Assembly (NCBI GenBank): GCA_022649665.1
Contig: JALCOL010000003.1
Location: 186,001 to 250,000 of the forward strand
Reading direction: 5' to 3'
Length of the DNA: 64,000 bases
DNA from: Enterococcaceae bacterium
Lineage (GTDB): Bacteria > Bacillota > Bacilli > Lactobacillales > Enterococcaceae
The position numbers were made by a program, and so were the translations under genes. Position 1 is the first letter of the stretch. Every line of letters starts with the position of its first letter. Below are positions 1 through 64,000 of this stretch, one piece after another. Under the pieces are notes generated by a model, which saw nothing but the letters and a program-made list of their open reading frames with translations, was not told the origin of the DNA and ran no database searches.

Positions 1-771
1 TTCCACCGCGATTATTTGAGTGTAAAAAATAGCTGTGAAAGCGCTGAACTCAGAGCTGCCCCACCATATATCGAAGAATTGCGCCAGGTGAAAACGTCCG
101 AAGAGATCACGCTGATCCGCGAGGCATGCCGAATCTCTGAGCGTTCTTTTTATGCCCTTTTGGACTTTATAAAGCCAGGAGTGACCGAAATCGATATCGC
201 TAACGAGCTTGAATATCAATTCAGAAGCCGCGGCGGATCTGGTTTTTGTTTTGAGACGATCGTCGCATCTGGTCCGATCAATGGCGCTAACTGTCACGCG
301 ACCCCTTCAGACCGGAAGATCGAAGCAGGAGATTTCATTACGTTGGATTTTGGAACTGCATACAAAGGCTATTGTTCAGATATGACCCGGACTGTTGCAG
401 TCGGACGGCCGCATAATGAAGAAATGCTGAAAATCTATGAAACGGTCAAAGTTGCCAAAAAAGCGGGCGCTGCGATTTTGCAAGCGGGATTACCGATCGC
501 TGAAGTCGATCAAACGATCCGCAAGATCATTGGGGAAGCCGGCTATACCGTTCCGCATGGTCTAGGACACAGTTTCGGGTTATATATCCATGAAGATCCA
601 TTTATCAGTGCAAAAAACCCCAATAAATTTAAAAAAAATGCAATAACGACCATCGAACCCGGAATCTATGTTCCAGGAGTCTGCGGTGTGCGGATCGAAG
701 ATGATTATTTGATCGGTGAAAGTAGTGCAGAGCGTTTGCAGCAATCGACGAATGAACTGATTATTTTATAA
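1..771 (+). CDS. M24 family Xaa-Pro peptidase, 5' end cut by window
   Basis: The reading frame is open from base 1, so the N-terminal part lies outside the window. What remains is the 'pita-bread' metallopeptidase domain of Xaa-Pro aminopeptidase/dipeptidase (family M24). The expected metal ligands are visible: Asp in LDFG, Asp in CSDMTRT, His in GLGHSFG, Glu in IEPGIYVPG and Glu in RIEDDY. Family members cleave the bond next to proline in small peptides in the cytoplasm, using two divalent metal ions. The POT peptide transporter starts 33 bases downstream, consistent with one peptide-use operon. Dipeptidase (PepQ) and aminopeptidase (PepP) cannot be separated without the N-terminus. Confidence 0.9.
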   Translation, partial: FHRDYLSVKNSCESAELRAAPPYIEELRQVKTSEEITLIREACRISERSFYALLDFIKPGVTEIDIANELEYQFRSRGGSGFCFETIVASGPINGANCHATPSDRKIEAGDFITLDFGTAYKGYCSDMTRTVAVGRPHNEEMLKIYETVKVAKKAGAAILQAGLPIAEVDQTIRKIIGEAGYTVPHGLGHSFGLYIHEDPFISAKNPNKFKKNAITTIEPGIYVPGVCGVRIEDDYLIGESSAERLQQSTNELIIL

Positions 772-803
772 AAAAGGGCAAGCAAAAAGTGGAGGTATTG
801 GAA

Positions 804-2330
804 ATGGGAGACTCATTACCAACTGCAATCAAAATGGAAGAGAGAAATGAAGTGTTGCGGCACGGACGTTCTTTTCTGGGACAGCCGCGCGGGATCGGCG
901 TACTGAGTTTTATGCAACTTTGCAACTCATTTGCCAACTACGGCATGAGTGCTGTATTGATTTATTATCTTTATACTGGAGCCCCCAGCGGGCTGGGCTT
1001 TTCAAAAGCAGATGCGGCGCAGCTGATCTCTCTTTATACTGGGATGATCGCTTTGACGGGGATCGTTGGAAGCTATGTCTGCGACCGGGTGCTAGGATGC
1101 AAAAAATCGTTATATGTTTCACGAGTCTTCAGTCTGATTGGTTTTACGTGCTTATCACTGCCGCTCGGAGTTGCCGGATATGCTGCTGCCATGGCCTGTC
1201 TAGCGGTTGGACCGATGTTCGGCGGACGCTGCCAAGATGCGCTCCTCGGAAAGTTTTATGATGAAAATGACAATCGCCGCGATAGCGCATATACGATTAC
1301 TTATGTCATTTCCAACATAGGCGCTGCTGCACCGATCCTCTCGGGGATCATTGCGGCATCGCTGGGATATCATTCGGCTTTTATGGCTTGCGCCGTATTG
1401 ACACTTGCCAGTTTGATCCTTTATTCACTAACTTATAAACCATTTTTCGGAACGATCGGCACTTTGCCGGACGATCCATTGCCAGCTGATAAGAAGCGTT
1501 CCTTTATTTTCAAACTCGCGATCGTTTTAGTGGTTTCGATTGCTGCTTTAGCCATTTTGTTTGTGAGCGGCACACTGACGATCCCATCTTTTGCCAATTT
1601 CGTCAGTACCGCTTCGATCATTATTCCGATTGCTTACTTGACCTATATTTACCGCAGCCGCAAAACGACTAAGACCGAGAAAAGAAAACTGTTGGCATTG
1701 ACTCCGGCTTTTTTCTGCAACGCAATCACCCTTTTGATTTGGACACAAACGATTTCTATTTTAGCCATTTTTTATGAAGAGAAAGTCGATCGTGTCATTT
1801 TTGGAATGGAAATATCAGCGGCTTCTTTCCAGTCGCTGCCGGCGATTTTAGCAATTTTCATCGGAAGCTTGCTGACGATCTTGTGGACGAAACTCGGCAA
1901 AAAGCAGCCAATCGGTACCACAAAAATGGGGATCGGTACTGTCTTGTGGGGATTAGGAGCGGTCATCATCGCCATGCTGTATATTCTATTTCCGGGAAAT
2001 ACTAAAGTGAATGCCTTGTGGATCGTTTTATTCTACTTCGTACTGATGCTTGGTGAAGGTTTCACATGTCCAGTCGGCTATTCTATTACTTCTGTCGCTT
2101 CGCCTAAAGCATTCATCACTCAAATGATGACGATCTGGGGGATGTCAATGTCAACTGGTGCTGCCTTTAACACATTAGCAGTCAATTTTTATCATAAGGG
2201 TTCAGAAGTACCTTTCTTCTTGACGATCGGCGGAATCGTGATCGCCTGCGGTGTACTGCTCACCATCTTCGGCAATAAGCTAGGAAGGATCATGGGTTTG
2301 GGGCAAGAAAGCGAGACGGAAGCCAGATAA
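804..2330 (+). CDS. dtpT: POT/PTR2 family proton-coupled peptide transporter
   Basis: A 508-residue polytopic membrane protein with about 12-14 hydrophobic segments. The early motif GSYVCDRVLGCKKS matches the loop after TM2-3 of the proton-dependent oligopeptide transporter family, which imports di- and tripeptides. I place the start at ATG 804, eight bases after GGAGG (791-795), rather than at the GTG at 789, which overlaps that ribosome site. It follows the M24 peptidase closely, so import and cleavage of proline-containing peptides are probably co-expressed. The substrate is inferred from the family; another MFS substrate cannot be excluded. Confidence 0.82.
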   Translation: MGDSLPTAIKMEERNEVLRHGRSFLGQPRGIGVLSFMQLCNSFANYGMSAVLIYYLYTGAPSGLGFSKADAAQLISLYTGMIALTGIVGSYVCDRVLGCKKSLYVSRVFSLIGFTCLSLPLGVAGYAAAMACLAVGPMFGGRCQDALLGKFYDENDNRRDSAYTITYVISNIGAAAPILSGIIAASLGYHSAFMACAVLTLASLILYSLTYKPFFGTIGTLPDDPLPADKKRSFIFKLAIVLVVSIAALAILFVSGTLTIPSFANFVSTASIIIPIAYLTYIYRSRKTTKTEKRKLLALTPAFFCNAITLLIWTQTISILAIFYEEKVDRVIFGMEISAASFQSLPAILAIFIGSLLTILWTKLGKKQPIGTTKMGIGTVLWGLGAVIIAMLYILFPGNTKVNALWIVLFYFVLMLGEGFTCPVGYSITSVASPKAFITQMMTIWGMSMSTGAAFNTLAVNFYHKGSEVPFFLTIGGIVIACGVLLTIFGNKLGRIMGLGQESETEAR

Positions 2331-2483
2331 TTATGATCGAGATGGACGAAAACTCTTCGCGGATGATTCGTTCATCTTTTTTGTCACAGCAAAAAAATTT
2401 CCGATTCAACGGCAAATGTTTTATATTAGAATAGTAAAAAAAATTTTGAAAGAAAGATACTGATTGGATTGGAGAAAACCACG

Positions 2484-3032
2484 ATGAAAACAAATCTGGA
2501 AAATCTAGGTCCGCGGATCAAAAAAATGCGTCAAGCGCGCGGATATACCTTAAAAGATATGGTCGAATATACCGGGCTTTCTCTGGGATATTTGAGCAAT
2601 TTGGAACGAAATACTACCTCGCCGACACTGGCGGCATTAAGCAGTATTTGCGATTTCTTCAATATTGATCTGACGGAAATCTTGACAGAGCCAGCACCGC
2701 AAAAAATTTTGATTAAAAAAGAGGAGCGCAGGCGAAATGAATATCCTGATCAGTTATTGACAGCGGAAATCATTGAGTATCCTGATCAGGAGATCGTGCT
2801 CGAGATATTGACGCAGCAAGCAGGTGATCATGCTGCTGCGCCATTTTGGCGTCATAACTTCAGTGAAATCTGCACAGTTATTTCTGGGGAAGTTGTCGTG
2901 CTGCTGGAAGACGAGGAATATCATCTTTACGCTGGAGATTCTTTAGCGATCGGTGCCGATATTCGCCATGCCATGAAAAATCCGGGGGAAGGGACAGCTG
3001 TTAGCCAGTGGGTCCATCGCAAAGCGATTTAG
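2484..3032 (+). CDS. XRE-family transcription regulator with C-terminal cupin
   Basis: 182 residues. Residues about 8-65 form an XRE helix-turn-helix (RIKKMRQARGYTLKDMVEYTG then LSLGYLSNLE), and the C-terminal half is a small cupin barrel (VISGEVVVLLEDEEYHLYAGDS). Proteins of this architecture are usually repressors whose cupin senses a small metabolite. The start at ATG 2484 sits nine bases after GGAG (2471-2474). It lies 150 bases after the peptide transporter in the same direction and before a terminator, so it may control that pair, but no operator is evident. The ligand is unknown. Confidence 0.85.
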   Translation: MKTNLENLGPRIKKMRQARGYTLKDMVEYTGLSLGYLSNLERNTTSPTLAALSSICDFFNIDLTEILTEPAPQKILIKKEERRRNEYPDQLLTAEIIEYPDQEIVLEILTQQAGDHAAAPFWRHNFSEICTVISGEVVVLLEDEEYHLYAGDSLAIGADIRHAMKNPGEGTAVSQWVHRKAI

Positions 3033-3099
3033 CGAAAGATCAATTGATATGAATCGATCTATAGAAAGTGCGCTCAGAAAAATGAGTTTTGCAACATTT

Positions 3100-3148
3100 A
3101 GTGTTGGTTGGAAATCCTTTGAGATTTTCTGCCAGCACTTTCTTTATT
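3100..3148 (+). terminator. Intrinsic terminator after the XRE-cupin gene
   Basis: AGTGTTGG (3100-3107) pairs with CCAGCACT (3132-3139), with further inner pairing, followed by a T-rich tract (TTTCTTTATTT). It separates the plus-strand regulator gene from the convergent PTS regulator. Confidence 0.65.
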
Positions 3149-3178
3149 TCAGCACAAACTTAGCATATTTTATCCAGC

Positions 3179-5098
3179 TTAATCATTCTGTTTGATTTTT
3201 GAATAGATGAATGAACGGAAGTCGTGAAAATTTTTGATCTTCTTGATTTCTTGATAGTTTTGCGGAGCATCAAAGACGGAGATCAAGGCCTCGTAGATAT
3301 CCGCGAATGAGCCGCGATCGATGTCGTTAATAGCAGCCAACAGGACGACATGAATTTTTTTATCTCCCCATATAAAGCCCTTTTCGGAGATGGCAACACT
3401 GATAATGGTTCGATAAGCATCCATATAAACTGAATGGGGGATCGCGACCGCTTCAAAAGCGGTCGAAGAGGCACGCTCTCTTTCAAGAACATGTTCTTCA
3501 AACTCTGCCGGCACGATATTTTCTGCTTCCAACACTTTGCACATCTCACTGATCACGGTTTGAGAAGAATCGGATTTTAAGTGACTGGTGAAACATTTTT
3601 CATCAAAATAATCATCGAAATGCTTCCGCAAAATACTTTTTTTCCGGTCCAGACGAATATCGCCCAGCTGAGCGATCAGTGTCAATCGTTGTCTTTCAGT
3701 AAAAATCGGAGAGACTTCGATCACGAGAAAGTCGGTCGTTTCCGGCACAGATAAGGTCGTGATCAGCAGCTCGAAATGTAAGTCTGCGATCTCTGAATAA
3801 TTCGAAATGACTTTTTGGATGATCAATTCATTGCCAAAATATTCATTCAAGTTTTCGTAGAGCTTTATATCTAAATCCATATATTTTGGACAAAGCAAGA
3901 CTGTTTGGATCTTTGATAAATTTCTTTTTTGTTTTTCTAGTTCAGAACCGATGTGGAGCGCGATATAGGCTGTTTCATCTTCACTGATCGTGATATTGAA
4001 GCATTTTCCGAGGCGCAGCGAAATGTAAACCGCGACATCGTAGACCATCGGGAAATCTATTTTTAAGGAGTTCCGCATCGGGTTTTTCAGTGAAGTGTCC
4101 AAATTGGCGCGCGAAAATAGACCGCTGATATGTAAAGAGAAAGGGACGAGGAAGTTTTCACTCAGCAAGTTGATCCCGAAAGTTTGCTGAACATCGTCTA
4201 AGATCAATGCGACAGTTTGTGAAATATCTTTGCCGATGATCTGCTCCAGCTCTTTAAAATTATTCGACGGAATATAATTGGCATTCGCCTGAAAAATCAT
4301 GTGGATTTCTTCTTTTTCCAGACTATTCAAAGTCAAATCGAATTCTTTTTCGATCGATCCGATCATCTTTGTCACAAGCTGCGCCTTGTCTTCCCGGAGC
4401 CAGGAACTAAACCAGTTGCGGCTGATCAGTGATTTGTCGTTGCGGACAGATTCTAACAAGATCAAGAGATGCAACATCAAATTAATGAACGAAAAGTCAT
4501 TCAAGTGATAATTTGATTCTTGCATAATCGACCGAATGATCACTGATAGTTTCTCAATATCTTCTTTTTCAAACGTTGCTTCTAAGATCTGTTTGTCGAC
4601 AAATTTGTGGGGCACCTCCTCAAAAATAATATAAGAAAACAAACGCCGCTTCTCTTTTTCTTCTCCGATCATTTGAATCTCGGCATGCTTGAGCATGAAT
4701 TTCACATGATATTTCTCATAAGCTTTATTCATGCGTGAAAGATCTGATTTCAAGGTAGAATAGCTGACAAATAGTTCCTCTGACAAATCAAAAATATTAA
4801 GCTGCTTATTTTCTATCAGCAATTTTTTAATAATAAAAAAAGAGCGTTCTTTGAAAGTTTGCGGCAAACTAGTCTCGTTTTTTTGCTCATCCAACAGCGA
4901 GCGCGCTTCCTCTCGAACAACTTTATACCCCGCATGGGAAGAAGTGATCACCGGGACTGCCCCAAACTTATTCAACTCATAAATGTAATTTTTGATCGTC
5001 CGCACCGATACGTTCATTTTTTCAGCTAAGATTTGTGATGAGATCGAAGTATCCTGCTGCAGCAGTATTTTTAGCAGATGTTTTTGTTTCTCTTTCAT
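3179..5098 (-). CDS. PRD-containing PTS transcription activator (LicR/CelR type)
   Basis: 639 residues in the classical order: N-terminal helix-turn-helix region (about 1-130), two PTS regulation domains (conserved His in LMLHLLILLESVRN and in YIALHIGSELE), an EIIB-like domain with Cys in TVLLCPKY, and an EIIA-like domain with His in AVAIPHSVYMDA. Such regulators are phosphorylated by HPr and by the cognate PTS, and activate the operon when substrate is transported. It is divergent from the IIB-IIC-IIA and glucosidase genes, so those are the likely targets. The binding site is probably in the 178-base intergenic region, which contains a 19-base palindrome. Confidence 0.9.
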   Translation of the reverse strand: MKEKQKHLLKILLQQDTSISSQILAEKMNVSVRTIKNYIYELNKFGAVPVITSSHAGYKVVREEARSLLDEQKNETSLPQTFKERSFFIIKKLLIENKQLNIFDLSEELFVSYSTLKSDLSRMNKAYEKYHVKFMLKHAEIQMIGEEKEKRRLFSYIIFEEVPHKFVDKQILEATFEKEDIEKLSVIIRSIMQESNYHLNDFSFINLMLHLLILLESVRNDKSLISRNWFSSWLREDKAQLVTKMIGSIEKEFDLTLNSLEKEEIHMIFQANANYIPSNNFKELEQIIGKDISQTVALILDDVQQTFGINLLSENFLVPFSLHISGLFSRANLDTSLKNPMRNSLKIDFPMVYDVAVYISLRLGKCFNITISEDETAYIALHIGSELEKQKRNLSKIQTVLLCPKYMDLDIKLYENLNEYFGNELIIQKVISNYSEIADLHFELLITTLSVPETTDFLVIEVSPIFTERQRLTLIAQLGDIRLDRKKSILRKHFDDYFDEKCFTSHLKSDSSQTVISEMCKVLEAENIVPAEFEEHVLERERASSTAFEAVAIPHSVYMDAYRTIISVAISEKGFIWGDKKIHVVLLAAINDIDRGSFADIYEALISVFDAPQNYQEIKKIKNFHDFRSFIYSKIKQND

Positions 5099-5164
5099 AT
5101 CCTCATCCCTCCGGTGGCTGTTTTATTTATTATAACGCGAAATTTTAGAAGAAAAAATAGTGAG

Positions 5165-5183
5165 TTGCACGACCCGCGTGCAA
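5165..5183. promoter_or_regulatory. 19-base palindrome, candidate operator of the PTS regulator
   Basis: TTGCACG (5165-5171) and CGTGCAA (5177-5183) are perfect inverted copies around a 5-base centre. It lies midway between the divergent regulator and PTS genes and has no T-tract, so it is more likely a protein-binding site than a terminator. Assignment to the PRD regulator is inferred from position only. Confidence 0.5.
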
Positions 5184-5276
5184 GAGTGTAGTTGAGGAGA
5201 TCTTTAAAAAGATAAATAATAAAGAAGTAAAAAAGAACAGCAAGTGCGGAGAAAAATTAATTTAGGGGGAAAAATC

Positions 5277-5591
5277 ATGGAAACTTTAAACATTTTGCTT
5301 TGTTGCGGAGCGGGAATGTCCAGCGGATTTTTAGCACAGAAAGCGCGGAAAGCGGCGAAAAAGCGCGGGATCGCCGGGTCGATCGATGCGCGAAGCGAAA
5401 GCGAAGTAGCTTCGTATTTAGATTCGATCGATATCTTATTGCTTGGTCCGCACTATGCTTCCTTTAAAGAGGAGATGTCTGAACAAGCAGCGCCTTACAA
5501 AGTCGTTGTAGATGTGATTCCGCAAAGTATTTATGGCATGTTAGACGGCGAGGGTTTGTTAGATTTCGCGATCAGTAAATTAGAAAAGTAA
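5277..5591 (+). CDS. PTS lactose/cellobiose-family enzyme IIB
   Basis: 104 residues. The N-terminal NILLCCGAGMSSG carries the phosphocysteine loop of cellobiose-type IIB proteins. It accepts phosphate from IIA and passes it to the sugar during transport by IIC. The start at ATG 5277 follows AGGGGGA (5264-5270); the upstream in-frame extension has no ribosome site. First gene of a IIB-IIC-IIA-glucosidase set. Confidence 0.9.
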   Translation: METLNILLCCGAGMSSGFLAQKARKAAKKRGIAGSIDARSESEVASYLDSIDILLLGPHYASFKEEMSEQAAPYKVVVDVIPQSIYGMLDGEGLLDFAISKLEK

Positions 5592-5611
5592 ACTAGGAGG
5601 CATCGGTAAAA

Positions 5612-6880
5612 ATGAAAAAATTTATGGATTGGCTGGCGAATTCTTTCGCGCCAAAGGCCAAGCAACTGACCCAAAAGCCTTCGATCGCCGGTCTATCAAG
5701 CGCGATGCAGAAACTGATCCCGTTCATCATGACAGGCTCGATCGTCTTTTTCTATAATGTTTTTCGTTCCTATATCCCGCAGCTGCCTGATTTAGGCAAT
5801 ATTTCAAATTATTCATTTGGGATGATCGGCTTGATCGCCGCATTCATGGTCGCAAATCAATATATGGAAAAATTCAAGCATCACAACTATTCCATCACCG
5901 CCGGGATCGTGTCGGTCTGTGTTTTGATGATGACACTGCATCCTGTCGATGCTAAAGAAGGAGTCTATGATATCGGAAGAGTCGGACCGACTGGAATTTT
6001 GATCGGCGTGATCGTCGGCGCGATCGTCAGTGTGATCTTCCACTATTTCAGCAAGCTGCATCTGCTGAAAAATTCGGAACTGCCGGACTTTGTTATTGAG
6101 TGGATCAATAATATCATCCCGATTTTCTTAAGTTTAGCTCTCTGGTCAACACTGATTTTCGCTTTGAAGATCGATGTTTTCGAAGTGATCATCAATTTAT
6201 TCGAGCCGATCCAAAGTTTTGGGCAGTCGCTGCCAGGTCTGATTTTACTAGTTTTGATTCCAGCTTTCTTTTATTCGATGGGGATCTCTACTTGGTTATG
6301 GTCTGCGATCCAAAATCCGATCTTTATCGCAGGGATCGCCGCAAATGCACTGGCGCTGAAAGGCGGTGCGCTTGGCACGAATATCGTAACCAATGAAACT
6401 GTTTATAGCTTGGGATTGATCATGATGGGCGGGACCGGCGCAACGCTGACACTGAACATTTTAATGTGCTTTTCCAAGTCAAAAAAATTGAAGACATTAG
6501 GCCGTATTTGTATCGGTCCTTCACTTTTTAATATTAATGAACCGATCGTCTTCAGTGCACCGGTCGTGATGAATCCGATCTTGATGCTGCCAATGTGGAT
6601 CAATTCGATTACTGGAAGCTGCGTTGTTTGGTTTGCGATGAAAGGCGGATTATTGAATATTCCACAGGAACTGATGCAAGTGGCACAGATCCCGGCCCCG
6701 ATCTCCAGTGTCATGATCCTGCAAGATTTCCGGGCGATTCTCTGGTATATCCTCTTGTTCGCGATGTACCTGTTTACGTGGTATCCATTCTTCAAAGTTT
6801 ATGAAAAAGAAGTATTGGTAGAAGAAAATAAAGAAGAACAAACTGGCGAGGAATTATCAGCTCCGCTAGAGACTGCATAA
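5612..6880 (+). CDS. PTS cellobiose/beta-glucoside-family enzyme IIC
   Basis: 422-residue membrane permease of the lactose/cellobiose PTS family. The hallmark substrate-site motif NINEPIVFSAPVVMNP is present about two thirds along, and about ten hydrophobic segments are visible. It starts 20 bases after IIB with AGGAGG upstream. It imports a beta-glucoside such as cellobiose, which leaves the permease phosphorylated at C6. The exact sugar is not determinable from sequence. Confidence 0.9.
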   Translation: MKKFMDWLANSFAPKAKQLTQKPSIAGLSSAMQKLIPFIMTGSIVFFYNVFRSYIPQLPDLGNISNYSFGMIGLIAAFMVANQYMEKFKHHNYSITAGIVSVCVLMMTLHPVDAKEGVYDIGRVGPTGILIGVIVGAIVSVIFHYFSKLHLLKNSELPDFVIEWINNIIPIFLSLALWSTLIFALKIDVFEVIINLFEPIQSFGQSLPGLILLVLIPAFFYSMGISTWLWSAIQNPIFIAGIAANALALKGGALGTNIVTNETVYSLGLIMMGGTGATLTLNILMCFSKSKKLKTLGRICIGPSLFNINEPIVFSAPVVMNPILMLPMWINSITGSCVVWFAMKGGLLNIPQELMQVAQIPAPISSVMILQDFRAILWYILLFAMYLFTWYPFFKVYEKEVLVEENKEEQTGEELSAPLETA

Positions 6881-6896
6881 AATAAATGAGGTGAAA

Positions 6897-7244
6897 ATGA
6901 TGGGAGAAAGCGAACTGCTTGAAGAAGAAAATGAATTGATCCCTGTGGCCATGCAGATTATTTTGCATGCAGGAGATGGACGGACAAAGGCGCAGGAAGC
7001 GATTAAATATGCCAAGGAGCGCGATTTTGCGGCGGCACGCCAAGCTTTGAAAGAAGCAAAAGAAAATATTGTCTTAGCGCATCGTTCGCAAACAAAGGTC
7101 ATCCAAAATGAAGCAGCGGGGAAAAGTTATCAGTCCTGTCTGCTCTTCACACATGCGCAAGATCATTTAATGACGATCACGAGCGAAGTAAATATGACCA
7201 GAGATTTGATCGATCTATTCGAGATAGTGATCGAAAACAAATAG
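6897..7244 (+). CDS. PTS lactose/cellobiose-family enzyme IIA
   Basis: About 115 residues, almost wholly helical as in IIA-Lac/Cel trimers. The likely phosphohistidine is in VLAHRSQTKVIQNEA, and a second conserved stretch THAQDHLM follows. ATG codons at 6897 and 6900 are both possible; GAGGTG (6888-6893) sits 3 or 6 bases upstream, so 6900 has the better spacing. It completes the PTS with the two preceding genes. Confidence 0.88.
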   Translation: MMGESELLEEENELIPVAMQIILHAGDGRTKAQEAIKYAKERDFAAARQALKEAKENIVLAHRSQTKVIQNEAAGKSYQSCLLFTHAQDHLMTITSEVNMTRDLIDLFEIVIENK

Positions 7245-7328
7245 CTCGGCAATTTTTGTCAAATGAAATCAGTAAACTCTGGAGTAGTCCGTTATTGACT
7301 CATCCTTCAGTTTTAAATAAAAAGATGA

Positions 7329-8768
<1,440 letters not shown>

Positions 8769-8780
8769 TTAACAAAAAAT

Positions 8781-8946
8781 GAGGCTGTGACAAAAGTGTC
8801 CAGCTTCGAGAAATAAGAAGAAAAATCCGAAAATAGTTTTTTGTATTTTTGAGATTTTTCGGCTCCTAATCCGAAGAAGCTGCTTTTGAAACACCGTTAA
8901 TTCGAAAACAGGGCTTGTGGCATAAGTAAGTCACAGGCTCGTTTTT
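8781..8946 (+). repeat. Intergenic structured repeat, copy 1 (ends in a terminator)
   Basis: About 165 bases, closely similar to 30991-31158 in the same orientation. It folds on itself: CAGCTTC (8801-8807) with GAAGCTG (8876-8882), and CCGAAAA (8827-8833) with TTTTCGG (8856-8862). It ends in an intrinsic terminator, GGGCTTGTGGC (8911-8921) with GTCACAGGCTC (8930-8940) and a T-run. No coding capacity is apparent. Both copies follow the last gene of an operon. Confidence 0.75.
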
Positions 8947-9035
8947 ATTGAGAAGTTTTCAAAGACTAAAGCACTTTAAATTATTAAATATTAATATCGC
9001 AGATAAAATAAACGCTTAAATATTACTTCAAAATT

Positions 9036-9079
9036 AAAAAAACTGGCAAGTTTTTCCAATATACGGAAGTCCTTGCCAG
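9036..9079 (-). terminator. Intrinsic terminator of rqcH
   Basis: On the minus strand CTGGCAAG (complement of 9072-9079) pairs with CTTGCCAG (complement of 9043-9050), followed by seven T residues. It lies 18 bases beyond the rqcH stop. Confidence 0.8.
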
Positions 9080-9096
9080 CATTATCTAATTATTTT

Positions 9097-10785
9097 TTAT
9101 TTACTTGTCAGCCGTTCAACCAGCGTTTCAGTCGGCGTGACATAGAGCGTTTTTTGATTTTCATAGATCACAAATCCAGGTTTGGCACCGTTTGGTTTAT
9201 GGACAAATTTTGCTTGCACATAATCGACCGGCACATTGCTGGAGAAGCGGTATTTCGAAAAATAAGCTGCTAATTGCGCCGCTTCTAAAAGCGTTTCTTC
9301 GCTCGGCTTATCGGAAAAAATGATGACGTGCGAGCCTGGGATGTTTTTGACATGCAGCCAGAAATCATTTTTTTTAGCGGTTTTGAGCGTCAGCTGATCA
9401 TTTTGAAGATTATTGCGGCCGACTTTGATCAAGGTGCCGTCGGTTGCGTGAAACTCGAGCGGTTTGCTTTTTGCTTGGTTGCGGTTTTTCTTCTTTTGTT
9501 TTTTCAAATAGCCGCTGACGGTCAGCTCTTCTTTGATTCCTTGTATATCAGCCGGCGAGGCGATATTCAGCTGATCTTCGACAGATTCGAGATAGGCGAT
9601 CTCGCGTTTCGTTTCTCTGATCTGGCGCTCGACGATGTGCACGCCGTTTTTTGCTTTGCGGTATTTTTTAAAATAGCTTTGTGCGTTTTGCGAAGGGGAG
9701 AGGTCGGGACGCAGCGGGATGTCGAGCGGCGCATCATTATCATAATAATTTGCGAGCGTCACTTTTGCGGCGCCGCGCGGCACTTGCGCTAAGAAGGTCG
9801 TCAGCAGTTCTCCATTGCGGCGAAACTCTTCGGCATTTTCACTGGCATCGAGTGTTTTTTCTAGTTTGATCAATTTTTTTTCGTTTTTCTTTTTCTCATT
9901 AGAAATATGATGCAGCAGATTGCCGCTCAACTGTTTTGTCCGGTCCTTTTCAGCTTTTTCGGCATAATACGCATCAAGCAATTCGGAAAGTGTCGAATAA
10001 GTCTGGAGTGTTTTCAGGGTCTCGAAAGTGATCGGCACGAAAAAATCTTTCTTTTCGTTGGTAGCAAGAGTCGGTTCCGGTTCATTTAATGCCGTGAAAA
10101 AGGTCTCCCACGTTTTTACCAAGTCATTCGGATGATCATTTAAGCGCGCTGCTAGTTCAACTGCCGTGTCGCGTCCCAAGCCTTCCAACTGCTGCTGAAG
10201 AAACGCCGCATCCAGCGTTTCAGCAGTTTGGAGCAGCTGGAAAACTGCTGGTGCGGCGAGCTGATACGGATCTAAACGGTCCTGTTTGGGCGGCGCGAGA
10301 TAAGTTGCACCTGGTAAAAGCGTGCGGTAGGTATTTTGCTGAGGGCCGATGTGGCGGATACAGTCTAAGATCATGCCAGTCTCTTCATTCGTCAAGACGA
10401 TCGTCGAGTGCCTTCCCATGATCTCAACGATCAACTGCAAGCCTTCAGTATCGCCCAACTCGTTTCGTTTGGCAAAATGGAAATGGACGATCCGATCATT
10501 TTCGATCTGCCGGATCGAACGCAGCTGGCTGCCTTCCAGATGTTTTCGCAGCATCATCGCGAATGTCGGCGGATTGCCGGGATTCGTGAATTTCATATCG
10601 GTGATCTGGATCCGTGCAAAGCTTGGATGCGCGGAAAGCAGCAATTTATGATTTTTTCCATGGCTGCGGATCGTAAAGACGACCTCATTATCATAAGGCT
10701 GCTGGATCTTTGCGACCCGCCCATAGAGCAGTTTTTCTTCTAATTCGCTCACCATGAGGTGGGTAAAAATTCCGTCAAAAGACAT
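9097..10785 (-). CDS. rqcH: RqcH/NFACT family ribosome quality-control factor
   Basis: 562 residues, the usual length for this family (earlier annotated as fibronectin-binding protein FbpA). The NFACT-N domain begins at MSFDGIFTHLMVSEL, a coiled-coil region rich in Lys/Glu occupies about residues 285-430, and the C-terminal NFACT-R domain has DFWLHVKNIPGSHVII. Family members bind stalled 50S subunits and add C-terminal alanine tails to nascent chains, marking them for proteolysis. A -10 TATAAT and -35 TTGCCT upstream suggest its own promoter. Confidence 0.9.
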   Translation of the reverse strand: MSFDGIFTHLMVSELEEKLLYGRVAKIQQPYDNEVVFTIRSHGKNHKLLLSAHPSFARIQITDMKFTNPGNPPTFAMMLRKHLEGSQLRSIRQIENDRIVHFHFAKRNELGDTEGLQLIVEIMGRHSTIVLTNEETGMILDCIRHIGPQQNTYRTLLPGATYLAPPKQDRLDPYQLAAPAVFQLLQTAETLDAAFLQQQLEGLGRDTAVELAARLNDHPNDLVKTWETFFTALNEPEPTLATNEKKDFFVPITFETLKTLQTYSTLSELLDAYYAEKAEKDRTKQLSGNLLHHISNEKKKNEKKLIKLEKTLDASENAEEFRRNGELLTTFLAQVPRGAAKVTLANYYDNDAPLDIPLRPDLSPSQNAQSYFKKYRKAKNGVHIVERQIRETKREIAYLESVEDQLNIASPADIQGIKEELTVSGYLKKQKKKNRNQAKSKPLEFHATDGTLIKVGRNNLQNDQLTLKTAKKNDFWLHVKNIPGSHVIIFSDKPSEETLLEAAQLAAYFSKYRFSSNVPVDYVQAKFVHKPNGAKPGFVIYENQKTLYVTPTETLVERLTSK

Positions 10786-10819
10786 TGATTGTCCTCCTCC
10801 TCATTTCTCTAACTGTTCA

Positions 10820-10849
10820 ATTATAAGCCAAAGACCAAAGGGGAGGCAA
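10820..10849 (-). promoter_or_regulatory. Promoter of rqcH
   Basis: On the minus strand, TTGCCT (complement of 10844-10849) and TATAAT (complement of 10820-10825) are 18 bases apart, about 35 bases upstream of the start codon. Confidence 0.6.
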
Positions 10850-10858
10850 GCACCGAAA

Positions 10859-12502
10859 CTACACGAGCGTTTGGACCATCTTTTCCAACGCTTGGGCGAT
10901 TTCCGGCGGCAATGGATTTTCTTCATGTTCCAAATTATACTTGCGCACAAAAGCTAAGCGGTAGCGCAGACTCTGCTGGAACATCTTTTGGTATTCTGCA
11001 GAATCAAATGGCGGTTCAAAGGCCGATTCGGCAAAATATTTCAAATCCGGAAAGTGCGGGAATGTTTTCCACTCGGCCCCATCGATCACTTTTTGGATCG
11101 CGCCGAGGGTCGTTTCTTTCGGGATCTTCGTTTGATTGAAATAGCCGGTATTCAAAATATAGCAGTCGGTCTGCTGCTCAGCGAATAAGCGCTTGAAATC
11201 CGCATAATCTTCGGTCAATGGATAGGCGCGGAAAGGATTTGCGAACGGTTCGATCACGAGCGAATTGATGTCGATATTGGCAGAAAGATTTTCAGCCGTT
11301 GAGCGTTTTGTTGCCAGTGTTAGTCCAAAAATCGCGGCGAGGTTCGGGTCTTCGACTTTCACGATCGGCGGCAGACTTTCGTCTTTCATGATCCAATACA
11401 CCGCATCGACTTTTTCTTTCAAATGATGAACACGGTTTGGCGTGACAAATTGCGACTTAACGGTCCGGCCATTGCCGTTTCTGATATCTTCAGTTACTAA
11501 AACCTTTCGGCCGGCCGTATCGAGCGTGACGCCGACGTTTTGGCAAGTCAGGAAGTATTTGATCGCATCGCTTGTCATCGGATAATCTTGTGTTTTGTCA
11601 AAATAGGCAGGCTCAAGGGCCGTTGTTGCACCGCTCGTCTGATCGATGACAAAGGCATCATCATGAAGGATCTTGACCTCTTGATTGGTTTCTTGTGCAA
11701 GCGTGACGGTCGATTTGCCGGAGCCTGAAAGACCAAAGACTGCCATCGTATATTTTTTATCTGGGAAGCGGTACTGCTTCATTCCGCCGTGACAGGCGAT
11801 ATAGCCATTGCGATGTGCCAATGCCCATGCAAGCGTCAGCGTGCCTTTTTTTAGTTCACCGAAATACCGCAATCCCAAGATCGCTGCACAATTATGTTCC
11901 ACATCGAATAAAGCCAAGCCATCCGGAAAGTCAGGATGGGACCAATCGGGATCCGCATACAAAAAGAGGTCTCCCGCGTCATATGCTTTAGAAGCTTGAT
12001 AAATCTCTTCCCATTCAGCGTTTGGGATCTGAAAATTCAGCACATACGAATACAGATCATTTTCATAGCCGTGCGGCAGTGCCAAGTGTGCTTTGACAGT
12101 GAACTCTTTATCCAGACCGACGTAAACCGCCGTTTTGTAATAATCTTTGCGCGCGCTTTGATAAACTGCTTCACGCAAGATCTTCTCAAAATCTTTGATC
12201 TCATGCTTCGGCAGTTCAGCCGTTAACCGCCGCGCAAGCGCAGTGCGGCCGACGATTCCGCCGTCATTGAATACTAAAACTGTTGCTTCTGGCGGAAGAC
12301 CTAGCTTTTCAGGAGCATAAACCGGCAGATCGGTTTTGATCGCGCCAGGCGAATTCTTTGCCAGCTGGTAGGCCCTTTCGCGGGTCGGGACGGTTTCGAC
12401 GCGGTTTCCATAAAAGAAAGTTTCGATCGTCGCCCGAAAAGAGGAGAAACCCGGGTCGCCTTTTCTGATTTGATCAAGCGGATAGTGTTCAATCGTACTC
12501 AT
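10859..12502 (-). CDS. pckA: Phosphoenolpyruvate carboxykinase (ATP)
   Basis: 547 residues. The ATP-type PEPCK nucleotide loop GLSGSGKST and the metal-binding HDDAFVID motif are intact. The enzyme interconverts oxaloacetate plus ATP with PEP, CO2 and ADP. In fermentative bacteria it can run either as gluconeogenesis or in the carboxylating direction. The start is ATG 12502, six bases after AAGGAGGG, rather than the TTG just before it. A good cre-like site lies upstream, so carbon catabolite control is likely. It is followed by rqcH on the same strand, which has its own promoter. Confidence 0.95.
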   Translation of the reverse strand: MSTIEHYPLDQIRKGDPGFSSFRATIETFFYGNRVETVPTRERAYQLAKNSPGAIKTDLPVYAPEKLGLPPEATVLVFNDGGIVGRTALARRLTAELPKHEIKDFEKILREAVYQSARKDYYKTAVYVGLDKEFTVKAHLALPHGYENDLYSYVLNFQIPNAEWEEIYQASKAYDAGDLFLYADPDWSHPDFPDGLALFDVEHNCAAILGLRYFGELKKGTLTLAWALAHRNGYIACHGGMKQYRFPDKKYTMAVFGLSGSGKSTVTLAQETNQEVKILHDDAFVIDQTSGATTALEPAYFDKTQDYPMTSDAIKYFLTCQNVGVTLDTAGRKVLVTEDIRNGNGRTVKSQFVTPNRVHHLKEKVDAVYWIMKDESLPPIVKVEDPNLAAIFGLTLATKRSTAENLSANIDINSLVIEPFANPFRAYPLTEDYADFKRLFAEQQTDCYILNTGYFNQTKIPKETTLGAIQKVIDGAEWKTFPHFPDLKYFAESAFEPPFDSAEYQKMFQQSLRYRLAFVRKYNLEHEENPLPPEIAQALEKMVQTLV

Positions 12503-12555
12503 CAAAATCCCTCCTTAAATTGTTATCATCTCTATTTTATCATAAAATAACTTTG

Positions 12556-12570
12556 AGTGAACGTTTGAAT
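12556..12570 (-). promoter_or_regulatory. Candidate cre (CcpA) site of pckA
   Basis: The minus-strand sequence ATTCAAACGTTCACT matches the 15-base cre consensus WTGNAANCGNWNNCW at all but one position. It lies about 55-70 bases before the pckA start, next to a possible -10 TAAAAT. Repression by CcpA on glucose is inferred. Confidence 0.5.
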
Positions 12571-12742
12571 GCCGGATAATCTTGTTAAATACCGAGTCAA
12601 AGATATAATAATAAATATAAATAACAATTAACGATGATTAAACGAAACGCTGCTTTTTCAACAGCACAGATCGAATTGATAGGAAAAGCACTAGAAGAAT
12701 GATACAATTTAGATAATAAAGAAATATCGAAGGACGATCGAA

Positions 12743-13234
12743 ATGAAAAATAAAGCCGATACAAAACTACATTTATTCACGTTAGGGATGCTTGCTGTCG
12801 TGCTCGCGCTCGCCTTGATCGTCGCGACTTTATTTGTTCCGCGGCTGCGCGGCATGATCCGGACTCAGCAGATCGCAGCAGTCGTTACCGGTAAAGTGAT
12901 GCTGCCAAAATCAACGCTTCAGTTGATGCCGGTCGATGAACTCGATCGCAAGATCACGACGACCGACGATCTCCACATATTATATGTTCCGGTAAGTTTC
13001 GCCAAGGAGAAAAACTTGCAAAAAGCGCTCAAAGAGACTAAATTATCTTTCAAGGAGCCGATTTATTTGTATCCGCTGGTTTACGGGATCGCTGAAACAA
13101 AACAATTTTATCATCTGACCTCGCTTGAAGAGCCGACTTTGATCACTTACAGCAAAGGACGGGAAGTAAAGCGCCTGAGCTTGCCGACAGCAAATAATGC
13201 TGATCAGCTCGCTGCGCTTTTGTCACAATATTGA
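12743..13234 (+). CDS. Membrane-anchored protein of unknown function
   Basis: 163 residues. One N-terminal transmembrane segment (about 12-34) is followed by an extracytoplasmic domain. The stretch DDLHILYVPVSFAKEKNLQKALKET loosely recalls a thioredoxin-like fold but has no CXXC motif, so redox activity is not supported. I do not recognise a family. A further tiny membrane protein gene follows 29 bases later. Confidence 0.7.
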   Translation: MKNKADTKLHLFTLGMLAVVLALALIVATLFVPRLRGMIRTQQIAAVVTGKVMLPKSTLQLMPVDELDRKITTTDDLHILYVPVSFAKEKNLQKALKETKLSFKEPIYLYPLVYGIAETKQFYHLTSLEEPTLITYSKGREVKRLSLPTANNADQLAALLSQY

Positions 13235-13263
13235 TCGATGGTTTACAGAAAGGATGATTTTTT

Positions 13264-13377
13264 ATGATAAGAATTTCAATAATCGCGCTTGTTACCGGTT
13301 TATCACTTGTTGTCCTTTACAAAAATCAGCTTGAGAAATCGCTGGTTCCGATTCCGATCCGGACCAAAGACCGCTAA
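13264..13377 (+). CDS. Small membrane protein, 37 residues
   Basis: ATG at 13264 follows AAAGGATG by about nine bases and opens a 37-codon frame. One hydrophobic segment (ISIIALVTGLSLVVLY) is followed by a positively charged tail, so the C-terminus is probably inside or at the membrane surface. It lies close behind the 163-residue membrane protein and ends before the promoter of the trp leader. Function unknown. Confidence 0.5.
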   Translation: MIRISIIALVTGLSLVVLYKNQLEKSLVPIPIRTKDR

Positions 13378-13414
13378 AAAATGAACGGTTCCTAATTTTT
13401 TTCTAATCAAAGGC

Positions 13415-13443
13415 TTGACACTTTCTCAGTTTTTCGGTACACT
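13415..13443 (+). promoter_or_regulatory. Sigma-A promoter of the trp leader and transporter
   Basis: TTGACA (13415-13420) and TACACT (13438-13443) are separated by 17 bases. The predicted transcript starts near 13450 and carries GAGGAGG and the leader ORF. Confidence 0.85.
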
Positions 13444-13471
13444 ACAAAAAAACACAGAGGAGGCCGTACAA

Positions 13472-13546
13472 ATGCAGCGTTCAAATCCAAACAACTTAAG
13501 CAATCTTCGTTGGCAGCTTTGGCATAGATCGTTGTATGTATGGTGA
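13472..13546 (+). CDS. Tryptophan leader peptide, 24 residues
   Basis: ATG 13472 lies eight bases after an excellent ribosome site (GAGGAGG, 13457-13463). The 24-residue peptide ends WQLWHRSLYVW, with three TGG codons at 13511, 13520 and 13541 and the stop at 13544-13546. Three Trp in eleven residues, a strong promoter and the downstream terminator mark it as a ribosome-stalling sensor of charged tRNA-Trp. The peptide itself probably has no other function. Confidence 0.85.
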   Translation: MQRSNPNNLSNLRWQLWHRSLYVW

Positions 13547-13650
13547 TTTTCCCATAGATGCAACTTTTAGAGACCCTCTAAACTTTGTATCTATGTCGGT
13601 GGAATGAAATTAAAAGACCACATAGATTTCGATCTATGTGGTCTTTTTTG
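13532..13650 (+). promoter_or_regulatory. Trp attenuator: five complementary segments plus terminator
   Basis: Segment 1 (13532-13543, inside the leader ORF) pairs with segment 2 (13552-13563) over 11 pairs with one mismatch. Segment 2 (13553-13563) pairs with segment 3 (13585-13595) over 11 pairs, with an inner hairpin TTTAGAG/CTCTAAA. Segment 3 (13589-13600) pairs with segment 4 (13617-13627) with one bulge, forming the antiterminator. Segment 4 (13612-13627) pairs with segment 5 (13632-13647) through a perfect 16-pair stem, TTCG loop and T-run, forming the terminator. Stalling at the first two Trp codons should leave 1:2 free to form and so allow 3:4 (read-through). A ribosome at the stop codon should cover segment 1 and favour 2:3 and termination. 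Confidence 0.82.
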
Positions 13651-13703
13651 TGGTCAAAATCCGCACCAACGTGTTTGTTTACTATTTTAGGAGGAATGGA
13701 AAA

Positions 13704-14747
13704 ATGAAAAATCGCGGCTTAACTATCGTTACATCACTCATTATCGGCATTTTGATCGGCGGCTTCCTGCTTCAGCCGAAAGGGCTTTTCAATCGTTCAG
13801 CAAAGTCCGATGAAACCAAAGCAAGCACGACAGAAAAAGCATCCACCGGCAAAAAGCGCGTCGGCGTGCTGCAATATGTCTCACATCCCGCACTTGATGC
13901 GATCTATAAAGGGATCCAAGAAGGCTTGAAAGATAAAGGATACGATAAAAATAAAGTAGAGATCCTTTTTCAGAACGGTCAAGGAGACCAAAGCAAATTA
14001 AACACGATGACCGACCAGCTGATCAATCAAAAAAGCGATGTCTTGATCGGGATCGCCACCCCAGCAGCCAAAGCGCTCGCCAACGCGACAACGAAGATCC
14101 CGATCGTGATGGGAGCGATCACGGATCCGGTCGCCGCAGGACTTGTAAAAGATATGAAAAATCCGGGCGGAAACATCACCGGCGTGAGCGACCAATCCCC
14201 GGTCAAAGCACAGATGGAGCTCGCCCAAAAACTATTGCCGGAAGCGAAAACCGTTGGCTTATTCTCTTCCAGTGCTGAAGACAATTCCGCTTCGCAGATC
14301 GCCCAAGCGAAAAAGGCAGCGGAAGCTTTAGGGTATCAAACGAAAGAATATCAAGTGCCGAGCACCAATGAGATCGCACAAGTCGTACAGACGATGAGTA
14401 AAGAAGTCGATTTCATTTACATCCCGACCGACAATACGATCGCCAGCGCGATGGATACCGTCGTAGCGGAAGCAAACAAATCGAAAACACCAGTCATTCC
14501 GTCTGTTGACACGATGGTCGAAGCCGGCGGGCTGGCAACGATTGGGATCAATCAAAAAGCACTCGGGGTCGAAACCGGTAAAATGGCCGCTGAAATTTTA
14601 GACGGCAAGCAACCGGGTAAAATGCCGATCTATGTTTTCAACACCGGAGACACGATCATTAACCAAAAAGAAGCCGATCTCTTAGGGATCACGATCCCGA
14701 AAGACGTCGCTAAAGATGCTAAAATCGTAGGAGGGGATGCGAAATGA
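13704..14747 (+). CDS. trpX: ABC transporter substrate-binding protein, tryptophan-type
   Basis: 347 residues, ABC substrate-binding family PF04392. An N-terminal hydrophobic segment (TIVTSLIIGILIGGFLL) has no lipobox Cys, so the protein is membrane-anchored or secreted. A Ser/Thr/Lys-rich linker leads to the binding domain starting at KKRVGVLQYVSHPALDAIY. The start at ATG 13704 is nine bases after AGGAGG (13689-13694); the longer in-frame form would begin inside the terminator tail. The Trp leader upstream is the main reason to assign tryptophan as ligand, matching the TrpXYZ systems of streptococci. Confidence 0.82.
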   Translation: MKNRGLTIVTSLIIGILIGGFLLQPKGLFNRSAKSDETKASTTEKASTGKKRVGVLQYVSHPALDAIYKGIQEGLKDKGYDKNKVEILFQNGQGDQSKLNTMTDQLINQKSDVLIGIATPAAKALANATTKIPIVMGAITDPVAAGLVKDMKNPGGNITGVSDQSPVKAQMELAQKLLPEAKTVGLFSSSAEDNSASQIAQAKKAAEALGYQTKEYQVPSTNEIAQVVQTMSKEVDFIYIPTDNTIASAMDTVVAEANKSKTPVIPSVDTMVEAGGLATIGINQKALGVETGKMAAEILDGKQPGKMPIYVFNTGDTIINQKEADLLGITIPKDVAKDAKIVGGDAK

Positions 14748-15640
14748 TTTTTTCCACGATTGGCCAAGGCCTGATTTGGTCCATTTTAGGAATCGGGATC
14801 TTCATGACCTACCGGATCCTCAATTTCCCTGATATGACTACTGAAGGAAGTTTTCCGTTAGGCGGCGCTGTGACGGTCGCAGCGATCGCGCACGGCATCA
14901 CGCCGATCCTCGCGACTTGCCTTGGGATCGGGGCTGGGATGCTGGCTGGGCTTTGCACCGGACTTTTATACACGAAAGGCAAGATCCCAGTGATCTTAGC
15001 TGGGATCCTAGTGATGAGCGGCCTCAATTCGGTCAACTTATTCGTCATGGGACGCGCGAATTTATCGCTTTTGGGTCATCCGCGCGTTTTGACTTTTTTC
15101 ACGCAGCTGAATCTGCCTGATTATTATGATCTGATCATTGTCGGCTTGATCGCGACGATCCTGGCCGGCGGACTTTTATATTACTTTTTCACTACTCAAG
15201 TCGGCCAAGCTTATATCGCAACTGGCGACAATGAAATGATGGCACGTTCGCTTGGGATCAATACAGATTTCTATAAAACGCTCGGGCTCGTCCTTTCCAA
15301 CGGCTTGATCGCTCTTTCGGGAAGCTTGGTCGCCCAAAACGACGGCTATGCGGATGTCAATAAAGGAATCGGCGTGATCGTGATCGGGCTTGCTTCGATC
15401 ATCATCGGCGAAGTATTGTTCGGCGAGTTGACGATGGGCGAGCGGATCGTTGCGATCGTGATCGGCAGTATCTTCTATCAGCTGCTTGTTTTGATCGTGA
15501 TCCAGCTTGGCTTCAATACGACATACTTGAAGATCTTTACTTCGATCATTTTGGCGATCTGCCTGATGATCCCGCAAATGAAAAAGAGCCTGAAATTAAC
15601 GACTGGATTTGAAAAAGGAAGGAGCGGCGCAAATGACTAA
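14744..15640 (+). CDS. trpY: ABC transporter permease, tryptophan-type
   Basis: 298 residues with about eight or nine hydrophobic segments, of the branched-chain-like permease family that pairs with PF04392 binding proteins. The start overlaps the end of the binding-protein gene (ATGA), so translation is probably coupled. It forms the membrane channel for the substrate bound by the preceding protein. Confidence 0.85.
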   Translation: MIFSTIGQGLIWSILGIGIFMTYRILNFPDMTTEGSFPLGGAVTVAAIAHGITPILATCLGIGAGMLAGLCTGLLYTKGKIPVILAGILVMSGLNSVNLFVMGRANLSLLGHPRVLTFFTQLNLPDYYDLIIVGLIATILAGGLLYYFFTTQVGQAYIATGDNEMMARSLGINTDFYKTLGLVLSNGLIALSGSLVAQNDGYADVNKGIGVIVIGLASIIIGEVLFGELTMGERIVAIVIGSIFYQLLVLIVIQLGFNTTYLKIFTSIILAICLMIPQMKKSLKLTTGFEKGRSGAND

Positions 15641-16406
15641 AGTATTGGTTTTAAATGATTTAGTGAAAACAGTGCAAAATGGCGGCGTTGAAGCCTTCAA
15701 TATTTTGGATCATTTGTCGCTCACCGTCGATAAAGGGGACTTTATCACGGTCCTCGGCGGAAACGGCGCCGGGAAGAGCACGATGTTCAATGCGATCGCC
15801 GGCACGCTGAAAGTCGATAGCGGGTCGATCGCTTTGAACGATCAGCCGATCACGAAAGATTCCGAAGAAAAACGCGCCAAATATATTTCACGCGTTTTCC
15901 AAGACCCGAAAATGGGGACTGCTCCGCGGATGACCGTCGCCGAAAATCTCTTGCTGGCGGAAACCCGCGGCAAGCATCGCAACCTTAAAAATCGGCATTT
16001 GAAAGCGAAACTTGCACAATATAAAAAATTGACTGCAACGATCAGCAACGGACTTGAAGATCACTTGAATACTCCGACTGGAAATCTTTCGGGCGGACAG
16101 CGGCAAGCATTGAGCCTTTTGATGGCAACGATCTTGAAGCCGCAGCTTTTGATGTTGGATGAACATACGGCAGCCTTAGATCCGAAAACTTCTAAACAAT
16201 TGATGGCGCTGACTGCGCAAACGATCGAACGCGACCAATTGACGTGCCTGATGATCACTCACCGGATGGAAGATGCCTTAAAATACGGCAACCGGCTGAT
16301 CTTGATCGAAAAAGGCAAAGTCAAAATGGACTTGCGCGGCGAAGAAAAGCGCAAGCTGACGATGAAAGACGTTTTGGAATTTTTCGAAGAAAATGAAAAT
16401 GATTAG
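15633..16406 (+). CDS. trpZ: ABC transporter ATP-binding protein, tryptophan-type
   Basis: 257 residues with Walker A GGNGAGKST, signature LSGGQRQALS and Walker B LLMLDEHTAALD. The start is ATG 15633, eight bases after GGAAGGAG (15617-15624), and overlaps the permease stop by eight bases; an upstream in-frame ATG at 15609 has no ribosome site. Energises import by the two preceding proteins. Confidence 0.88.
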   Translation: MTKVLVLNDLVKTVQNGGVEAFNILDHLSLTVDKGDFITVLGGNGAGKSTMFNAIAGTLKVDSGSIALNDQPITKDSEEKRAKYISRVFQDPKMGTAPRMTVAENLLLAETRGKHRNLKNRHLKAKLAQYKKLTATISNGLEDHLNTPTGNLSGGQRQALSLLMATILKPQLLMLDEHTAALDPKTSKQLMALTAQTIERDQLTCLMITHRMEDALKYGNRLILIEKGKVKMDLRGEEKRKLTMKDVLEFFEENEND

Positions 16407-16426
16407 AAAATCATGGCAGTTTCTTA

Positions 16427-16455
16427 TTGACATCCAATAATATAAAGCATATACT
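16427..16455 (+). promoter_or_regulatory. Sigma-A promoter of the aromatic leader and aro operon
   Basis: TTGACA (16427-16432) and TATACT (16450-16455) with exactly 17 bases between. It lies 21 bases after the transporter ATPase stop, so the aro genes have their own start, near 16462. Confidence 0.88.
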
Positions 16456-16485
16456 TTGTTCAATCTTTCAAATGGAGTGGTTATT

Positions 16486-16539
16486 ATGACGAAGAAAACA
16501 CACCAATTGAATACGTATTACTTTAGCTATTTTGGATAA
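16486..16539 (+). CDS. Tyr/Phe leader peptide, 17 residues
   Basis: The peptide is MTKKTHQLNTYYFSYFG. Five of its last seven residues are Tyr or Phe (codons at 16516, 16519, 16522, 16528 and 16531), and the stop is at 16537-16539. A GGAG (16474-16477) precedes ATG 16486 by eight bases. It sits between a strong promoter and a set of mutually exclusive hairpins ahead of aroE, as expected for a sensor of charged tRNA-Tyr and tRNA-Phe. Confidence 0.85.
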   Translation: MTKKTHQLNTYYFSYFG

Positions 16540-16540
16540 A

Positions 16541-16655
16541 CTGTATTCACGATTCATTGTGGATACAGCTGACAAAGTGTATCTACAATGGCTAAGGGAT
16601 TTTTGAGCGACGATTTCCAAGCCATGTAGAAGTAAAATTCTAGGTGGCTTTTTCT
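16541..16655 (+). promoter_or_regulatory. Tyr/Phe attenuator: five complementary segments plus terminator
   Basis: Segment 1 (16541-16550) pairs with 2 (16559-16568) over 10 pairs. Segment 2 (16555-16566) pairs with 3 (16579-16590) over 12 pairs with one G-U. Segment 3 (16582-16593) pairs with 4 (16620-16630) over 11 pairs with one bulge, forming the antiterminator. Segment 4 (16619-16631) pairs with 5 (16638-16650) over 12 pairs with one mismatch, followed by TTTTTCTTTT, forming the terminator. A ribosome stalled on the first Tyr codons leaves segment 1 free, so 1:2 and then 3:4 form and transcription continues. A ribosome at the stop codon covers segment 1, letting 2:3 and then 4:5 form. 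Confidence 0.82.
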
Positions 16656-16673
16656 TTTACCGATATTTTCTGA

Positions 16674-16712
16674 AAAAAGCCTGCCGCAGAATTTTACTGC
16701 GGCAGGCTTTTT
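16674..16712 (+). terminator. Second terminator-like hairpin before aroE
   Basis: A perfect 16-pair stem (16674-16689 with 16697-16712, core GCCTGCCGCAG) with a 7-base loop, ending in five T residues and then C. It lies after the attenuator and only about 36 bases before the aroE start, with no promoter between. It may act as a partial terminator, a processing or stability element, or a terminator for short leader transcripts. Confidence 0.65.
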
Positions 16713-16748
16713 CGTTGGAATCGTTCCTTACAAGAGAGGAAGATGCAC

Positions 16749-17636
16749 GTGATCACTGGTCAAACAAAATTCGCCGGATTATTTGCCCACCCGGCGCGGC
16801 ATTCGCTTTCGCCGCAGATCCAAAATCGTTTATTCAAAGACTGCGGAGTCGACGGGGTCTACCTGGCCTTTGATATCGTGCCCGCTGAACTCGAAAAAGC
16901 GGTCGAAAGCTTGAAAACACTCGATGCCTTTGGTGCAAACTTATCTATGCCGCATAAAGAAGCTGCGCCTGCTCTGATGGATGAAGTCAGCACTCAAGTC
17001 GCCTTGACGGGGGCAATGAACACGATCATCTGGGACGGCCAGAAGCTGTACGGGGAATCGACGGATGGTGTTGGATTTTTCCGGGCGCTCGCGTCAGAAA
17101 AAATCACCACTGCCGAAAAGACGCTTCTGATCTTCGGCGGCGGCGGTGCAGTCAAGTCGATTTTAGCGGCGGCCAGCCGCTTTGGGCCGGCCGTCGTTCA
17201 AGTGGCCTTGCGAAGCAGCGCTCACCGGGAAGCGACCCAAAAAGAGCTGCAAAAAATCGCCGCAGCCACCGGACTTCATCTGCGTTTCATCGCGCTGGAA
17301 GAGCTGCAGGAACTGCAAGCGGCAGTGGATGCGGCAGACATTCTCATTAATGGAACCAATGCTGGAATGACGCCGCATCTGGAAACATCAGCCCTTCCTG
17401 AGGAGATCCATTATTCTTCGGAAAAGGCATTTATCGATTTAGTGTATGCTCCGCTGGAAACGGTATTTTTGAAACGGGCCCGCTTGAAAGGCTGCCGGAC
17501 TTTGAACGGCTTAGCGATGCTGTTGTTCCAAGGAATCGCCTCTTTTGAACTATGGACTGGAAAATCGCCGGCTGCGTCGACAGTCGAAGCACTTAAAAAA
17601 GAGCTTTTTGAAATCAATCAGAAAAAAGAAAACTAG
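16749..17636 (+). CDS. aroE: Shikimate dehydrogenase
   Basis: About 295 residues. Shows SLSPQ, the catalytic-Lys region NLSMPHK, the ESTDGVGF motif and the nucleotide-binding [13 protein letters not shown]. Reduces 3-dehydroshikimate to shikimate with NADPH. The start is probably GTG 16749 (giving [10 protein letters not shown]), because the AGAGGA ribosome site is about eight bases away; ATG 16743 is only about three bases from it. First structural gene of the aro operon and the gene directly controlled by the Tyr/Phe attenuator. Confidence 0.93.
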
Positions 17637-17647
17637 GAGGAATCTCA

Positions 17648-18676
17648 ATGATCATTATTATGAAAAACAACGCGACCCCGAAACAAGTCAAACAAGTCGT
17701 TTCGCGCATCAAACAGGAAGGCTTCAATGCGCAGCTCAGCCAAGGAAGACAACATATGGTGATCGGTGTTTTAGGCGACACGCATCGCTTGCAAGACCGC
17801 TTATTCTTGAGTTACGAAGGAGTGGAAAACGCGATCCGCATCACTCATACGTACAAGCTGACCTCGCGTGACTTCCATCCGGCGAATACTGTCGTCGATG
17901 TCGATGGGGTCAAAGTCGGCAATGGCAACTTCGTCACGATGGCCGGGCCTTGCGCGATCGAAAGCTTGGAACAGATCCAGGAAACTGCTGAGATCGTGCG
18001 CGCAGGCGGCGGCCAGATCTTGCGCGGCGGAGCGTTCAAACCGCGCACTTCACCATACTCTTTCCAAGGATTGGGCGAGGAAGGCTTGAAGTACATCCGG
18101 CAAGCGGCAGATGAGAACGGCTTGAAAGTGATCACTGAAGTAATGGATGAAGAAAATGTTGATCTTGTTGCCGAATACAGCGACATCATGCAGATCGGCG
18201 CGCGCAATATGCAAAACTTCCGTTTGCTGGAAGCGGTCGGGCGAACGGGGAAACCCGTCGGCTTGAAGCGCGGGATCAGCGGGACGATCGAAGAATGGTT
18301 GAATGCAGCTGAATATGTTGCGAACCAAGGAAATCAGCAAGTGATCTTTATCGAACGCGGGATCCGCACCTACGAAACAGCGACCCGCAATACGCTTGAC
18401 TTGAGTGCGGTTCCGCTGATCAAAAAAATGAGTCATTTCCCGATCATCGTCGATCCGAGCCACGGGACAGGCTTATGGGACCTTGTGACACCGATGGCCC
18501 GTGCCAGCGTCGCTGCTGGAGCAGATGGCTTGATCGTTGAAGTTCATCCGGATCCGTCACACGCGTTAAGCGACGGTCCGCAATCGCTGAACGAAGCGCA
18601 CTACCTTGAAATGATGGAACAAATCGAACAGCTCCAGCAAGCGATGGAACAAATCCGTGCTTTGCCGGTTGCCTAA
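17648..18676 (+). CDS. aroF: DAHP synthase, type I-beta with ferredoxin-like domain
   Basis: 342 residues. Residues 1-75 form the ferredoxin-like regulatory domain seen in Thermotoga-type DAHP synthase, and the barrel starts near [19 protein letters not shown]. Motifs [15 protein letters not shown] and VDPSHGTG are present. It condenses PEP and erythrose-4-phosphate, the first committed step. In related enzymes the N-terminal domain gives Tyr/Phe feedback inhibition. It has no chorismate mutase domain. AGGAGG precedes ATG 17648. Confidence 0.94.
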
Positions 18677-18691
18677 AGGAGAACTTTGCCG

Positions 18692-19771
18692 ATGAAAGAA
18701 TTAAAAGTAAACATCCCGCAACACGCCTACACGATCACGATCGACCGCGGTGCCTTGAAAAATTCCGGTGCTTGGCTGGAAAAAATTTTCACTCCGCGCA
18801 AATTGATGATCGTGACGGATGATATCGTTGATTCGCTGTATTCCAAAACGCTCATCAATGCTCTAGAAGGACATGGTTTTGAGCTGTTCAAGACCGTGAT
18901 CCCGAATGGCGAACGCTCGAAATCGCTCGCTGAAGCGGAAAAGTTATACGACGCGCTGGCTGACGCGGAATTTACACGGACGGACAGTGTCGTTGCTCTG
19001 GGCGGCGGAGTCGTCGGCGACTTGGCAGCATTTGCAGCTTCGACCTTTATGCGCGGCATTTCGTTCGTCCAGATCCCGACCACGCTCTTAGCGCAAGTCG
19101 ACTCGAGCATCGGCGGCAAGACCGCGGTCAACACGACGCGGGCGAAAAATCTAGTCGGCACTTTTGCGCAGCCGTGCGGCGTTTTGATCGATCCCGAAGT
19201 ATTGCAGACACTTGAGATGCGCCACGTCCGCGAAGGGATCGCGGAGATCGTGAAATGTGCCGCGATCGCTGACGCAAGTCTTTGGCAGGAACTGGCGGAG
19301 CTGAAAGACGAAGAGGATCTGCTGGCACATTGCGAGTCAGTGATCTTAGCGTGTTTGGAAGTCAAACGCAAAGTCGTCGAAGAAGATGTCTTTGATAACG
19401 GCCAGCGCTTGATCTTGAATTTCGGCCATACGATCGGACACGCTATCGAAAATACATTCGGCTACGGCGTGATCACGCACGGCGAAGGAGTCGCGCTTGG
19501 AATGGTCCAATTGACACGGATCGCCGAAGAAAAAGGGTTGACACCTGCCGGAACGACGGAAAAAATCATTCAAATGCTGGAAAAATTCCATTTGCCAAGC
19601 AAACTTCCCGAATGGCCGGAAGAACAGCTGTATCACGCGCTGACCCATGATAAAAAAGCGCGCGGCCGCATGATCAAGATCATTACATTGAAAAAAATCG
19701 GCGAAGCAGAAATCACTGTGATCCCGGTAGAAGAGATGCGCGATTACTTGAAAGAGGAGGCGATCCAATGA
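18692..19771 (+). CDS. aroB: 3-dehydroquinate synthase
   Basis: 359 residues, with the NAD site [23 protein letters not shown] and the metal-binding HGEGVALGM region. Converts DAHP to 3-dehydroquinate. The start is taken as ATG 18692, ten bases after AAGGAG; an in-frame TTG at 18686 is too close to that site. It overlaps aroC by four bases. Confidence 0.94.
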
Positions 19772-20934
19772 CATTGCGATTACTAACAGCCGGCGAATCT
19801 CACGGACCAGAGCTTACGGCGATCATCGAGGGGCTGCCAGCCGGGATGCCGCTTGCAGCAGCAGACATCGACCGCGAATTGGCGCGCCGCCAAAAAGGCT
19901 ACGGCCGCGGCGGCCGAATGAAGATCGAAACTGATCAAGTCAAGATCACTTCAGGAGTCCGCCACGGACTGACTCTCGGCTCACCGGTGACGCTGGTCGT
20001 AGAGAACCACGACTGGAAAAACTGGGAAAAGGTCATGAACGCTGCTCCAAATCCAGAAGGAGCTGCTAAACGCCGGATCACTCATCCGCGGCCGGGACAT
20101 GCTGATCTGGTCGGCGGAATGAAATATGATTTCGCAGATCTTCGAAACGTTTTGGAACGCTCAAGTGCCCGCGAGACGACAATGCGCGTCGCCGTTGGTG
20201 CAGTCGCCAAAAAAATGCTGCACGAATTAGGGATCGAAACTGCAGCACTCGTGACCTCGCTCGGCGGAGTCGCAGCAAGTGTTCCGGAACGGCCGCTCGC
20301 CGAGATCCAGCAGCTGACTGAAGAGTCCGCAGTCCGAGTGGCGGATCCCGAGGCCGAAGAAGCGATGATCGGCGCGATTGATGCGGCGAAAAAAGCGGGC
20401 GACACTTTGGGCGGCACGATCCGCGTGATCGTTGAAAACTTGCCGGCCGGTCTCGGCTCCTATGTCGAATGGGACCGCAAACTCGATGCGCGTTTAGCGA
20501 TGGCAGTCATCAGCATCAATGCATTCAAGGCCGTTTCTTTCGGCGAAGGAAACCAGTTAGGCGAGCTGCCAGGCTCATTAGTCCAAGATGAGATCGTTTG
20601 GGACAAAACACACGGCTACTCGCGAAAAACGAATCATCTCGGCGGGATGGAAGGCGGAATGACGAGCGGCATGCCGCTCGTCATCAATGGAGTGATGAAG
20701 CCGATCCCCACGCTTTATAAACCGCTCGATACGGTCGATATCGAAACAAAAGAAGTCTATCAGGCAACCGTCGAACGTTCTGACACGACTGCTGTCCCAG
20801 CGGCAGCGGTCGTGATGGAAAATGTTGTTGCAACGGAGCTGGCCAAAGTATTGAGTGAACAGTTTTCAGCAGATAGCTTTGAACGCCTGAAGCGCGAAGT
20901 GGCTGCTTACCGCATGACACTTCAAAATTGGTAG
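19768..20934 (+). CDS. aroC: Chorismate synthase
   Basis: 388 residues beginning [24 protein letters not shown], the family signature. It uses reduced FMN to convert EPSP to chorismate. The start overlaps the aroB stop (ATGA), indicating translational coupling. Confidence 0.95.
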
Positions 20935-20949
20935 AGAGGAACGACTTAT

Positions 20950-22056
20950 TTGGAAAAAATACTAATCATCGGCTTGGGATTGATTGGCGGCTCGCTTGCC
21001 CTGAATATCAAAGAAAATACAAACGATGAAGTGCTCGGTTTCGATGCGGATCCGAAGCACCGCCAAGAAGCAGAAAAGCGTCAGTTAACTGACCAGATCG
21101 TTGATGATTATCAGCAGGCAGCCAAAAGCGCCGATGTGATCATTTTAGCGGTTCCTGTCCAAGCCGCGCTCCAGCTTTTGGATGAACTCGCTCAAGTACC
21201 GCTGAAACAGCGGGTGATCATTACCGATACCGGCAGTACGAAGCAAACCGTGATGGCGAAAGCTGCTGCACTGCCAACTCTTGAAGCAAATTTTATTGGC
21301 GGCCATCCGATGGCTGGATCGCATAAATCCGGCCCGGACGCTGCCAGAAGCGATCTCTTTGAAAATGCTTATTATTTTTTGACGCCCGCACCGACCGCTT
21401 CGCCCGAGAAAATCGAACGGCTCAAAAAATTATTAGCCGCGACCGACAGCAAGTTCATCGTAGCTGCTGCTAAAGACCATGATGAAGTCACTAGTAATTT
21501 GAGCCATATTCCGCATATCATGGCAGCCGGACTGGTCAACCAAACGCGCCGTTTTTCTGAAAACTATCCTGAGATCACGCGCTTGGCGGCCGGCGGATTC
21601 AAGGACATTACCCGGATCGCCTCCTCCGACCCGGTCATGTGGACGGATATCCTGCTGACGAACCGCGAAGCGATCCATGAGCAGTTGACAGATTGGCAGG
21701 AAGTATTGGCAAAGATCCAAAAATGGCTCGAAACGCGCGATCAGGAAAAGATCCTGCAATTTTTTGAGGGAGCAAAGGCGACTCGCGATACTTTGCCGAA
21801 AAAAGCACCAGGCGTTTTGCCAAGCTTTTACGATTTGTTCGTCGATATCCCGGATCGCGCCGGTTCGATCAGCGACGTCACCCTGCTTTTAGCGAAGGCC
21901 GATTTGTCGCTGGTCAATATCCGGATCCTCGAAACACGCGAAGAGATCAACGGGATCCTGCATTTGACTTTTCGTTCGCAAAGCGATCAGCAAAAAGCCG
22001 AGCGGGCGCTTCGCGAACATGGTTTTTCAGTCAAAGAAAATGTGACGGACGAATAG
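20950..22056 (+). CDS. tyrA: Prephenate dehydrogenase with ACT domain
   Basis: 368 residues. NAD-binding GLGLIGGSLA at the N-terminus, the dehydrogenase region with GGHPMAGSHKSG, and a C-terminal ACT domain starting near DLFVDIPDRAGSISDV. Oxidises prephenate to 4-hydroxyphenylpyruvate for tyrosine; the ACT domain suggests feedback control by Tyr. The start is TTG 20950 after GAGAGGA. It has no fused chorismate mutase. Confidence 0.93.
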   Translation: MEKILIIGLGLIGGSLALNIKENTNDEVLGFDADPKHRQEAEKRQLTDQIVDDYQQAAKSADVIILAVPVQAALQLLDELAQVPLKQRVIITDTGSTKQTVMAKAAALPTLEANFIGGHPMAGSHKSGPDAARSDLFENAYYFLTPAPTASPEKIERLKKLLAATDSKFIVAAAKDHDEVTSNLSHIPHIMAAGLVNQTRRFSENYPEITRLAAGGFKDITRIASSDPVMWTDILLTNREAIHEQLTDWQEVLAKIQKWLETRDQEKILQFFEGAKATRDTLPKKAPGVLPSFYDLFVDIPDRAGSISDVTLLLAKADLSLVNIRILETREEINGILHLTFRSQSDQQKAERALREHGFSVKENVTDE

Positions 22057-24713
<2,657 letters not shown>

Positions 24714-24723
24714 AAATTAATTT

Positions 24724-24763
24724 AGCAAACCTCAATTTTATATAGATTGTTGTTTGCTTTTTT
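24724..24763 (+). terminator. Intrinsic terminator of the aro operon
   Basis: AGCAAAC (24724-24730) pairs with GTTTGCT (24752-24758) with inner CAAT/ATTG pairing, followed by six T residues. Confidence 0.75.
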
Positions 24764-24810
24764 GTTAGAATGGATTAGGAAATCGTTATCACTATTATAG
24801 ACAGCGTTTA

Positions 24811-24824
24811 TGCAAGCGCTTCGT
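24811..24824 (+). promoter_or_regulatory. Possible cre site before the dehydratase-like gene
   Basis: TGCAAGCGCTTCGT resembles the CcpA cre core (TGNAAGCGNTT) but departs at its last positions. It lies just after a possible -10 (TATTAT or TATAGA near 24795). Weak evidence. Confidence 0.3.
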
Positions 24825-24874
24825 TTCGAATGGCACACGTTTTTGCCCGAATACGGATTTGGGAGATAGAGAAT

Positions 24875-26050
24875 ATGAAAATTAAAACAGAGCTTCCAGA
24901 AATTTTTGAAGGATTTGGCGAGGCGCGGCAGGCAGGCTTTATGAAAGTCAAAGAGTTCAAAGAACAAGGGACGCCGGTGGTCGGCGTATACTGCACCTTC
25001 ATGCCCGAAGAGGTCGTCATGGCGGCCGGCGCGATCCAGATCAGCCTTTGTTCCACTTCAGACGAAACGATCACCGCTGCCGAAGAAGATTTGCCGCGTA
25101 ATTTATGTCCATTGATCAAATCGAGCTACGGCTTCGGCAAAACCGATAAATGCCCCTACTTTTATTTTTCTGATCTCGTCGTCGGTGAAACGACTTGCGA
25201 TGGCAAGAAAAAAATGTATGAGTATATGAGCGACTTTAAAGATGTCTATTTGATGAATCTGCCGAATACCCGCCAGACACCGATGAGCATGGAACTTTGG
25301 AAGCAGGAGATCATTGCCTTCAAAGAAAAATTGGAAGACTATTTAGGGGTCGAGATCACGGAAGAGGCGCTCCGCCAAGCAATCGAACTCAAAAACCGCG
25401 AACGCCAAGCTCGCAAAGATTTTTACGGCTTAGGCAAACAAAATCCGGCGATCATCAAAGGCTCCGAGATCTTTAAAGTGATGTATGGCGCCAATTATAC
25501 GTTTGACAAACAGGAGCTGATCGCGACTCTTGAAAATGCGACTGCGGAAGTCAAAGAGCGTGCGCAAAAGCAAGCACCGGCGAAAACCCGCAAACCGCGG
25601 ATCCTGGTGACTGGTTCACCGATCGGCGGGGTCACCGAAAAAGTGATCCGTGCGATCGAAGAAAACGGCGGCGAGATCGTTGGTTTCGAGAACTGCACGG
25701 TCGCCAAAGCCAATGAACAGCTGGTCGATGAGAATGAGCCTGACGTTTTCCAAGCGCTAGCGGAAAAATATTTGAATATCGGCTGTGCGTGCATGTCGAA
25801 CAATACGACGCGCTTCGATTTGATCTCGCAAATGATCGACGACTATCAAGCAGACGGCGTTCTTGATATGGTCTTGCAATTCTGCACGCCATTTTCGATT
25901 GAATCGCTGAAGATGAAGCACTTCTGCCAAGAAGAGAAGCATACGCCGTATATCTACTTGGAGACCGACTATTCAACGGCTGATTTGGGGCAGATCAATA
26001 CGCGCGTCGCAGCCTTTATCGAAATGCTCCAAGGAGGAAGTGGAAAATAA
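24875..26050 (+). CDS. 2-hydroxyacyl-CoA dehydratase/double-cubane-cluster family protein
   Basis: 391 residues of the HgdB/FldB-like superfamily, nearest in layout to YjiM and double-cubane cluster proteins. Ten Cys are present (40, 59, 78, 93, 108, 274, 304, 306, 337, 351); 40, 78, 108, 274, 306 and 337 sit in conserved-looking contexts and could bind Fe-S clusters. The start ATG 24875 follows GGGAGA by eight bases. The next gene is its activator-type ATPase, directly adjoining. True acyl-CoA dehydratases have two such subunits; here there is only one, which favours the single-subunit double-cubane reductases. The substrate is unknown. Molybdenum genes follow in the same direction. Confidence 0.8.
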   Translation: MKIKTELPEIFEGFGEARQAGFMKVKEFKEQGTPVVGVYCTFMPEEVVMAAGAIQISLCSTSDETITAAEEDLPRNLCPLIKSSYGFGKTDKCPYFYFSDLVVGETTCDGKKKMYEYMSDFKDVYLMNLPNTRQTPMSMELWKQEIIAFKEKLEDYLGVEITEEALRQAIELKNRERQARKDFYGLGKQNPAIIKGSEIFKVMYGANYTFDKQELIATLENATAEVKERAQKQAPAKTRKPRILVTGSPIGGVTEKVIRAIEENGGEIVGFENCTVAKANEQLVDENEPDVFQALAEKYLNIGCACMSNNTTRFDLISQMIDDYQADGVLDMVLQFCTPFSIESLKMKHFCQEEKHTPYIYLETDYSTADLGQINTRVAAFIEMLQGGSGK

Positions 26051-26815
26051 ATGCGGGTGATCGGCATGGATTCCGGTTCAACCACGACGAAAGCCGTCGT
26101 TTTTAGTGATGGGAAACTTTTAGATAAGTACTTGCGCTTGACCGCCGGGGCGCCGAAAGCGGCGATGGAAGAAATCCTCGCAAAATTCGATTACGATCCG
26201 GATCGCGATTTGGTCGTTTCGACCGGTTACGGGCGCAAGCTGCTCGCAAGCGATCGCTCAGTGACCGAGATCACCTGCCACAGCCGCGGGGCGCGCTTTT
26301 TATGTCCGGAAGTCCGCAGTATTATCGATATCGGCGGCCAAGACAGCAAAACGATCTGTCTTTCCCCGAACGGCGACATCGAAGAATTCAATATGAATGA
26401 CAAATGTGCGGCGGGGACCGGACGCTTTGTCGAAGTGATGATGCGGGTCTTAGGTGAAGAGCTGCCCGAGCTCGATGAATTTATCCAAGGCGCTTCCCCG
26501 GTCAAGATCAACAGTATGTGCACGGTTTTTGCCGAAACAGAAGTGATCTCGCTGATCGCTCAAGGCGCTCTAAAACAAGACGTGGCGCTTGGCGTATTGC
26601 AATCGATCGCCGAACGCGTCGCCAATCAATTTTTCAAAACACAGCCGTCAGCCGCCGGAAAAGTATTCTTCTCTGGGGGACTTTCGCAAAGTATTCGTAT
26701 TAAAGAAATCTTGTCCGAGGCGATCGGCCGCCCGGTCGAAACCGATCCGCTTGCCCAATATACAGGTGCGATCGGCGCCGCCGTCATCGGAACAGAAATG
26801 CAGAAAAAAGGATGA
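26051..26815 (+). CDS. BadF/BcrA-type activator ATPase (YjiL-like)
   Basis: 254 residues. ASKHA-fold ATPase with GMDSGSTTTKAV and DIGGQDSK phosphate loops. The two Cys expected to bind a bridging [4Fe-4S] cluster at the dimer interface are C119 (NDKCAAGTGRF) and C157 (INSMCTVFAETE). Relatives use ATP hydrolysis to push a low-potential electron into their partner protein, here the preceding gene, with no gap between them. Confidence 0.88.
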   Translation: MRVIGMDSGSTTTKAVVFSDGKLLDKYLRLTAGAPKAAMEEILAKFDYDPDRDLVVSTGYGRKLLASDRSVTEITCHSRGARFLCPEVRSIIDIGGQDSKTICLSPNGDIEEFNMNDKCAAGTGRFVEVMMRVLGEELPELDEFIQGASPVKINSMCTVFAETEVISLIAQGALKQDVALGVLQSIAERVANQFFKTQPSAAGKVFFSGGLSQSIRIKEILSEAIGRPVETDPLAQYTGAIGAAVIGTEMQKKG

Positions 26816-26822
26816 ACACAAA

Positions 26823-27806
26823 ATGAAAGAAATCAGAACAGAAGATGCAGTTGGTTTGGCACTTGCTCATGATCATACCCAGATCATTAAAGGAGTGAAA
26901 AAGGGGCCGGCCTTTAAAAAAGGGCATATCGTCACCAAAGAAGATATCCCGGTGCTGCTTTCGATGGGGAAAGAACATCTCTATGTTTGGGAAGAAGAAG
27001 AAGGCATGATCCATGAAAATGAAGCAGCCCAGATCCTTTACCAAATGAGTGCTGGCAGTGATCCGTTGTTCAAAGCAAGCGACGTTTCTGAAGGAAAGAT
27101 CGAAGTGATCGCACAAGCAGACGGCGTGCTGCATGTCGATATCGAGCGCCTTCTCGAAGTCAATCTCTTCGGTGAAATGATGATCGCAACGAAAAAAAGC
27201 TTCACGCCGGTGAAAAAAGGCGACAAGCTGGCCGGGATGCGGATCATCCCGCTGACGATCGAACAAGAGAAAATGGCGCAGATCCAAAAACAGATCGGCG
27301 ACAAACCGCTGCTTTCGCTGGACGTGATTAAGCCGAAAAAAGTCGGTGTGATCAATACCGGCAGTGAAGTTTTAAAAGGCCGGATCAAAGATGAATTCAC
27401 GCCGGTCCTAAAAGAAAAGCTCGCCGCATTCGGTTCAACGATCGCTTTTCACGAAGTATATGGTGACGAACCGAGTGATGTTACGGCGGCGATCCAAAAA
27501 ATGATCGCTGAAGGTGCTGAAATGGTCTTAGTGACTGGCGGGATGAGTGTGGATCCGGATGATAAGACGCCGCTTGCGATCAAACAAACCGGTGCTGAGA
27601 TCGTGACATACGGCACCCCGGTTCTGCCGGGAGCGATGCTGATGCTCGCTTATTATGATGGCAAGCTGCCGGTGATGGGTCTGCCGGGTTCAGTGATGTT
27701 CGCGCCGAAAACGGTTTTTGATTTGATTTTGCCGCGGATTTTAGCCGGCGAAAAATTAACACCCCGTGATATCGCTGCATTAGGCCATGGCGGCCTTTTA
27801 GCATAA
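26823..27806 (+). CDS. MoeA-like molybdopterin-binding protein
   Basis: 327 residues, shorter than a standard MoeA (about 400). The C-terminal half has the MoCF fold: IKPKKVGVINTGSEV, LVTGGMSVDPDDKTP and LPVMGLPGSVMFAPKTVFD. Family members bind molybdopterin and help insert molybdenum, or act as cofactor handling proteins for molybdenum hydroxylases. The start is ATG 26823, seven bases after the ATPase stop. It is followed by molybdate transport genes. Whether it is a true molybdenumtransferase is uncertain because the usual N-terminal domains are reduced. Confidence 0.82.
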   Translation: MKEIRTEDAVGLALAHDHTQIIKGVKKGPAFKKGHIVTKEDIPVLLSMGKEHLYVWEEEEGMIHENEAAQILYQMSAGSDPLFKASDVSEGKIEVIAQADGVLHVDIERLLEVNLFGEMMIATKKSFTPVKKGDKLAGMRIIPLTIEQEKMAQIQKQIGDKPLLSLDVIKPKKVGVINTGSEVLKGRIKDEFTPVLKEKLAAFGSTIAFHEVYGDEPSDVTAAIQKMIAEGAEMVLVTGGMSVDPDDKTPLAIKQTGAEIVTYGTPVLPGAMLMLAYYDGKLPVMGLPGSVMFAPKTVFDLILPRILAGEKLTPRDIAALGHGGLLA

Positions 27807-27839
27807 AAAATGTTGGATCGAAAGGATGTTGTTTCAAAA

Positions 27840-28691
27840 ATGAAAAAATTTGTTAAACTTTTTGCCGTGCTCTCTCTTGCCTTGATTGCCCTATCAGCGT
27901 GCGGATCTTCTGATTCCGGGAAGTCTGCTGCAAGCTCTTCTACCAAAGCAAAAACAGAAAAGACCAGCAGTTCCGAAAAACATGATCCAGTTACTCTGAA
28001 CCTCGCCGCTGCAGCCAGCTTGAAGTATTCATTCGATGACAAATTGATCCCGATGTTCCAAAAAGCTTATCCGTGGATCACTGTCAAAGGAACGTATGAC
28101 AGCTCCGGTAAACTGCAAACACAGATCGAAGAAGGAATGGATGCGGATGTCTTCTTCTCCGCCGCTACGAAACAAATGACGGCACTGACAGATGCCAACT
28201 TGGTCGACAAAGATTCAGTCGTTGATCTTTTGGAAAACAAAGTCGTTTTGATCATCCCGAAAGACTCGAAAGAAGATATCAAATCATTCGATGATCTTTC
28301 AAAAGCAAATAAAGTCGCAGTTGGCGATCCAGCAAGTGTTCCAGCTGGACAATATGCTAAGGAAGCTTTGACCAGCATGAACTTGTGGGACGGTCTCCAA
28401 GACAAATTGAGCTTGGGAACGAACGTTACTGAAGTTTTGAACTGGGTGGCAGAAGGCAGTGCTGATGCCGGGGTCGTTTACGCGACCGATGCAGCGACGA
28501 TGAAAGACAAAGTCAAAGTGGTCGCAACTGCACCAGCCGATTCCCTGAAAACTCCTGTCGTTTATCCGATCGGCATCGTTACCGCTTCAAAACATAAAGA
28601 TGAAGCAAAATTATTGATCGATTATCTGCAAAAAGACGATGCAATGAAAGTCTTTGAAGACTACGGATTCAAATCGAATTTGAAAAAATAA
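27840..28691 (+). CDS. modA: Molybdate ABC transporter substrate-binding lipoprotein
   Basis: 283 residues. Signal peptide with lipobox LSAC, a Ser/Lys/Thr-rich linker, then a ModA-type periplasmic-binding fold (NLAAAASLKYSFDDKLIPMF). AAASL and the GSADAGVVYATDA region are typical oxyanion-site elements of ModA. The start is ATG 27840, about eleven bases after AAAGGATG. It binds molybdate (or tungstate) for the permease and ATPase downstream. Confidence 0.9.
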   Translation: MKKFVKLFAVLSLALIALSACGSSDSGKSAASSSTKAKTEKTSSSEKHDPVTLNLAAAASLKYSFDDKLIPMFQKAYPWITVKGTYDSSGKLQTQIEEGMDADVFFSAATKQMTALTDANLVDKDSVVDLLENKVVLIIPKDSKEDIKSFDDLSKANKVAVGDPASVPAGQYAKEALTSMNLWDGLQDKLSLGTNVTEVLNWVAEGSADAGVVYATDAATMKDKVKVVATAPADSLKTPVVYPIGIVTASKHKDEAKLLIDYLQKDDAMKVFEDYGFKSNLKK

Positions 28692-28708
28692 TGGTGGACG
28701 GCGAGAAG

Positions 28709-28749
28709 GCAGCACCGCGACTTGAAGAAAAGTCGCGGACTGCTTTTTT
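28709..28749 (+). terminator. Intra-operon terminator between modA and modB
   Basis: GCAG (28709-28712) with CTGC (28740-28743), and CCGCGACTT (28715-28723) with AAGTCGCGG (28730-28738), followed by six T residues. Position inside the operon suggests partial termination that gives more binding protein than permease, or protects the 3' end of the modA message. Confidence 0.75.
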
Positions 28750-28766
28750 GCTTGAAAGGAGTGCAC

Positions 28767-29447
28767 ATGACTTCGCACATGACATGGGAACCGCTGATCA
28801 TTTCTGCTAAAACCGCGATACTCAGTATTTTGGTCACGTTCTTCTTAGGACTTTTCATTGCCAAAAAAGTTGCCAGCATGAAGCATGAAAAAATAAAAAT
28901 GCTTTTAGACGGTGTTTTGACGCTGCCGCTCGTTTTGCCGCCGACCGTCGCCGGCTATTTCCTGCTGTATCTTTTTGGCGTCAGACGTCCGCTGGGCAAA
29001 TTTTTTATCGATTATTTTGGTTTTCGGATCGCTTTTTCTTGGAGCGCGACGGTTTTAGCCGCAGTCGTGATCGCTTTTCCGCTGATGTACCGCTCCGCGC
29101 GCGGTGCGTTTGAGCAAGTCGATCGCGATTTGATCGATGCCGGGCGCACGCTTGGTCTTTCGGAAAATAAAATATTTTGGCGGATCATCATGCCGGCTGC
29201 ACTTCCGGGCGTTGCCTCCGGCGGGGTGCTTTCTTTTGCCCGTGGCTTGGGCGAGTTCGGTGCGACCGCAATGATTGCCGGCAACATGGCGGGTAAAACA
29301 CAAACACTGCCGCTGGCGATCTATTCTGCTGTGGCAGGCGGCGACATGCGGACAGCCGGCAATTATGTCCTCGTGATCACATTGTTCTCGTTTATCGTCG
29401 TCGTGGCGCTGAACTGGTTTACCGCAAAAGATGAGTTGAAGGGGTGA
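28767..29447 (+). CDS. modB: Molybdate ABC transporter permease
   Basis: 226 residues with five to six hydrophobic segments and the permease EAA-type loop (DAGRTLGLSENKIFWRIIMP) followed by ARGLGEFGATAMIAGN, typical of ModB. The start is ATG 28767, five bases after AAGGAG. Forms the membrane channel for ModA-bound molybdate. Confidence 0.9.
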   Translation: MTSHMTWEPLIISAKTAILSILVTFFLGLFIAKKVASMKHEKIKMLLDGVLTLPLVLPPTVAGYFLLYLFGVRRPLGKFFIDYFGFRIAFSWSATVLAAVVIAFPLMYRSARGAFEQVDRDLIDAGRTLGLSENKIFWRIIMPAALPGVASGGVLSFARGLGEFGATAMIAGNMAGKTQTLPLAIYSAVAGGDMRTAGNYVLVITLFSFIVVVALNWFTAKDELKG

Positions 29448-29451
29448 GCCG

Positions 29452-30495
29452 ATGACATTGATCGTAAAAATAAAAAAGGATTTCAAAAATTTTCATTTGA
29501 ATGTCGATTTTTCAAATGAAGAAGGGCTTCTCGGAATTTTAGGAGCCTCGGGCTGCGGGAAAAGCATCACGCTCAAATGTATCGCCGGTTTGATCACGCC
29601 TGACACGGGCTATATCGAACTCGATGGACGCATCTTGTTCGACAGCGAAAAAAAAATCAACTTGAAGCCGCAAGAACGCAAAGTCGGCTACTTGTTCCAA
29701 AACTACGCGCTGTTTCCAAACATGACAGTTCGTGAAAACATCTTGATCGGCTATAATGGAGAAAACGCGGAGACCGAACTGGCAGAGCTCCTCGAGCGCT
29801 TTTCGATTCTCGAACTGGCGGACCGCTATCCGCGCCAGCTTTCCGGCGGTCAGCAGCAGCGCGCGGCTTTGGCACGGATCTTTGCCAATCATCCGCGTGC
29901 GCTCTTGCTTGACGAACCGTTTTCAGCACTCGATGAACATTTGCGCAGCGAATTGACGCTGGAGCTCAAAGAACATTTGGATGCCTATGAGGGAATGATC
30001 TTGATGGTCACACACAGCCGCAATGAGGTGTATGAACTCAGCCAGAATTTGATCGTGATGGACCGCGGCAAAGTCTTGATCCAAGAAGAAACCAAAACGC
30101 TCTTTTATGATCCGCAGCTTGTCAAGGCGGCGCGGCTGACCGGTTGTAAAAACATCTCGCGGATCGAAAAAATCGCAGGAAAACGCCTGCGTGCCCTTGA
30201 TTGGGGCGTGAATTTGACAGTTGATCGCCCAATTTCAGACGAGATCTGCGCGATCGGGATCCGGGCGCATGATTTTGGCGGTCCTTCTGCGCAAAACCGC
30301 ATCAATGTCTTTGCGATCGAAGCGGACTCGACGATCAATGAACCGTTTGAAATGAATTACGTCTGCAAAACCTCCGGTCCAAAAAAAGTCTGGTGGATGA
30401 TCGCCAAAAGGGAAATGCCGGAACGTCTGCCTGATAAATTATATGTTGATCCTGAAAAGATCCTGCTGTTAAGAGAAGAGGAGAATGAAAAATGA
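29452..30495 (+). CDS. modC: Molybdate ABC transporter ATP-binding protein
   Basis: 347 residues. Walker A GASGCGKS, signature LSGGQQQRAALARI, Walker B ALLLDEPFSALD. The C-terminal 115 residues form an accessory domain of the size expected for a TOBE-like domain, which in ModC proteins can bind molybdate. It overlaps mogA by four bases (ATGA). Confidence 0.9.
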   Translation: MTLIVKIKKDFKNFHLNVDFSNEEGLLGILGASGCGKSITLKCIAGLITPDTGYIELDGRILFDSEKKINLKPQERKVGYLFQNYALFPNMTVRENILIGYNGENAETELAELLERFSILELADRYPRQLSGGQQQRAALARIFANHPRALLLDEPFSALDEHLRSELTLELKEHLDAYEGMILMVTHSRNEVYELSQNLIVMDRGKVLIQEETKTLFYDPQLVKAARLTGCKNISRIEKIAGKRLRALDWGVNLTVDRPISDEICAIGIRAHDFGGPSAQNRINVFAIEADSTINEPFEMNYVCKTSGPKKVWWMIAKREMPERLPDKLYVDPEKILLLREEENEK

Positions 30496-30986
30496 CAAAA
30501 CCATACCGTGTTGCTGTGCTGACATTGAGCGACAAAGGCTCAAAAGGCCAGCGTGTCGATGTTTCGGGACCGACGATCAGCGAATTTTTGCAAATGGAAG
30601 GCTACGAGATCGTTGCCCAAAAAATTTTGCCGGATGAACAAGCACAAATTTCAGCGCAGCTGAAAGAATGGGCTGATGAAAATACTTGTGATTTGATCAT
30701 GACGACCGGCGGCACCGGTTTTTCACCGCGTGACGTAACCCCTGAGGCGACACTTGCGGTTGCTGAGAAAAATGTGCCCGGCATCGCTGAAGCGCTGCGC
30801 TACTATAGTCTGAAAATCACGCCGCGCGCGATGCTTTCGCGCGGAGTCGCGGCGATCCGGAAGAAAACCTTGATTGTGAATCTTCCCGGCAGCGCCAAAG
30901 CCGTCAGCGAATCTCTCGAGTGGATCACGCCGCAATTAGAACATGGTTTAGATATTTTAACCGGGGCGATGGGCGATCACGATTAA
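30492..30986 (+). CDS. mogA: MogA/MoaB-type molybdopterin adenylyltransferase
   Basis: 164 residues, one MoCF domain: VAVLTLSDKGSKGQ, TTGGTGFSPRDVTPEAT and VNLPGSAKAVSE. Adenylylates molybdopterin before metal insertion. Last gene of the molybdenum cluster; the start overlaps modC. No moaA-E genes lie in this window, so the rest of cofactor synthesis must be elsewhere if it exists. Confidence 0.88.
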   Translation: MTKPYRVAVLTLSDKGSKGQRVDVSGPTISEFLQMEGYEIVAQKILPDEQAQISAQLKEWADENTCDLIMTTGGTGFSPRDVTPEATLAVAEKNVPGIAEALRYYSLKITPRAMLSRGVAAIRKKTLIVNLPGSAKAVSESLEWITPQLEHGLDILTGAMGDHD

Positions 30987-30990
30987 CGAT

Positions 30991-31158
30991 AAGGTTGTGA
31001 CAAAAGGGCTCAGCTTCGAGAAATAGGAAGAAAAATTCGAAAATAGTCTCTCATATTTTTGAGATTTTTCGAACTATTTCCGAAGAGGCTGCTTTTTGGA
31101 ACACTGTTTATCGGAAAAAGAGGCTGGAACATGACTTTTGTCCCAGCCTCCTTTTTTT
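30991..31158 (+). repeat. Intergenic structured repeat, copy 2 (ends in a terminator)
   Basis: Related to 8781-8946. CAGCTTC (31011-31017) pairs with GAGGCTG (31085-31091) with one G-U. TCGAAAA (31037-31043) pairs with TTTTCGA (31066-31072), where copy 1 has CCGAAAA/TTTTCGG, so one C-G pair is replaced by U-A. It ends in a terminator, GAGGCTGGAAC (31120-31130) with GTCCCAGCCTC (31140-31150), then T7. It serves as terminator of the molybdenum gene cluster. Confidence 0.75.
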
Positions 31159-31261
31159 GTTAAAAAGTAAATTATTGGAAATTTTTCAAGTGAAAGGTGG
31201 AAATAAAAACGAAATAGTGTAATCTGGAAGAAGCAACTCTTGAAAATGTTGAGGTGGAAGT

Positions 31262-32449
31262 ATGTCCCAGAATGATGACTTGAACCGCTATGATCTTTAT
31301 CAAAAATTCCATGAGCTGTACGGCAATATGGAGCTTCCCGCTTGGAAAGGGCGCAAGTACTTTTACAATGCGCAAACGGAACGCTTTTATTACCAAGATC
31401 CAGATGGTGAGTACTACTATGATAACGAATATAATCCGGTGCTGATCCTGCGCCAGAAAAGGATGCAGCAGCTGGAAGGAAAGCCGCAAGGAGCACTAAA
31501 AAAACGCGCCCGCAAAAAGGCGGCCCGGCAAGCGGGTGAAAACGAGAAACCGCATAAAAAAAAGAGCCGCTTCAAACGCTTTTTGCGCACGGTGCTGATC
31601 ATTTTGCTCGTACTTTCAGTCTATTCTGTAGCGATGTTTTTCAAAGGCAAGCATGACGGCAATATCGAACGAACGATCAAAACCGAAACATTCAACGGCG
31701 TCAAAGCAAGCGACGGCTCGACGAATATCCTCCTGCTCGGCAGCGATGACCGCGAAGGAGTTGAAGGCACACGAACTGATACGATCATGATCCTTCATTT
31801 GGCGCCTCATAAAGCGCCTAAACTAATCTCGATCATGCGCGATACATTCGTCGATATCCCGAACAATGCGCCGAACAAGATCAATTCGGCCTATTCAACC
31901 GGCGGCGCTGAGCTTTTGCGGCAAACGCTCAAACGAAATTTCGATCTGGATATCCAATATTATATGCATGTCAACTTTGCAACGTTCGAAAAAATCATTG
32001 ATGATCTTTTTCCGCGCGGCGTCAAGATCGATGCCGAGAAAAGCTTAAACTTAGACGGCGTGACGATCGAAAAGGGCGAACAGCGGATGAATGGGAATAC
32101 TTTGCTGCAATATGCGCGCTTCCGAAAAGATGCGGAAAGCGACTTTGGGCGGATCCGCCGCCAGCAGCAAGTCGTCAGTGCGGTCACCAGCCAGCTGAGA
32201 AATCCTCTTACGCTGCTGCGGCTGCCATATGCTGCCGGGAAAGCATTCGGCTACAGTGCGAATAACCTGCCGAACAGCTTCATCATCAAAAGCGGTTTAG
32301 GTCAAATGATCTCGCATAAAAAAATGGAACGCTTCTCGATCCCGGTTGACGGGACTTGGTGGGAAGGCTACTACGATTATGCTGGCGACGTCCTCGAGAT
32401 CAATACGACTGAGAACAAGCAAGCTTTGCAGGAATTTTTAGCGAAATAA
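31262..32449 (+). CDS. LytR-CpsA-Psr (LCP) family cell-wall glycopolymer ligase
   Basis: 395 residues. A basic cytoplasmic N-terminus of about 105 residues, one transmembrane helix (about 106-125), then the LCP domain: LLGSDDR, GTRTDTIMI, ISIMRDTFVDIP, KINSAY and DFGRIRRQQQVV. LCP enzymes attach teichoic acids or polysaccharides to peptidoglycan using polyprenyl-phosphate-linked donors. The N-terminal tail is unusual: residues about 25-60 are rich in Tyr with acidic residues (YFYNAQTERFYYQDPDGEY). The start ATG 31262 follows GAGGTGG. Confidence 0.9.
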   Translation: MSQNDDLNRYDLYQKFHELYGNMELPAWKGRKYFYNAQTERFYYQDPDGEYYYDNEYNPVLILRQKRMQQLEGKPQGALKKRARKKAARQAGENEKPHKKKSRFKRFLRTVLIILLVLSVYSVAMFFKGKHDGNIERTIKTETFNGVKASDGSTNILLLGSDDREGVEGTRTDTIMILHLAPHKAPKLISIMRDTFVDIPNNAPNKINSAYSTGGAELLRQTLKRNFDLDIQYYMHVNFATFEKIIDDLFPRGVKIDAEKSLNLDGVTIEKGEQRMNGNTLLQYARFRKDAESDFGRIRRQQQVVSAVTSQLRNPLTLLRLPYAAGKAFGYSANNLPNSFIIKSGLGQMISHKKMERFSIPVDGTWWEGYYDYAGDVLEINTTENKQALQEFLAK

Positions 32450-32456
32450 AAATACG

Positions 32457-32513
32457 AAAAATGGACTTCTGAAGATCCGCTGGCAAAAACAGCGATCCAG
32501 GAGTCCATTTTTT
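32457..32513 (+). terminator. Intrinsic terminator of the LCP gene
   Basis: AAAAATGGACT (32457-32467) pairs with AGTCCATTTTT (32502-32512), with an inner GCTG/CAGC hairpin, and ends in T6. Confidence 0.8.
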
Positions 32514-32591
32514 GAATATCAGAAGAATCTTTCGAAATGTTACAGTATAATGAGCATAACGGTGAATCGATCATTGAAAAGGAGGATACCG

Positions 32592-33224
32592 ATGGCGTTT
32601 GATTTCAAGAAAGAGTACAAAGAATTTTATCGGCCGGCAAAAAAGCCGGCGATCATCGAGATCCCGCCGATGAATTTTTTGGCCGTCCGCGGAGTGGGGG
32701 ATCCAAATGACTCGGCTGGCGAATACAGCGCTGCACTTGCCGCACTTTACGCGCTCGCCTATACGCTCAAGATGAGCTACCGCGGAACTCATCAAATCAA
32801 GGGTTTTTTTAAATATGTCGTCCCGCCGCTGGAGGGTCTCTGGTGGCAAAGCGGGATCAAAGGAGTCGATTATTCCAAGAAGAAAGACTTCCACTGGATC
32901 TCGCTGATCCGCTTGCCGGACTTTGTCACGCGAAGCGACTTTGAGTGGGCACAGGAAGAAGCGTCCCGCAAAAAGAAGAAAGATTTTTCAAACGTTGAAT
33001 TTTTTTCTTTTGCGGAAGGCCTTTGCGTCCAGTGTATGCATCTTGGACCTTACGATACTGAGCCGGCGACCGTCTCACAAATGGAAAATTTTGCGGAGGA
33101 GCATGGTTTTGCCAACGATTTTTCTGGCGGACGCTATCATCATGAAATCTATATGAGCGATCCCAGAAAAACAGCCCCGGAAAATCTGAAAACCGTGATC
33201 CGTCATCCGATTAAAAAGAGCTAG
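32592..33224 (+). CDS. GyrI-like small-molecule-binding domain protein
   Basis: 210 residues with no DNA-binding domain. The sequence (IIEIPPMNFLAVRGVGDPNDS, GLWWQ, HLGPYDTEP, HHEIYMSDPRKTAPE) matches stand-alone GyrI-like proteins, which bind or hydrolyse small cytotoxic compounds. AAGGAGG (32579-32585) precedes ATG 32592. A TATAAT at 32546-32551 suggests its own promoter. Ligand unknown. Confidence 0.82.
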   Translation: MAFDFKKEYKEFYRPAKKPAIIEIPPMNFLAVRGVGDPNDSAGEYSAALAALYALAYTLKMSYRGTHQIKGFFKYVVPPLEGLWWQSGIKGVDYSKKKDFHWISLIRLPDFVTRSDFEWAQEEASRKKKKDFSNVEFFSFAEGLCVQCMHLGPYDTEPATVSQMENFAEEHGFANDFSGGRYHHEIYMSDPRKTAPENLKTVIRHPIKKS

Positions 33225-33245
33225 TAACAACATAAGGAGGATATT

Positions 33246-34007
33246 ATGATCGAACTGAAAGACTTAACAAAAGTGTATGGGGATAAAACAGCATTGAAAG
33301 ATCTGAGTTTAACGATCCGCCAAGGGGAGATCTTCGGTTTTTTGGGACACAATGGCGCGGGGAAATCGACAACGATCAAAAGCATCGTCAGTGTGATCGA
33401 ACCGACGAGCGGCACGATCACGGTCGACGGGCTGGATCTGGAAAGCCACCGTCTTGATGTAAAGCGCAAGATCGGCTATGTGCCCGATTCGCCCGACATT
33501 TTTTTGCAATTGACTGCAAATGAATATTGGGATCTGATCGCCGCCGCCTTTCAAATGGATAATGTGCAAAAGGAAAAACGTCTGAATGAGCTGACTGATC
33601 TTTTCAGCATGAAGGCTCGGGCTAATGAGGCGCTGGACAGCTTTTCCCATGGGATGCGCCAAAAAACGATCTTGATCGGAGCGCTGTTGCCGGATCCCGA
33701 GATCTGGATCTTGGATGAACCGATGCAAGGGCTCGATCCGCAAGCCTCTTTTGACTTGAAAGAGATGATGAAGGCACATGCGAAAAAAGGGAAGACCGTG
33801 ATCTTTTCGACGCACGTCTTGGATACCGCGCAGCAGTTGTGCGACGAGTTGGCGATCTTAAAAGAAGGCGCACTTATCTATAACGGCTCTGTCGATAAAT
33901 TGCTTGATCAGTATCCGGGCGAATCGCTGGAAGCAGTATATTTGAAAATGGCCGGTCGGCAAAATGATCAATCGCTCGTTGATGAATTGGAGGAGAGTCA
34001 TGAATAG
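33246..34007 (+). CDS. ABC transporter ATP-binding protein (EcsA-like)
   Basis: 253 residues. Walker A GHNGAGKST, LSHGMRQ-like signature (DSFSHGMRQKTILIGALL) and Walker B WILDEPMQGLDPQ. Pairs with the overlapping permease gene. Such two-gene systems are exporters with unknown cargo in most cases. Confidence 0.88.
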   Translation: MIELKDLTKVYGDKTALKDLSLTIRQGEIFGFLGHNGAGKSTTIKSIVSVIEPTSGTITVDGLDLESHRLDVKRKIGYVPDSPDIFLQLTANEYWDLIAAAFQMDNVQKEKRLNELTDLFSMKARANEALDSFSHGMRQKTILIGALLPDPEIWILDEPMQGLDPQASFDLKEMMKAHAKKGKTVIFSTHVLDTAQQLCDELAILKEGALIYNGSVDKLLDQYPGESLEAVYLKMAGRQNDQSLVDELEESHE

Positions 34008-35595
34008 CAGACAGCTTTTCGCACTCGCCCGAGTCAATTTGCGCTATTTGAATCCGCAAGTCACCGATCGCCTGCGAAAAAAAGGCAAAAGCGGTCGAAA
34101 ACTGACACAAAGCATCATCAATCAGTATTTATTCAGCGGCGCGATCTTTATTTTTGTCTATGCGGCCACGATGTTCGCGATCGATTACAGCAAAATGCCG
34201 GGATTTTTCACATATTACTGCGCTTTGTTCGCAGTCCTCGGCTTTTCCCAAGGGATCTCAGGGATCTACAATATTTTCTTTGAGAGCCGCGATCTGGTCG
34301 ATTATTTACCGCTGCCGTTTCGGCAATTTGAGATTTTTTTGTCCAAAATTTTAGTTGTCGCGATCACGATCATTCCGTTCATGCTGCCGCTCTTAGTGCT
34401 GAATTTTTTGACGGGTTTGCGCAGCGGTGTGAATCTGTTTCTTAACCTGATCTGCTCACTATTCTCTTTTCTATTAATGAGCGGCTATGTTTTTGTACTC
34501 AGCAGTTTCGTGGTTTTCCTGCTGACCCGTTTGAAGTTTTTCCAAACACATAAAAAAGCACTGACCTCCGTGATGCTTTTTCTCACGATGGCAGTCGTCT
34601 TGCTCAGTGTTTTTTGGATGAACTCGCAAACGACCTCAGTACAAACTTCAACGACTGGTTTTAGCGACCGGCCGGCATTGAAATTTTTGCTGCCGTTTTA
34701 TATGGTCGTGCATGCGCCATTTTCTGTACAGGGGTTGTTGAGCCTCGCCGGAATCATTCTCGTTTTAGCGCTTGGCTTGCTGTTTTTACGCGTTTTGATC
34801 GTTCCGCGGATCTTTGATCAGATGATCGCACTCAGCACACCAGGGGAACGTCTGACCCGCAAGCATAAAGCGAACCAGAACTTGCGGCAAATTTTATTCG
34901 GGTACAATTTTCGCTTGATCCAAAATCCGAATTTGATCATGCAGGTTTTCTCGAGTTCGCTGATGATGCCCCTGATTTTTTTCGTTTCCTTTGCTTTCAC
35001 CGGGCATTTTTCACTTGCCGGTCTTTCGTCGCGATACTTTGGGGTCTTCTTTGTCAGCGGTTTTATTCTTTCTTTTTTGATCGTCAATCAGGCTTCGTTT
35101 GCGGCAAACATCATCTCGCTTGACCGCGAGAACTTTGATTATGTCAAAGCGCTGCCGCTGTCGCAAAGAATATATTTGGGCGAAAAGTTTACATTCGCTG
35201 TGCTGCTCCAAATCGCGCTTACGCTGATCGTCGGGATCACCGGCATTTTGATCTTCAAAGCACCGCTGCTTCACGGAATTTCTTTACTGATCGGGATGCT
35301 GCTCAGTACATTTATTTTATCGCTGCACTTTTTCGCCCGCGATTACCGCCTGCTCCTCACGAATTGGACCAGCATCACACAGCTTTTCGCGCGCGGCGCC
35401 GGGACGCTCGGGCAGGTCCTGCTGTTGATGGGAACGATGCTGATCGGCGTGATCATAGTCGTTCTGTACGCGCTTGCCAGCACCATTTTCCTGCCGCTTT
35501 GGTCACACTTTTTAGTCGTCGCGGTGATCTTTGGGGCAGGGGGCGTCTATCTGGTATGGAACTGGAAACGTTTCTGGGATCAGTTGGAGTCATAA
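34000..35595 (+). CDS. ABC transporter permease (ABC-2/EcsB-like)
   Basis: 531 residues with ten to twelve hydrophobic segments. ATG 34000 follows GGAGGAG and overlaps the ATPase stop, so the two are coupled. No sequence feature identifies the cargo. Confidence 0.85.
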   Translation: MNSRQLFALARVNLRYLNPQVTDRLRKKGKSGRKLTQSIINQYLFSGAIFIFVYAATMFAIDYSKMPGFFTYYCALFAVLGFSQGISGIYNIFFESRDLVDYLPLPFRQFEIFLSKILVVAITIIPFMLPLLVLNFLTGLRSGVNLFLNLICSLFSFLLMSGYVFVLSSFVVFLLTRLKFFQTHKKALTSVMLFLTMAVVLLSVFWMNSQTTSVQTSTTGFSDRPALKFLLPFYMVVHAPFSVQGLLSLAGIILVLALGLLFLRVLIVPRIFDQMIALSTPGERLTRKHKANQNLRQILFGYNFRLIQNPNLIMQVFSSSLMMPLIFFVSFAFTGHFSLAGLSSRYFGVFFVSGFILSFLIVNQASFAANIISLDRENFDYVKALPLSQRIYLGEKFTFAVLLQIALTLIVGITGILIFKAPLLHGISLLIGMLLSTFILSLHFFARDYRLLLTNWTSITQLFARGAGTLGQVLLLMGTMLIGVIIVVLYALASTIFLPLWSHFLVVAVIFGAGGVYLVWNWKRFWDQLES

Positions 35596-35607
35596 GGAGG
35601 AAATAAT

Positions 35608-36156
35608 TTGCAATTAGAAACAAAGCGTCTGCTGCTGCGTCCTTGGAATGAGACGGATGCCGAAGATTTATACGCTGCCGCCAAAAATCCAAAAGTCGGA
35701 CCGTCTGCCGGCTGGCCGGTCCACACCAGTATCGAAGACAGCCGCGAAACGATCCGTACTGTTCTTTCTGCTGAAGGGACGTATGCGATTTTTTTAAAAA
35801 ATACTGGAAGAGCGATCGGCAGCATCGGACTCAAAATGGGGGACCGCAGCGATTTGATGCTGAACGAAGACGAGGCCGAGATCGGGTACTGGCTCGCTGA
35901 ACCATTTTGGGGAGAAGGTCTGATGCCTGAAGCAATGCAGTTGATCATCAAATATGCTTTTACCGTCTTTCATAAAACTTCGCTATGGTGCGGCTATTTT
36001 GCAGAAAACAGCCAATCTAAAAGAGTTCAGGAAAAATGCGGATTCCGCTATCATCATACGGAATATGAAAAACCCTTCGTACTGATCGGCAAAAAGAAAA
36101 CCGAACACTTCACTCGGCTTACCAAAAAGGAATGGGAAGCTTTGCCGCAAGACTAA
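35608..36156 (+). CDS. GNAT acetyltransferase (RimJ/RimL-like)
   Basis: 182 residues. N-terminal LETKRLLLRPWNETDAEDLY, EIGYWLAEPFWGEGLMPEAM (acetyl-CoA loop) and NSQSKRVQEKCGF. Transfers acetyl from acetyl-CoA to an amino group, often a ribosomal protein or small molecule. The start is TTG 35608, seven bases after AAGGAGG, 12 bases after the exporter permease. Confidence 0.88.
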   Translation: MQLETKRLLLRPWNETDAEDLYAAAKNPKVGPSAGWPVHTSIEDSRETIRTVLSAEGTYAIFLKNTGRAIGSIGLKMGDRSDLMLNEDEAEIGYWLAEPFWGEGLMPEAMQLIIKYAFTVFHKTSLWCGYFAENSQSKRVQEKCGFRYHHTEYEKPFVLIGKKKTEHFTRLTKKEWEALPQD

Positions 36157-36427
36157 TTCAAAAGACGTGCTTCCGGTAAAAGGGGGGCACCTTTTTTCCA
36201 TTATCCATTAAATGATTTTCTGTTCATACGATAAAGCTTCCAGTACGATCCTGCCTGTTTTATGCAAATCAAACCGCGATCGGCTCGCATCACGAGGAAG
36301 CAGCTAATTAAAAAAACCAGGATGATTGCAGCAGCAAAAGCCGAATTTGGCGATGAAAAAACAGAGCAGATTGTGACGATATCAAAGATCGTTTTAGAAT
36401 ACATATTTGAAAGGGGAAATATTTGTC

Positions 36428-37123
36428 ATGAAAAAAGTATTGATCATCGAAACGAATATCGACCACTATATTGGTACGACTGATTTGACGGGGCTTTGGC
36501 TGGGAGAGGCTGCCGAATTCGCAGATGAATTGCAAAAGGAAAAAATCCAAGTGGATTATGTAAGTCCAAAGGGTGGCTTTGTTCCGCTGGATCCGCGGAG
36601 CATGAAATATTCTGATCAAGCTATTTTAGCCATTTATGAAAGTGAAGATTTTGTATCACGAGCTTTAAGCAATACTTTGCGGCCCGATCAAGTAAATCCC
36701 GCAGAATATGCAGCGATCTATTACACTGGCGGACACGGGGTGATGTGGGACTTTCCTGACAACCGGGAACTGCAGCAGATCGCCTTAGAAATTTATTCTC
36801 AGAAAGGGTACATCACATCTGTTTGCCACGGGATCGCAGGACTGTTGAACATCAAAGATAAGTCAGGAAAGTATTTGATTGCTGGTAAAACGATCACAGG
36901 GTTTACGACAGCCGAAGAAATTCTTGCCGGCAAAAAAGCAGTAGTGCCTTTTTTGAATAAAAAAGTTGCTGAAAAGCGCGGTGCCCATTTTCAAAAAAAG
37001 CGGTTTTATCGTGATTTTGCCGTCAAAGATGGACAGCTGATCACTGGACAAAATCCTTTTTCAGTCCGTTCAGTCGCGAGGTTATTGATCAATGAGCTAA
37101 AAAGAAGCGAACAAAAAGAATAA
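36428..37123 (+). CDS. DJ-1/PfpI family (type 1 glutamine amidotransferase-like) protein
   Basis: 231 residues. Catalytic-type Cys in the nucleophile elbow SVCHGIAGL and an upstream GGHGVMWD loop are typical of the Hsp31-like branch (glyoxalase III or chaperone activity in some members). The start ATG 36428 is about eleven bases after AAGGGG; the in-frame ATG at 36407 overlaps that site. The 270 bases before it hold no convincing gene. Confidence 0.88.
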   Translation: MKKVLIIETNIDHYIGTTDLTGLWLGEAAEFADELQKEKIQVDYVSPKGGFVPLDPRSMKYSDQAILAIYESEDFVSRALSNTLRPDQVNPAEYAAIYYTGGHGVMWDFPDNRELQQIALEIYSQKGYITSVCHGIAGLLNIKDKSGKYLIAGKTITGFTTAEEILAGKKAVVPFLNKKVAEKRGAHFQKKRFYRDFAVKDGQLITGQNPFSVRSVARLLINELKRSEQKE

Positions 37124-37184
37124 GTTTTTTGGACCAAGCACAAGTGGAGCAGCTAACGATCTATAAACAAAAGCAGAACTCAAA

Positions 37185-37223
37185 AAAGCTTCGCACTGCG
37201 GAAATTCCGTAGTGCGAAGCTTT
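37185..37223. terminator. Bidirectional terminator between pfpI-like gene and argD
   Basis: AAAGCTTCGCACT (37185-37197) and AGTGCGAAGCTTT (37211-37223) form a perfect stem extended inside by CGGAA/TTCCG. A-rich on the left and T-rich on the right, it serves both convergent genes. Confidence 0.85.
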
Positions 37224-37243
37224 GATTTTGATCAAATGGATGA

Positions 37244-38395
37244 TCACGCATTCAGTTCTAGAAAAGCTTTTTTCAGTTTGGCCACAGCAGTCTCAAGCTC
37301 TTCTTGGTCGATCGTCAATGGCGGGAGGAGCCGCAAGGTTTCTTTACCGGCCGAAAGCGTCAGGACGTGATCTTTTTCCAGCAGCATTTGGAGTTGTTTC
37401 AAGACTTCGGGGTCATTGCATTCGATCCCGAGCATCAAACCGATCCCGCGAACGCCTTTGATCAATTCAGGAAATTCAACATGCAGTTTCTCCAACTGGT
37501 CTTTCAGCCAAGCGCCTTTTTTCTGAACAGTGGCGAATAGTTCCGGGGTCATCAAGTCGAGCACTTTGTTCGCAGCCGACATCACCAGCGGGTTGCCGCC
37601 AAAAGTCGTTCCATGGCTGCCGGGTGAAAAGGCGTCTTTAAGTTTTGTTTTGCCAAGCATCGCACCGACGGGCACCCCGTTGCCGAGGCCCTTCGCTAAC
37701 GTGAAGATATCAGGGGAGAGTCCATAATTTTCAAAAGCGAACATTTTGCCAGTCCGTCCCATTCCAGTTTGGACTTCGTCGATCATCAGCAAAACGTCAT
37801 GCTCTTTACAAAGTGCAGCAATGGCCTTTAAAAACTCAGGGTCTGCCGGCAATACGCCGCCTTCGCCTTGGATGACTTCCAGCAAAATCCCGGCAGTGTT
37901 CGGTGTCAACGCATCTTTTACCGCTTCGATGTCGTTATAGGGAACATAGTGGAAACCGGGGACCATTGGTTTGAATCCTTTTTGGATCTTTTCTTGCGCT
38001 GTCGCGGACATCCCGCCGTACGTCCGGCCGTGGAAACCATTTTCAAAAGTAATGAAATCAGTTTTCCCAGTCGCTTTGCGCGCGAGCTTGAGTGCTGCTT
38101 CGTTTGCTTCGGTTCCAGTTGAACAGAAGAAGGCGACGTAATCTTTGCCGCCGGCCAATTTTTTGCCGGCTGATTCCTGCAAGGAGTTCGTGAATAAGTT
38201 CGATTCATGCCAAACATGATCCAGTTGATGTTCCAAAGCCGCTTTGACTTCAGGATTGGAGTGACCCAGATTGGCCACACCGATCCCGCTCGTCAGGTCC
38301 AAAAACGTTTCGCCGTTCGTCATCGTGACGCGGCAGTCCAACGCTTTGTCCCATTCCAATTTGCTTCTTAGGTAAGTGGGGAATAAATAACTCAA
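37244..38395 (-). CDS. argD: Acetylornithine aminotransferase
   Basis: 383 residues, class III PLP aminotransferase. LLMIDEVQTGMGRTGK, the PLP lysine in FTLAKGLGNGVPVG and HGTTFGGNPLVMSA are visible. Converts N-acetylglutamate semialdehyde to N-acetylornithine. The start is TTG 38395 (MSYLFPTYLRSKLEW), overlapping the argB stop, with GAGGTG five bases upstream; a longer frame begins inside argB without support. Last gene of argCJBD. Confidence 0.94.
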   Translation of the reverse strand: MSYLFPTYLRSKLEWDKALDCRVTMTNGETFLDLTSGIGVANLGHSNPEVKAALEHQLDHVWHESNLFTNSLQESAGKKLAGGKDYVAFFCSTGTEANEAALKLARKATGKTDFITFENGFHGRTYGGMSATAQEKIQKGFKPMVPGFHYVPYNDIEAVKDALTPNTAGILLEVIQGEGGVLPADPEFLKAIAALCKEHDVLLMIDEVQTGMGRTGKMFAFENYGLSPDIFTLAKGLGNGVPVGAMLGKTKLKDAFSPGSHGTTFGGNPLVMSAANKVLDLMTPELFATVQKKGAWLKDQLEKLHVEFPELIKGVRGIGLMLGIECNDPEVLKQLQMLLEKDHVLTLSAGKETLRLLPPLTIDQEELETAVAKLKKAFLELNA

Positions 38396-39141
38396 ACAAG
38401 CACCTCTTCTTTGATTACCGTACCTTCGCGAACGATCGTGTCGGTGATATGGATCGCTTGGACCCCGCCGCACAATGCTTCGATGGCACTATCTAATTTC
38501 GGGATCATTCCGCCGACGACGACTTTCGCCTGTTTGAGCGAGCCGATCTCAGCCGGAGTGATTTCTTTCAGTAATGTTCCTTGTTTCTTGACGCCGGGAA
38601 CGTCGGTCAATAAATATAACTCATTAGCTTCAACTGCTTCAGCAACCCGGCAAGCAACCTCATCCGCATTGACATTGAGCCACTGGCCGTCTTCCGCCAA
38701 ACCGAGCGGAGCGATGACCGGAATATGGTCGTTTTTCAGCAGCTCATTCAAAAGACGGCTGTTGACGCGGCTGATCTCACCAACAAGTCCATACATTTTT
38801 TTGTTTTTGAGTTTAGCAGACAATAAGTGATCGCTGGCAGCGTTCAATCCAACGGCAGAAAAACCATGATCGCTGAGCGCAGTCGTGATCTCCGGCTGGA
38901 CTTGGCCGATCAAAACCATTCGTGTGACTGCCAAAGCTTCCGGGGTCGTTACCCGCAACCCGTTGCGCTTCGTCACCGGGATCGAAAGCTTTTCCATCAT
39001 GTTGCTGATAAAAAGGCCGCCGCCGTGGACAATGATCACATTATAGTTTTTCTTTTTCCATGTTTTGACTTGTTCGAAAAATGCGCTGCTCAGATTTTCT
39101 GAGGCAACCCCGCCGATTTTAACAACAATCGTTTTTTTCAT
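38392..39141 (-). CDS. argB: Acetylglutamate kinase
   Basis: 249 residues with VVKIGGVA at the N-terminus, VHGGG, and the ADP-site VNADEVACRVAEAV. Phosphorylates N-acetylglutamate, the step usually inhibited by arginine. Overlaps argD by four bases. Confidence 0.94.
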   Translation of the reverse strand: MKKTIVVKIGGVASENLSSAFFEQVKTWKKKNYNVIIVHGGGLFISNMMEKLSIPVTKRNGLRVTTPEALAVTRMVLIGQVQPEITTALSDHGFSAVGLNAASDHLLSAKLKNKKMYGLVGEISRVNSRLLNELLKNDHIPVIAPLGLAEDGQWLNVNADEVACRVAEAVEANELYLLTDVPGVKKQGTLLKEITPAEIGSLKQAKVVVGGMIPKLDSAIEALCGGVQAIHITDTIVREGTVIKEEVLV

Positions 39142-39157
39142 GAACAGTTAGCTCCTT

Positions 39158-40462
39158 TTAAGTATGATAAGCCGCATTGATTTTCACATAATTATAAGTC
39201 AAGTCGCATCCCCATGCACGTCCAACGGCTTCGCCTTCATGAAGATCAGCCTTGATCGTGATTTTTTCCTGCGAGAGGATCTTGCGCAGATGCGCTTCGG
39301 AGAATGGGACCGGCATGCCGTTTTCGAAAACCAGCACATCGCCGATCTCGATCGTCGTTTTCATTGGATCGGACTTTCCGCCCGTATAGCCGACGGCGCA
39401 GATGATTCGTCCCCAGTTGGGGTCTTCGCCGAACATCGCTGCTTTGACAAGATTCGAGCCAACGATGCCTTTGGCGATCATATTGCCGTCTTGAAGCGTC
39501 TCAGCGCCGTTTACTTGAACTTCGATCAATTTCGTGGCCCCTTCACCGTCTGCTGCGATCATTTTGGCGATCGCTTGGGCAACGGTCAAAAAGCTGTCGG
39601 CGAATTTCTGCCATTCGGGATGTGCAGGAGAGAGCGGTGCGTTTCCAGCAGCCCCGTTCGCCAAAACTAAAACCGTATCATTTGTCGAAGTATCGCCGTC
39701 GACCGTGATCTGATTGAAACTGTGCGAAAGCGAATCCGCCAAAAGCGCTTGAAGCGCCTTTTGCTCGACTGCTGCATCGGTGGTGATAAAAGCCAGCATC
39801 GTCGCCATGTTCGGATGGATCATCCCGGAGCCTTTGGCAGCACCGGCGATCCGGATCGCCTTGCCGTCGATTTCGACTTCATAGACGATTTCTTTAGTCT
39901 GAGTATCCGTCGTCAAAATCGATTTTGCAAATTCATGCCCAGCTTTCTGTCCGAGTGTCAGCGCGTGGAAGCCCTTTTCAACGATCTCCATCGGCAATTG
40001 CGTACCGATCACACCAGTCGAACAAATCGCGACTTCAGCAGGGGAGATATTCAATTTTTCCGCTCCCAAGGCTTGCATTTTTAAGGCATTTTCCGTCCCG
40101 ACTTTACCGGTACAAGCGTTGGCAATCCCGGAATTGACGACGATCGCGCGAGCCGATCCGTGTTCAACGACTTTTTTATCGACCGCAATCGTGGCAGCTT
40201 TGACTTTGTTCGTGGTAAAGACACCGGCAACTGCTGCGGGCGTTTGACTGTAAAGGATCCCGAAATCTTTCTTCGATTTCTTGAGACCCGCATGCAGTCC
40301 TTCCGCATAATAGCCTTTCGGTGAAGTGATGTCGCCCGGGATCAATTTGCCTGGTCCGGCAACTTCAGCAGCAATTTTTTTGAAACGTGCTTGTGTTTCC
40401 TTTTTGATTTCTTTATTGGATAATTTCAGCTGTGATTCTAACGGATGCGGCTGTTCATTCAT
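39158..40462 (-). CDS. argJ: Bifunctional glutamate N-acetyltransferase/ornithine acetyltransferase
   Basis: 434 residues. The self-cleavage site Ala-Thr is in HPNMATMLAF, giving alpha and beta chains. ArgJ recycles the acetyl group from N-acetylornithine to glutamate, so argA and argE are not needed. The chain is about 25 residues longer at the N-terminus than usual (an acidic/basic segment before FKKIAAEVAGPGKL), and this start is supported by AAGGAG nine bases upstream. Confidence 0.94.
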   Translation of the reverse strand: MNEQPHPLESQLKLSNKEIKKETQARFKKIAAEVAGPGKLIPGDITSPKGYYAEGLHAGLKKSKKDFGILYSQTPAAVAGVFTTNKVKAATIAVDKKVVEHGSARAIVVNSGIANACTGKVGTENALKMQALGAEKLNISPAEVAICSTGVIGTQLPMEIVEKGFHALTLGQKAGHEFAKSILTTDTQTKEIVYEVEIDGKAIRIAGAAKGSGMIHPNMATMLAFITTDAAVEQKALQALLADSLSHSFNQITVDGDTSTNDTVLVLANGAAGNAPLSPAHPEWQKFADSFLTVAQAIAKMIAADGEGATKLIEVQVNGAETLQDGNMIAKGIVGSNLVKAAMFGEDPNWGRIICAVGYTGGKSDPMKTTIEIGDVLVFENGMPVPFSEAHLRKILSQEKITIKADLHEGEAVGRAWGCDLTYNYVKINAAYHT

Positions 40463-40475
40463 TCAGTAAGACTCC

Positions 40476-41543
40476 TTATGGGAATAATGGCGCAAGCTCA
40501 AGCCCGGTTTGTTCCGGCCAGCCTGCCCATAGATTTAAGTTTTGGATCGCTTGTCCGGCAGCGCCTTTGACGAGGTTGTCGATCACGCTGACCACAGTCA
40601 CGAACCCTGTTTCTGGATTATAGTCGAGCCCTAAGTCGCAAAAATTCGAGCCGACGACATTTTTGATTTGCGGGAGCGTACCGTAAGGGTGGACCCGCAC
40701 AAAATATTTATCATGGTAGACGTTTGTATACGCCTCATTCAATTGTTCAGGGGTGGCGCCTTTTTTGACTTTCGCATAAATCGAAGCGAAAATGCCGCGC
40801 GTCACGGGGATCAGCGACGTAGAAAATTGGATATGGTGGACATTTTCATTCCACGCATGCAGCTGCTGGACGATTTCCGGGATATGCTGATGATGGTTCA
40901 GCTTGTACATCGACATATTGTCATGAGCTTCGACATAGTGACTGGCGTTTGACAGTTTTTTGCCGGCACCGGATAGTCCCGATTTTGCATCGACGATGAT
41001 CGAATCCATCTCGATCAGATCTTTTTGCACAAGCGGCGCCAAGCCGAGCATCGTAGTCGTTGCGTAACACCCGGGGTTCGCGATCAAGTTTGCCTTATGG
41101 GCGTTTGCCGCGGGATCCAGCAGATAGTTGCCGACTTTGGGATCAGCGAATTCTGCCAAACCGTAATGCGCCTGTTTCAGATTTTCAGCTTTCGCCGGAT
41201 CTTTTTTGTACCATTCTCTGTATGCTTCAGTCGTCAGCCGATGGTCGCCGGAAAGATCGATGACCGGAAAATCAGCTTGGATAAACGGATCAGCTAAATC
41301 TTTTGCGATCCCTGAAGAAGTGGCGAAAAAGACTAGATCCGCTTTTTTCATGATCTTTTCTGGATCAGCGGGCTCAACTTTCAAATCGGTCAGATGCCGC
41401 AGATGCGGATACAAATCATCGATTTCTTCAACTTCCTTAGTAGAGCGGTGGAGCGAAACAACCTCTACCTGAGGATGAAGAAGCAGGAGGCGCAGCAATT
41501 CAAGACCGCTGTAACCTGTCACCCCGATTATTGAAACTTTCAA
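40476..41543 (-). CDS. argC: N-acetyl-gamma-glutamyl-phosphate reductase
   Basis: 355 residues. NADP-binding GVTGYSGLELLRLL and catalytic Cys in ANPGCYATTTML. Reduces N-acetylglutamyl phosphate to the semialdehyde. First gene of the operon, downstream of a consensus promoter on the minus strand. Confidence 0.95.
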   Translation of the reverse strand: MKVSIIGVTGYSGLELLRLLLLHPQVEVVSLHRSTKEVEEIDDLYPHLRHLTDLKVEPADPEKIMKKADLVFFATSSGIAKDLADPFIQADFPVIDLSGDHRLTTEAYREWYKKDPAKAENLKQAHYGLAEFADPKVGNYLLDPAANAHKANLIANPGCYATTTMLGLAPLVQKDLIEMDSIIVDAKSGLSGAGKKLSNASHYVEAHDNMSMYKLNHHQHIPEIVQQLHAWNENVHHIQFSTSLIPVTRGIFASIYAKVKKGATPEQLNEAYTNVYHDKYFVRVHPYGTLPQIKNVVGSNFCDLGLDYNPETGFVTVVSVIDNLVKGAAGQAIQNLNLWAGWPEQTGLELAPLFP

Positions 41544-41576
41544 ATCTCATCATCCTCTCATAGGTTTACTGTGTTT

Positions 41577-41605
41577 ACTATAGTATTAATAGCAGGGCTT
41601 GTCAA
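41577..41605 (-). promoter_or_regulatory. Promoter of argCJBD
   Basis: On the minus strand TTGACA (complement of 41600-41605) and TATAGT (complement of 41577-41582) with a 17-base spacer, about 35 bases before argC. Confidence 0.82.
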
Positions 41606-41609
41606 CAAA

Positions 41610-41737
41610 ATTGCATAAAATATTATTTTTATTGGCGAATAAGTTATAAATATCCATATAAATGACAAATAAATTCATAGTTATGATTTGAAATCCGGAC
41701 ATATCAAGGAATTAAGTTATGCATAACGTTGAATAAA
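41610..41737. promoter_or_regulatory. Cluster of ARG-box-like half sites upstream of argC
   Basis: This AT-rich stretch of the argC-degV gap contains several ArgR half-site-like words: TGCATAA at 41612 and 41720, ATTCATA at 41673 and TGAATAAA at 41730. None forms a clean full ARG box. Binding by ArgR/AhrC is inferred from the neighbouring genes. The remainder of the 300-base gap holds the weak start region of degV only. Confidence 0.35.
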
Positions 41738-41846
41738 ACGCGCGACTGAAGAATCATTTTAATCTGCAGCGGCTTATGCTATATTAATACTATTGCCAAT
41801 TCATATAAAAGTATCAGCTGAATCAATTTTGAAATGAGGGTTAAAG

Positions 41847-42701
41847 ATGAAAATAGCAGTTGTAACCGACAGTACTGCTTATTTGCCGCCGGAGGCAAAA
41901 CAGCATCCGGATTTATATATTCTTCCTGTGCCATTCGTTTTGGATGGCCAGACGTATTTAGAAGGAAAAGATATTTCAACTGAAGAGTTTTACCGGCGCT
42001 TGCCGGATACGAAGACTTTTCCGCAAACTTCACAGCCGCCGCTTGGAGAAGTTGCCAAATTATATGATCAATTAGCTGCACAGCACTATGATGCGATTTT
42101 GAGTATCCATCTTTCCGGCGGAATCTCGGGATTCGTCAATACACTCCACACCGTTGCGGAAATGATGAAAGAGAAAATCGAGATTTTGCCATTCGACTCC
42201 AAGATCACAAGTCTGCCAATGGGACTGATGGTCGAAAAAGCGCTGGAGATGACTGAGCAGCAAAAAACGTTGGCGGAGATCGAAACCGTATTGAGCAGGA
42301 TGCGTGATTCGGTGCGGGCTTTTATCATCGTCGATGACTTGAATAATCTCGTGCGCGGCGGACGCTTGAAAAACGGGGCGGCTTTGATCGGCGGCTTGCT
42401 GCGGATCAAACCGGTCTTGACGTTTCAAGACGGCAAGATCGTCGTTTTTGAAAAGATCCGCACCAGTAAAAAGGCGATCGGGCGCGTGCAGGAGCTGACT
42501 GCCGACGAGTTTGAGCGCCACGGCGAACAGAACCATTATTTCGTGATCCACGGCGATAATGAACAGACAGCCACGGAAGAAGCGGCGCATTTGGAAAAAG
42601 AAGAGCCGGCACTGCATTTGTTGATGGGGACTTTTGGACCCGTCATCGGCACTCATTTAGGAAATCGTTCACTGGCTTTCGGCTGGATCGCTGCTGAATA
42701 A
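41847..42701 (+). CDS. DegV family fatty-acid-binding protein
   Basis: 284 residues. N-terminal AVVTDSTAYLPPE, SIHLSGGISGFVNT and DLNNLVRGGRLKNGAALIGGLLRIKPVLTF are DegV hallmarks. DegV (FakB-type) proteins hold a fatty acid while FakA phosphorylates it for phospholipid synthesis. The cognate kinase is not in the window. Confidence 0.92.
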   Translation: MKIAVVTDSTAYLPPEAKQHPDLYILPVPFVLDGQTYLEGKDISTEEFYRRLPDTKTFPQTSQPPLGEVAKLYDQLAAQHYDAILSIHLSGGISGFVNTLHTVAEMMKEKIEILPFDSKITSLPMGLMVEKALEMTEQQKTLAEIETVLSRMRDSVRAFIIVDDLNNLVRGGRLKNGAALIGGLLRIKPVLTFQDGKIVVFEKIRTSKKAIGRVQELTADEFERHGEQNHYFVIHGDNEQTATEEAAHLEKEEPALHLLMGTFGPVIGTHLGNRSLAFGWIAAE

Positions 42702-42741
42702 TTTTATTATTTTGGCGCCACCGCGTCGGGGGAGTCTTTAT

Positions 42742-43467
42742 ATGAAGAAAAAAATATTCCTGCTGATAGTGGCGGCTCTGCTTGTGTTGATCGGCAGCGG
42801 GATCATTTATTTCAAACACCGCATCACGCCGCCTTCTGCGGCAGCGCTGAAAAGTTTAGCAGCGGCTGAAAAGCGCCCGTCCGGTTATTACTTTCCGGGG
42901 GAGTCCGATAAACCGCTGATCATCGTTTATCCCGGCGCGCTCATCGATGTCCGCAGTTATAGCGTTTGGGCAAGCGCGCTCGCCCGTGAAGGCTATCCAG
43001 TTTATTTGGTCGAGATGCCGCTGGAGTTTTCATTCTTCGCCAGCAGCAAAGCGGATCAGGCGCTTGCTGAAATCAAACCGCAAACATACATCATCGGCGG
43101 CCATTCAGCCGGTGGGGCGGCAGCTAGCCATTTTGCCGCACAAAAAATCAAGAAGCATGATCAACGCTTGCACGGGGTCTTTTTCATGGCGAGCTATGCG
43201 ATCGGCGGCAAGACACTTTCTTCTTCCACGATCCCGGCACTATCACTGACCGGTTCGCTGGACCGCGATATTCCTGATAAAAGTGTTCGCGAAAAAAAGA
43301 CTGCTTTTCCGAAAAATACAGAATTTCAAACGATCACCGGCGGCGTTCATCTGGGATTCGCATCGACAACAAAGGGAAGCCCAGGAGCCGAGCTCACGAA
43401 TGCAGAACAAAATACACTCGTTGCGCAAGAAATGCTGGACTGGTTAGTACAAAGCAAAATACAATAA
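42742..43467 (+). CDS. Membrane-anchored alpha/beta hydrolase
   Basis: 241 residues. An N-terminal transmembrane anchor (about 4-24) is followed by an alpha/beta-hydrolase domain with nucleophile motif GGHSAGGAAAS, a downstream Asp in SLDRDIPD and His in GGVHLGF, forming a plausible Ser-Asp-His triad. ATG 42742 follows GGGGGAG. Probably acts outside the membrane; the substrate is unknown. Confidence 0.85.
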   Translation: MKKKIFLLIVAALLVLIGSGIIYFKHRITPPSAAALKSLAAAEKRPSGYYFPGESDKPLIIVYPGALIDVRSYSVWASALAREGYPVYLVEMPLEFSFFASSKADQALAEIKPQTYIIGGHSAGGAAASHFAAQKIKKHDQRLHGVFFMASYAIGGKTLSSSTIPALSLTGSLDRDIPDKSVREKKTAFPKNTEFQTITGGVHLGFASTTKGSPGAELTNAEQNTLVAQEMLDWLVQSKIQ

Positions 43468-43479
43468 TAGGAAACGTCA

Positions 43480-43516
43480 GCAGCCGCCTGATCCAATTCA
43501 GGCGCTGCTTTTTTTG
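43480..43516 (+). terminator. Intrinsic terminator of the hydrolase gene
   Basis: GCAGC/GCTGC and GCCTGA/TCAGGC stems (43480-43508) with a 6-base loop, then T7. Confidence 0.82.
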
Positions 43517-43667
43517 CGGTAAGCAATAAACACGCATCAGCATAAAAAAAGTATTATTTACTTTTATTATGCTATAATTGGAGGACCATCCAATGAAGCG
43601 TTTCCATATTTTGCTTGGATTGGACGGGTTGCAGAATGCTAGGGGAATGGTAAAGGAGTGGATCCGA

Positions 43668-44030
43668 ATGGAAAAAATGATCCAAGAACGATTGGGGCGG
43701 GTCAAAGCGTTGGAAAGAGCGGGTGAATTACCGGAAAGCTGCTTCCGATCGGCAGTCGGCGGGGTAAACTTGGCACTAAAATTTTTAGGCAGACGATATC
43801 ATCCCAAAAAAGAAAAAATTCAAACGATCGCACTGGATAATGAGATCATCAATTATATCGCTTGTGAAGCCGAATACTGCCAATGTGCGAGCGACTCGAT
43901 TTCTTTTCGCGACGGTTTTCTAATGACTTTTGCACTGGCTTTTAGGCATCAGCTCGCAACTTCTGAGCTTGGACAGCAAGCTGAGGAACTGAGCAAGATC
44001 GTTCCAGATTTTCGAATGGCGAGATCGTGA
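43668..44030 (+). CDS. Hypothetical protein, 120 residues
   Basis: No family recognised. It is soluble, mixed alpha/beta, with Cys pairs in EAEYCQCASDS. ATG 43668 lies nine bases after AAAGGAG (43652-43658). An alternative start at 43593, behind GGAGG (43580-43584), would add 25 residues, but a TATAAT at 43573-43578 would place that ribosome site at or before the transcript start. A terminator follows. Confidence 0.6.
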   Translation: MEKMIQERLGRVKALERAGELPESCFRSAVGGVNLALKFLGRRYHPKKEKIQTIALDNEIINYIACEAEYCQCASDSISFRDGFLMTFALAFRHQLATSELGQQAEELSKIVPDFRMARS

Positions 44031-44041
44031 CTCAACGAATC

Positions 44042-44089
44042 AAACAGGATGAAGATGATTGCAAATGCAATGGTCTTCATCCTGTTTTT
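44042..44089 (+). terminator. Intrinsic terminator
   Basis: AAACAGGATGAAGA pairs with TCTTCATCCTGTTT around a loop that itself contains a TTGCA/TGCAA hairpin; ends in T5. Confidence 0.8.
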
Positions 44090-44162
44090 GAATAGAATTT
44101 CATTGGCTCCGCCGAAAGATGCATAAGTATAAAAAAATAAACTAAAAAACCTCCATATTTTG

Positions 44163-44191
44163 TTGGCTTTTTCCGAAGAAAACGCTATAAT
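44163..44191 (+). promoter_or_regulatory. Promoter of the 232-residue protein gene
   Basis: TTGGCT (44163-44168) and TATAAT (44186-44191) with a 17-base spacer, 75 bases before the start codon. Confidence 0.7.
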
Positions 44192-44265
44192 TGAAAAAAG
44201 CTAAAACGAAAGATCCAAATCTTAGCAGCTATTTTTGTCAAACAAAATAAAGAGGGGGAACCAAA

Positions 44266-44964
44266 ATGCATGGAGTTGAAAAATGGGTGCTGCAGACAAA
44301 CGAAGAATTACAATTTCACGAATTGAAAAATGTAATCGCTTTCCCGAATTACTTATCGGAGCGCTCGCCGCTGATCATTCGCGATCTTTATGACGCATTC
44401 GGCCGCCGCTGCTCATTGATGCGTGTCCCGCACTTCGTCCCGCGGCTCGGTGAAGAAAAAGGATTCGCTTTTCTTTTGAGCTATTTCAATGAAGAAATGA
44501 GCCGCCAGACGACTTATATTGTGATCGATGAAAAACACCGTGAAGATAGTCTGATCAACATCAGCCAAATCGCTGCAGCGGCCCGAGCCTTCAGCCAGCA
44601 CGTTGGCCAACCGGAGCTGTTCCCGGAGATCAAGAGAACTACCGAAGGGATCTTCAGCCGGCGGATCAATGAATTCGATTATGCACAGATGCAGGTCAAA
44701 CCGATTCCATTGCAGCTGCGCTCGATCACTTCTAAAAATTCATTTTTAAAAGAAAATGTGCTGGATCACGAACTGCTTTTGCGTGCAAAAGTCGGGGCGA
44801 TGGATTCATTTGAAGTCTACCGCATCAAATCCGCAGAAGACGAAAAAGAATATCTGCTGGCAATCGACGCCGCTTCCGGCGAGATAGATGACGCCGCGAC
44901 AATGGCTGAATACTTCCCAGCGGATGCAGATCCTGTCGTGGTCGGTTATACAGCATTTGGGTGA
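44266..44964 (+). CDS. Hypothetical protein, 232 residues
   Basis: A soluble protein of unknown function, expressed as a single gene between its own promoter and a terminator. AGAGGGGG precedes ATG 44266. No transmembrane segment, nucleotide loop or metal motif is visible. SRRINEFDYAQMQVKPIPLQLRS-type sequence gives no clear family match to me. Confidence 0.7.
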   Translation: MHGVEKWVLQTNEELQFHELKNVIAFPNYLSERSPLIIRDLYDAFGRRCSLMRVPHFVPRLGEEKGFAFLLSYFNEEMSRQTTYIVIDEKHREDSLINISQIAAAARAFSQHVGQPELFPEIKRTTEGIFSRRINEFDYAQMQVKPIPLQLRSITSKNSFLKENVLDHELLLRAKVGAMDSFEVYRIKSAEDEKEYLLAIDAASGEIDDAATMAEYFPADADPVVVGYTAFG

Positions 44965-44995
44965 AAACTCTTGATTTGACCATTTTTATAATCCT

Positions 44996-45028
44996 CCTGC
45001 TCGAGGTAATATCTTGAGCAGGTTTTTT
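44996..45028 (+). terminator. Intrinsic terminator
   Basis: CCTGCTCGAG (44996-45005) pairs with CTTGAGCAGG (45013-45022), followed by T6. Confidence 0.82.
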
Positions 45029-45131
45029 GTTTGGTAAAACTCACTGGTTATCTGCTCAGAAGAGTGATCAAAGAGGAGAAGAAGCAATGTGAAAGTTCCT
45101 GGTTTTATGGAAATCGGTTTCTATGAGTGCT

Positions 45132-45287
45132 TTAACTTTTATTTTTTTTGTAAAAAATGATTCCCAAAATAATTAATATGATTAATGTTCCGGTCAGAAT
45201 AGTCGGAAGAAAGTTAGTTGTATTTACAAAAATGTCTGTCGGACCATCATTATTTCCAATAATCGAGTTGGATACTTCAGTATTCAT
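45132..45287 (-). CDS. Small single-pass membrane protein, 51 residues, NDGPTDIF motif
   Basis: Minus-strand ATG at 45287, preceded by a good GGAGG site, opens a 51-codon frame. The N-terminal half is SNSIIGNNDGPTDIFV, and the second half is one hydrophobic helix (PTILTGTLIILIILGIIFY) with a KKNKS tail. The IIGxxDGPTxIF word resembles a conserved loop in the beta subunit of sodium-pumping decarboxylases (OadB/GcdB), but the rest of that subunit is absent. It could be a small regulatory or accessory membrane peptide. No partner genes are near. Confidence 0.6.
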   Translation of the reverse strand: MNTEVSNSIIGNNDGPTDIFVNTTNFLPTILTGTLIILIILGIIFYKKNKS

Positions 45288-45447
45288 TTATTACCTCCGT
45301 AGTGATTTATTCAATAAAAGTTTCCGAAATCATATTAAAATCGTGGGAGTTGGCACCTTCATAATGGCTACCCAAATGCTTTCAACCAAAATCAATAGCG
45401 CATGAAGATGACCAGAATTATTCTTCTTTAAACATCGTCCAAATCAG

Positions 45448-45965
45448 TCAATCCAGTTCTCTTTTCGATTCGCTTTTTTTATTAGCAGAACGAATCAGCT
45501 TGAGTAAATCTTCTCGATCTAAAAGAATGACTTTGTTAGCTTTGCCGGTTTTGATCGCCTGTTGCGTGTAGTGACTATTCGTGACCACATAAACATCTTC
45601 CAATTGATAATATGATTTTCCTGAATAAGCTTCTTGAACTGCTTTGTTGCCGACATTTTTTTATAGCGCTTACATTGAAATCCAACTTTTTTACCATTAG
45701 GTGAAAGTGCCAAAACATCGATCCCATAGTCACCGACTTTTGGCGTAAGGTGAATTTTTGAATATCCTAGTTTTCCAAGCAGAACCTTAATATATTTTTC
45801 AAAATCTTCCCCGCTCAGCTTATCGATATCATAGATTCCCAGTTTTCTCAATCGGAATATTTTAATGATTTGAAACATTTCACGAATTAACCATGGGAAT
45901 ACCGCAAGCACTAAAAACATTTTTAATAACGCTATAAACAGGTCCTGTGAAAATAATTCACTCAA
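45448..45965 (-). pseudogene. Mrr-like restriction endonuclease, membrane-anchored, frameshifted
   Basis: The N-terminal part (45965 down to about 45663) encodes a membrane segment (LFIALLKMFLVLAVFPWL) and an Mrr-type nuclease core with GDYGIDVLA and FQCKRY. At a run of seven A residues (45656-45662 on the plus strand as T7) the frame is lost. One extra A would restore VGNKAVQEAY and a good C-terminus ending LIRSANKKSESKRELD at 45448. It is either a pseudogene, a phase-variable tract, a slippage site or a sequencing error. Confidence 0.75.
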
Positions 45966-46172
45966 AATTTTCTCCCCCTAATCAATAGGCAGCTTTTTCA
46001 TCATTTTACCATTGACTATAGAGAAATAGTAAAAAAAGTTTAGTCTCTAAGAAGCTGCAGAATTTTTCTCAATGCGGTTAGTTTCATTCTTTTGGTGCAT
46101 TCTTAATAAAAGTAAAATCAACTAAAAATATTTATTATTGTTTCTTTATGAAAAATCGTCTAAAATGATACC

Positions 46173-46200
46173 TAATGGATTGTTTCTGAACAATCCATTA
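46173..46200. repeat. Perfect 12-base hairpin upstream of tnpB
   Basis: TAATGGATTGTT (46173-46184) and AACAATCCATTA (46189-46200) around TCTG. No T-tract follows. It lies in a 410-base gap between the nuclease remnant and tnpB, which holds no other gene. Sub-terminal hairpins are used by IS200/IS605 transposases, so this could be a left-end relic, but no tnpA is present. Confidence 0.5.
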
Positions 46201-46375
46201 ATATCAGGCCCTAAGAAGTCATCTGTTTGCACTATGTGATAATTGTTTTATGTGATTAATATTTAATGGAGTTTTATTTTTCTATAGTTGAGCGGCCGGA
46301 AATCAAAAAGGGACCAAGTTCATTTACAGATAAATTGCGAAATATATAAGTAAAGAGCTACTGGCAAGGGAAGGT

Positions 46376-47809
46376 GTGGGCAACACCATGGGTATGACCA
46401 AAAAAAGATCCCCCAGCTATATTTTGGAGTTCGAGCTGATCGTAAGGACGCAACGGGAGCGCAAGGTGCTGGAAAAGAAAATGCGTATCGCCAAATCCAT
46501 TTATAATGCTTGTCTTGGATACTGTTTGAAGCGATTGAGAGCAGTCAAAGCTGATCATGAGTATCAGCAGCTCCTTCAAGAACCAAAGAGCGCAAAGCGC
46601 AATCGCGGGTTGCGCGAGATCGAACGGGCGCATGGGTATTCGGAATATCAAACACACGCTTTTTCAAAAGATCCGCGCGCCCATTTCGGAGCAGCGTTGG
46701 GAAGCAGCGTCGTTCAAAAACTTGCCACGCGCGCTTTTCAGGCGGTAGAAAGAATTCATTATTTCAAGACACCCAAAGTTCGTTTCAAGAGCAAAACAGA
46801 TGAAATGACCGTGGAAAATAAATCAAATAAAAGCGGACTGCGTCGAAGGGACGGAAAAATCATTTGGGGCGAAATTGCTTTGGAGTTTAAAGTTGCGCCG
46901 CAAGATCGCTATGCACAGGAAGGGTTGATGGACCGGACGAAGTATGTCAGGATTCTTAGAAAACAAATTCGCGGACAAGACCGCTACTTTGTTCAGTTGG
47001 TTCAAGAAGGCATTCCGCCGCAAAAGGCACATGCTGCTGAGCAAACTGTCAATCACGGTCGTGTCGGAATTGACCTCGGCACTGCAACTGTCGCGATCGT
47101 AAGCGATCATCGTGCATTGTTGACTCCGCTTGCGCCGCCATGCAAAAAAGAGTACGATCAAATCCGCGAAATCGATCAGGCACTGCTGCGCTCGAAAAAA
47201 GTGTCTAATCCTGAAAACTATGATAAAAATGGAAAGACAAAAAAGGACTGTCTCTGGATCTATTCGAAACGCTATCTCAAGCTGAAAGCGAAAAGAAACG
47301 ATCTCTACCGAAAAATTGCCGCGAAACAGCGGCAATATCAAGAAATTCTGGCCAATCAGATTCTCGCACTGGGGGACGATATTCGAATCGAAACCAAGCG
47401 TTGCCAGTCTTTAGAGATTTTTGCATTTATTGATACAAAGAGCATTGCTCGAAAAACGCTTGCCTCTGAACGATTGGCCGGGATGCTGATCGAAATCATC
47501 CAACGCAAACTGAGTTACCGCGGACTTTCAGTAAAAAAAATCAATACGTATCTCGCAAAAGCAAAAGAATTCAATCCGCTGAACAACGCTACCCGGACAA
47601 AACAATTAGCACAGCAATGGCTCGATTTAAAAGGGGAACGCATCCACCGGGATCTGTATTCAGCCTTTTTACTCAGTAATACTGCTGAATCTCTTGCGGT
47701 GATCGATCAGGCAGCGTGCAAAACCAAATGGGATCGCTTTAAAAAGCTGCACGATCTGGAGATCGAACGGCTGGATCAAACAGATCCCCATGAACTGCTT
47801 CCGGTATAA
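46376..47809 (+). CDS. tnpB: TnpB-like RuvC nuclease, solo, without zinc ribbon
   Basis: 477 residues. RuvC catalytic residues appear intact: D233 (GIDLGTATVAIV), E339 (DIRIETKRC) and D426 (RIHRDLYSAFL). The N-terminal wedge/REC-like part is long and basic. Most TnpB proteins carry a four-Cys zinc ribbon between the second and third RuvC motifs; residues 380-425 here contain no Cys. TnpB is an RNA-guided DNA endonuclease of IS200/IS605 and IS607 elements, guided by RNA made from the element's 3' end. No Y1 or serine transposase lies nearby. Start uncertain: GTG 46376 (close to AAGGGA) or ATG 46388/46394. Confidence 0.8.
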   Translation: MGNTMGMTKKRSPSYILEFELIVRTQRERKVLEKKMRIAKSIYNACLGYCLKRLRAVKADHEYQQLLQEPKSAKRNRGLREIERAHGYSEYQTHAFSKDPRAHFGAALGSSVVQKLATRAFQAVERIHYFKTPKVRFKSKTDEMTVENKSNKSGLRRRDGKIIWGEIALEFKVAPQDRYAQEGLMDRTKYVRILRKQIRGQDRYFVQLVQEGIPPQKAHAAEQTVNHGRVGIDLGTATVAIVSDHRALLTPLAPPCKKEYDQIREIDQALLRSKKVSNPENYDKNGKTKKDCLWIYSKRYLKLKAKRNDLYRKIAAKQRQYQEILANQILALGDDIRIETKRCQSLEIFAFIDTKSIARKTLASERLAGMLIEIIQRKLSYRGLSVKKINTYLAKAKEFNPLNNATRTKQLAQQWLDLKGERIHRDLYSAFLLSNTAESLAVIDQAACKTKWDRFKKLHDLEIERLDQTDPHELLPV

Positions 47810-47810
47810 A

Positions 47811-48143
47811 AATTTACGCGGGGTTTGACGATGCCTCGCTAAAGGCGGATCGCTTCTTTCCGTCAAAGTTCTGTGATCCGCAGCTCAGTCCTAAATAAAG
47901 AATCAGCTTATTGGCTCATTTTTATTCAGGAAAGGCTGGATAGAACAGAGTTGTTCTATCTCTCAGAACCTCTTCATCTTGATGACGAGTTCGTCAGATA
48001 ATAAAAAATTTTAGCGAAATTAGTGATTTGTTCCCAAGTGTCCGTCTAATTTCGGCAAACGAGAAGTGTGGATCCCAGGAAAACTTAAACAACTCAACAG
48101 ATAAAGAAGACCTGGCGCGACTCAAGCGCCAGGTCTTCTTTTT
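47811..48143 (+). ncRNA. Candidate structured RNA (guide-RNA scaffold?) after tnpB
   Basis: No open frame, but dense pairing. TTTGACG (47824-47830) pairs with CGTCAAA (47861-47867), and CGGATC (47846-47851) pairs with GATCCG (47875-47880); the two stems interleave as an H-type pseudoknot. Further hairpins are 47894-47907 with 47913-47926, GATAGAACA/TGTTCTATC (47939-47960), TGACGA/TCGTCA (47983-47996) and CGAAATTAG/CTAATTTCG (48015-48054), ending in a terminator. This is the place where a TnpB guide RNA would be encoded. Function is inferred from position. Confidence 0.5.
48103..48143 (+). terminator. Strong intrinsic terminator downstream of tnpB
   Basis: AAGAAGACCTGGCGC (48104-48118) pairs perfectly with GCGCCAGGTCTTCTT (48126-48140) around a 7-base loop and ends in T5. 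Confidence 0.85.
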
Positions 48144-48171
48144 ACTTAGGACCAGTGGATAACTCAATTTT

Positions 48172-48345
48172 TCACTCAGCAATCAGGTACTCCAGCTCTT
48201 CAAGATCAGCCAGATCGGGATATCTATTTACAAATATGCGTGCAGAACTTCTGGCCGATTATTTGCGGACTTTTACGCGATTATCTCATGAATAAAATCT
48301 GAAACAAAACGATCCAAAATAATTTCCAGCTTCAAGCAAGCCGCT
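48172..48345 (-). pseudogene. Possible decayed gene fragment
   Basis: On the minus strand, KLEIILDRFVSDFIHEIIA runs to a stop at 48271-48273. After a frame change, SSARIFVNRYPDLADLEEL continues to a stop at 48172-48174. The composition is protein-like, but no start or family is evident. It may be the tail of a lost gene. Confidence 0.3.
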
Positions 48346-48350
48346 TGAGA

Positions 48351-48402
48351 AAACTGAACCGCAAATGACGGATAAAGCAGTCTGTCATTTGCGGTTCAGT
48401 TT
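48351..48402. repeat. Perfect 19-base inverted repeat
   Basis: Bases 48351-48369 and 48384-48402 are exact inverted copies (core CTGAACCGCAAATGAC) around a 14-base loop. The right side has only a short T-run, so it may be a weak bidirectional terminator or a mobile-element relic. Confidence 0.6.
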
Positions 48403-49238
48403 GTTATGGATGATTTTTGTAGGGAGTTTTCTAACAAGAAGAGCCAAGAGGTTCTTATGGATGAAGGAAAACATGAAAGCATCATCCACGCTTTCCAAGA
48501 AAGCATAGCAGATCGGTCAAAAAATGCACAGAAAAATGCTCAATGTACCGTTTGATATTTGTCACAATAATCACCATAAAACCTCTGTTTTAAAAAAAAT
48601 ATTATATTTGTACTTTAATAAATAGACTTTTCGTTTGATCATTGATAAATCTATTTGTCTAAGCAATAAGTAATGTATTTTAATAGGTATTTTTTTGGGG
48701 CATATTGCTTATTTATTCAAAAAAATATTATTGTTGACAGCATATAGCTATCGTTAACAGTAGTAAAATGCTATAACACTGAACAAAGTTAAGTAAAGAA
48801 AATAGGCAGGGAAAAGGGTAACTACCGTGATCATGAGCTGCTCTGACTAATCACGATCAGCGCAAGAGATGAAATCAATGGTAATGAGTCCAACAATACT
48901 ACGATGAAACAAAATAATTTATATTTGTTATTTTTTAATGTAGCTATTATTTGATTTGTTATCAAAGTCATTCAAATATTCATCCTTTGAAACCTGAAAA
49001 TTGTTTTGATCAGGTCTATTCAACATGTTTAAATTCGCTTTTCAATCAACGCGGCACCCAGCTGAATTCTTTTTATCGTTTAAGAATAGGATTCTTCAGG
49101 GCCCTCATTACATTTTATGGATGCGCTTACATTCAGACGTTCGATTCTTTGGTTATTTTGTCATCATTTCACAAAAAGAAATTTTTTTAATGATTTCTCA
49201 CTTTTCCCGTCTGTTTTTAATAAGAAAGGGGGCTTTCG
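48403..49238. other. AT-rich stretch without a convincing gene
   Basis: About 830 bases with only short frames lacking ribosome sites or family resemblance. Visible elements are an imperfect palindrome TGTTGAC...GTTAACA around ATAGCTAT (48732-48759), TATAAC at 48772-48777 as a possible -10, and CGTGAT/ATCACG pairing near 48830-48860. It may carry the long untranslated leader of the 664-residue gene. Confidence 0.4.
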
Positions 49239-49325
49239 GTGAAAAGCATCGACTTGCAAGAAGTTTGCCTTTCAAAAATAGAGGCAGCAGTTTCAAAACA
49301 ATCACTAAACACTAGTGAAATATAA
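49239..49325 (+). CDS. Possible 28-residue ORF before the large orphan gene
   Basis: GTG 49239 lies six bases after AAAGGGGG (49225-49232) and opens a 28-codon frame ending at 49325, just before the ribosome site of the next gene. The peptide is hydrophilic with one Cys. It could be a leader that couples translation, or chance. Confidence 0.35.
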   Translation: MKSIDLQEVCLSKIEAAVSKQSLNTSEI

Positions 49326-49342
49326 TAAAGGATGTGGAGATT

Positions 49343-51337
49343 TTGGAGAACCAGACATTTAATCAGCTGCTGAAGCAAGCCATCGAGACCTTCCAAACGA
49401 TTTTTCTAGGGAAATTAAAAGGTTATTCACGCTATATGAGCGATCCTGCAGAGTATCGGCGGCTTATCGAACGTTTAAAAAAAGGAATGCAGCTGGATGA
49501 CAGCGGACTGACGACATATTTAGAATTAAAGCAGAGTCTGCCGCAAATATTGGATGGCATTTCGTTCACCGCACTTAATCAGATCGAGAACAAATCTGCC
49601 TTGGACGAATTTTCAACCGACTTCCAGAAGCTGGCTGAGTTTCTTGATGCTCCCGAAGCGATCGCTGCCGAGAGTGAATTTTACGATCAACTATATAAAG
49701 AAATGACCAAATATCTGAAAAAAGATCTATCAAAAGTCGATTTCAATCTGCTGCTCAAAAGGAGCAATTTTGCCGATATTTGTTTTGATGCGTTGAATCA
49801 TGCCGATAAATTAGAAATTTCACAGTTTTCGCAAGGGGAAAATAAAAGCAGCGAAGTCGTGCTTAAAGAACCTGTTTTGGGATTTTGGTCTGCAGAAACA
49901 CTGGTCGATTATTTGAAAACCCAAGAAAATGACGGAATTGGGTTATATGGCATCATTGATAAATTATCTTTTGAAAATTTCTTTGTGTTCGGGGTCAAAA
50001 ACGGTGAAAATATCACGCTTTTATCTGACAAATTCGATCCTTTGAATTTGATTGAACTTCAAGAAACATACCGCTATCCTGAACGCTATGTCGTTACCAG
50101 AAATAAAAGCAGCTATCTTCCATACAATCTTTTAGATATCAAACTCGAAAAAATCGATGGGGAGATCTACGCTTATGCGGGAAACACCGAGCATAAGAAA
50201 GTGTTAGCAAAAAAAGGCGAGCCGGTCCGTTTGGGAGAGATTTTCGCATTGCCTAAAGAAAGCTGTCTTTGGATCTTTTTTATGGTCCGAATGATCAGCC
50301 AGCAGTATTTCAAAAAAAATACGCACACGGAAAGCCTTGCTTATACAGGAGAAAAATTTCTTAAAGCAGATCGTCCCAAGCTGACCAGCAGCAAAGACTG
50401 GAAAAATTTGAGAAACGGCTGGATGATCGACTATTACAAAAAACAAGGGAGACTGGATGAAGAATTATTATTTCCGGTCACGCATTCCGGCGAGTATTTA
50501 TCGATGATCTATGACGGCGAACGCTTTATCTTGCAAGATCGCAAAGACAACCCGCGAAACAAAGCACAAGGAGTCAAGTGGGAAGAAGAGAGCGGCATTC
50601 GCAAAAGGATCGCCAGTCTGTGGGAAGATGCCTATGTTTTTGTTCCAAGTGTTTTTGGAACAGCCCCGGCGCTCGAAAACCAGATCAACTATATTCAGCG
50701 GGCAAATCTCGCCGCAGAACTATCGTGTCTTCTGCGCTATGATTACCGCACGCAGACGCGCGACTTTCGAAAAAAGTATGTCAAACGCCTAAAAGGACGA
50801 ATGAGCTGGCTTCTTGAAAAAATCGCGAAGTGCCAAGAAGAGCCGCTGCCGCTGACAGTTTTTTTGATCGATCCTGCCGAACGGTATCCCGGCTCATTTT
50901 CCTCTCACTGGTTTACCGTCAAAGGAGCGGATGATCCTTATCGATATCAGCGCTCGGATTATGTGCTTGGGAACTATGAAGCTAAGAAATTTACGGACCG
51001 GAATTGGCCAGAAACCGTTGCGACCTGTGCCGTAACCGGGAAAAAGGCTACGATCGAGTGCCAAATTATGGTATCATCATTAGATGACTTGCTTTATTTG
51101 ACGGGCTGGAAAATAAGCGATCTGCCAGTCCCGATGCAGCATTACTCGTTCAATAAGGAATTTTCCCGCGAGGATCCGCAAATGAAAAAAATGGATCCGA
51201 TCGACAGAGTGGTGAATCCATTCGGTCCGCCTTTTCTGGATTCCAACAATCAATTTCACGTGACTATTCCTCTGTCGAAGACTGGATATTCCGACTTGCG
51301 CAAGCAGTATGGACTGAAGCCAGACAAATTCTGGTAA
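49343..51337 (+). CDS. Large orphan protein, about 664 residues
   Basis: No family recognised. It is soluble: the first 150 residues look helical, the central part is beta-rich, and the C-terminal third contains ATCAVTGKKATIECQIMVSS and NPFGPPFLDSNNQFHVTIPL. The start is probably TTG 49343, ten bases after AAAGGA; GTG 49334 is too close to that site. It is followed 80 bases later by two paralogous small proteins on the same strand. The setting (nuclease remnant, TnpB, fragments) suggests an acquired accessory gene, perhaps for defence, but nothing in the sequence shows an enzymatic function. Confidence 0.75.
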   Translation: MENQTFNQLLKQAIETFQTIFLGKLKGYSRYMSDPAEYRRLIERLKKGMQLDDSGLTTYLELKQSLPQILDGISFTALNQIENKSALDEFSTDFQKLAEFLDAPEAIAAESEFYDQLYKEMTKYLKKDLSKVDFNLLLKRSNFADICFDALNHADKLEISQFSQGENKSSEVVLKEPVLGFWSAETLVDYLKTQENDGIGLYGIIDKLSFENFFVFGVKNGENITLLSDKFDPLNLIELQETYRYPERYVVTRNKSSYLPYNLLDIKLEKIDGEIYAYAGNTEHKKVLAKKGEPVRLGEIFALPKESCLWIFFMVRMISQQYFKKNTHTESLAYTGEKFLKADRPKLTSSKDWKNLRNGWMIDYYKKQGRLDEELLFPVTHSGEYLSMIYDGERFILQDRKDNPRNKAQGVKWEEESGIRKRIASLWEDAYVFVPSVFGTAPALENQINYIQRANLAAELSCLLRYDYRTQTRDFRKKYVKRLKGRMSWLLEKIAKCQEEPLPLTVFLIDPAERYPGSFSSHWFTVKGADDPYRYQRSDYVLGNYEAKKFTDRNWPETVATCAVTGKKATIECQIMVSSLDDLLYLTGWKISDLPVPMQHYSFNKEFSREDPQMKKMDPIDRVVNPFGPPFLDSNNQFHVTIPLSKTGYSDLRKQYGLKPDKFW

Positions 51338-51418
51338 GCGCCAATACGCTTTGTTGTAATAAAAAACAATGGGAGCGGCGTTTATTCATAGCGATCGCTT
51401 CGATATGGAGGAATCGTG

Positions 51419-51880
51419 TTGAGTATAAAAAAAAGCCGTAAACCGGCAGGAATCAAAATTTCAAAAAAAGATTTGATCGACTGGTTGAAGTCCTCAGCAA
51501 AATCAGCGAACGATCAAGCAGAGAAAATCGTGCTGCCGATCTCGCTTGCTGAGCTGATCGAGTTGATCGAAGCCTTGCCGGATGAAAAGCCCAAATTAGA
51601 CGATGCTGAAAAAGCCAGACTTGTTTTGGAGATGTATTCGCAGCCTGAGATCCATCGCCAAACGGGGATCCCGTTTTCCAGTGTGAATCAGCTGGTCAAT
51701 CATACCCGCGAGCTGACAAAATCCCGCTGGGAGACTGTCAAAAAGCTGGCTTTGATGTACGATGCTGAAAATAACAGAAAAGAAAAATTGACTGAGATCA
51801 TTTCGGAGCTGAGCGAAAATGAGCTGCTGATGGTCGAGCGGATCATAGCCGCTGTCAAAGAACATCCCGGAAAAGTATGA
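51419..51880 (+). CDS. Small protein with HTH-like segment, paralogue 1
   Basis: 153 residues. Shares with the protein at 52121-52588 the pattern KKDLI.WLK..AK, LPISL..L...I, KARLVLEMYSQPEIHRQTGI, WETVKKLA..YD, EKLT.I.SELS..E and ER+IAAVK. The segment PEIHRQTGIPFSSVNQLV reads like a helix-turn-helix. The start is TTG 51419, seven bases after GGAGG (51407-51411). DNA binding is a guess from that segment. Confidence 0.7.
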   Translation: MSIKKSRKPAGIKISKKDLIDWLKSSAKSANDQAEKIVLPISLAELIELIEALPDEKPKLDDAEKARLVLEMYSQPEIHRQTGIPFSSVNQLVNHTRELTKSRWETVKKLALMYDAENNRKEKLTEIISELSENELLMVERIIAAVKEHPGKV

Positions 51881-52120
51881 AAGTTTCGATATGATTCGGC
51901 GGAAGTTGATCATTTAAAGTATTGTTTTGTGCTTTATCAAGGAAATCTTTAGCGTATTATTATCCAGCAAACATTATTGATACCGCTTTTACGTTTGCAT
52001 GCTATACTGCGTTGTACGGGAAAACTTTTTCCGTCATGTCAAAAGAAGCCAGTGACAAGACGTATGCCACGGAACCATCACTGCTTATTCAGACACGGAA
52101 TCTGATCTGGAGGGATTCCA

Positions 52121-52588
52121 ATGAACACACATAAATCCAATGATCCACCTGCGCTCGGAAAAACAAAGAAAGATTTGATCACTTGGATCAAACATTTCGC
52201 GAAAGCAATACCCGGCGAAACTCGGGAAATCGAATTGCCGATCTCTTTAGAGAGATTGGTCAAAGCGATCGACTCGCTTTCCGCAGAAAATCAATTGGAA
52301 ATTTCCAAAAATAATGATATCAAAAAGGCCCGTTTTATTTTGAAAAAATACACCATTCCCGAGATCCATGAGCAGACGCGTCTTTCAGCTGTATGCATCA
52401 AACATCTCGTGAAAAACCCTTACGAATTGAAAAAAGCCAGCTGGGAAACCGTCCATAAACTATCAGCTTTTTATGATCAGGTCTATCTTCATCAGGAAAA
52501 ACTCACAATGATTTTAAGCGGTCTATCTGATAAGGAAGTTTTAGTTCTAGAACGTCTTCTCGCTGCGGCAAAAAAGAAACGTTTTTAA
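52121..52588 (+). CDS. Small protein with HTH-like segment, paralogue 2
   Basis: 155 residues, paralogue of the preceding protein and colinear along its length. The helix-turn-helix-like region is PEIHEQTRLSAVCIKHLV. The start ATG 52121 is six bases after GGAGGG. The 240-base gap before it shows no gene. The pair probably arose by tandem duplication and has since diverged substantially. Confidence 0.72.
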   Translation: MNTHKSNDPPALGKTKKDLITWIKHFAKAIPGETREIELPISLERLVKAIDSLSAENQLEISKNNDIKKARFILKKYTIPEIHEQTRLSAVCIKHLVKNPYELKKASWETVHKLSAFYDQVYLHQEKLTMILSGLSDKEVLVLERLLAAAKKKRF

Positions 52589-52710
52589 GCGTCTGCATAG
52601 AGATGAGAATGAAAAGTCTGTTTGCTTTACGGTGTTTAAGCTGCGCGATATGATTTGCTTATCGTAAGACGCTGCATCGGGAAAACTTCACAAAGGGGAA
52701 GTGCTTTCAA

Positions 52711-53028
52711 ATGTTTAAGCAACTGCATGACTATGTGAAACAGAACTATGAAGACGGAAATTATCAAGAAGCTGAAGAAGAATACAAAAATTGGTCAGCA
52801 AAGTATGACCAAGCGGCTAGCGCGAATCCAGCAAAAAAAGCTAGTGATTATCAGCTGGGCTATGAGCAAGCGACGGCCGACTTTGAACAAAAACATTCAT
52901 TTCATCACTATCCCGAAAAATTAGTGGATTTTGCAAATCAACTTACAGAAAACAAAATGCAGGAGATCACTGAATTTATCAAAGGATATGAAGACCGTAA
53001 AAAAGAGCTCAAGACCTCAAAGAAATAA
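52711..53028 (+). CDS. Hypothetical protein, 105 residues
   Basis: A highly charged, helical protein (NYEDGNYQEAEEEYKNW, LVDFANQLTENKMQEITEF) with no recognised family. AAAGGGGAAG precedes ATG 52711. The gene is followed at once by a terminator that overlaps its stop codon. Confidence 0.65.
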   Translation: MFKQLHDYVKQNYEDGNYQEAEEEYKNWSAKYDQAASANPAKKASDYQLGYEQATADFEQKHSFHHYPEKLVDFANQLTENKMQEITEFIKGYEDRKKELKTSKK

Positions 53029-53075
53029 AAAATCTCTCCGTGCACTGATAGACAAGTGCACGGAGAGATTTTTTT
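53027..53075. terminator. Terminator before the his operon
   Basis: A perfect 20-pair stem (53027-53046 with 53055-53074; core CTCTCCGTGCACT) with an 8-base loop, ending in T7. Confidence 0.9.
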
Positions 53076-53142
53076 ACTTAATATGAAATGAGTCATTTTC
53101 CGAACATTTCTTTCTGTTTTATGACATTTGTTCTAATCAGTG

Positions 53143-53171
53143 TTGACCTTTCCATGATTTTTCATTAATAT
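53143..53171 (+). promoter_or_regulatory. Promoter of the histidine operon
   Basis: TTGACC (53143-53148) and TAATAT (53166-53171) with a 17-base spacer. The untranslated leader is only about 35 bases, leaving no room for a T-box or leader peptide, so control is more likely by a repressor or enzyme feedback. Confidence 0.75.
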
Positions 53172-53213
53172 GTTTTTAATGCAATTATCATTTTTAAGAA
53201 AAGGAGGAAGACC

Positions 53214-54782
53214 ATGGAAGATCTGTTGGCAATTTTGCCGCCTGAAGAAGTGATTTCGATCAAACTGCGGAATCTTTATGCACGGGAAGGCTTTCAATTT
53301 TACAAACTGAGCAGTTTTGAAGAGTACGACTATTTCTTGGAAAACCGCTCATTTCTTTCGGCGGATGAAGTCATCACCTTTACCGGAAACGACGGCCGTC
53401 TAATGGCATTGAAGCCTGACGTAACGCTTGCGATCGTCAAAAATACTGCTGCAGGCGAAGAACGAAAAGTATACTACAACGAGGATGTGTACCGCCATAG
53501 CCGCGAAAGCGGGGAATACAAACGGATCCATCAGATCGGTCTGGAAGTGCTGGGCAAGATCCAGCGAACGACTCAAGCCGACGTGATCGGGCTGGCCCTC
53601 AAAAGTCTGGAAGTTGCCGGAGCCGGGTCTTTGGATCTTTCTCATATGCAGCTCGCTGAATGCTTTTTAAATGTGTTTGAAGACCAAAATCAAAAAGAGG
53701 CGGCCCGCAGCGCCCTGCAGCGGAAAAGCCCGCATGAAATGGATAAAGTCGCGAAGCTTGCCGGACTGTCCGAAGAGTGGCAAGGGCGCTTGAACCAATT
53801 ATGCCAGCTCTCAGGCGAGATCAATGAAGCACTGCGGCAGTTGGAGAAGCTTGCTGCTGGACTGCCTGATGCACAAAAACCGCTGGCCGAACTGGCCGCG
53901 ATCAATGAGCATTTTTCCGATAAATGCAAAAATGTTTCACTGCGGATCGATCTGGCAATCTTGAACGATATCGATTACTATAACGGACTGATCTTTCAAG
54001 GTTTTCTTGAAGGGCTTCCCGAAGCTGTGCTTTACGGCGGTCGGTATGATCGTTTGCTGGAGAAAAACGGCAATCCGGAAGGGGCGATCGGCTTTGCTAT
54101 GTATTTGAATGATCTGAACGAGCTGGATCATGCGCCGGAAGCAGCAACCGAAAACAAAGAAGAATGGCTGAATGTCGCGCTGCCAAAAGGGCGGATGGGT
54201 GATAAAGTCTATGAGTGCTTTAAAGATGCCGGGATCGTGAGTGATGGCATTTTTGATGATTCGCGCAAATTGATTTTTGAAGATCCGCTCCAGAAGATCC
54301 GCTTTTTTTTAGTCAAACCGAGCGACGTCGATTCATATGTTGACCACGGGGCAGCCGATATCGGTGTCGCCGGCAAAGACGTGCTCTTGGAAAGCGATGC
54401 GCAGGTTCTCGAGCTGCTTGATCTCGCGTTTGGAAAGTGCTGGCTCGCCGTTGCCGGAAAAAAAGATTTTGCAGCCGATCCGGCAAAATCGCTCAAAGTC
54501 GCGACGAAATATCCGAACATCACCCGCGCTTATTATGCAGAACAGAGCCAGGCAGTCGAGCTGATCCATCTGCACGGCTCGATCGAGTTGGCGCCGCTCT
54601 TAGAATTATCCGATGTGATCGTCGATATCGTCGAAACAGGAACGACTTTGAAAGAAAATGGGCTGACGATCTTGCAAAAAATCGAACCATCCTCTGCGCG
54701 GCTGATCTGCAATCAGGCCAGCTGGCGTTTTAAAAATGAGCGGATTTCAGCACTCGTCGAGAAAGTGAGGCAAACGATATGA
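53214..54782 (+). CDS. hisZG: HisZ-HisG fusion, ATP phosphoribosyltransferase
   Basis: 522 residues in one frame. Residues 1 to about 305 are HisZ, the histidyl-tRNA-synthetase-like regulatory subunit (LKPDVTLAIVKN, VYRHSRESGEYKRIHQIGLEV, YYNGLIFQGF, GGRYDRL). After a short Glu/Ala linker, residues about 319-522 are the short-form catalytic HisG (NVALPKGRMGDKVYE, GAADIGVAGKDVL, DIVETGTTLKENGL). Normally these are two proteins forming a hetero-octamer. It makes phosphoribosyl-ATP, the first step, feedback-inhibited by histidine through HisZ. AAGGAGG precedes ATG 53214. Confidence 0.92.
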   Translation: MEDLLAILPPEEVISIKLRNLYAREGFQFYKLSSFEEYDYFLENRSFLSADEVITFTGNDGRLMALKPDVTLAIVKNTAAGEERKVYYNEDVYRHSRESGEYKRIHQIGLEVLGKIQRTTQADVIGLALKSLEVAGAGSLDLSHMQLAECFLNVFEDQNQKEAARSALQRKSPHEMDKVAKLAGLSEEWQGRLNQLCQLSGEINEALRQLEKLAAGLPDAQKPLAELAAINEHFSDKCKNVSLRIDLAILNDIDYYNGLIFQGFLEGLPEAVLYGGRYDRLLEKNGNPEGAIGFAMYLNDLNELDHAPEAATENKEEWLNVALPKGRMGDKVYECFKDAGIVSDGIFDDSRKLIFEDPLQKIRFFLVKPSDVDSYVDHGAADIGVAGKDVLLESDAQVLELLDLAFGKCWLAVAGKKDFAADPAKSLKVATKYPNITRAYYAEQSQAVELIHLHGSIELAPLLELSDVIVDIVETGTTLKENGLTILQKIEPSSARLICNQASWRFKNERISALVEKVRQTI

Positions 54783-56068
54783 TCCCGATCATCCAATTGC
54801 AAGAAACAGAACAGTTGCCGCAAAGCCGCCGCAAAGGCGCAGATACCTCGCAAACAGTGCCGGTCGTCCAAGAGATCATCGATACTGTCAAAGAAAAAAA
54901 AGACCAGGCGCTGCGGGAATATACCGAAAAGTTTGATCAGGTCGTACTGCCGGACTTCCGGGTCGGTGCGAGCGAGATCGATGAGGCATTCACGCTTGTC
55001 GATCCAGTGCTCTTGGAGATCATGAAAAAAGCGAAAAAGAATATCGAGAAGTTTCACGAACGCCAATTGCCGCGCGGTTTTATGATCGCTGACGAGCCTG
55101 GGATCGTGACCGGCCAGCGGGTGATCCCGTTAGCAAAAGTCGGCGTCTATGTTCCCGGCGGGACGGCTGCTTATCCGAGTACCGTCTTGATGGATGTCAT
55201 TCCGGCAAAGATCGCCGGTGTCGGTGAGATCGTGATGATCACCCCGCCTGGAAAAGACGGCAAGATTCCGCCCGTCATTTTAGCCGCAGCCAAGATCGCC
55301 GGCGTGAGCAAGATCTATAAAGTCGGCGGTGCTCAGGGAATTGCCGCATTAGCTTACGGAACGGAAACGATCCCGCGTGTTGATAAGATCGTGGGTCCTG
55401 GGAATATTTTTGTCGCGACCGCCAAAAAGCTCGTTTATGGGCAAGTCGATATCGATATGATCGCCGGACCGAGCGATATCTTGATCGTCGCTGATGACAG
55501 TGCAAAAGCGCATGTCGTAGCGGCCGATCTTTTGGGACAAGCAGAACACGATAAAAATGCTCAGGCGATCCTTGTTACGACAAATGAAGTCCTCGCAAAA
55601 GCAGTCCAAAACGAAGTCGCGTGTCAGCTGGAAAACCTGCCGCGCAAAGCGATCGCCGAAGTCTCTGTTCAAAACAACAGCCGGATCTATCTTGTCCAAA
55701 GTATAAAGCAAGCCCTTAAAGTCGCCAACGAGATCGCGCCAGAGCATTTGGAGTTGTGTCTCCGCGACCCCTTCACGTATTTGCCTATTGTGAAAAATGC
55801 CGGCAGTGTCTTCCTCGGGAACTTCACACCGGAAGTTTTGGGTGATTATTTTGCCGGGCCGAACCATACTTTGCCGACCGAAGGAACTTCACGCTTTTAT
55901 TCGCCGCTTTCGGTGGAAGATTTTTTGAAGCGCAGCAGCTATCTCTACTATTCATCTTCAGCCATGCAAGACGCAGCACATGAAGTGATGGCCTTCGCTG
56001 AAGCGGAAGGCTTGAGCGGACATGCGCGCTCGATCGCTTCCCGGATCAACGAGGAGGGAAAGAAATGA
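54779..56068 (+). CDS. hisD: Histidinol dehydrogenase
   Basis: 429 residues. VPGGTAAYPSTVLM, VDMIAGPSDILIVAD-type region and GPNHTLPTEGTSRFYSPL are family signatures. Oxidises histidinol to histidine in two NAD-dependent steps with zinc. The start overlaps the hisZG stop by four bases. Confidence 0.95.
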   Translation: MIPIIQLQETEQLPQSRRKGADTSQTVPVVQEIIDTVKEKKDQALREYTEKFDQVVLPDFRVGASEIDEAFTLVDPVLLEIMKKAKKNIEKFHERQLPRGFMIADEPGIVTGQRVIPLAKVGVYVPGGTAAYPSTVLMDVIPAKIAGVGEIVMITPPGKDGKIPPVILAAAKIAGVSKIYKVGGAQGIAALAYGTETIPRVDKIVGPGNIFVATAKKLVYGQVDIDMIAGPSDILIVADDSAKAHVVAADLLGQAEHDKNAQAILVTTNEVLAKAVQNEVACQLENLPRKAIAEVSVQNNSRIYLVQSIKQALKVANEIAPEHLELCLRDPFTYLPIVKNAGSVFLGNFTPEVLGDYFAGPNHTLPTEGTSRFYSPLSVEDFLKRSSYLYYSSSAMQDAAHEVMAFAEAEGLSGHARSIASRINEEGKK

Positions 56069-57126
56069 CTTTCTTGAATGCGCGTTTTAAAGCCCTTGTT
56101 CCATATACCCCCGGCGAACAGCCGCAGATCAGCGGACTGATCAAATTGAACACGAACGAAAGTCCCTTCCCGCCGGCACCCGGCGTCGAGAAGGCGGTCG
56201 CCGCAGCCAGTACACGGCTGAACCTTTACCCTGATCCAACGGAGGGAAAGCTGAAAGCCAAACTTGCAGAAGAGCTGGATGTTCAGGAAAATGAATTATT
56301 CCTCGGAAACGGCAGTGATGAGATCTTAGCATTTCTTTTCCAAGGATTCACCCCGCAAGGAATTCTTTTTCCTGATTTGACTTACGGTTTTTATCCGGTT
56401 TTCTCGGGCCTTTATCACGTGCCTCGGCGAATCATCCCGCTGCGCTGGGATTTTTCGATCGCCTTAGAAGATTATGATGCTGGCCGGGAAACTGTGCTGA
56501 TCGCCAATCCGAATGCTCCGACCGGCTTAGTCGTCAAACTGCCGGAGATCCGTCGTTTTTTGACAGCTCACCCTGATCGCTTGCTGATCATCGATGAAGC
56601 CTATATCGATTTCGGCGCTCAGAGCGCGGTTCCGCTGATCAAAGAGTTTTCGAATCTTTTAGTGGTCGGGACTTTTTCAAAGTCGCGGCAGTTGGCGGGG
56701 GCGCGGCTGGGCTATGCGGCCGGCTCCTCTTCACTGATCGCCGACTTGAACCGGCTGAAATTCAGTTTCAATCCATATAATATCAACGGGATGACGCAAG
56801 CAGCTGCTTTAGCAGCGCTCGCAGACCGCAGGTATTTTGAAAATTGCCGCAATACAGTCATCGAGACGCGCGCGACATTTACAAAAGCGCTGAAACGTCT
56901 CGGCTTTGAAGTTTTGCCTTCTGCTGCGAATTTTGTCTTTGCTGTTTATCCGGGACGCTCCGGAAAATTGCTTGCTGAGGCGCTGCGCACGAAAAAAATC
57001 ATCGTCCGCCGCTTCGATTTGCCGCGGATCGAAAACTATTTGCGGATCACGATCGGCACTCCGGAACAGATGCAGCTCGTCATAAATGCATTGACGGATA
57101 TTTTAATGCGAAAGGAGCCCGCATGA
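56065..57126 (+). CDS. hisC: Histidinol-phosphate aminotransferase
   Basis: 353 residues, fold-type I PLP enzyme. The PLP lysine is in VVGTFSKSRQLAGARLGYA; ANPNAPTG and IDEAYIDFG are present. Converts imidazole-acetol phosphate to histidinol phosphate. Overlaps hisD and hisB by four bases each. Confidence 0.94.
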   Translation: MTFLNARFKALVPYTPGEQPQISGLIKLNTNESPFPPAPGVEKAVAAASTRLNLYPDPTEGKLKAKLAEELDVQENELFLGNGSDEILAFLFQGFTPQGILFPDLTYGFYPVFSGLYHVPRRIIPLRWDFSIALEDYDAGRETVLIANPNAPTGLVVKLPEIRRFLTAHPDRLLIIDEAYIDFGAQSAVPLIKEFSNLLVVGTFSKSRQLAGARLGYAAGSSSLIADLNRLKFSFNPYNINGMTQAAALAALADRRYFENCRNTVIETRATFTKALKRLGFEVLPSAANFVFAVYPGRSGKLLAEALRTKKIIVRRFDLPRIENYLRITIGTPEQMQLVINALTDILMRKEPA

Positions 57127-57713
57127 GAAAAACAGAATTACGTCGCCAAACCAATGAAACAACGATCGATTTATCTTTGACGATCGATGGCCGCGGCAAA
57201 AGTGAAATCAAAAGCGGCGTCGGCTTTTTGGATCATATGCTGACACTCTTTGCCAAACACGGCGATTTTGATTTATCGCTGAGGTGTCTGGGAGACACAG
57301 AAGTCGATGACCATCATTCAGTGGAAGACATCGGGATCGTTTTAGGTCAGGCATTCCGCGAAGCGCTCGGAGAGGCAAAGGGGATCAAGCGCTACGGGCA
57401 GATCATTCTGCCGATGGATGAGGCTTTGATCCTTTGCGCACTCGACATAAGCGGGCGCGGCTTCTTTGCCAGCACCATGACGCTGCCGACGGAGAAAATC
57501 GGCACTTTTGATACGGAACTCGTCAGCGAGTTTTATTTAGCATTTGCCCGCGAGATGCGGCTGACCCTTCATTTCCAGCAGCTTGCCGGAATGAACAGCC
57601 ACCATATCGCTGAAGGAAGCTTCAAAGCATTCGGCCGGGCACTCAAAATGGCAGTGGCACTTGATCCGGATCATCTGGAGGAAGTCCCGTCCACCAAGGG
57701 AATGCTCTATTAA
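57123..57713 (+). CDS. hisB: Imidazoleglycerol-phosphate dehydratase
   Basis: 196 residues, the single-function form without phosphatase domain. Metal-binding DHMLTLFAKH and DDHHSVEDIGI, and the second set at MNSHHIAEGSFKAFGRAL. A separate PHP phosphatase closes the operon. Confidence 0.95.
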   Translation: MRKTELRRQTNETTIDLSLTIDGRGKSEIKSGVGFLDHMLTLFAKHGDFDLSLRCLGDTEVDDHHSVEDIGIVLGQAFREALGEAKGIKRYGQIILPMDEALILCALDISGRGFFASTMTLPTEKIGTFDTELVSEFYLAFAREMRLTLHFQQLAGMNSHHIAEGSFKAFGRALKMAVALDPDHLEEVPSTKGMLY

Positions 57714-57725
57714 GGAGGCGGAATA

Positions 57726-58352
57726 TTGATCGCGATCGTAGATTACGGAGTTGGAAATTTATTCAGTTTAGGGCGCTCTTTGGAATATTTAGGACTGCCG
57801 TATCGGCTGAGCAAAAATGTTGCAGAATTAGAACAGGCGGACCAGCTGATTTTACCGGGTGTTGGCGCTTTCGGCGACGCCGCGCACAAATTGCATGAAC
57901 TTGCGCTTTTTGAGCCGCTGCAAGAAATCGCTGCCGGCGGCAAACCGCTTTTAGGGATCTGTCTGGGCATGCAGCTGCTCTTTTCAGAAAGCGCAGAATT
58001 CGGCCGGCATACCGGGCTCGATTTGATTCCCGGAAAAATCATTTCCTTGAAACAAAGTCTTGCCGAAAAATCCCCGGAGTTAAAAACCCCGCATATGGGC
58101 TGGGATACTTTGGAACAAACCCAAGCCAGCTCTTCAGCGGTCGCGGCTGCTTTTGAAGAAGGCGATGCCGTATATTACGTGCACAGCTTCTACGCCTCCG
58201 GCTGTGCCGCGAACACGCTGGCCGCGAGCCGTTACGGCGTCATGATCCCTGGGATCGTTCAAAAGGATAAGATATACGGAATGCAGTTCCATCCGGAAAA
58301 AAGCGGAAATACCGGTCTGGCGCTGCTGAAAGCATTCAGTGAGGTGAAATAA
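57726..58352 (+). CDS. hisH: Imidazole glycerol phosphate synthase, glutaminase subunit
   Basis: 208 residues. Class I amidotransferase with Cys in LLGICLGMQLLF and the His-Glu pair in MQFHPEKSG. Feeds ammonia to HisF. The start is TTG 57726, six bases after AAGGAGG. Confidence 0.95.
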   Translation: MIAIVDYGVGNLFSLGRSLEYLGLPYRLSKNVAELEQADQLILPGVGAFGDAAHKLHELALFEPLQEIAAGGKPLLGICLGMQLLFSESAEFGRHTGLDLIPGKIISLKQSLAEKSPELKTPHMGWDTLEQTQASSSAVAAAFEEGDAVYYVHSFYASGCAANTLAASRYGVMIPGIVQKDKIYGMQFHPEKSGNTGLALLKAFSEVK

Positions 58353-59089
58353 TGGAAATCTACCCCGCAATCGATTGTTTGGACCAAAAAGTCGTCCGGC
58401 TCTATCAAGGCGACTATGCACAAAAAGAAGTCTACGGGACGGATCCGCTAGCATTCGCCGAACAGTTTCAAAAAGCCGGTGCGACGCATCTGCATCTGGT
58501 CGATCTGGACGGTGCCAAATACGGAAAACAGCGGCATTTCGACTGGATCCGAAAATTGGCGGAAGCAACAGACCTTTTTATTGAGATGGGCGGCGGGATC
58601 CGCGATGCGGAAACGATCGATCAATGCCTGAGTGCTGGGATCGATCGCGTGATCCTCGGGACTTTGGCCCAAAAAGATCCGCAAACGGCCCAAGCACTGC
58701 TGGAAAAATATGGTACGAAAATCGCGATCGGCGTTGATGCGCGTGACGGCAAAGTGGCCGTAAACGGCTGGTTGGAAACGACCGAAACCGATGCGGTCTC
58801 TTTTTGCCGGGAAGCCGTCTCCTGGGGAGCGCGTCATATTATCTTTACCGAGATCTCGCGCGACGGTACAGGTCAAGGGGTCAATCTGCCGCTTTATCAA
58901 AAGCTGCAGGAAATTCCTGAAATCCTTTTGACGGCTTCGGGCGGGATCACGAGCATGGAAGACATCACTCAATTGAAAAACAGCGGCATTTACGGGGCGA
59001 TCCTCGGCAAGTCGCTTTACAGCGGAAAATTGGCACTGGCTGAAGTGATCCATGCCGCTGGAGCGCAAACGAAAGAAGGCGACGCGTGA
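58352..59089 (+). CDS. hisA: ProFAR isomerase
   Basis: 245 residues, beta/alpha barrel with catalytic Asp in YPAIDCLDQKVVRL and phosphate-binding ASGGITSMED. The start ATG shares one base with the hisH stop. Confidence 0.94.
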   Translation: MEIYPAIDCLDQKVVRLYQGDYAQKEVYGTDPLAFAEQFQKAGATHLHLVDLDGAKYGKQRHFDWIRKLAEATDLFIEMGGGIRDAETIDQCLSAGIDRVILGTLAQKDPQTAQALLEKYGTKIAIGVDARDGKVAVNGWLETTETDAVSFCREAVSWGARHIIFTEISRDGTGQGVNLPLYQKLQEIPEILLTASGGITSMEDITQLKNSGIYGAILGKSLYSGKLALAEVIHAAGAQTKEGDA

Positions 59090-59853
59090 TGCTGACAAAA
59101 CGGATCATTCCATGCTTGGACGTCCGCGACGGTAAAGTCGTGAAAGGTGTTCAATTTCAAGATTTGCAGGAACTCGCTTCGCCGATCGACTTGGCAAAAC
59201 GCTATAACGCCGCCGGTGCAGATGAACTGGTCTTTTATGATATCACGGCTTCTGCGGAGGGACGCGCGCTATTCAGCGATATCTTGCAAGACGTGGCGCG
59301 CGAGATCTTTATTCCTTTGACCGTCGGCGGCGGGATCAATACACTGGCGGACTTCGAACGTGTCTTGAACAGCGGTGCCGATAAAGTAAGTATCAATTCC
59401 GGTGCACTGAAAGATCCTTCGCTGATCGAAAGAGCCGCCAAAAAATACGGCAGCCAGTGCGTCGTTTTATCTGTCGATATCAAAAAAGCGGCTGGAACTT
59501 GGCATGTCTTTGCACAAGGCGGCCGCATCGATACCGGGAAAGACGCGCTGGCATGGATCCGTGAAGGCCAAGAGCGCGGTGCTGGTGAGATCGTGGCCAA
59601 CAGCATGGATACCGACGGCGTTCGAGCAGGTTTTGACTTGCCGCTGCTTCGCTCGATCACCGAAACGACTGAACTTCCAGTGATCGCTTCCGGCGGGGCA
59701 GGGAATGCGCAAGATTTTGTCAAACTCTTTCAAAGTGTTCCCAAGATTGATGCCGGTCTGGCGGCGTCGATCTTCCACCATGAAGAAGTTTCGATCAAAG
59801 AATTGAAAGAACAGCTGAAAGCTGCCGGGATCCCGGTACGGACCGTGAAATGA
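59089..59853 (+). CDS. hisF: Imidazole glycerol phosphate synthase, cyclase subunit
   Basis: 254 residues; RIIPCLDVRDGKVVKGVQF and IASGGAGNAQDF are characteristic. ATG 59089 overlaps the hisA stop; the GTG three bases earlier is less likely. Works with HisH. Confidence 0.95.
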   Translation: MLTKRIIPCLDVRDGKVVKGVQFQDLQELASPIDLAKRYNAAGADELVFYDITASAEGRALFSDILQDVAREIFIPLTVGGGINTLADFERVLNSGADKVSINSGALKDPSLIERAAKKYGSQCVVLSVDIKKAAGTWHVFAQGGRIDTGKDALAWIREGQERGAGEIVANSMDTDGVRAGFDLPLLRSITETTELPVIASGGAGNAQDFVKLFQSVPKIDAGLAASIFHHEEVSIKELKEQLKAAGIPVRTVK

Positions 59854-59863
59854 GGAGAGCCTA

Positions 59864-60511
59864 TTGAATATCGATGAATTAAAGTTTGACGCGCAGGGGC
59901 TGATCCCTGCCGTGATCCAAGATTTTTACACCAAAGAGATCTTAACGCTTGCTTATATGAACCGTGAAAGTTTAGAGATGTCTTTGAACGATCATTTAGT
60001 CACGCTTTTTTCGCGCAGCCGGCAAGAGCTTTGGCGCAAAGGCGAAACCAGCGGAAATTTTCAGCATATCGTCAAAATCATCGCTGATTGCGACCAAGAT
60101 GCTTTGAATGTCCAAGTGATCAAAGATGGACCCGCTTGCCACACCGGCAAGGAAAGCTGCTTTTTTGACACGCTTTATGAAGATCCGGCGATCAAGGAAC
60201 CATTTTCTTTGGCGCAGCTCGAAGAATTGATCGCCTCGCGCCAAAAGGAACCGGTCGAAGGCAGTTATACAAGCTATTTATTTGAAAAAGGGCAAGAAAA
60301 AATCTTGAAAAAAGTAGGCGAGGAATCGACAGAGGTCGTGATCGCCGCAATGAAAAACGACGAAAAAGAAACGATTTATGAAATTTCGGATTTGACGTAT
60401 CATGTACTCGTCTTGATGATCGAGGCTGGGATCCCGCTGGAAGCGGTTGCTTCTGAGCTAGAGCGGCGGCATGTCGTCGATCATAAAAAGAAGCAGGAAC
60501 CGTTCGGCTGA
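59864..60511 (+). CDS. hisIE: Bifunctional phosphoribosyl-AMP cyclohydrolase/PR-ATP pyrophosphatase
   Basis: 215 residues. The N-terminal cyclohydrolase has TLFSRSRQELWRKGETSGN and DGPACHTGKESCF (metal Cys/His). The C-terminal pyrophosphatase has KKVGEESTEVVIAAM. The start is TTG 59864 after AGGAGAG. Confidence 0.95.
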   Translation: MNIDELKFDAQGLIPAVIQDFYTKEILTLAYMNRESLEMSLNDHLVTLFSRSRQELWRKGETSGNFQHIVKIIADCDQDALNVQVIKDGPACHTGKESCFFDTLYEDPAIKEPFSLAQLEELIASRQKEPVEGSYTSYLFEKGQEKILKKVGEESTEVVIAAMKNDEKETIYEISDLTYHVLVLMIEAGIPLEAVASELERRHVVDHKKKQEPFG

Positions 60512-60538
60512 TTTTTGCAAAAAAGAAGGGAGCTCCAG

Positions 60539-61357
60539 ATGACCTCAAATTGCCACACTCACAGTACTTGGTGCGACGGGGCAGATTCCCCTGAAGAGCT
60601 TATCCAAACAGCGATCAAAGCCGGTTTGACGGATCTAGGCTTTTCTTCGCACAGTCCGGCGCCATTTGATCCGGAATGTCCGGGGATTCGCAGCGAAGCG
60701 GCTTATCAAAGAGCGATCTTCGCATTGAAAGAAAAGTACCGCGGGAAAATCACGATCTCTTGCGGCATCGAACAGGATTATTTTTCCCCGCCGCCGGCTG
60801 CTGGTTATGATTATGTGATCGGCTCGGTCCATTATTTGAAAAAAGACGGCCACCTTTTCTCGGTCGATGAGAGCCCTGAACAGTTGCAGCAGGCTTTAAC
60901 AGACTATTATGCGGGAGATTCGCTCGCACTAGTACGTGATTACTACGAAGCCGTACTTGACAATGTCCAAAAAAATCAGCCGAAGATCGTCGGTCATTTT
61001 GATCTGCTTCTTAAATTCAATGAGCAAAATCCGTGGATCGCGGAAACAAGCAAAAGCTACTTAACGATTGCCCAAGCAGCACTCGCGGAAGTTTCTCGAA
61101 TGATCAAACAATATGGCGGGATCATTGAAGTCAATACCGGCGCGATGAGCCGCGGCTGGCGGAGGAGCCCTTATCCGGCAGATCCGCTTCTCTCTTTTTT
61201 GCACGAGCATAGGACCCCGATCATCCTCACCAGCGACGCGCACCAGAAAAAAGATTTGACCGCATATTTTGCCGAAACGCAAGCGTTGTTGAAAAACATC
61301 GGATTTTCAAAAATATATCAATTGCAGCAAGGTGAATTTTCTGAAACGCCTTTGTGA
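60539..61357 (+). CDS. hisK: Histidinol-phosphatase, PHP type
   Basis: 272 residues. PHP metal sites NCHTHSTWCDG, GFSSHSP, VIGSVHYL, VGHFDLLLKF and LTSDAHQ are in order. Dephosphorylates histidinol phosphate. ATG 60539 follows AAGGGAG by six bases; an upstream in-frame start at 60515 has no such site. Last gene of the operon; a weak GACGAA/TTCGTC hairpin follows. Confidence 0.93.
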   Translation: MTSNCHTHSTWCDGADSPEELIQTAIKAGLTDLGFSSHSPAPFDPECPGIRSEAAYQRAIFALKEKYRGKITISCGIEQDYFSPPPAAGYDYVIGSVHYLKKDGHLFSVDESPEQLQQALTDYYAGDSLALVRDYYEAVLDNVQKNQPKIVGHFDLLLKFNEQNPWIAETSKSYLTIAQAALAEVSRMIKQYGGIIEVNTGAMSRGWRRSPYPADPLLSFLHEHRTPIILTSDAHQKKDLTAYFAETQALLKNIGFSKIYQLQQGEFSETPL

Positions 61358-61495
61358 CGAAATAAGCAATTTGCTGCGGATCTTCGTCTTTCTTCCGCTG
61401 AGCACTCATCACGACCGCTTCCTTTGCGTCAGACTACTCAAACTTGGCAGATTCTGCTATGCTGAGAGAAAACAATCTGGAAGGGGGAGGTTTCA

Positions 61496-62446
61496 ATTTT
61501 TGAAAGCAGGCTCGGCGGCATTATCGTTGCCGCAAATCCAAAAGCAACCGATCCGATTCTTGAAGTCGGCGGTATTTCGATCGTGAAAAGGCTGGTGATG
61601 ACCTTCCAGCAGGCCGGAATATTCCCGATCGTCGTGATCACGGGAACGGAAGAAGAGGAAGTCGGTTATCAGCTGGCTGATCGCGGAGTCGTCTACGTCC
61701 GTAATGAAAATTATCGCCAAGCGGAACTGATCGATTCGATCATGCTCGGCCTTGAGTTTTTGAAAGATAAATGTCGCAAGATCGTCTTTTCTCCTGTGAA
61801 TTTTCCGCTCTTTTTGCCGCAAACGCTTCATCAGATCTTGGAGCAGCCGGGGCTGATCGTGACGCCGTCTTATCACGGTAAAAGCGGCCATCCAACGGTG
61901 ATCGACACGCAGATCTTGCCGGAGATCTTTGAGCGCCGGCGGCATGCGGACGGCTTTCGCGGGATCTTGAACGATTTAAAGGATGAACGAAAGTGGGTGG
62001 ATGTGACCGATGCCGGTGTCATTTTATCGATCCATCAAAAAAAACAGTTGAAAGCTCATTTGAAAAAGCATGAAAAACAATTTATTCATCCTTTTCTGCA
62101 GCTGAATTTGGAAAAAGAAGGGATTCTTTTCAATGCACGCGGCAAACTGCTGCTGCTTTTGCTCGAAGAAACTCACTCGGTCAGCCGAGCGGCCAAAATG
62201 ATGCGGATGTCGATCAGCAAGTCTTGGCAGACGATCCACGAATTGGAAGACGCGTTTGCGATCCCGCTGGTCGAACGCCAGCAAGGCGGCCGAACCGGCA
62301 GCCAAAGCCGGCTGACCAAGGCCGGCCAGATGCTGCTCCAAAATTATCAAGCATACGAAGAGTCGCTTTATCAATATAACTGGGAGCTCTTTAAAAAAAA
62401 TCTGCTGGATACGCCGCTTTTTGACGAAGCGAATGCCTTTGAATAA
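61496..62446 (+). CDS. MobA-like nucleotidyltransferase fused to ModE-type HTH, apparent ATT start
   Basis: 316 residues if started at ATT 61496. The N-terminal two thirds match MocA/MobA-like NTP transferases (GGIIVAANPK, TFQQAGIFPIVVITG, IVFSPVNFPLF, GKSGHPTVID). The C-terminal part is a ModE/LysR-like winged helix (LLLLLEETHSVSRAAKMMRMSISKSWQTI). The homologous start region lies upstream of the first usual start (GTG 61583), and no ATG, GTG or TTG exists in frame back to the stop at 61463. A very strong AGGGGGAGG (61482-61490) is five bases before ATT. The usual GxSxRMG loop is replaced by NPKATD, so catalysis is doubtful and a regulatory role in molybdenum metabolism is likely. Confidence 0.8.
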   Translation: MFESRLGGIIVAANPKATDPILEVGGISIVKRLVMTFQQAGIFPIVVITGTEEEEVGYQLADRGVVYVRNENYRQAELIDSIMLGLEFLKDKCRKIVFSPVNFPLFLPQTLHQILEQPGLIVTPSYHGKSGHPTVIDTQILPEIFERRRHADGFRGILNDLKDERKWVDVTDAGVILSIHQKKQLKAHLKKHEKQFIHPFLQLNLEKEGILFNARGKLLLLLLEETHSVSRAAKMMRMSISKSWQTIHELEDAFAIPLVERQQGGRTGSQSRLTKAGQMLLQNYQAYEESLYQYNWELFKKNLLDTPLFDEANAFE

Positions 62447-62450
62447 GTAT

Positions 62451-62480
62451 TTGCAAGCCGCAAGAAAAGCGGGCTATACT
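62451..62480 (+). promoter_or_regulatory. Promoter for a short transcript
   Basis: TTGCAA (62451-62456) and TATACT (62475-62480) with an 18-base spacer, immediately after the stop codon of the preceding gene. Only about 115 bases separate it from a terminator, and no gene lies between. Confidence 0.6.
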
Positions 62481-62486
62481 ATAGAT

Positions 62487-62602
62487 GTGTTCAAACCAAA
62501 CCGTTTTTACATTTTGGGCAAGATGTAAAAATCGGATCGGCACGAAGTTTAACGATTTCTTTCATAAAAACACCGACCTGCGGAAAAGGTCGGTGTTTTT
62601 TG
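62487..62602 (+). ncRNA. Candidate small RNA, about 115 nt
   Basis: Bounded by the promoter above and an intrinsic terminator. It contains a hairpin in which TTTTTACAT (about 62504-62512) pairs with ATGTAAAAA (62523-62531), followed by a short unpaired region and the terminator stem. No ribosome site with a start codon is visible. It could instead be the 5' part of no gene, since the next gene is on the opposite strand. Confidence 0.45.
62567..62601. terminator. Bidirectional intrinsic terminator
   Basis: AAAACACCGACC (62567-62578) pairs with GGTCGGTGTTTT (62588-62599). T6 follows on the plus strand, and A-richness on the left also suits the convergent minus-strand gene. Confidence 0.85.
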
Positions 62603-62620
62603 TTGGTTTGATATAGCTGA

Positions 62621-64000
62621 TCAGCCGATGCCGATCGTAAAGTAAAGCAGCTTATCCGCATAATGGTAGCGCATTTTGCTATCGCGCTCCAGCGTTTTAT
62701 GCGTCAGCGCGACTTCATCAGTAATGATCGCATCCGTTCCATAAAAACGCATCCGCGAGACGGCATCCGCACTGTTGACCGTCCAAACATAGACCTTTTT
62801 ATGATCGTTTCGTGCGGCATCGATAAAATCACCATTGATCGTTGAGTATTCCATCGTCAAAAAGTCAGCTGAACTGACCGGCGGGCCAACGATGTTGAAC
62901 GGCATGATATAACCGACTACGAGTGCTGGCGCTTTTTTCTTGATCTTTTCGACCAGCTGATAGTCAAGCGATTGCAGCTCGTAATGCTGGCTTTCGATCT
63001 CCCCTTGATATTTTTGGAGAAAGTCGTTCACTAGCCCAGGCGCATCGAGCGTTGAAGTCTTGATCTCGATCAAAAGTTTCTGCTGAAGATTTTTTGCAGC
63101 TTTCAAATATTCATCGAATGACGCAACCGGGGCGGTGTAGCCATTCTCGTGCTGCGTCAATTTCGTCAGCTCGCTCAGCGTCAGTTCCTGCGGACGACGA
63201 TCAACACCGGTCAATGTCTTCAGATCCGGATCATGCATCACCACGAATTGTTTATCTTTTGTCTGCTGGATATCGATCTCCACATAATCGGGGTGGAGCT
63301 GTGCCGTTTTGATCAAGGCCGGGATCGAATTTTGGACGCCGTTTCCGTGGCTGACGCCGCGATGTGAAATAACATACGGGCGGCGTGCATCTTCAGCCGT
63401 CAGAAAATGATGATTGTACGTAAATAATCCGCCGAGAAAAAGAACAAGCAGGATCGTGAGCGTTTTTCGAGAAGTCAGCCAAGTGAACTTCTGATCAGTC
63501 GAAAAATGCGGGACTTTCAGCTGCGGAAGTTCTGCGTGGCGTGCAAGAAAATCGATCCCGATAAAAAAGATCAACGTTGTCGAGCCAATCAAATTGATGA
63601 TGAACAAAAGCTGCAAGAGCGCCATGATCACAATCGCTGACGCCAGCGCGGCAGCGTTCCAATAATGTTCGATGGTTTGCTGGAAAAACAGCAAGGCAGC
63701 CGTCGCTCCGGCGATCAGCAAAAATAAACAGCCTGCGAAAATAATAAATTTCCCGATAAAGTACCACAGACGGCGGCGCGTGATCCGCCAACTGTAGCGG
63801 ATCGCATCGCGCAAGCGGGCCTTTGTCAAGATCATTCGCGGCAAAACAAAGCTCAAGCTGAGACTGAAATACAGCAAGATCAGATAGACAATGACGGCCA
63901 GCGCAATGATCGTGACCCGATTTGTAAAAATGTAGTCCATGACAAATGCCGGGATCTTGATCTTTGAGAGAAGATTTGAACGGTAGTTGAAGCCGATGAT
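62621..64000 (-). CDS. Membrane glycerophosphodiester phosphodiesterase, 5' end cut by window
   Basis: At least 459 residues; the frame is open to the window edge, so the N-terminus is missing. The visible N-terminal part has several transmembrane segments (the GDPD membrane domain), and the C-terminal about 250 residues are the catalytic GDPD barrel with VISHRGVSHGNGVQNSIPA, VEIDIQQTKDKQFVVMHDPDL and LIEIKTS. It hydrolyses glycerophosphodiesters, or lipoteichoic-acid-type glycerophosphate chains in some Firmicutes, with its active site likely outside the membrane. Confidence 0.9.
   Translation of the reverse strand: MIGFNYRSNLLSKIKIPAFVMDYIFTNRVTIIALAVIVYLILLYFSLSLSFVLPRMILTKARLRDAIRYSWRITRRRLWYFIGKFIIFAGCLFLLIAGATAALLFFQQTIEHYWNAAALASAIVIMALLQLLFIINLIGSTTLIFFIGIDFLARHAELPQLKVPHFSTDQKFTWLTSRKTLTILLVLFLGGLFTYNHHFLTAEDARRPYVISHRGVSHGNGVQNSIPALIKTAQLHPDYVEIDIQQTKDKQFVVMHDPDLKTLTGVDRRPQELTLSELTKLTQHENGYTAPVASFDEYLKAAKNLQQKLLIEIKTSTLDAPGLVNDFLQKYQGEIESQHYELQSLDYQLVEKIKKKAPALVVGYIMPFNIVGPPVSSADFLTMEYSTINGDFIDAARNDHKKVYVWTVNSADAVSRMRFYGTDAIITDEVALTHKTLERDSKMRYHYADKLLYFTIGIG

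Follow-up and report, generated by a model that had tools for sequence, protein, structure and literature searches.

The aro operon in the analyzed window, a 64-kb stretch of Enterococcaceae DNA, is very probably controlled by a ribosome-mediated transcription attenuator that reads the charging of Tyr (and Phe) tRNA by means of a chain of seven segments and two terminators. Working from sequence comparison, we describe here the anatomy of this leader, its conservation, the compensatory changes in every one of its helices and the agreement between leader codons and the gene that follows. The RNA itself is not new, as it has relatives in the Rfam families RF02863 and RF04312; what we propose is the concrete Tyr/Phe leader mechanism.

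Leader peptide and pairing segments upstream of aroE

The region had originally been predicted to contain a promoter, a 17-residue leader peptide and a set of pairing segments. Promoter and leader were both found (Table 1). The last seven residues of the leader (...YYFSYFG) include three Tyr and two Phe, and segment 1 begins one base past the stop codon, as claimed. In relatives promoter-like sequence is likewise located 5' of the leader, and the homologous peptides end in ...QLNNYYFSYFR directly before the stop codon. We therefore have a translatable leader ORF with a Shine-Dalgarno sequence and codons for the regulated amino acids near its end. Helices 1:2, 2:3 and 4:5 were recovered mechanically as inverted repeats and 3:4 by duplex folding. 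The second terminator (T2, 6:7), the 5:6 pairing and the 0:3 pairing had been overlooked. In 0:3 the final leader codons pair with segment 3 at 17 of 18 positions, and the minimum-energy fold shows this helix surrounding 1:2. Folding of the leader region reaches -88.5 kcal/mol compared to -53.7 +/- 4.2 for shuffled sequences (z = -8.2).

T2 is stronger than terminator 1 (T1, 4:5), is located between T1 and aroE and is conserved as the downstream hairpin of a tandem pair. Through its loop and 3' arm T1 is linked to the 5' arm and loop of T2 by two perfect duplexes, one of 11 bp (16631-16641 with 16688-16698) and one of 8 bp (16646-16653 with 16674-16681). Judged by this pairing, 5:6 is the putative antiterminator for T2, which brings the chain to seven segments with two checkpoints. 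Antiterminators and intrinsic terminators are thus mutually exclusive in the region. A simple terminator scan of positions 16000-17000 detected neither T1 nor T2 owing to its loop and mismatch rules, so both hairpins were located through repeats and folding.

Downstream, the operon encodes eight enzymes on one strand, with gaps of at most 15 bases or overlaps between the genes, all belonging to the pathway of the amino acids encoded in the leader. Inside the operon promoter-like and terminator-like matches are no more frequent than expected by chance. Together with the gene spacing this points to control of the whole operon from the leader. Its last ORF is a fusion of aroK and pheA of 452 aa.

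Table 1. Features of the Tyr/Phe attenuator, the aro operon and the related Trp attenuator in the window.
Feature	Position	Strand	Remarks
Trp leader MQRSNPNNLSNLRWQLWHRSLYVW of the related attenuator	13472..13546	+	
Trp attenuator RNA core	13551..13653	+	before trpX (13704-14747); terminator about 13612-13649
Sigma-70-type promoter TTGACA-17-TATACT	16427..16455	+	11/12 consensus matches
GGAG Shine-Dalgarno of leader ORF	16474..16477	+	within hairpin with leader codons Q-L-N
Leader ORF MTKKTHQLNTYYFSYFG, 17 codons	16486..16539	+	ATG 16486, TAA 16537-16539
Segment 0, leader codons F13 to stop	16521..16538	+	pairs with segment 3, encloses 1:2
Segment 1	16541..16553	+	inverted repeats, duplex folding
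Segment 2	16555..16568	+	inverted repeats, duplex folding
Segment 3	16578..16597	+	partner of 0, 2 or 4
Segment 4	16619..16631	+	antiterminator 3:4, or 5' arm of terminator 1
Segment 5	16638..16653	+	3' arm of terminator 1 and U-tract; other partner is segment 6
Terminator 1 (T1, 4:5)	16619..16659	+	followed by TTTTTCTTTT
Segment 6, 5' arm and loop of terminator 2	16674..16696	+	5:6 duplex -25.4 kcal/mol
Segment 7, 3' arm of terminator 2 and U-tract	16697..16712	+	
Terminator 2 (T2, 6:7)	16674..16713	+	16-bp perfect stem with TTTTT, 30 bases before aroE
aroE, shikimate dehydrogenase	16743..17636	+	first gene of the operon
aroF, DAHP synthase	17648..18676	+	
aroB	18686..19771	+	
aroC	19768..20934	+	
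tyrA, prephenate dehydrogenase	20950..22056	+	
aroA	22069..23358	+	
aroK-pheA fusion	23355..24713	+	shikimate kinase, prephenate dehydratase

Compensatory changes in the alternative helices

Homologs were aligned in a set of 86 sequences with less than 85% identity and in a strict set of 32 with less than 72% identity. For each helix the duplex energy of a segment with its own partner was compared to that with partners taken from other sequences. Among the 86 homologs this own-versus-swapped test gave p-values, which ignore relatedness, of 3e-7 for 0:3, 4e-15 for 1:2, 6e-10 for 2:3, 2e-3 for 3:4, 1e-13 for both 4:5 and 5:6, and 5e-15 for 6:7. Seven control pairings of the same segments yielded p-values of 0.01–0.98, with 1:3 borderline at 0.01. 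Since these controls come from the same sequences and fail, we argue that relatedness alone does not produce the values found for the helices. In the strict set all seven helices remained at p≤1.7e-3 (controls 0.04–0.95). Column-wise double changes were also counted, and for each of the seven helices their number was higher than in any of 200 shuffles. Thus the four helices of the original prediction, for which phylogenetic covariation had been proposed as a check, all show compensatory change beyond the controls. From a separate alignment of 32 sequences RNAalifold independently picked the combination 0:3, 1:2 and 4:5, with two-sided changes in 17 of 30 pairs. Overall, the conserved positions fall in the alternative helices and in the leader codons.

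These data also bear on a simpler arrangement with five segments only, in which switching takes place at T1, and T2 is either fortuitous or a terminator that is not regulated. T1 of the window does have a good U-tract and lies upstream of T2. However, T2 stands between T1 and aroE and would end every transcript unless it were regulated, and the 5:6 pairing that could regulate it is kept by compensatory change. In the window this pairing is highly stable although the T2 sequence differs from that of the relatives. Furthermore, T1 usually lacks a U-tract in copies that precede transporter genes: a U-tract follows T1 in 12% of these transporter-type copies versus 73% of the aro-type copies, and a U-run follows T2 in all. 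We therefore give the five-segment arrangement little credence. As transporter-type copies retain the 4:5 pairing, we read 4:5 as a relay hairpin that would double as a terminator in aro-type copies.

Conservation was also noticed in the leader ahead of the aromatic run. The residues Q-L-N (16504-16512 in the window) are kept across families, with the Leu codon varying between CTG, TTG, TTA and CTA. The hairpin of these codons with the Shine-Dalgarno region is itself supported in the homologs (own versus swapped partner p=2.8e-4). On the alignment, the conservation of Q-L-N with synonymous codons exceeds what tRNA sensing would require; the Shine-Dalgarno hairpin is one possible cause, an effect of the nascent peptide another. 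In the latter case QLNxYYFSYFR might act like TnaC and arrest the ribosome when free Tyr/Phe or some other signal is sensed, and the unusually strong conservation of the peptide would be explained directly. We consider such a sensor highly unlikely, as distant homologs carry quite different peptides on the same scaffold (FFFSDFR, YYYFGWFS, IFFNNHFR, WQNWRR) and the conservation of codons 13–17 is largely explained by their pairing with segment 3, again with compensatory change. The codon immediately 5' of the search pattern encodes Tyr or Phe in 77 of the 86 homologs, and the conservation of the leader codons is inflated because most homologs were gathered by a pattern located inside segment 0.

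Predicted coupling of ribosome position and termination

From covariation and codon content we infer ribosome stalling, the timing of folding during transcription and in vivo regulation as follows. A ribosome stalled at the Tyr/Phe codons would mask segment 0 and leave segment 1 open, allowing 1:2 to form. Helix 1:2 would free segment 3 for pairing with segment 4, blocking T1; 3:4 in turn would free segment 5 for pairing with segment 6, blocking T2, and the genes from aroE to pheA would be transcribed. A ribosome that reaches the stop codon would mask segments 0 and 1, so that 2:3 forms, followed by 4:5 (T1), which leaves segment 6 available for T2, and then by 6:7 (T2), and transcription would end. 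If no ribosome is present, segment 0 is expected to pair with segment 3 around 1:2, and in most relatives segment 4 would be free for T1, making termination the default.

We assessed the dependence on ribosome position by folding truncated transcripts at equilibrium with the ribosome footprint masked. In the window the probability of the 3:4 core was 0.93–0.97 with the A-site at T10 to Y15, 0.61 at F16, 0.09 at G17 and 0.00 at the stop codon. This agrees with the predicted direction, according to which a ribosome at the stop blocks segment 1 and a ribosome stalled at the Tyr codons does not; selection between the alternatives by ribosome position accordingly has masked folding as its evidence. 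The mean over 90 homologs was 0.54 for the stalled state, 0.08 at the stop codon and 0.14 with no ribosome, values that fit a three-state behaviour in the relatives in which the switch is on only when the ribosome is stalled. For the window without a ribosome, 0:3 reached 1.00 before segment 4 exists and 3:4 reached 0.96 afterwards at equilibrium, and the model leaves this state ambiguous. The very stable 5:6 pairing of the window would, at equilibrium, also compete with 4:5 when the ribosome is at the stop codon, so folding order matters.

Taken together, the Tyr/Phe attenuator of the original prediction holds with respect to leader conservation, covariation and folding, but its architecture had to be revised: T1 is not the sole terminator, and segments 0, 6 and 7 are needed.

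Distribution in relatives and genomic context

A leader of this type should be present wherever relatives keep the operon. We collected AroE homologs of relatives independently of the leader. Among the 29 loci with an upstream region long enough for assessment, 27 have a leader 5' of aroE whose last residues are YFSYFR or closely resemble it. A search with the leader pattern gave matches in 103 of the 105 family genomes, covering all 17 of 17 genera, commonly with two or three copies per genome. It is found in other families of the same order as well; named carriers include Enterococcus, Tetragenococcus, Vagococcus, Lactobacillus and Streptococcus. No NCBIfam model matched the leader peptides at E≤10.

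Some matches were discarded. A loose pattern allowing three mismatches gave only noise in the window's own genome (62 matches versus 181 in the reversed control). Exact matches in Borreliella, Alteromonas, an alphaproteobacterium, Achromatium and an Erysipelotrichaceae MAG were regarded as chance and dropped because they had no qualifying leader with an aromatic gene.

In 200 of 214 instances the next gene downstream belongs to the shikimate pathway or encodes a TrpX-like transporter. The TrpX-like ABC transporter accounts for 106 of these genes, aroE for 73, aroF for 10, aroB for 6, aroC for 4 and aroK for one. The window element matches RF02863 (sRNA_2410) over its full length with 46.2 bits (E 1.3e-6), below the gathering threshold of 61 bits, which leaders of relatives exceed. 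The Rfam consensus already includes 0:3, 1:2 and 4:5. RF02863 is typed "Gene; sRNA", and the E. faecium sRNA_2410 is a 195-nt RNA with two observed transcripts, demonstrated by expression and size only in the part of the paper considered here, which describes it as an sRNA and gives no leader peptide or cis mechanism (PMC5593968). The terminated leader transcript might accordingly act on other mRNAs in trans. We give this hardly any weight as the main function, since in the 200 instances the RNA is encoded directly 5' of, and on the same strand as, a gene for aromatic amino acids, as expected of a cis-acting element; action in trans could still occur as a by-product.

Leader codons correspond to the downstream gene

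The window contains a second element of this kind. The trpXPY transporter genes are preceded by an attenuator with the same core and a leader containing three Trp codons. TrpX orthologs adjoining aroE carry a Trp leader on a similar RNA, with WQNWRR in relatives and RWQLWHRSLYVW in the window. The leader of the window does not have the stop codon that follows WRR in relatives and extends by five codons (SLYVW) into segment 1. The window TrpX scores 449 bits against the NCBIfam TrpX equivalog (cut-off 390); of the TrpX paralogs preceded by Tyr/Phe leaders, the two tested score below this cut-off.

Copies outside the order were retrieved with a covariance model of the element. Among these homologs helix 0:3 has undergone compensated changes, as with AATAACCAT and ATGGTTATT in locus L360, which belongs to another class (G1134) and carries the Phe-codon leader IFFNNHFR before a sodium-dependent transporter gene. 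A Phe-only leader without Tyr (FFFSDFR) precedes prephenate dehydratase in genomes in which YFSYF precedes DAHP synthase: in three loci of family f48 (L347, L349, L351) TFFFSDFR is found before the prephenate dehydratase gene, and the aroF copy there has a Tyr/Phe leader. Two loci of another genome (L344 and L345 in G548) combine tandem hairpins with YYYFGWFS before a transketolase gene and YYYFGFFR before an aminotransferase gene. In Lactobacillus (L164, L198) two leaders each are present, one with Tyr only (RYYYSYYR or RYYLSYYR) and one with Tyr/Phe; the Tyr-only leader is the one preceding the TrpX paralog. In one locus (L371, G457) an RNA resembling the trpB motif has a leader with four consecutive His codons (HHHH) and precedes hisZ. 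Two matches lacking such a leader were treated as chance, one to the covariance model (G521, E 0.008) and one to RF04312 (L377, 39 bits).

RF04312 represents the trpB motif, which the Tyr/Phe element of the window matches with 42.6 bits and the Trp element with 49.7 bits (gathering threshold 59 bits); Trp-leader RNAs of relatives match with about 59–74 bits. We call the window elements homologs, not curated members, of RF02863 and RF04312. In a sample of the class, 17 of 18 RF04312 matches have a leader ending just before the match, with Trp codons in 13 cases, Tyr/Phe in three and His in one; the remaining match looks like a chance match. RF04312 and the R1 model detected nothing in the majority of the samples taken from the class and the phylum, under strict filters that lose weak matches.

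Published work favors a different reading, namely a riboswitch whose RNA binds an aromatic amino acid or a precursor directly, the short ORF being incidental. In Streptococcus agalactiae the 5'UTR elements gbs2033 and gbs1262, located before ABC transporters, undergo premature termination, and their short terminated RNAs share a start with long ones produced by read-through; the elements are conserved in Lactobacillales and were proposed as new riboswitches for aromatic amino acids (PMC4448216). The trpB motif (SRC-39-1) has been listed among strong riboswitch candidates, attenuation being described as "not ruled out" (PMC11109978). However, the structure is directly preceded by the end of a leader bearing a Shine-Dalgarno sequence, and the codons of this leader vary with the gene, with Trp, Tyr/Phe, Phe only, Tyr only and His types on an unchanged core. 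That codon content tracks the gene is expected of a codon reader and not of an aptamer. Moreover, what is conserved is a series of alternative helices incorporating leader codons. We consider a metabolite-binding riboswitch extremely improbable. The gbs2033 element has also been seen before the E. faecium aroFBC-tyrA operon (PMC4448216), and at this very site we found a Tyr/Phe leader in relatives of the E. faecium group such as E. villorum (L143). By our inference gbs1262 is of the Trp type. The term "leader peptide" is absent from PMC4448216.

Comparison with known systems

For an RNA annotated as sRNA or riboswitch in enterococci and streptococci, ribosome-mediated attenuation offers a mechanism, and the leader codons alone would predict the amino acid sensed by each copy. 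It seems rather more probable than not, if well short of firm, that one relay scaffold with swappable leader codons (Trp, Tyr/Phe, Phe only, Tyr only, His) governs the supply of aromatic amino acids and histidine in Bacilli as well as outside this class, that sRNA_2410 and the trpB motif (>900 members) are both such attenuators, and that in aro-type copies two serial terminators are opened together by one translation event. In the open-access full text searched we found no published Tyr/Phe leader-peptide mechanism, no match to YYFSYF and no relevant match for YFSYFR, WQNWRR or YYFSY.

Firmicutes are usually discussed as using T-boxes for such control. In the 64-kb window no Rfam family, T-box included, reached its gathering threshold, and no T-box was among the matches up to E=1 over the leader; with no T-box match at the leader, this reading was set aside. 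The attenuator described here is family-wide and would cover the supply of Tyr, Phe and Trp.

By its description uORFC-13-1 of Acholeplasma shares an upstream ORF with Phe codons before aroF and a terminator, but it is a separate motif from another lineage (PMC8632094). With the trp, phe and his attenuators of the E. coli type the element has in common a leader rich in codons for the end product, mutually exclusive hairpins and an intrinsic terminator before the first gene. It differs in having seven segments and two serial terminators and in the pairing of the leader codons with the antiterminator strand. Formation of 1:2 would lead to read-through and not, as in these systems, to the terminator, because the chain has one extra step. 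The relay of one ribosome decision through seven segments to two terminators would be an unusual serial arrangement.
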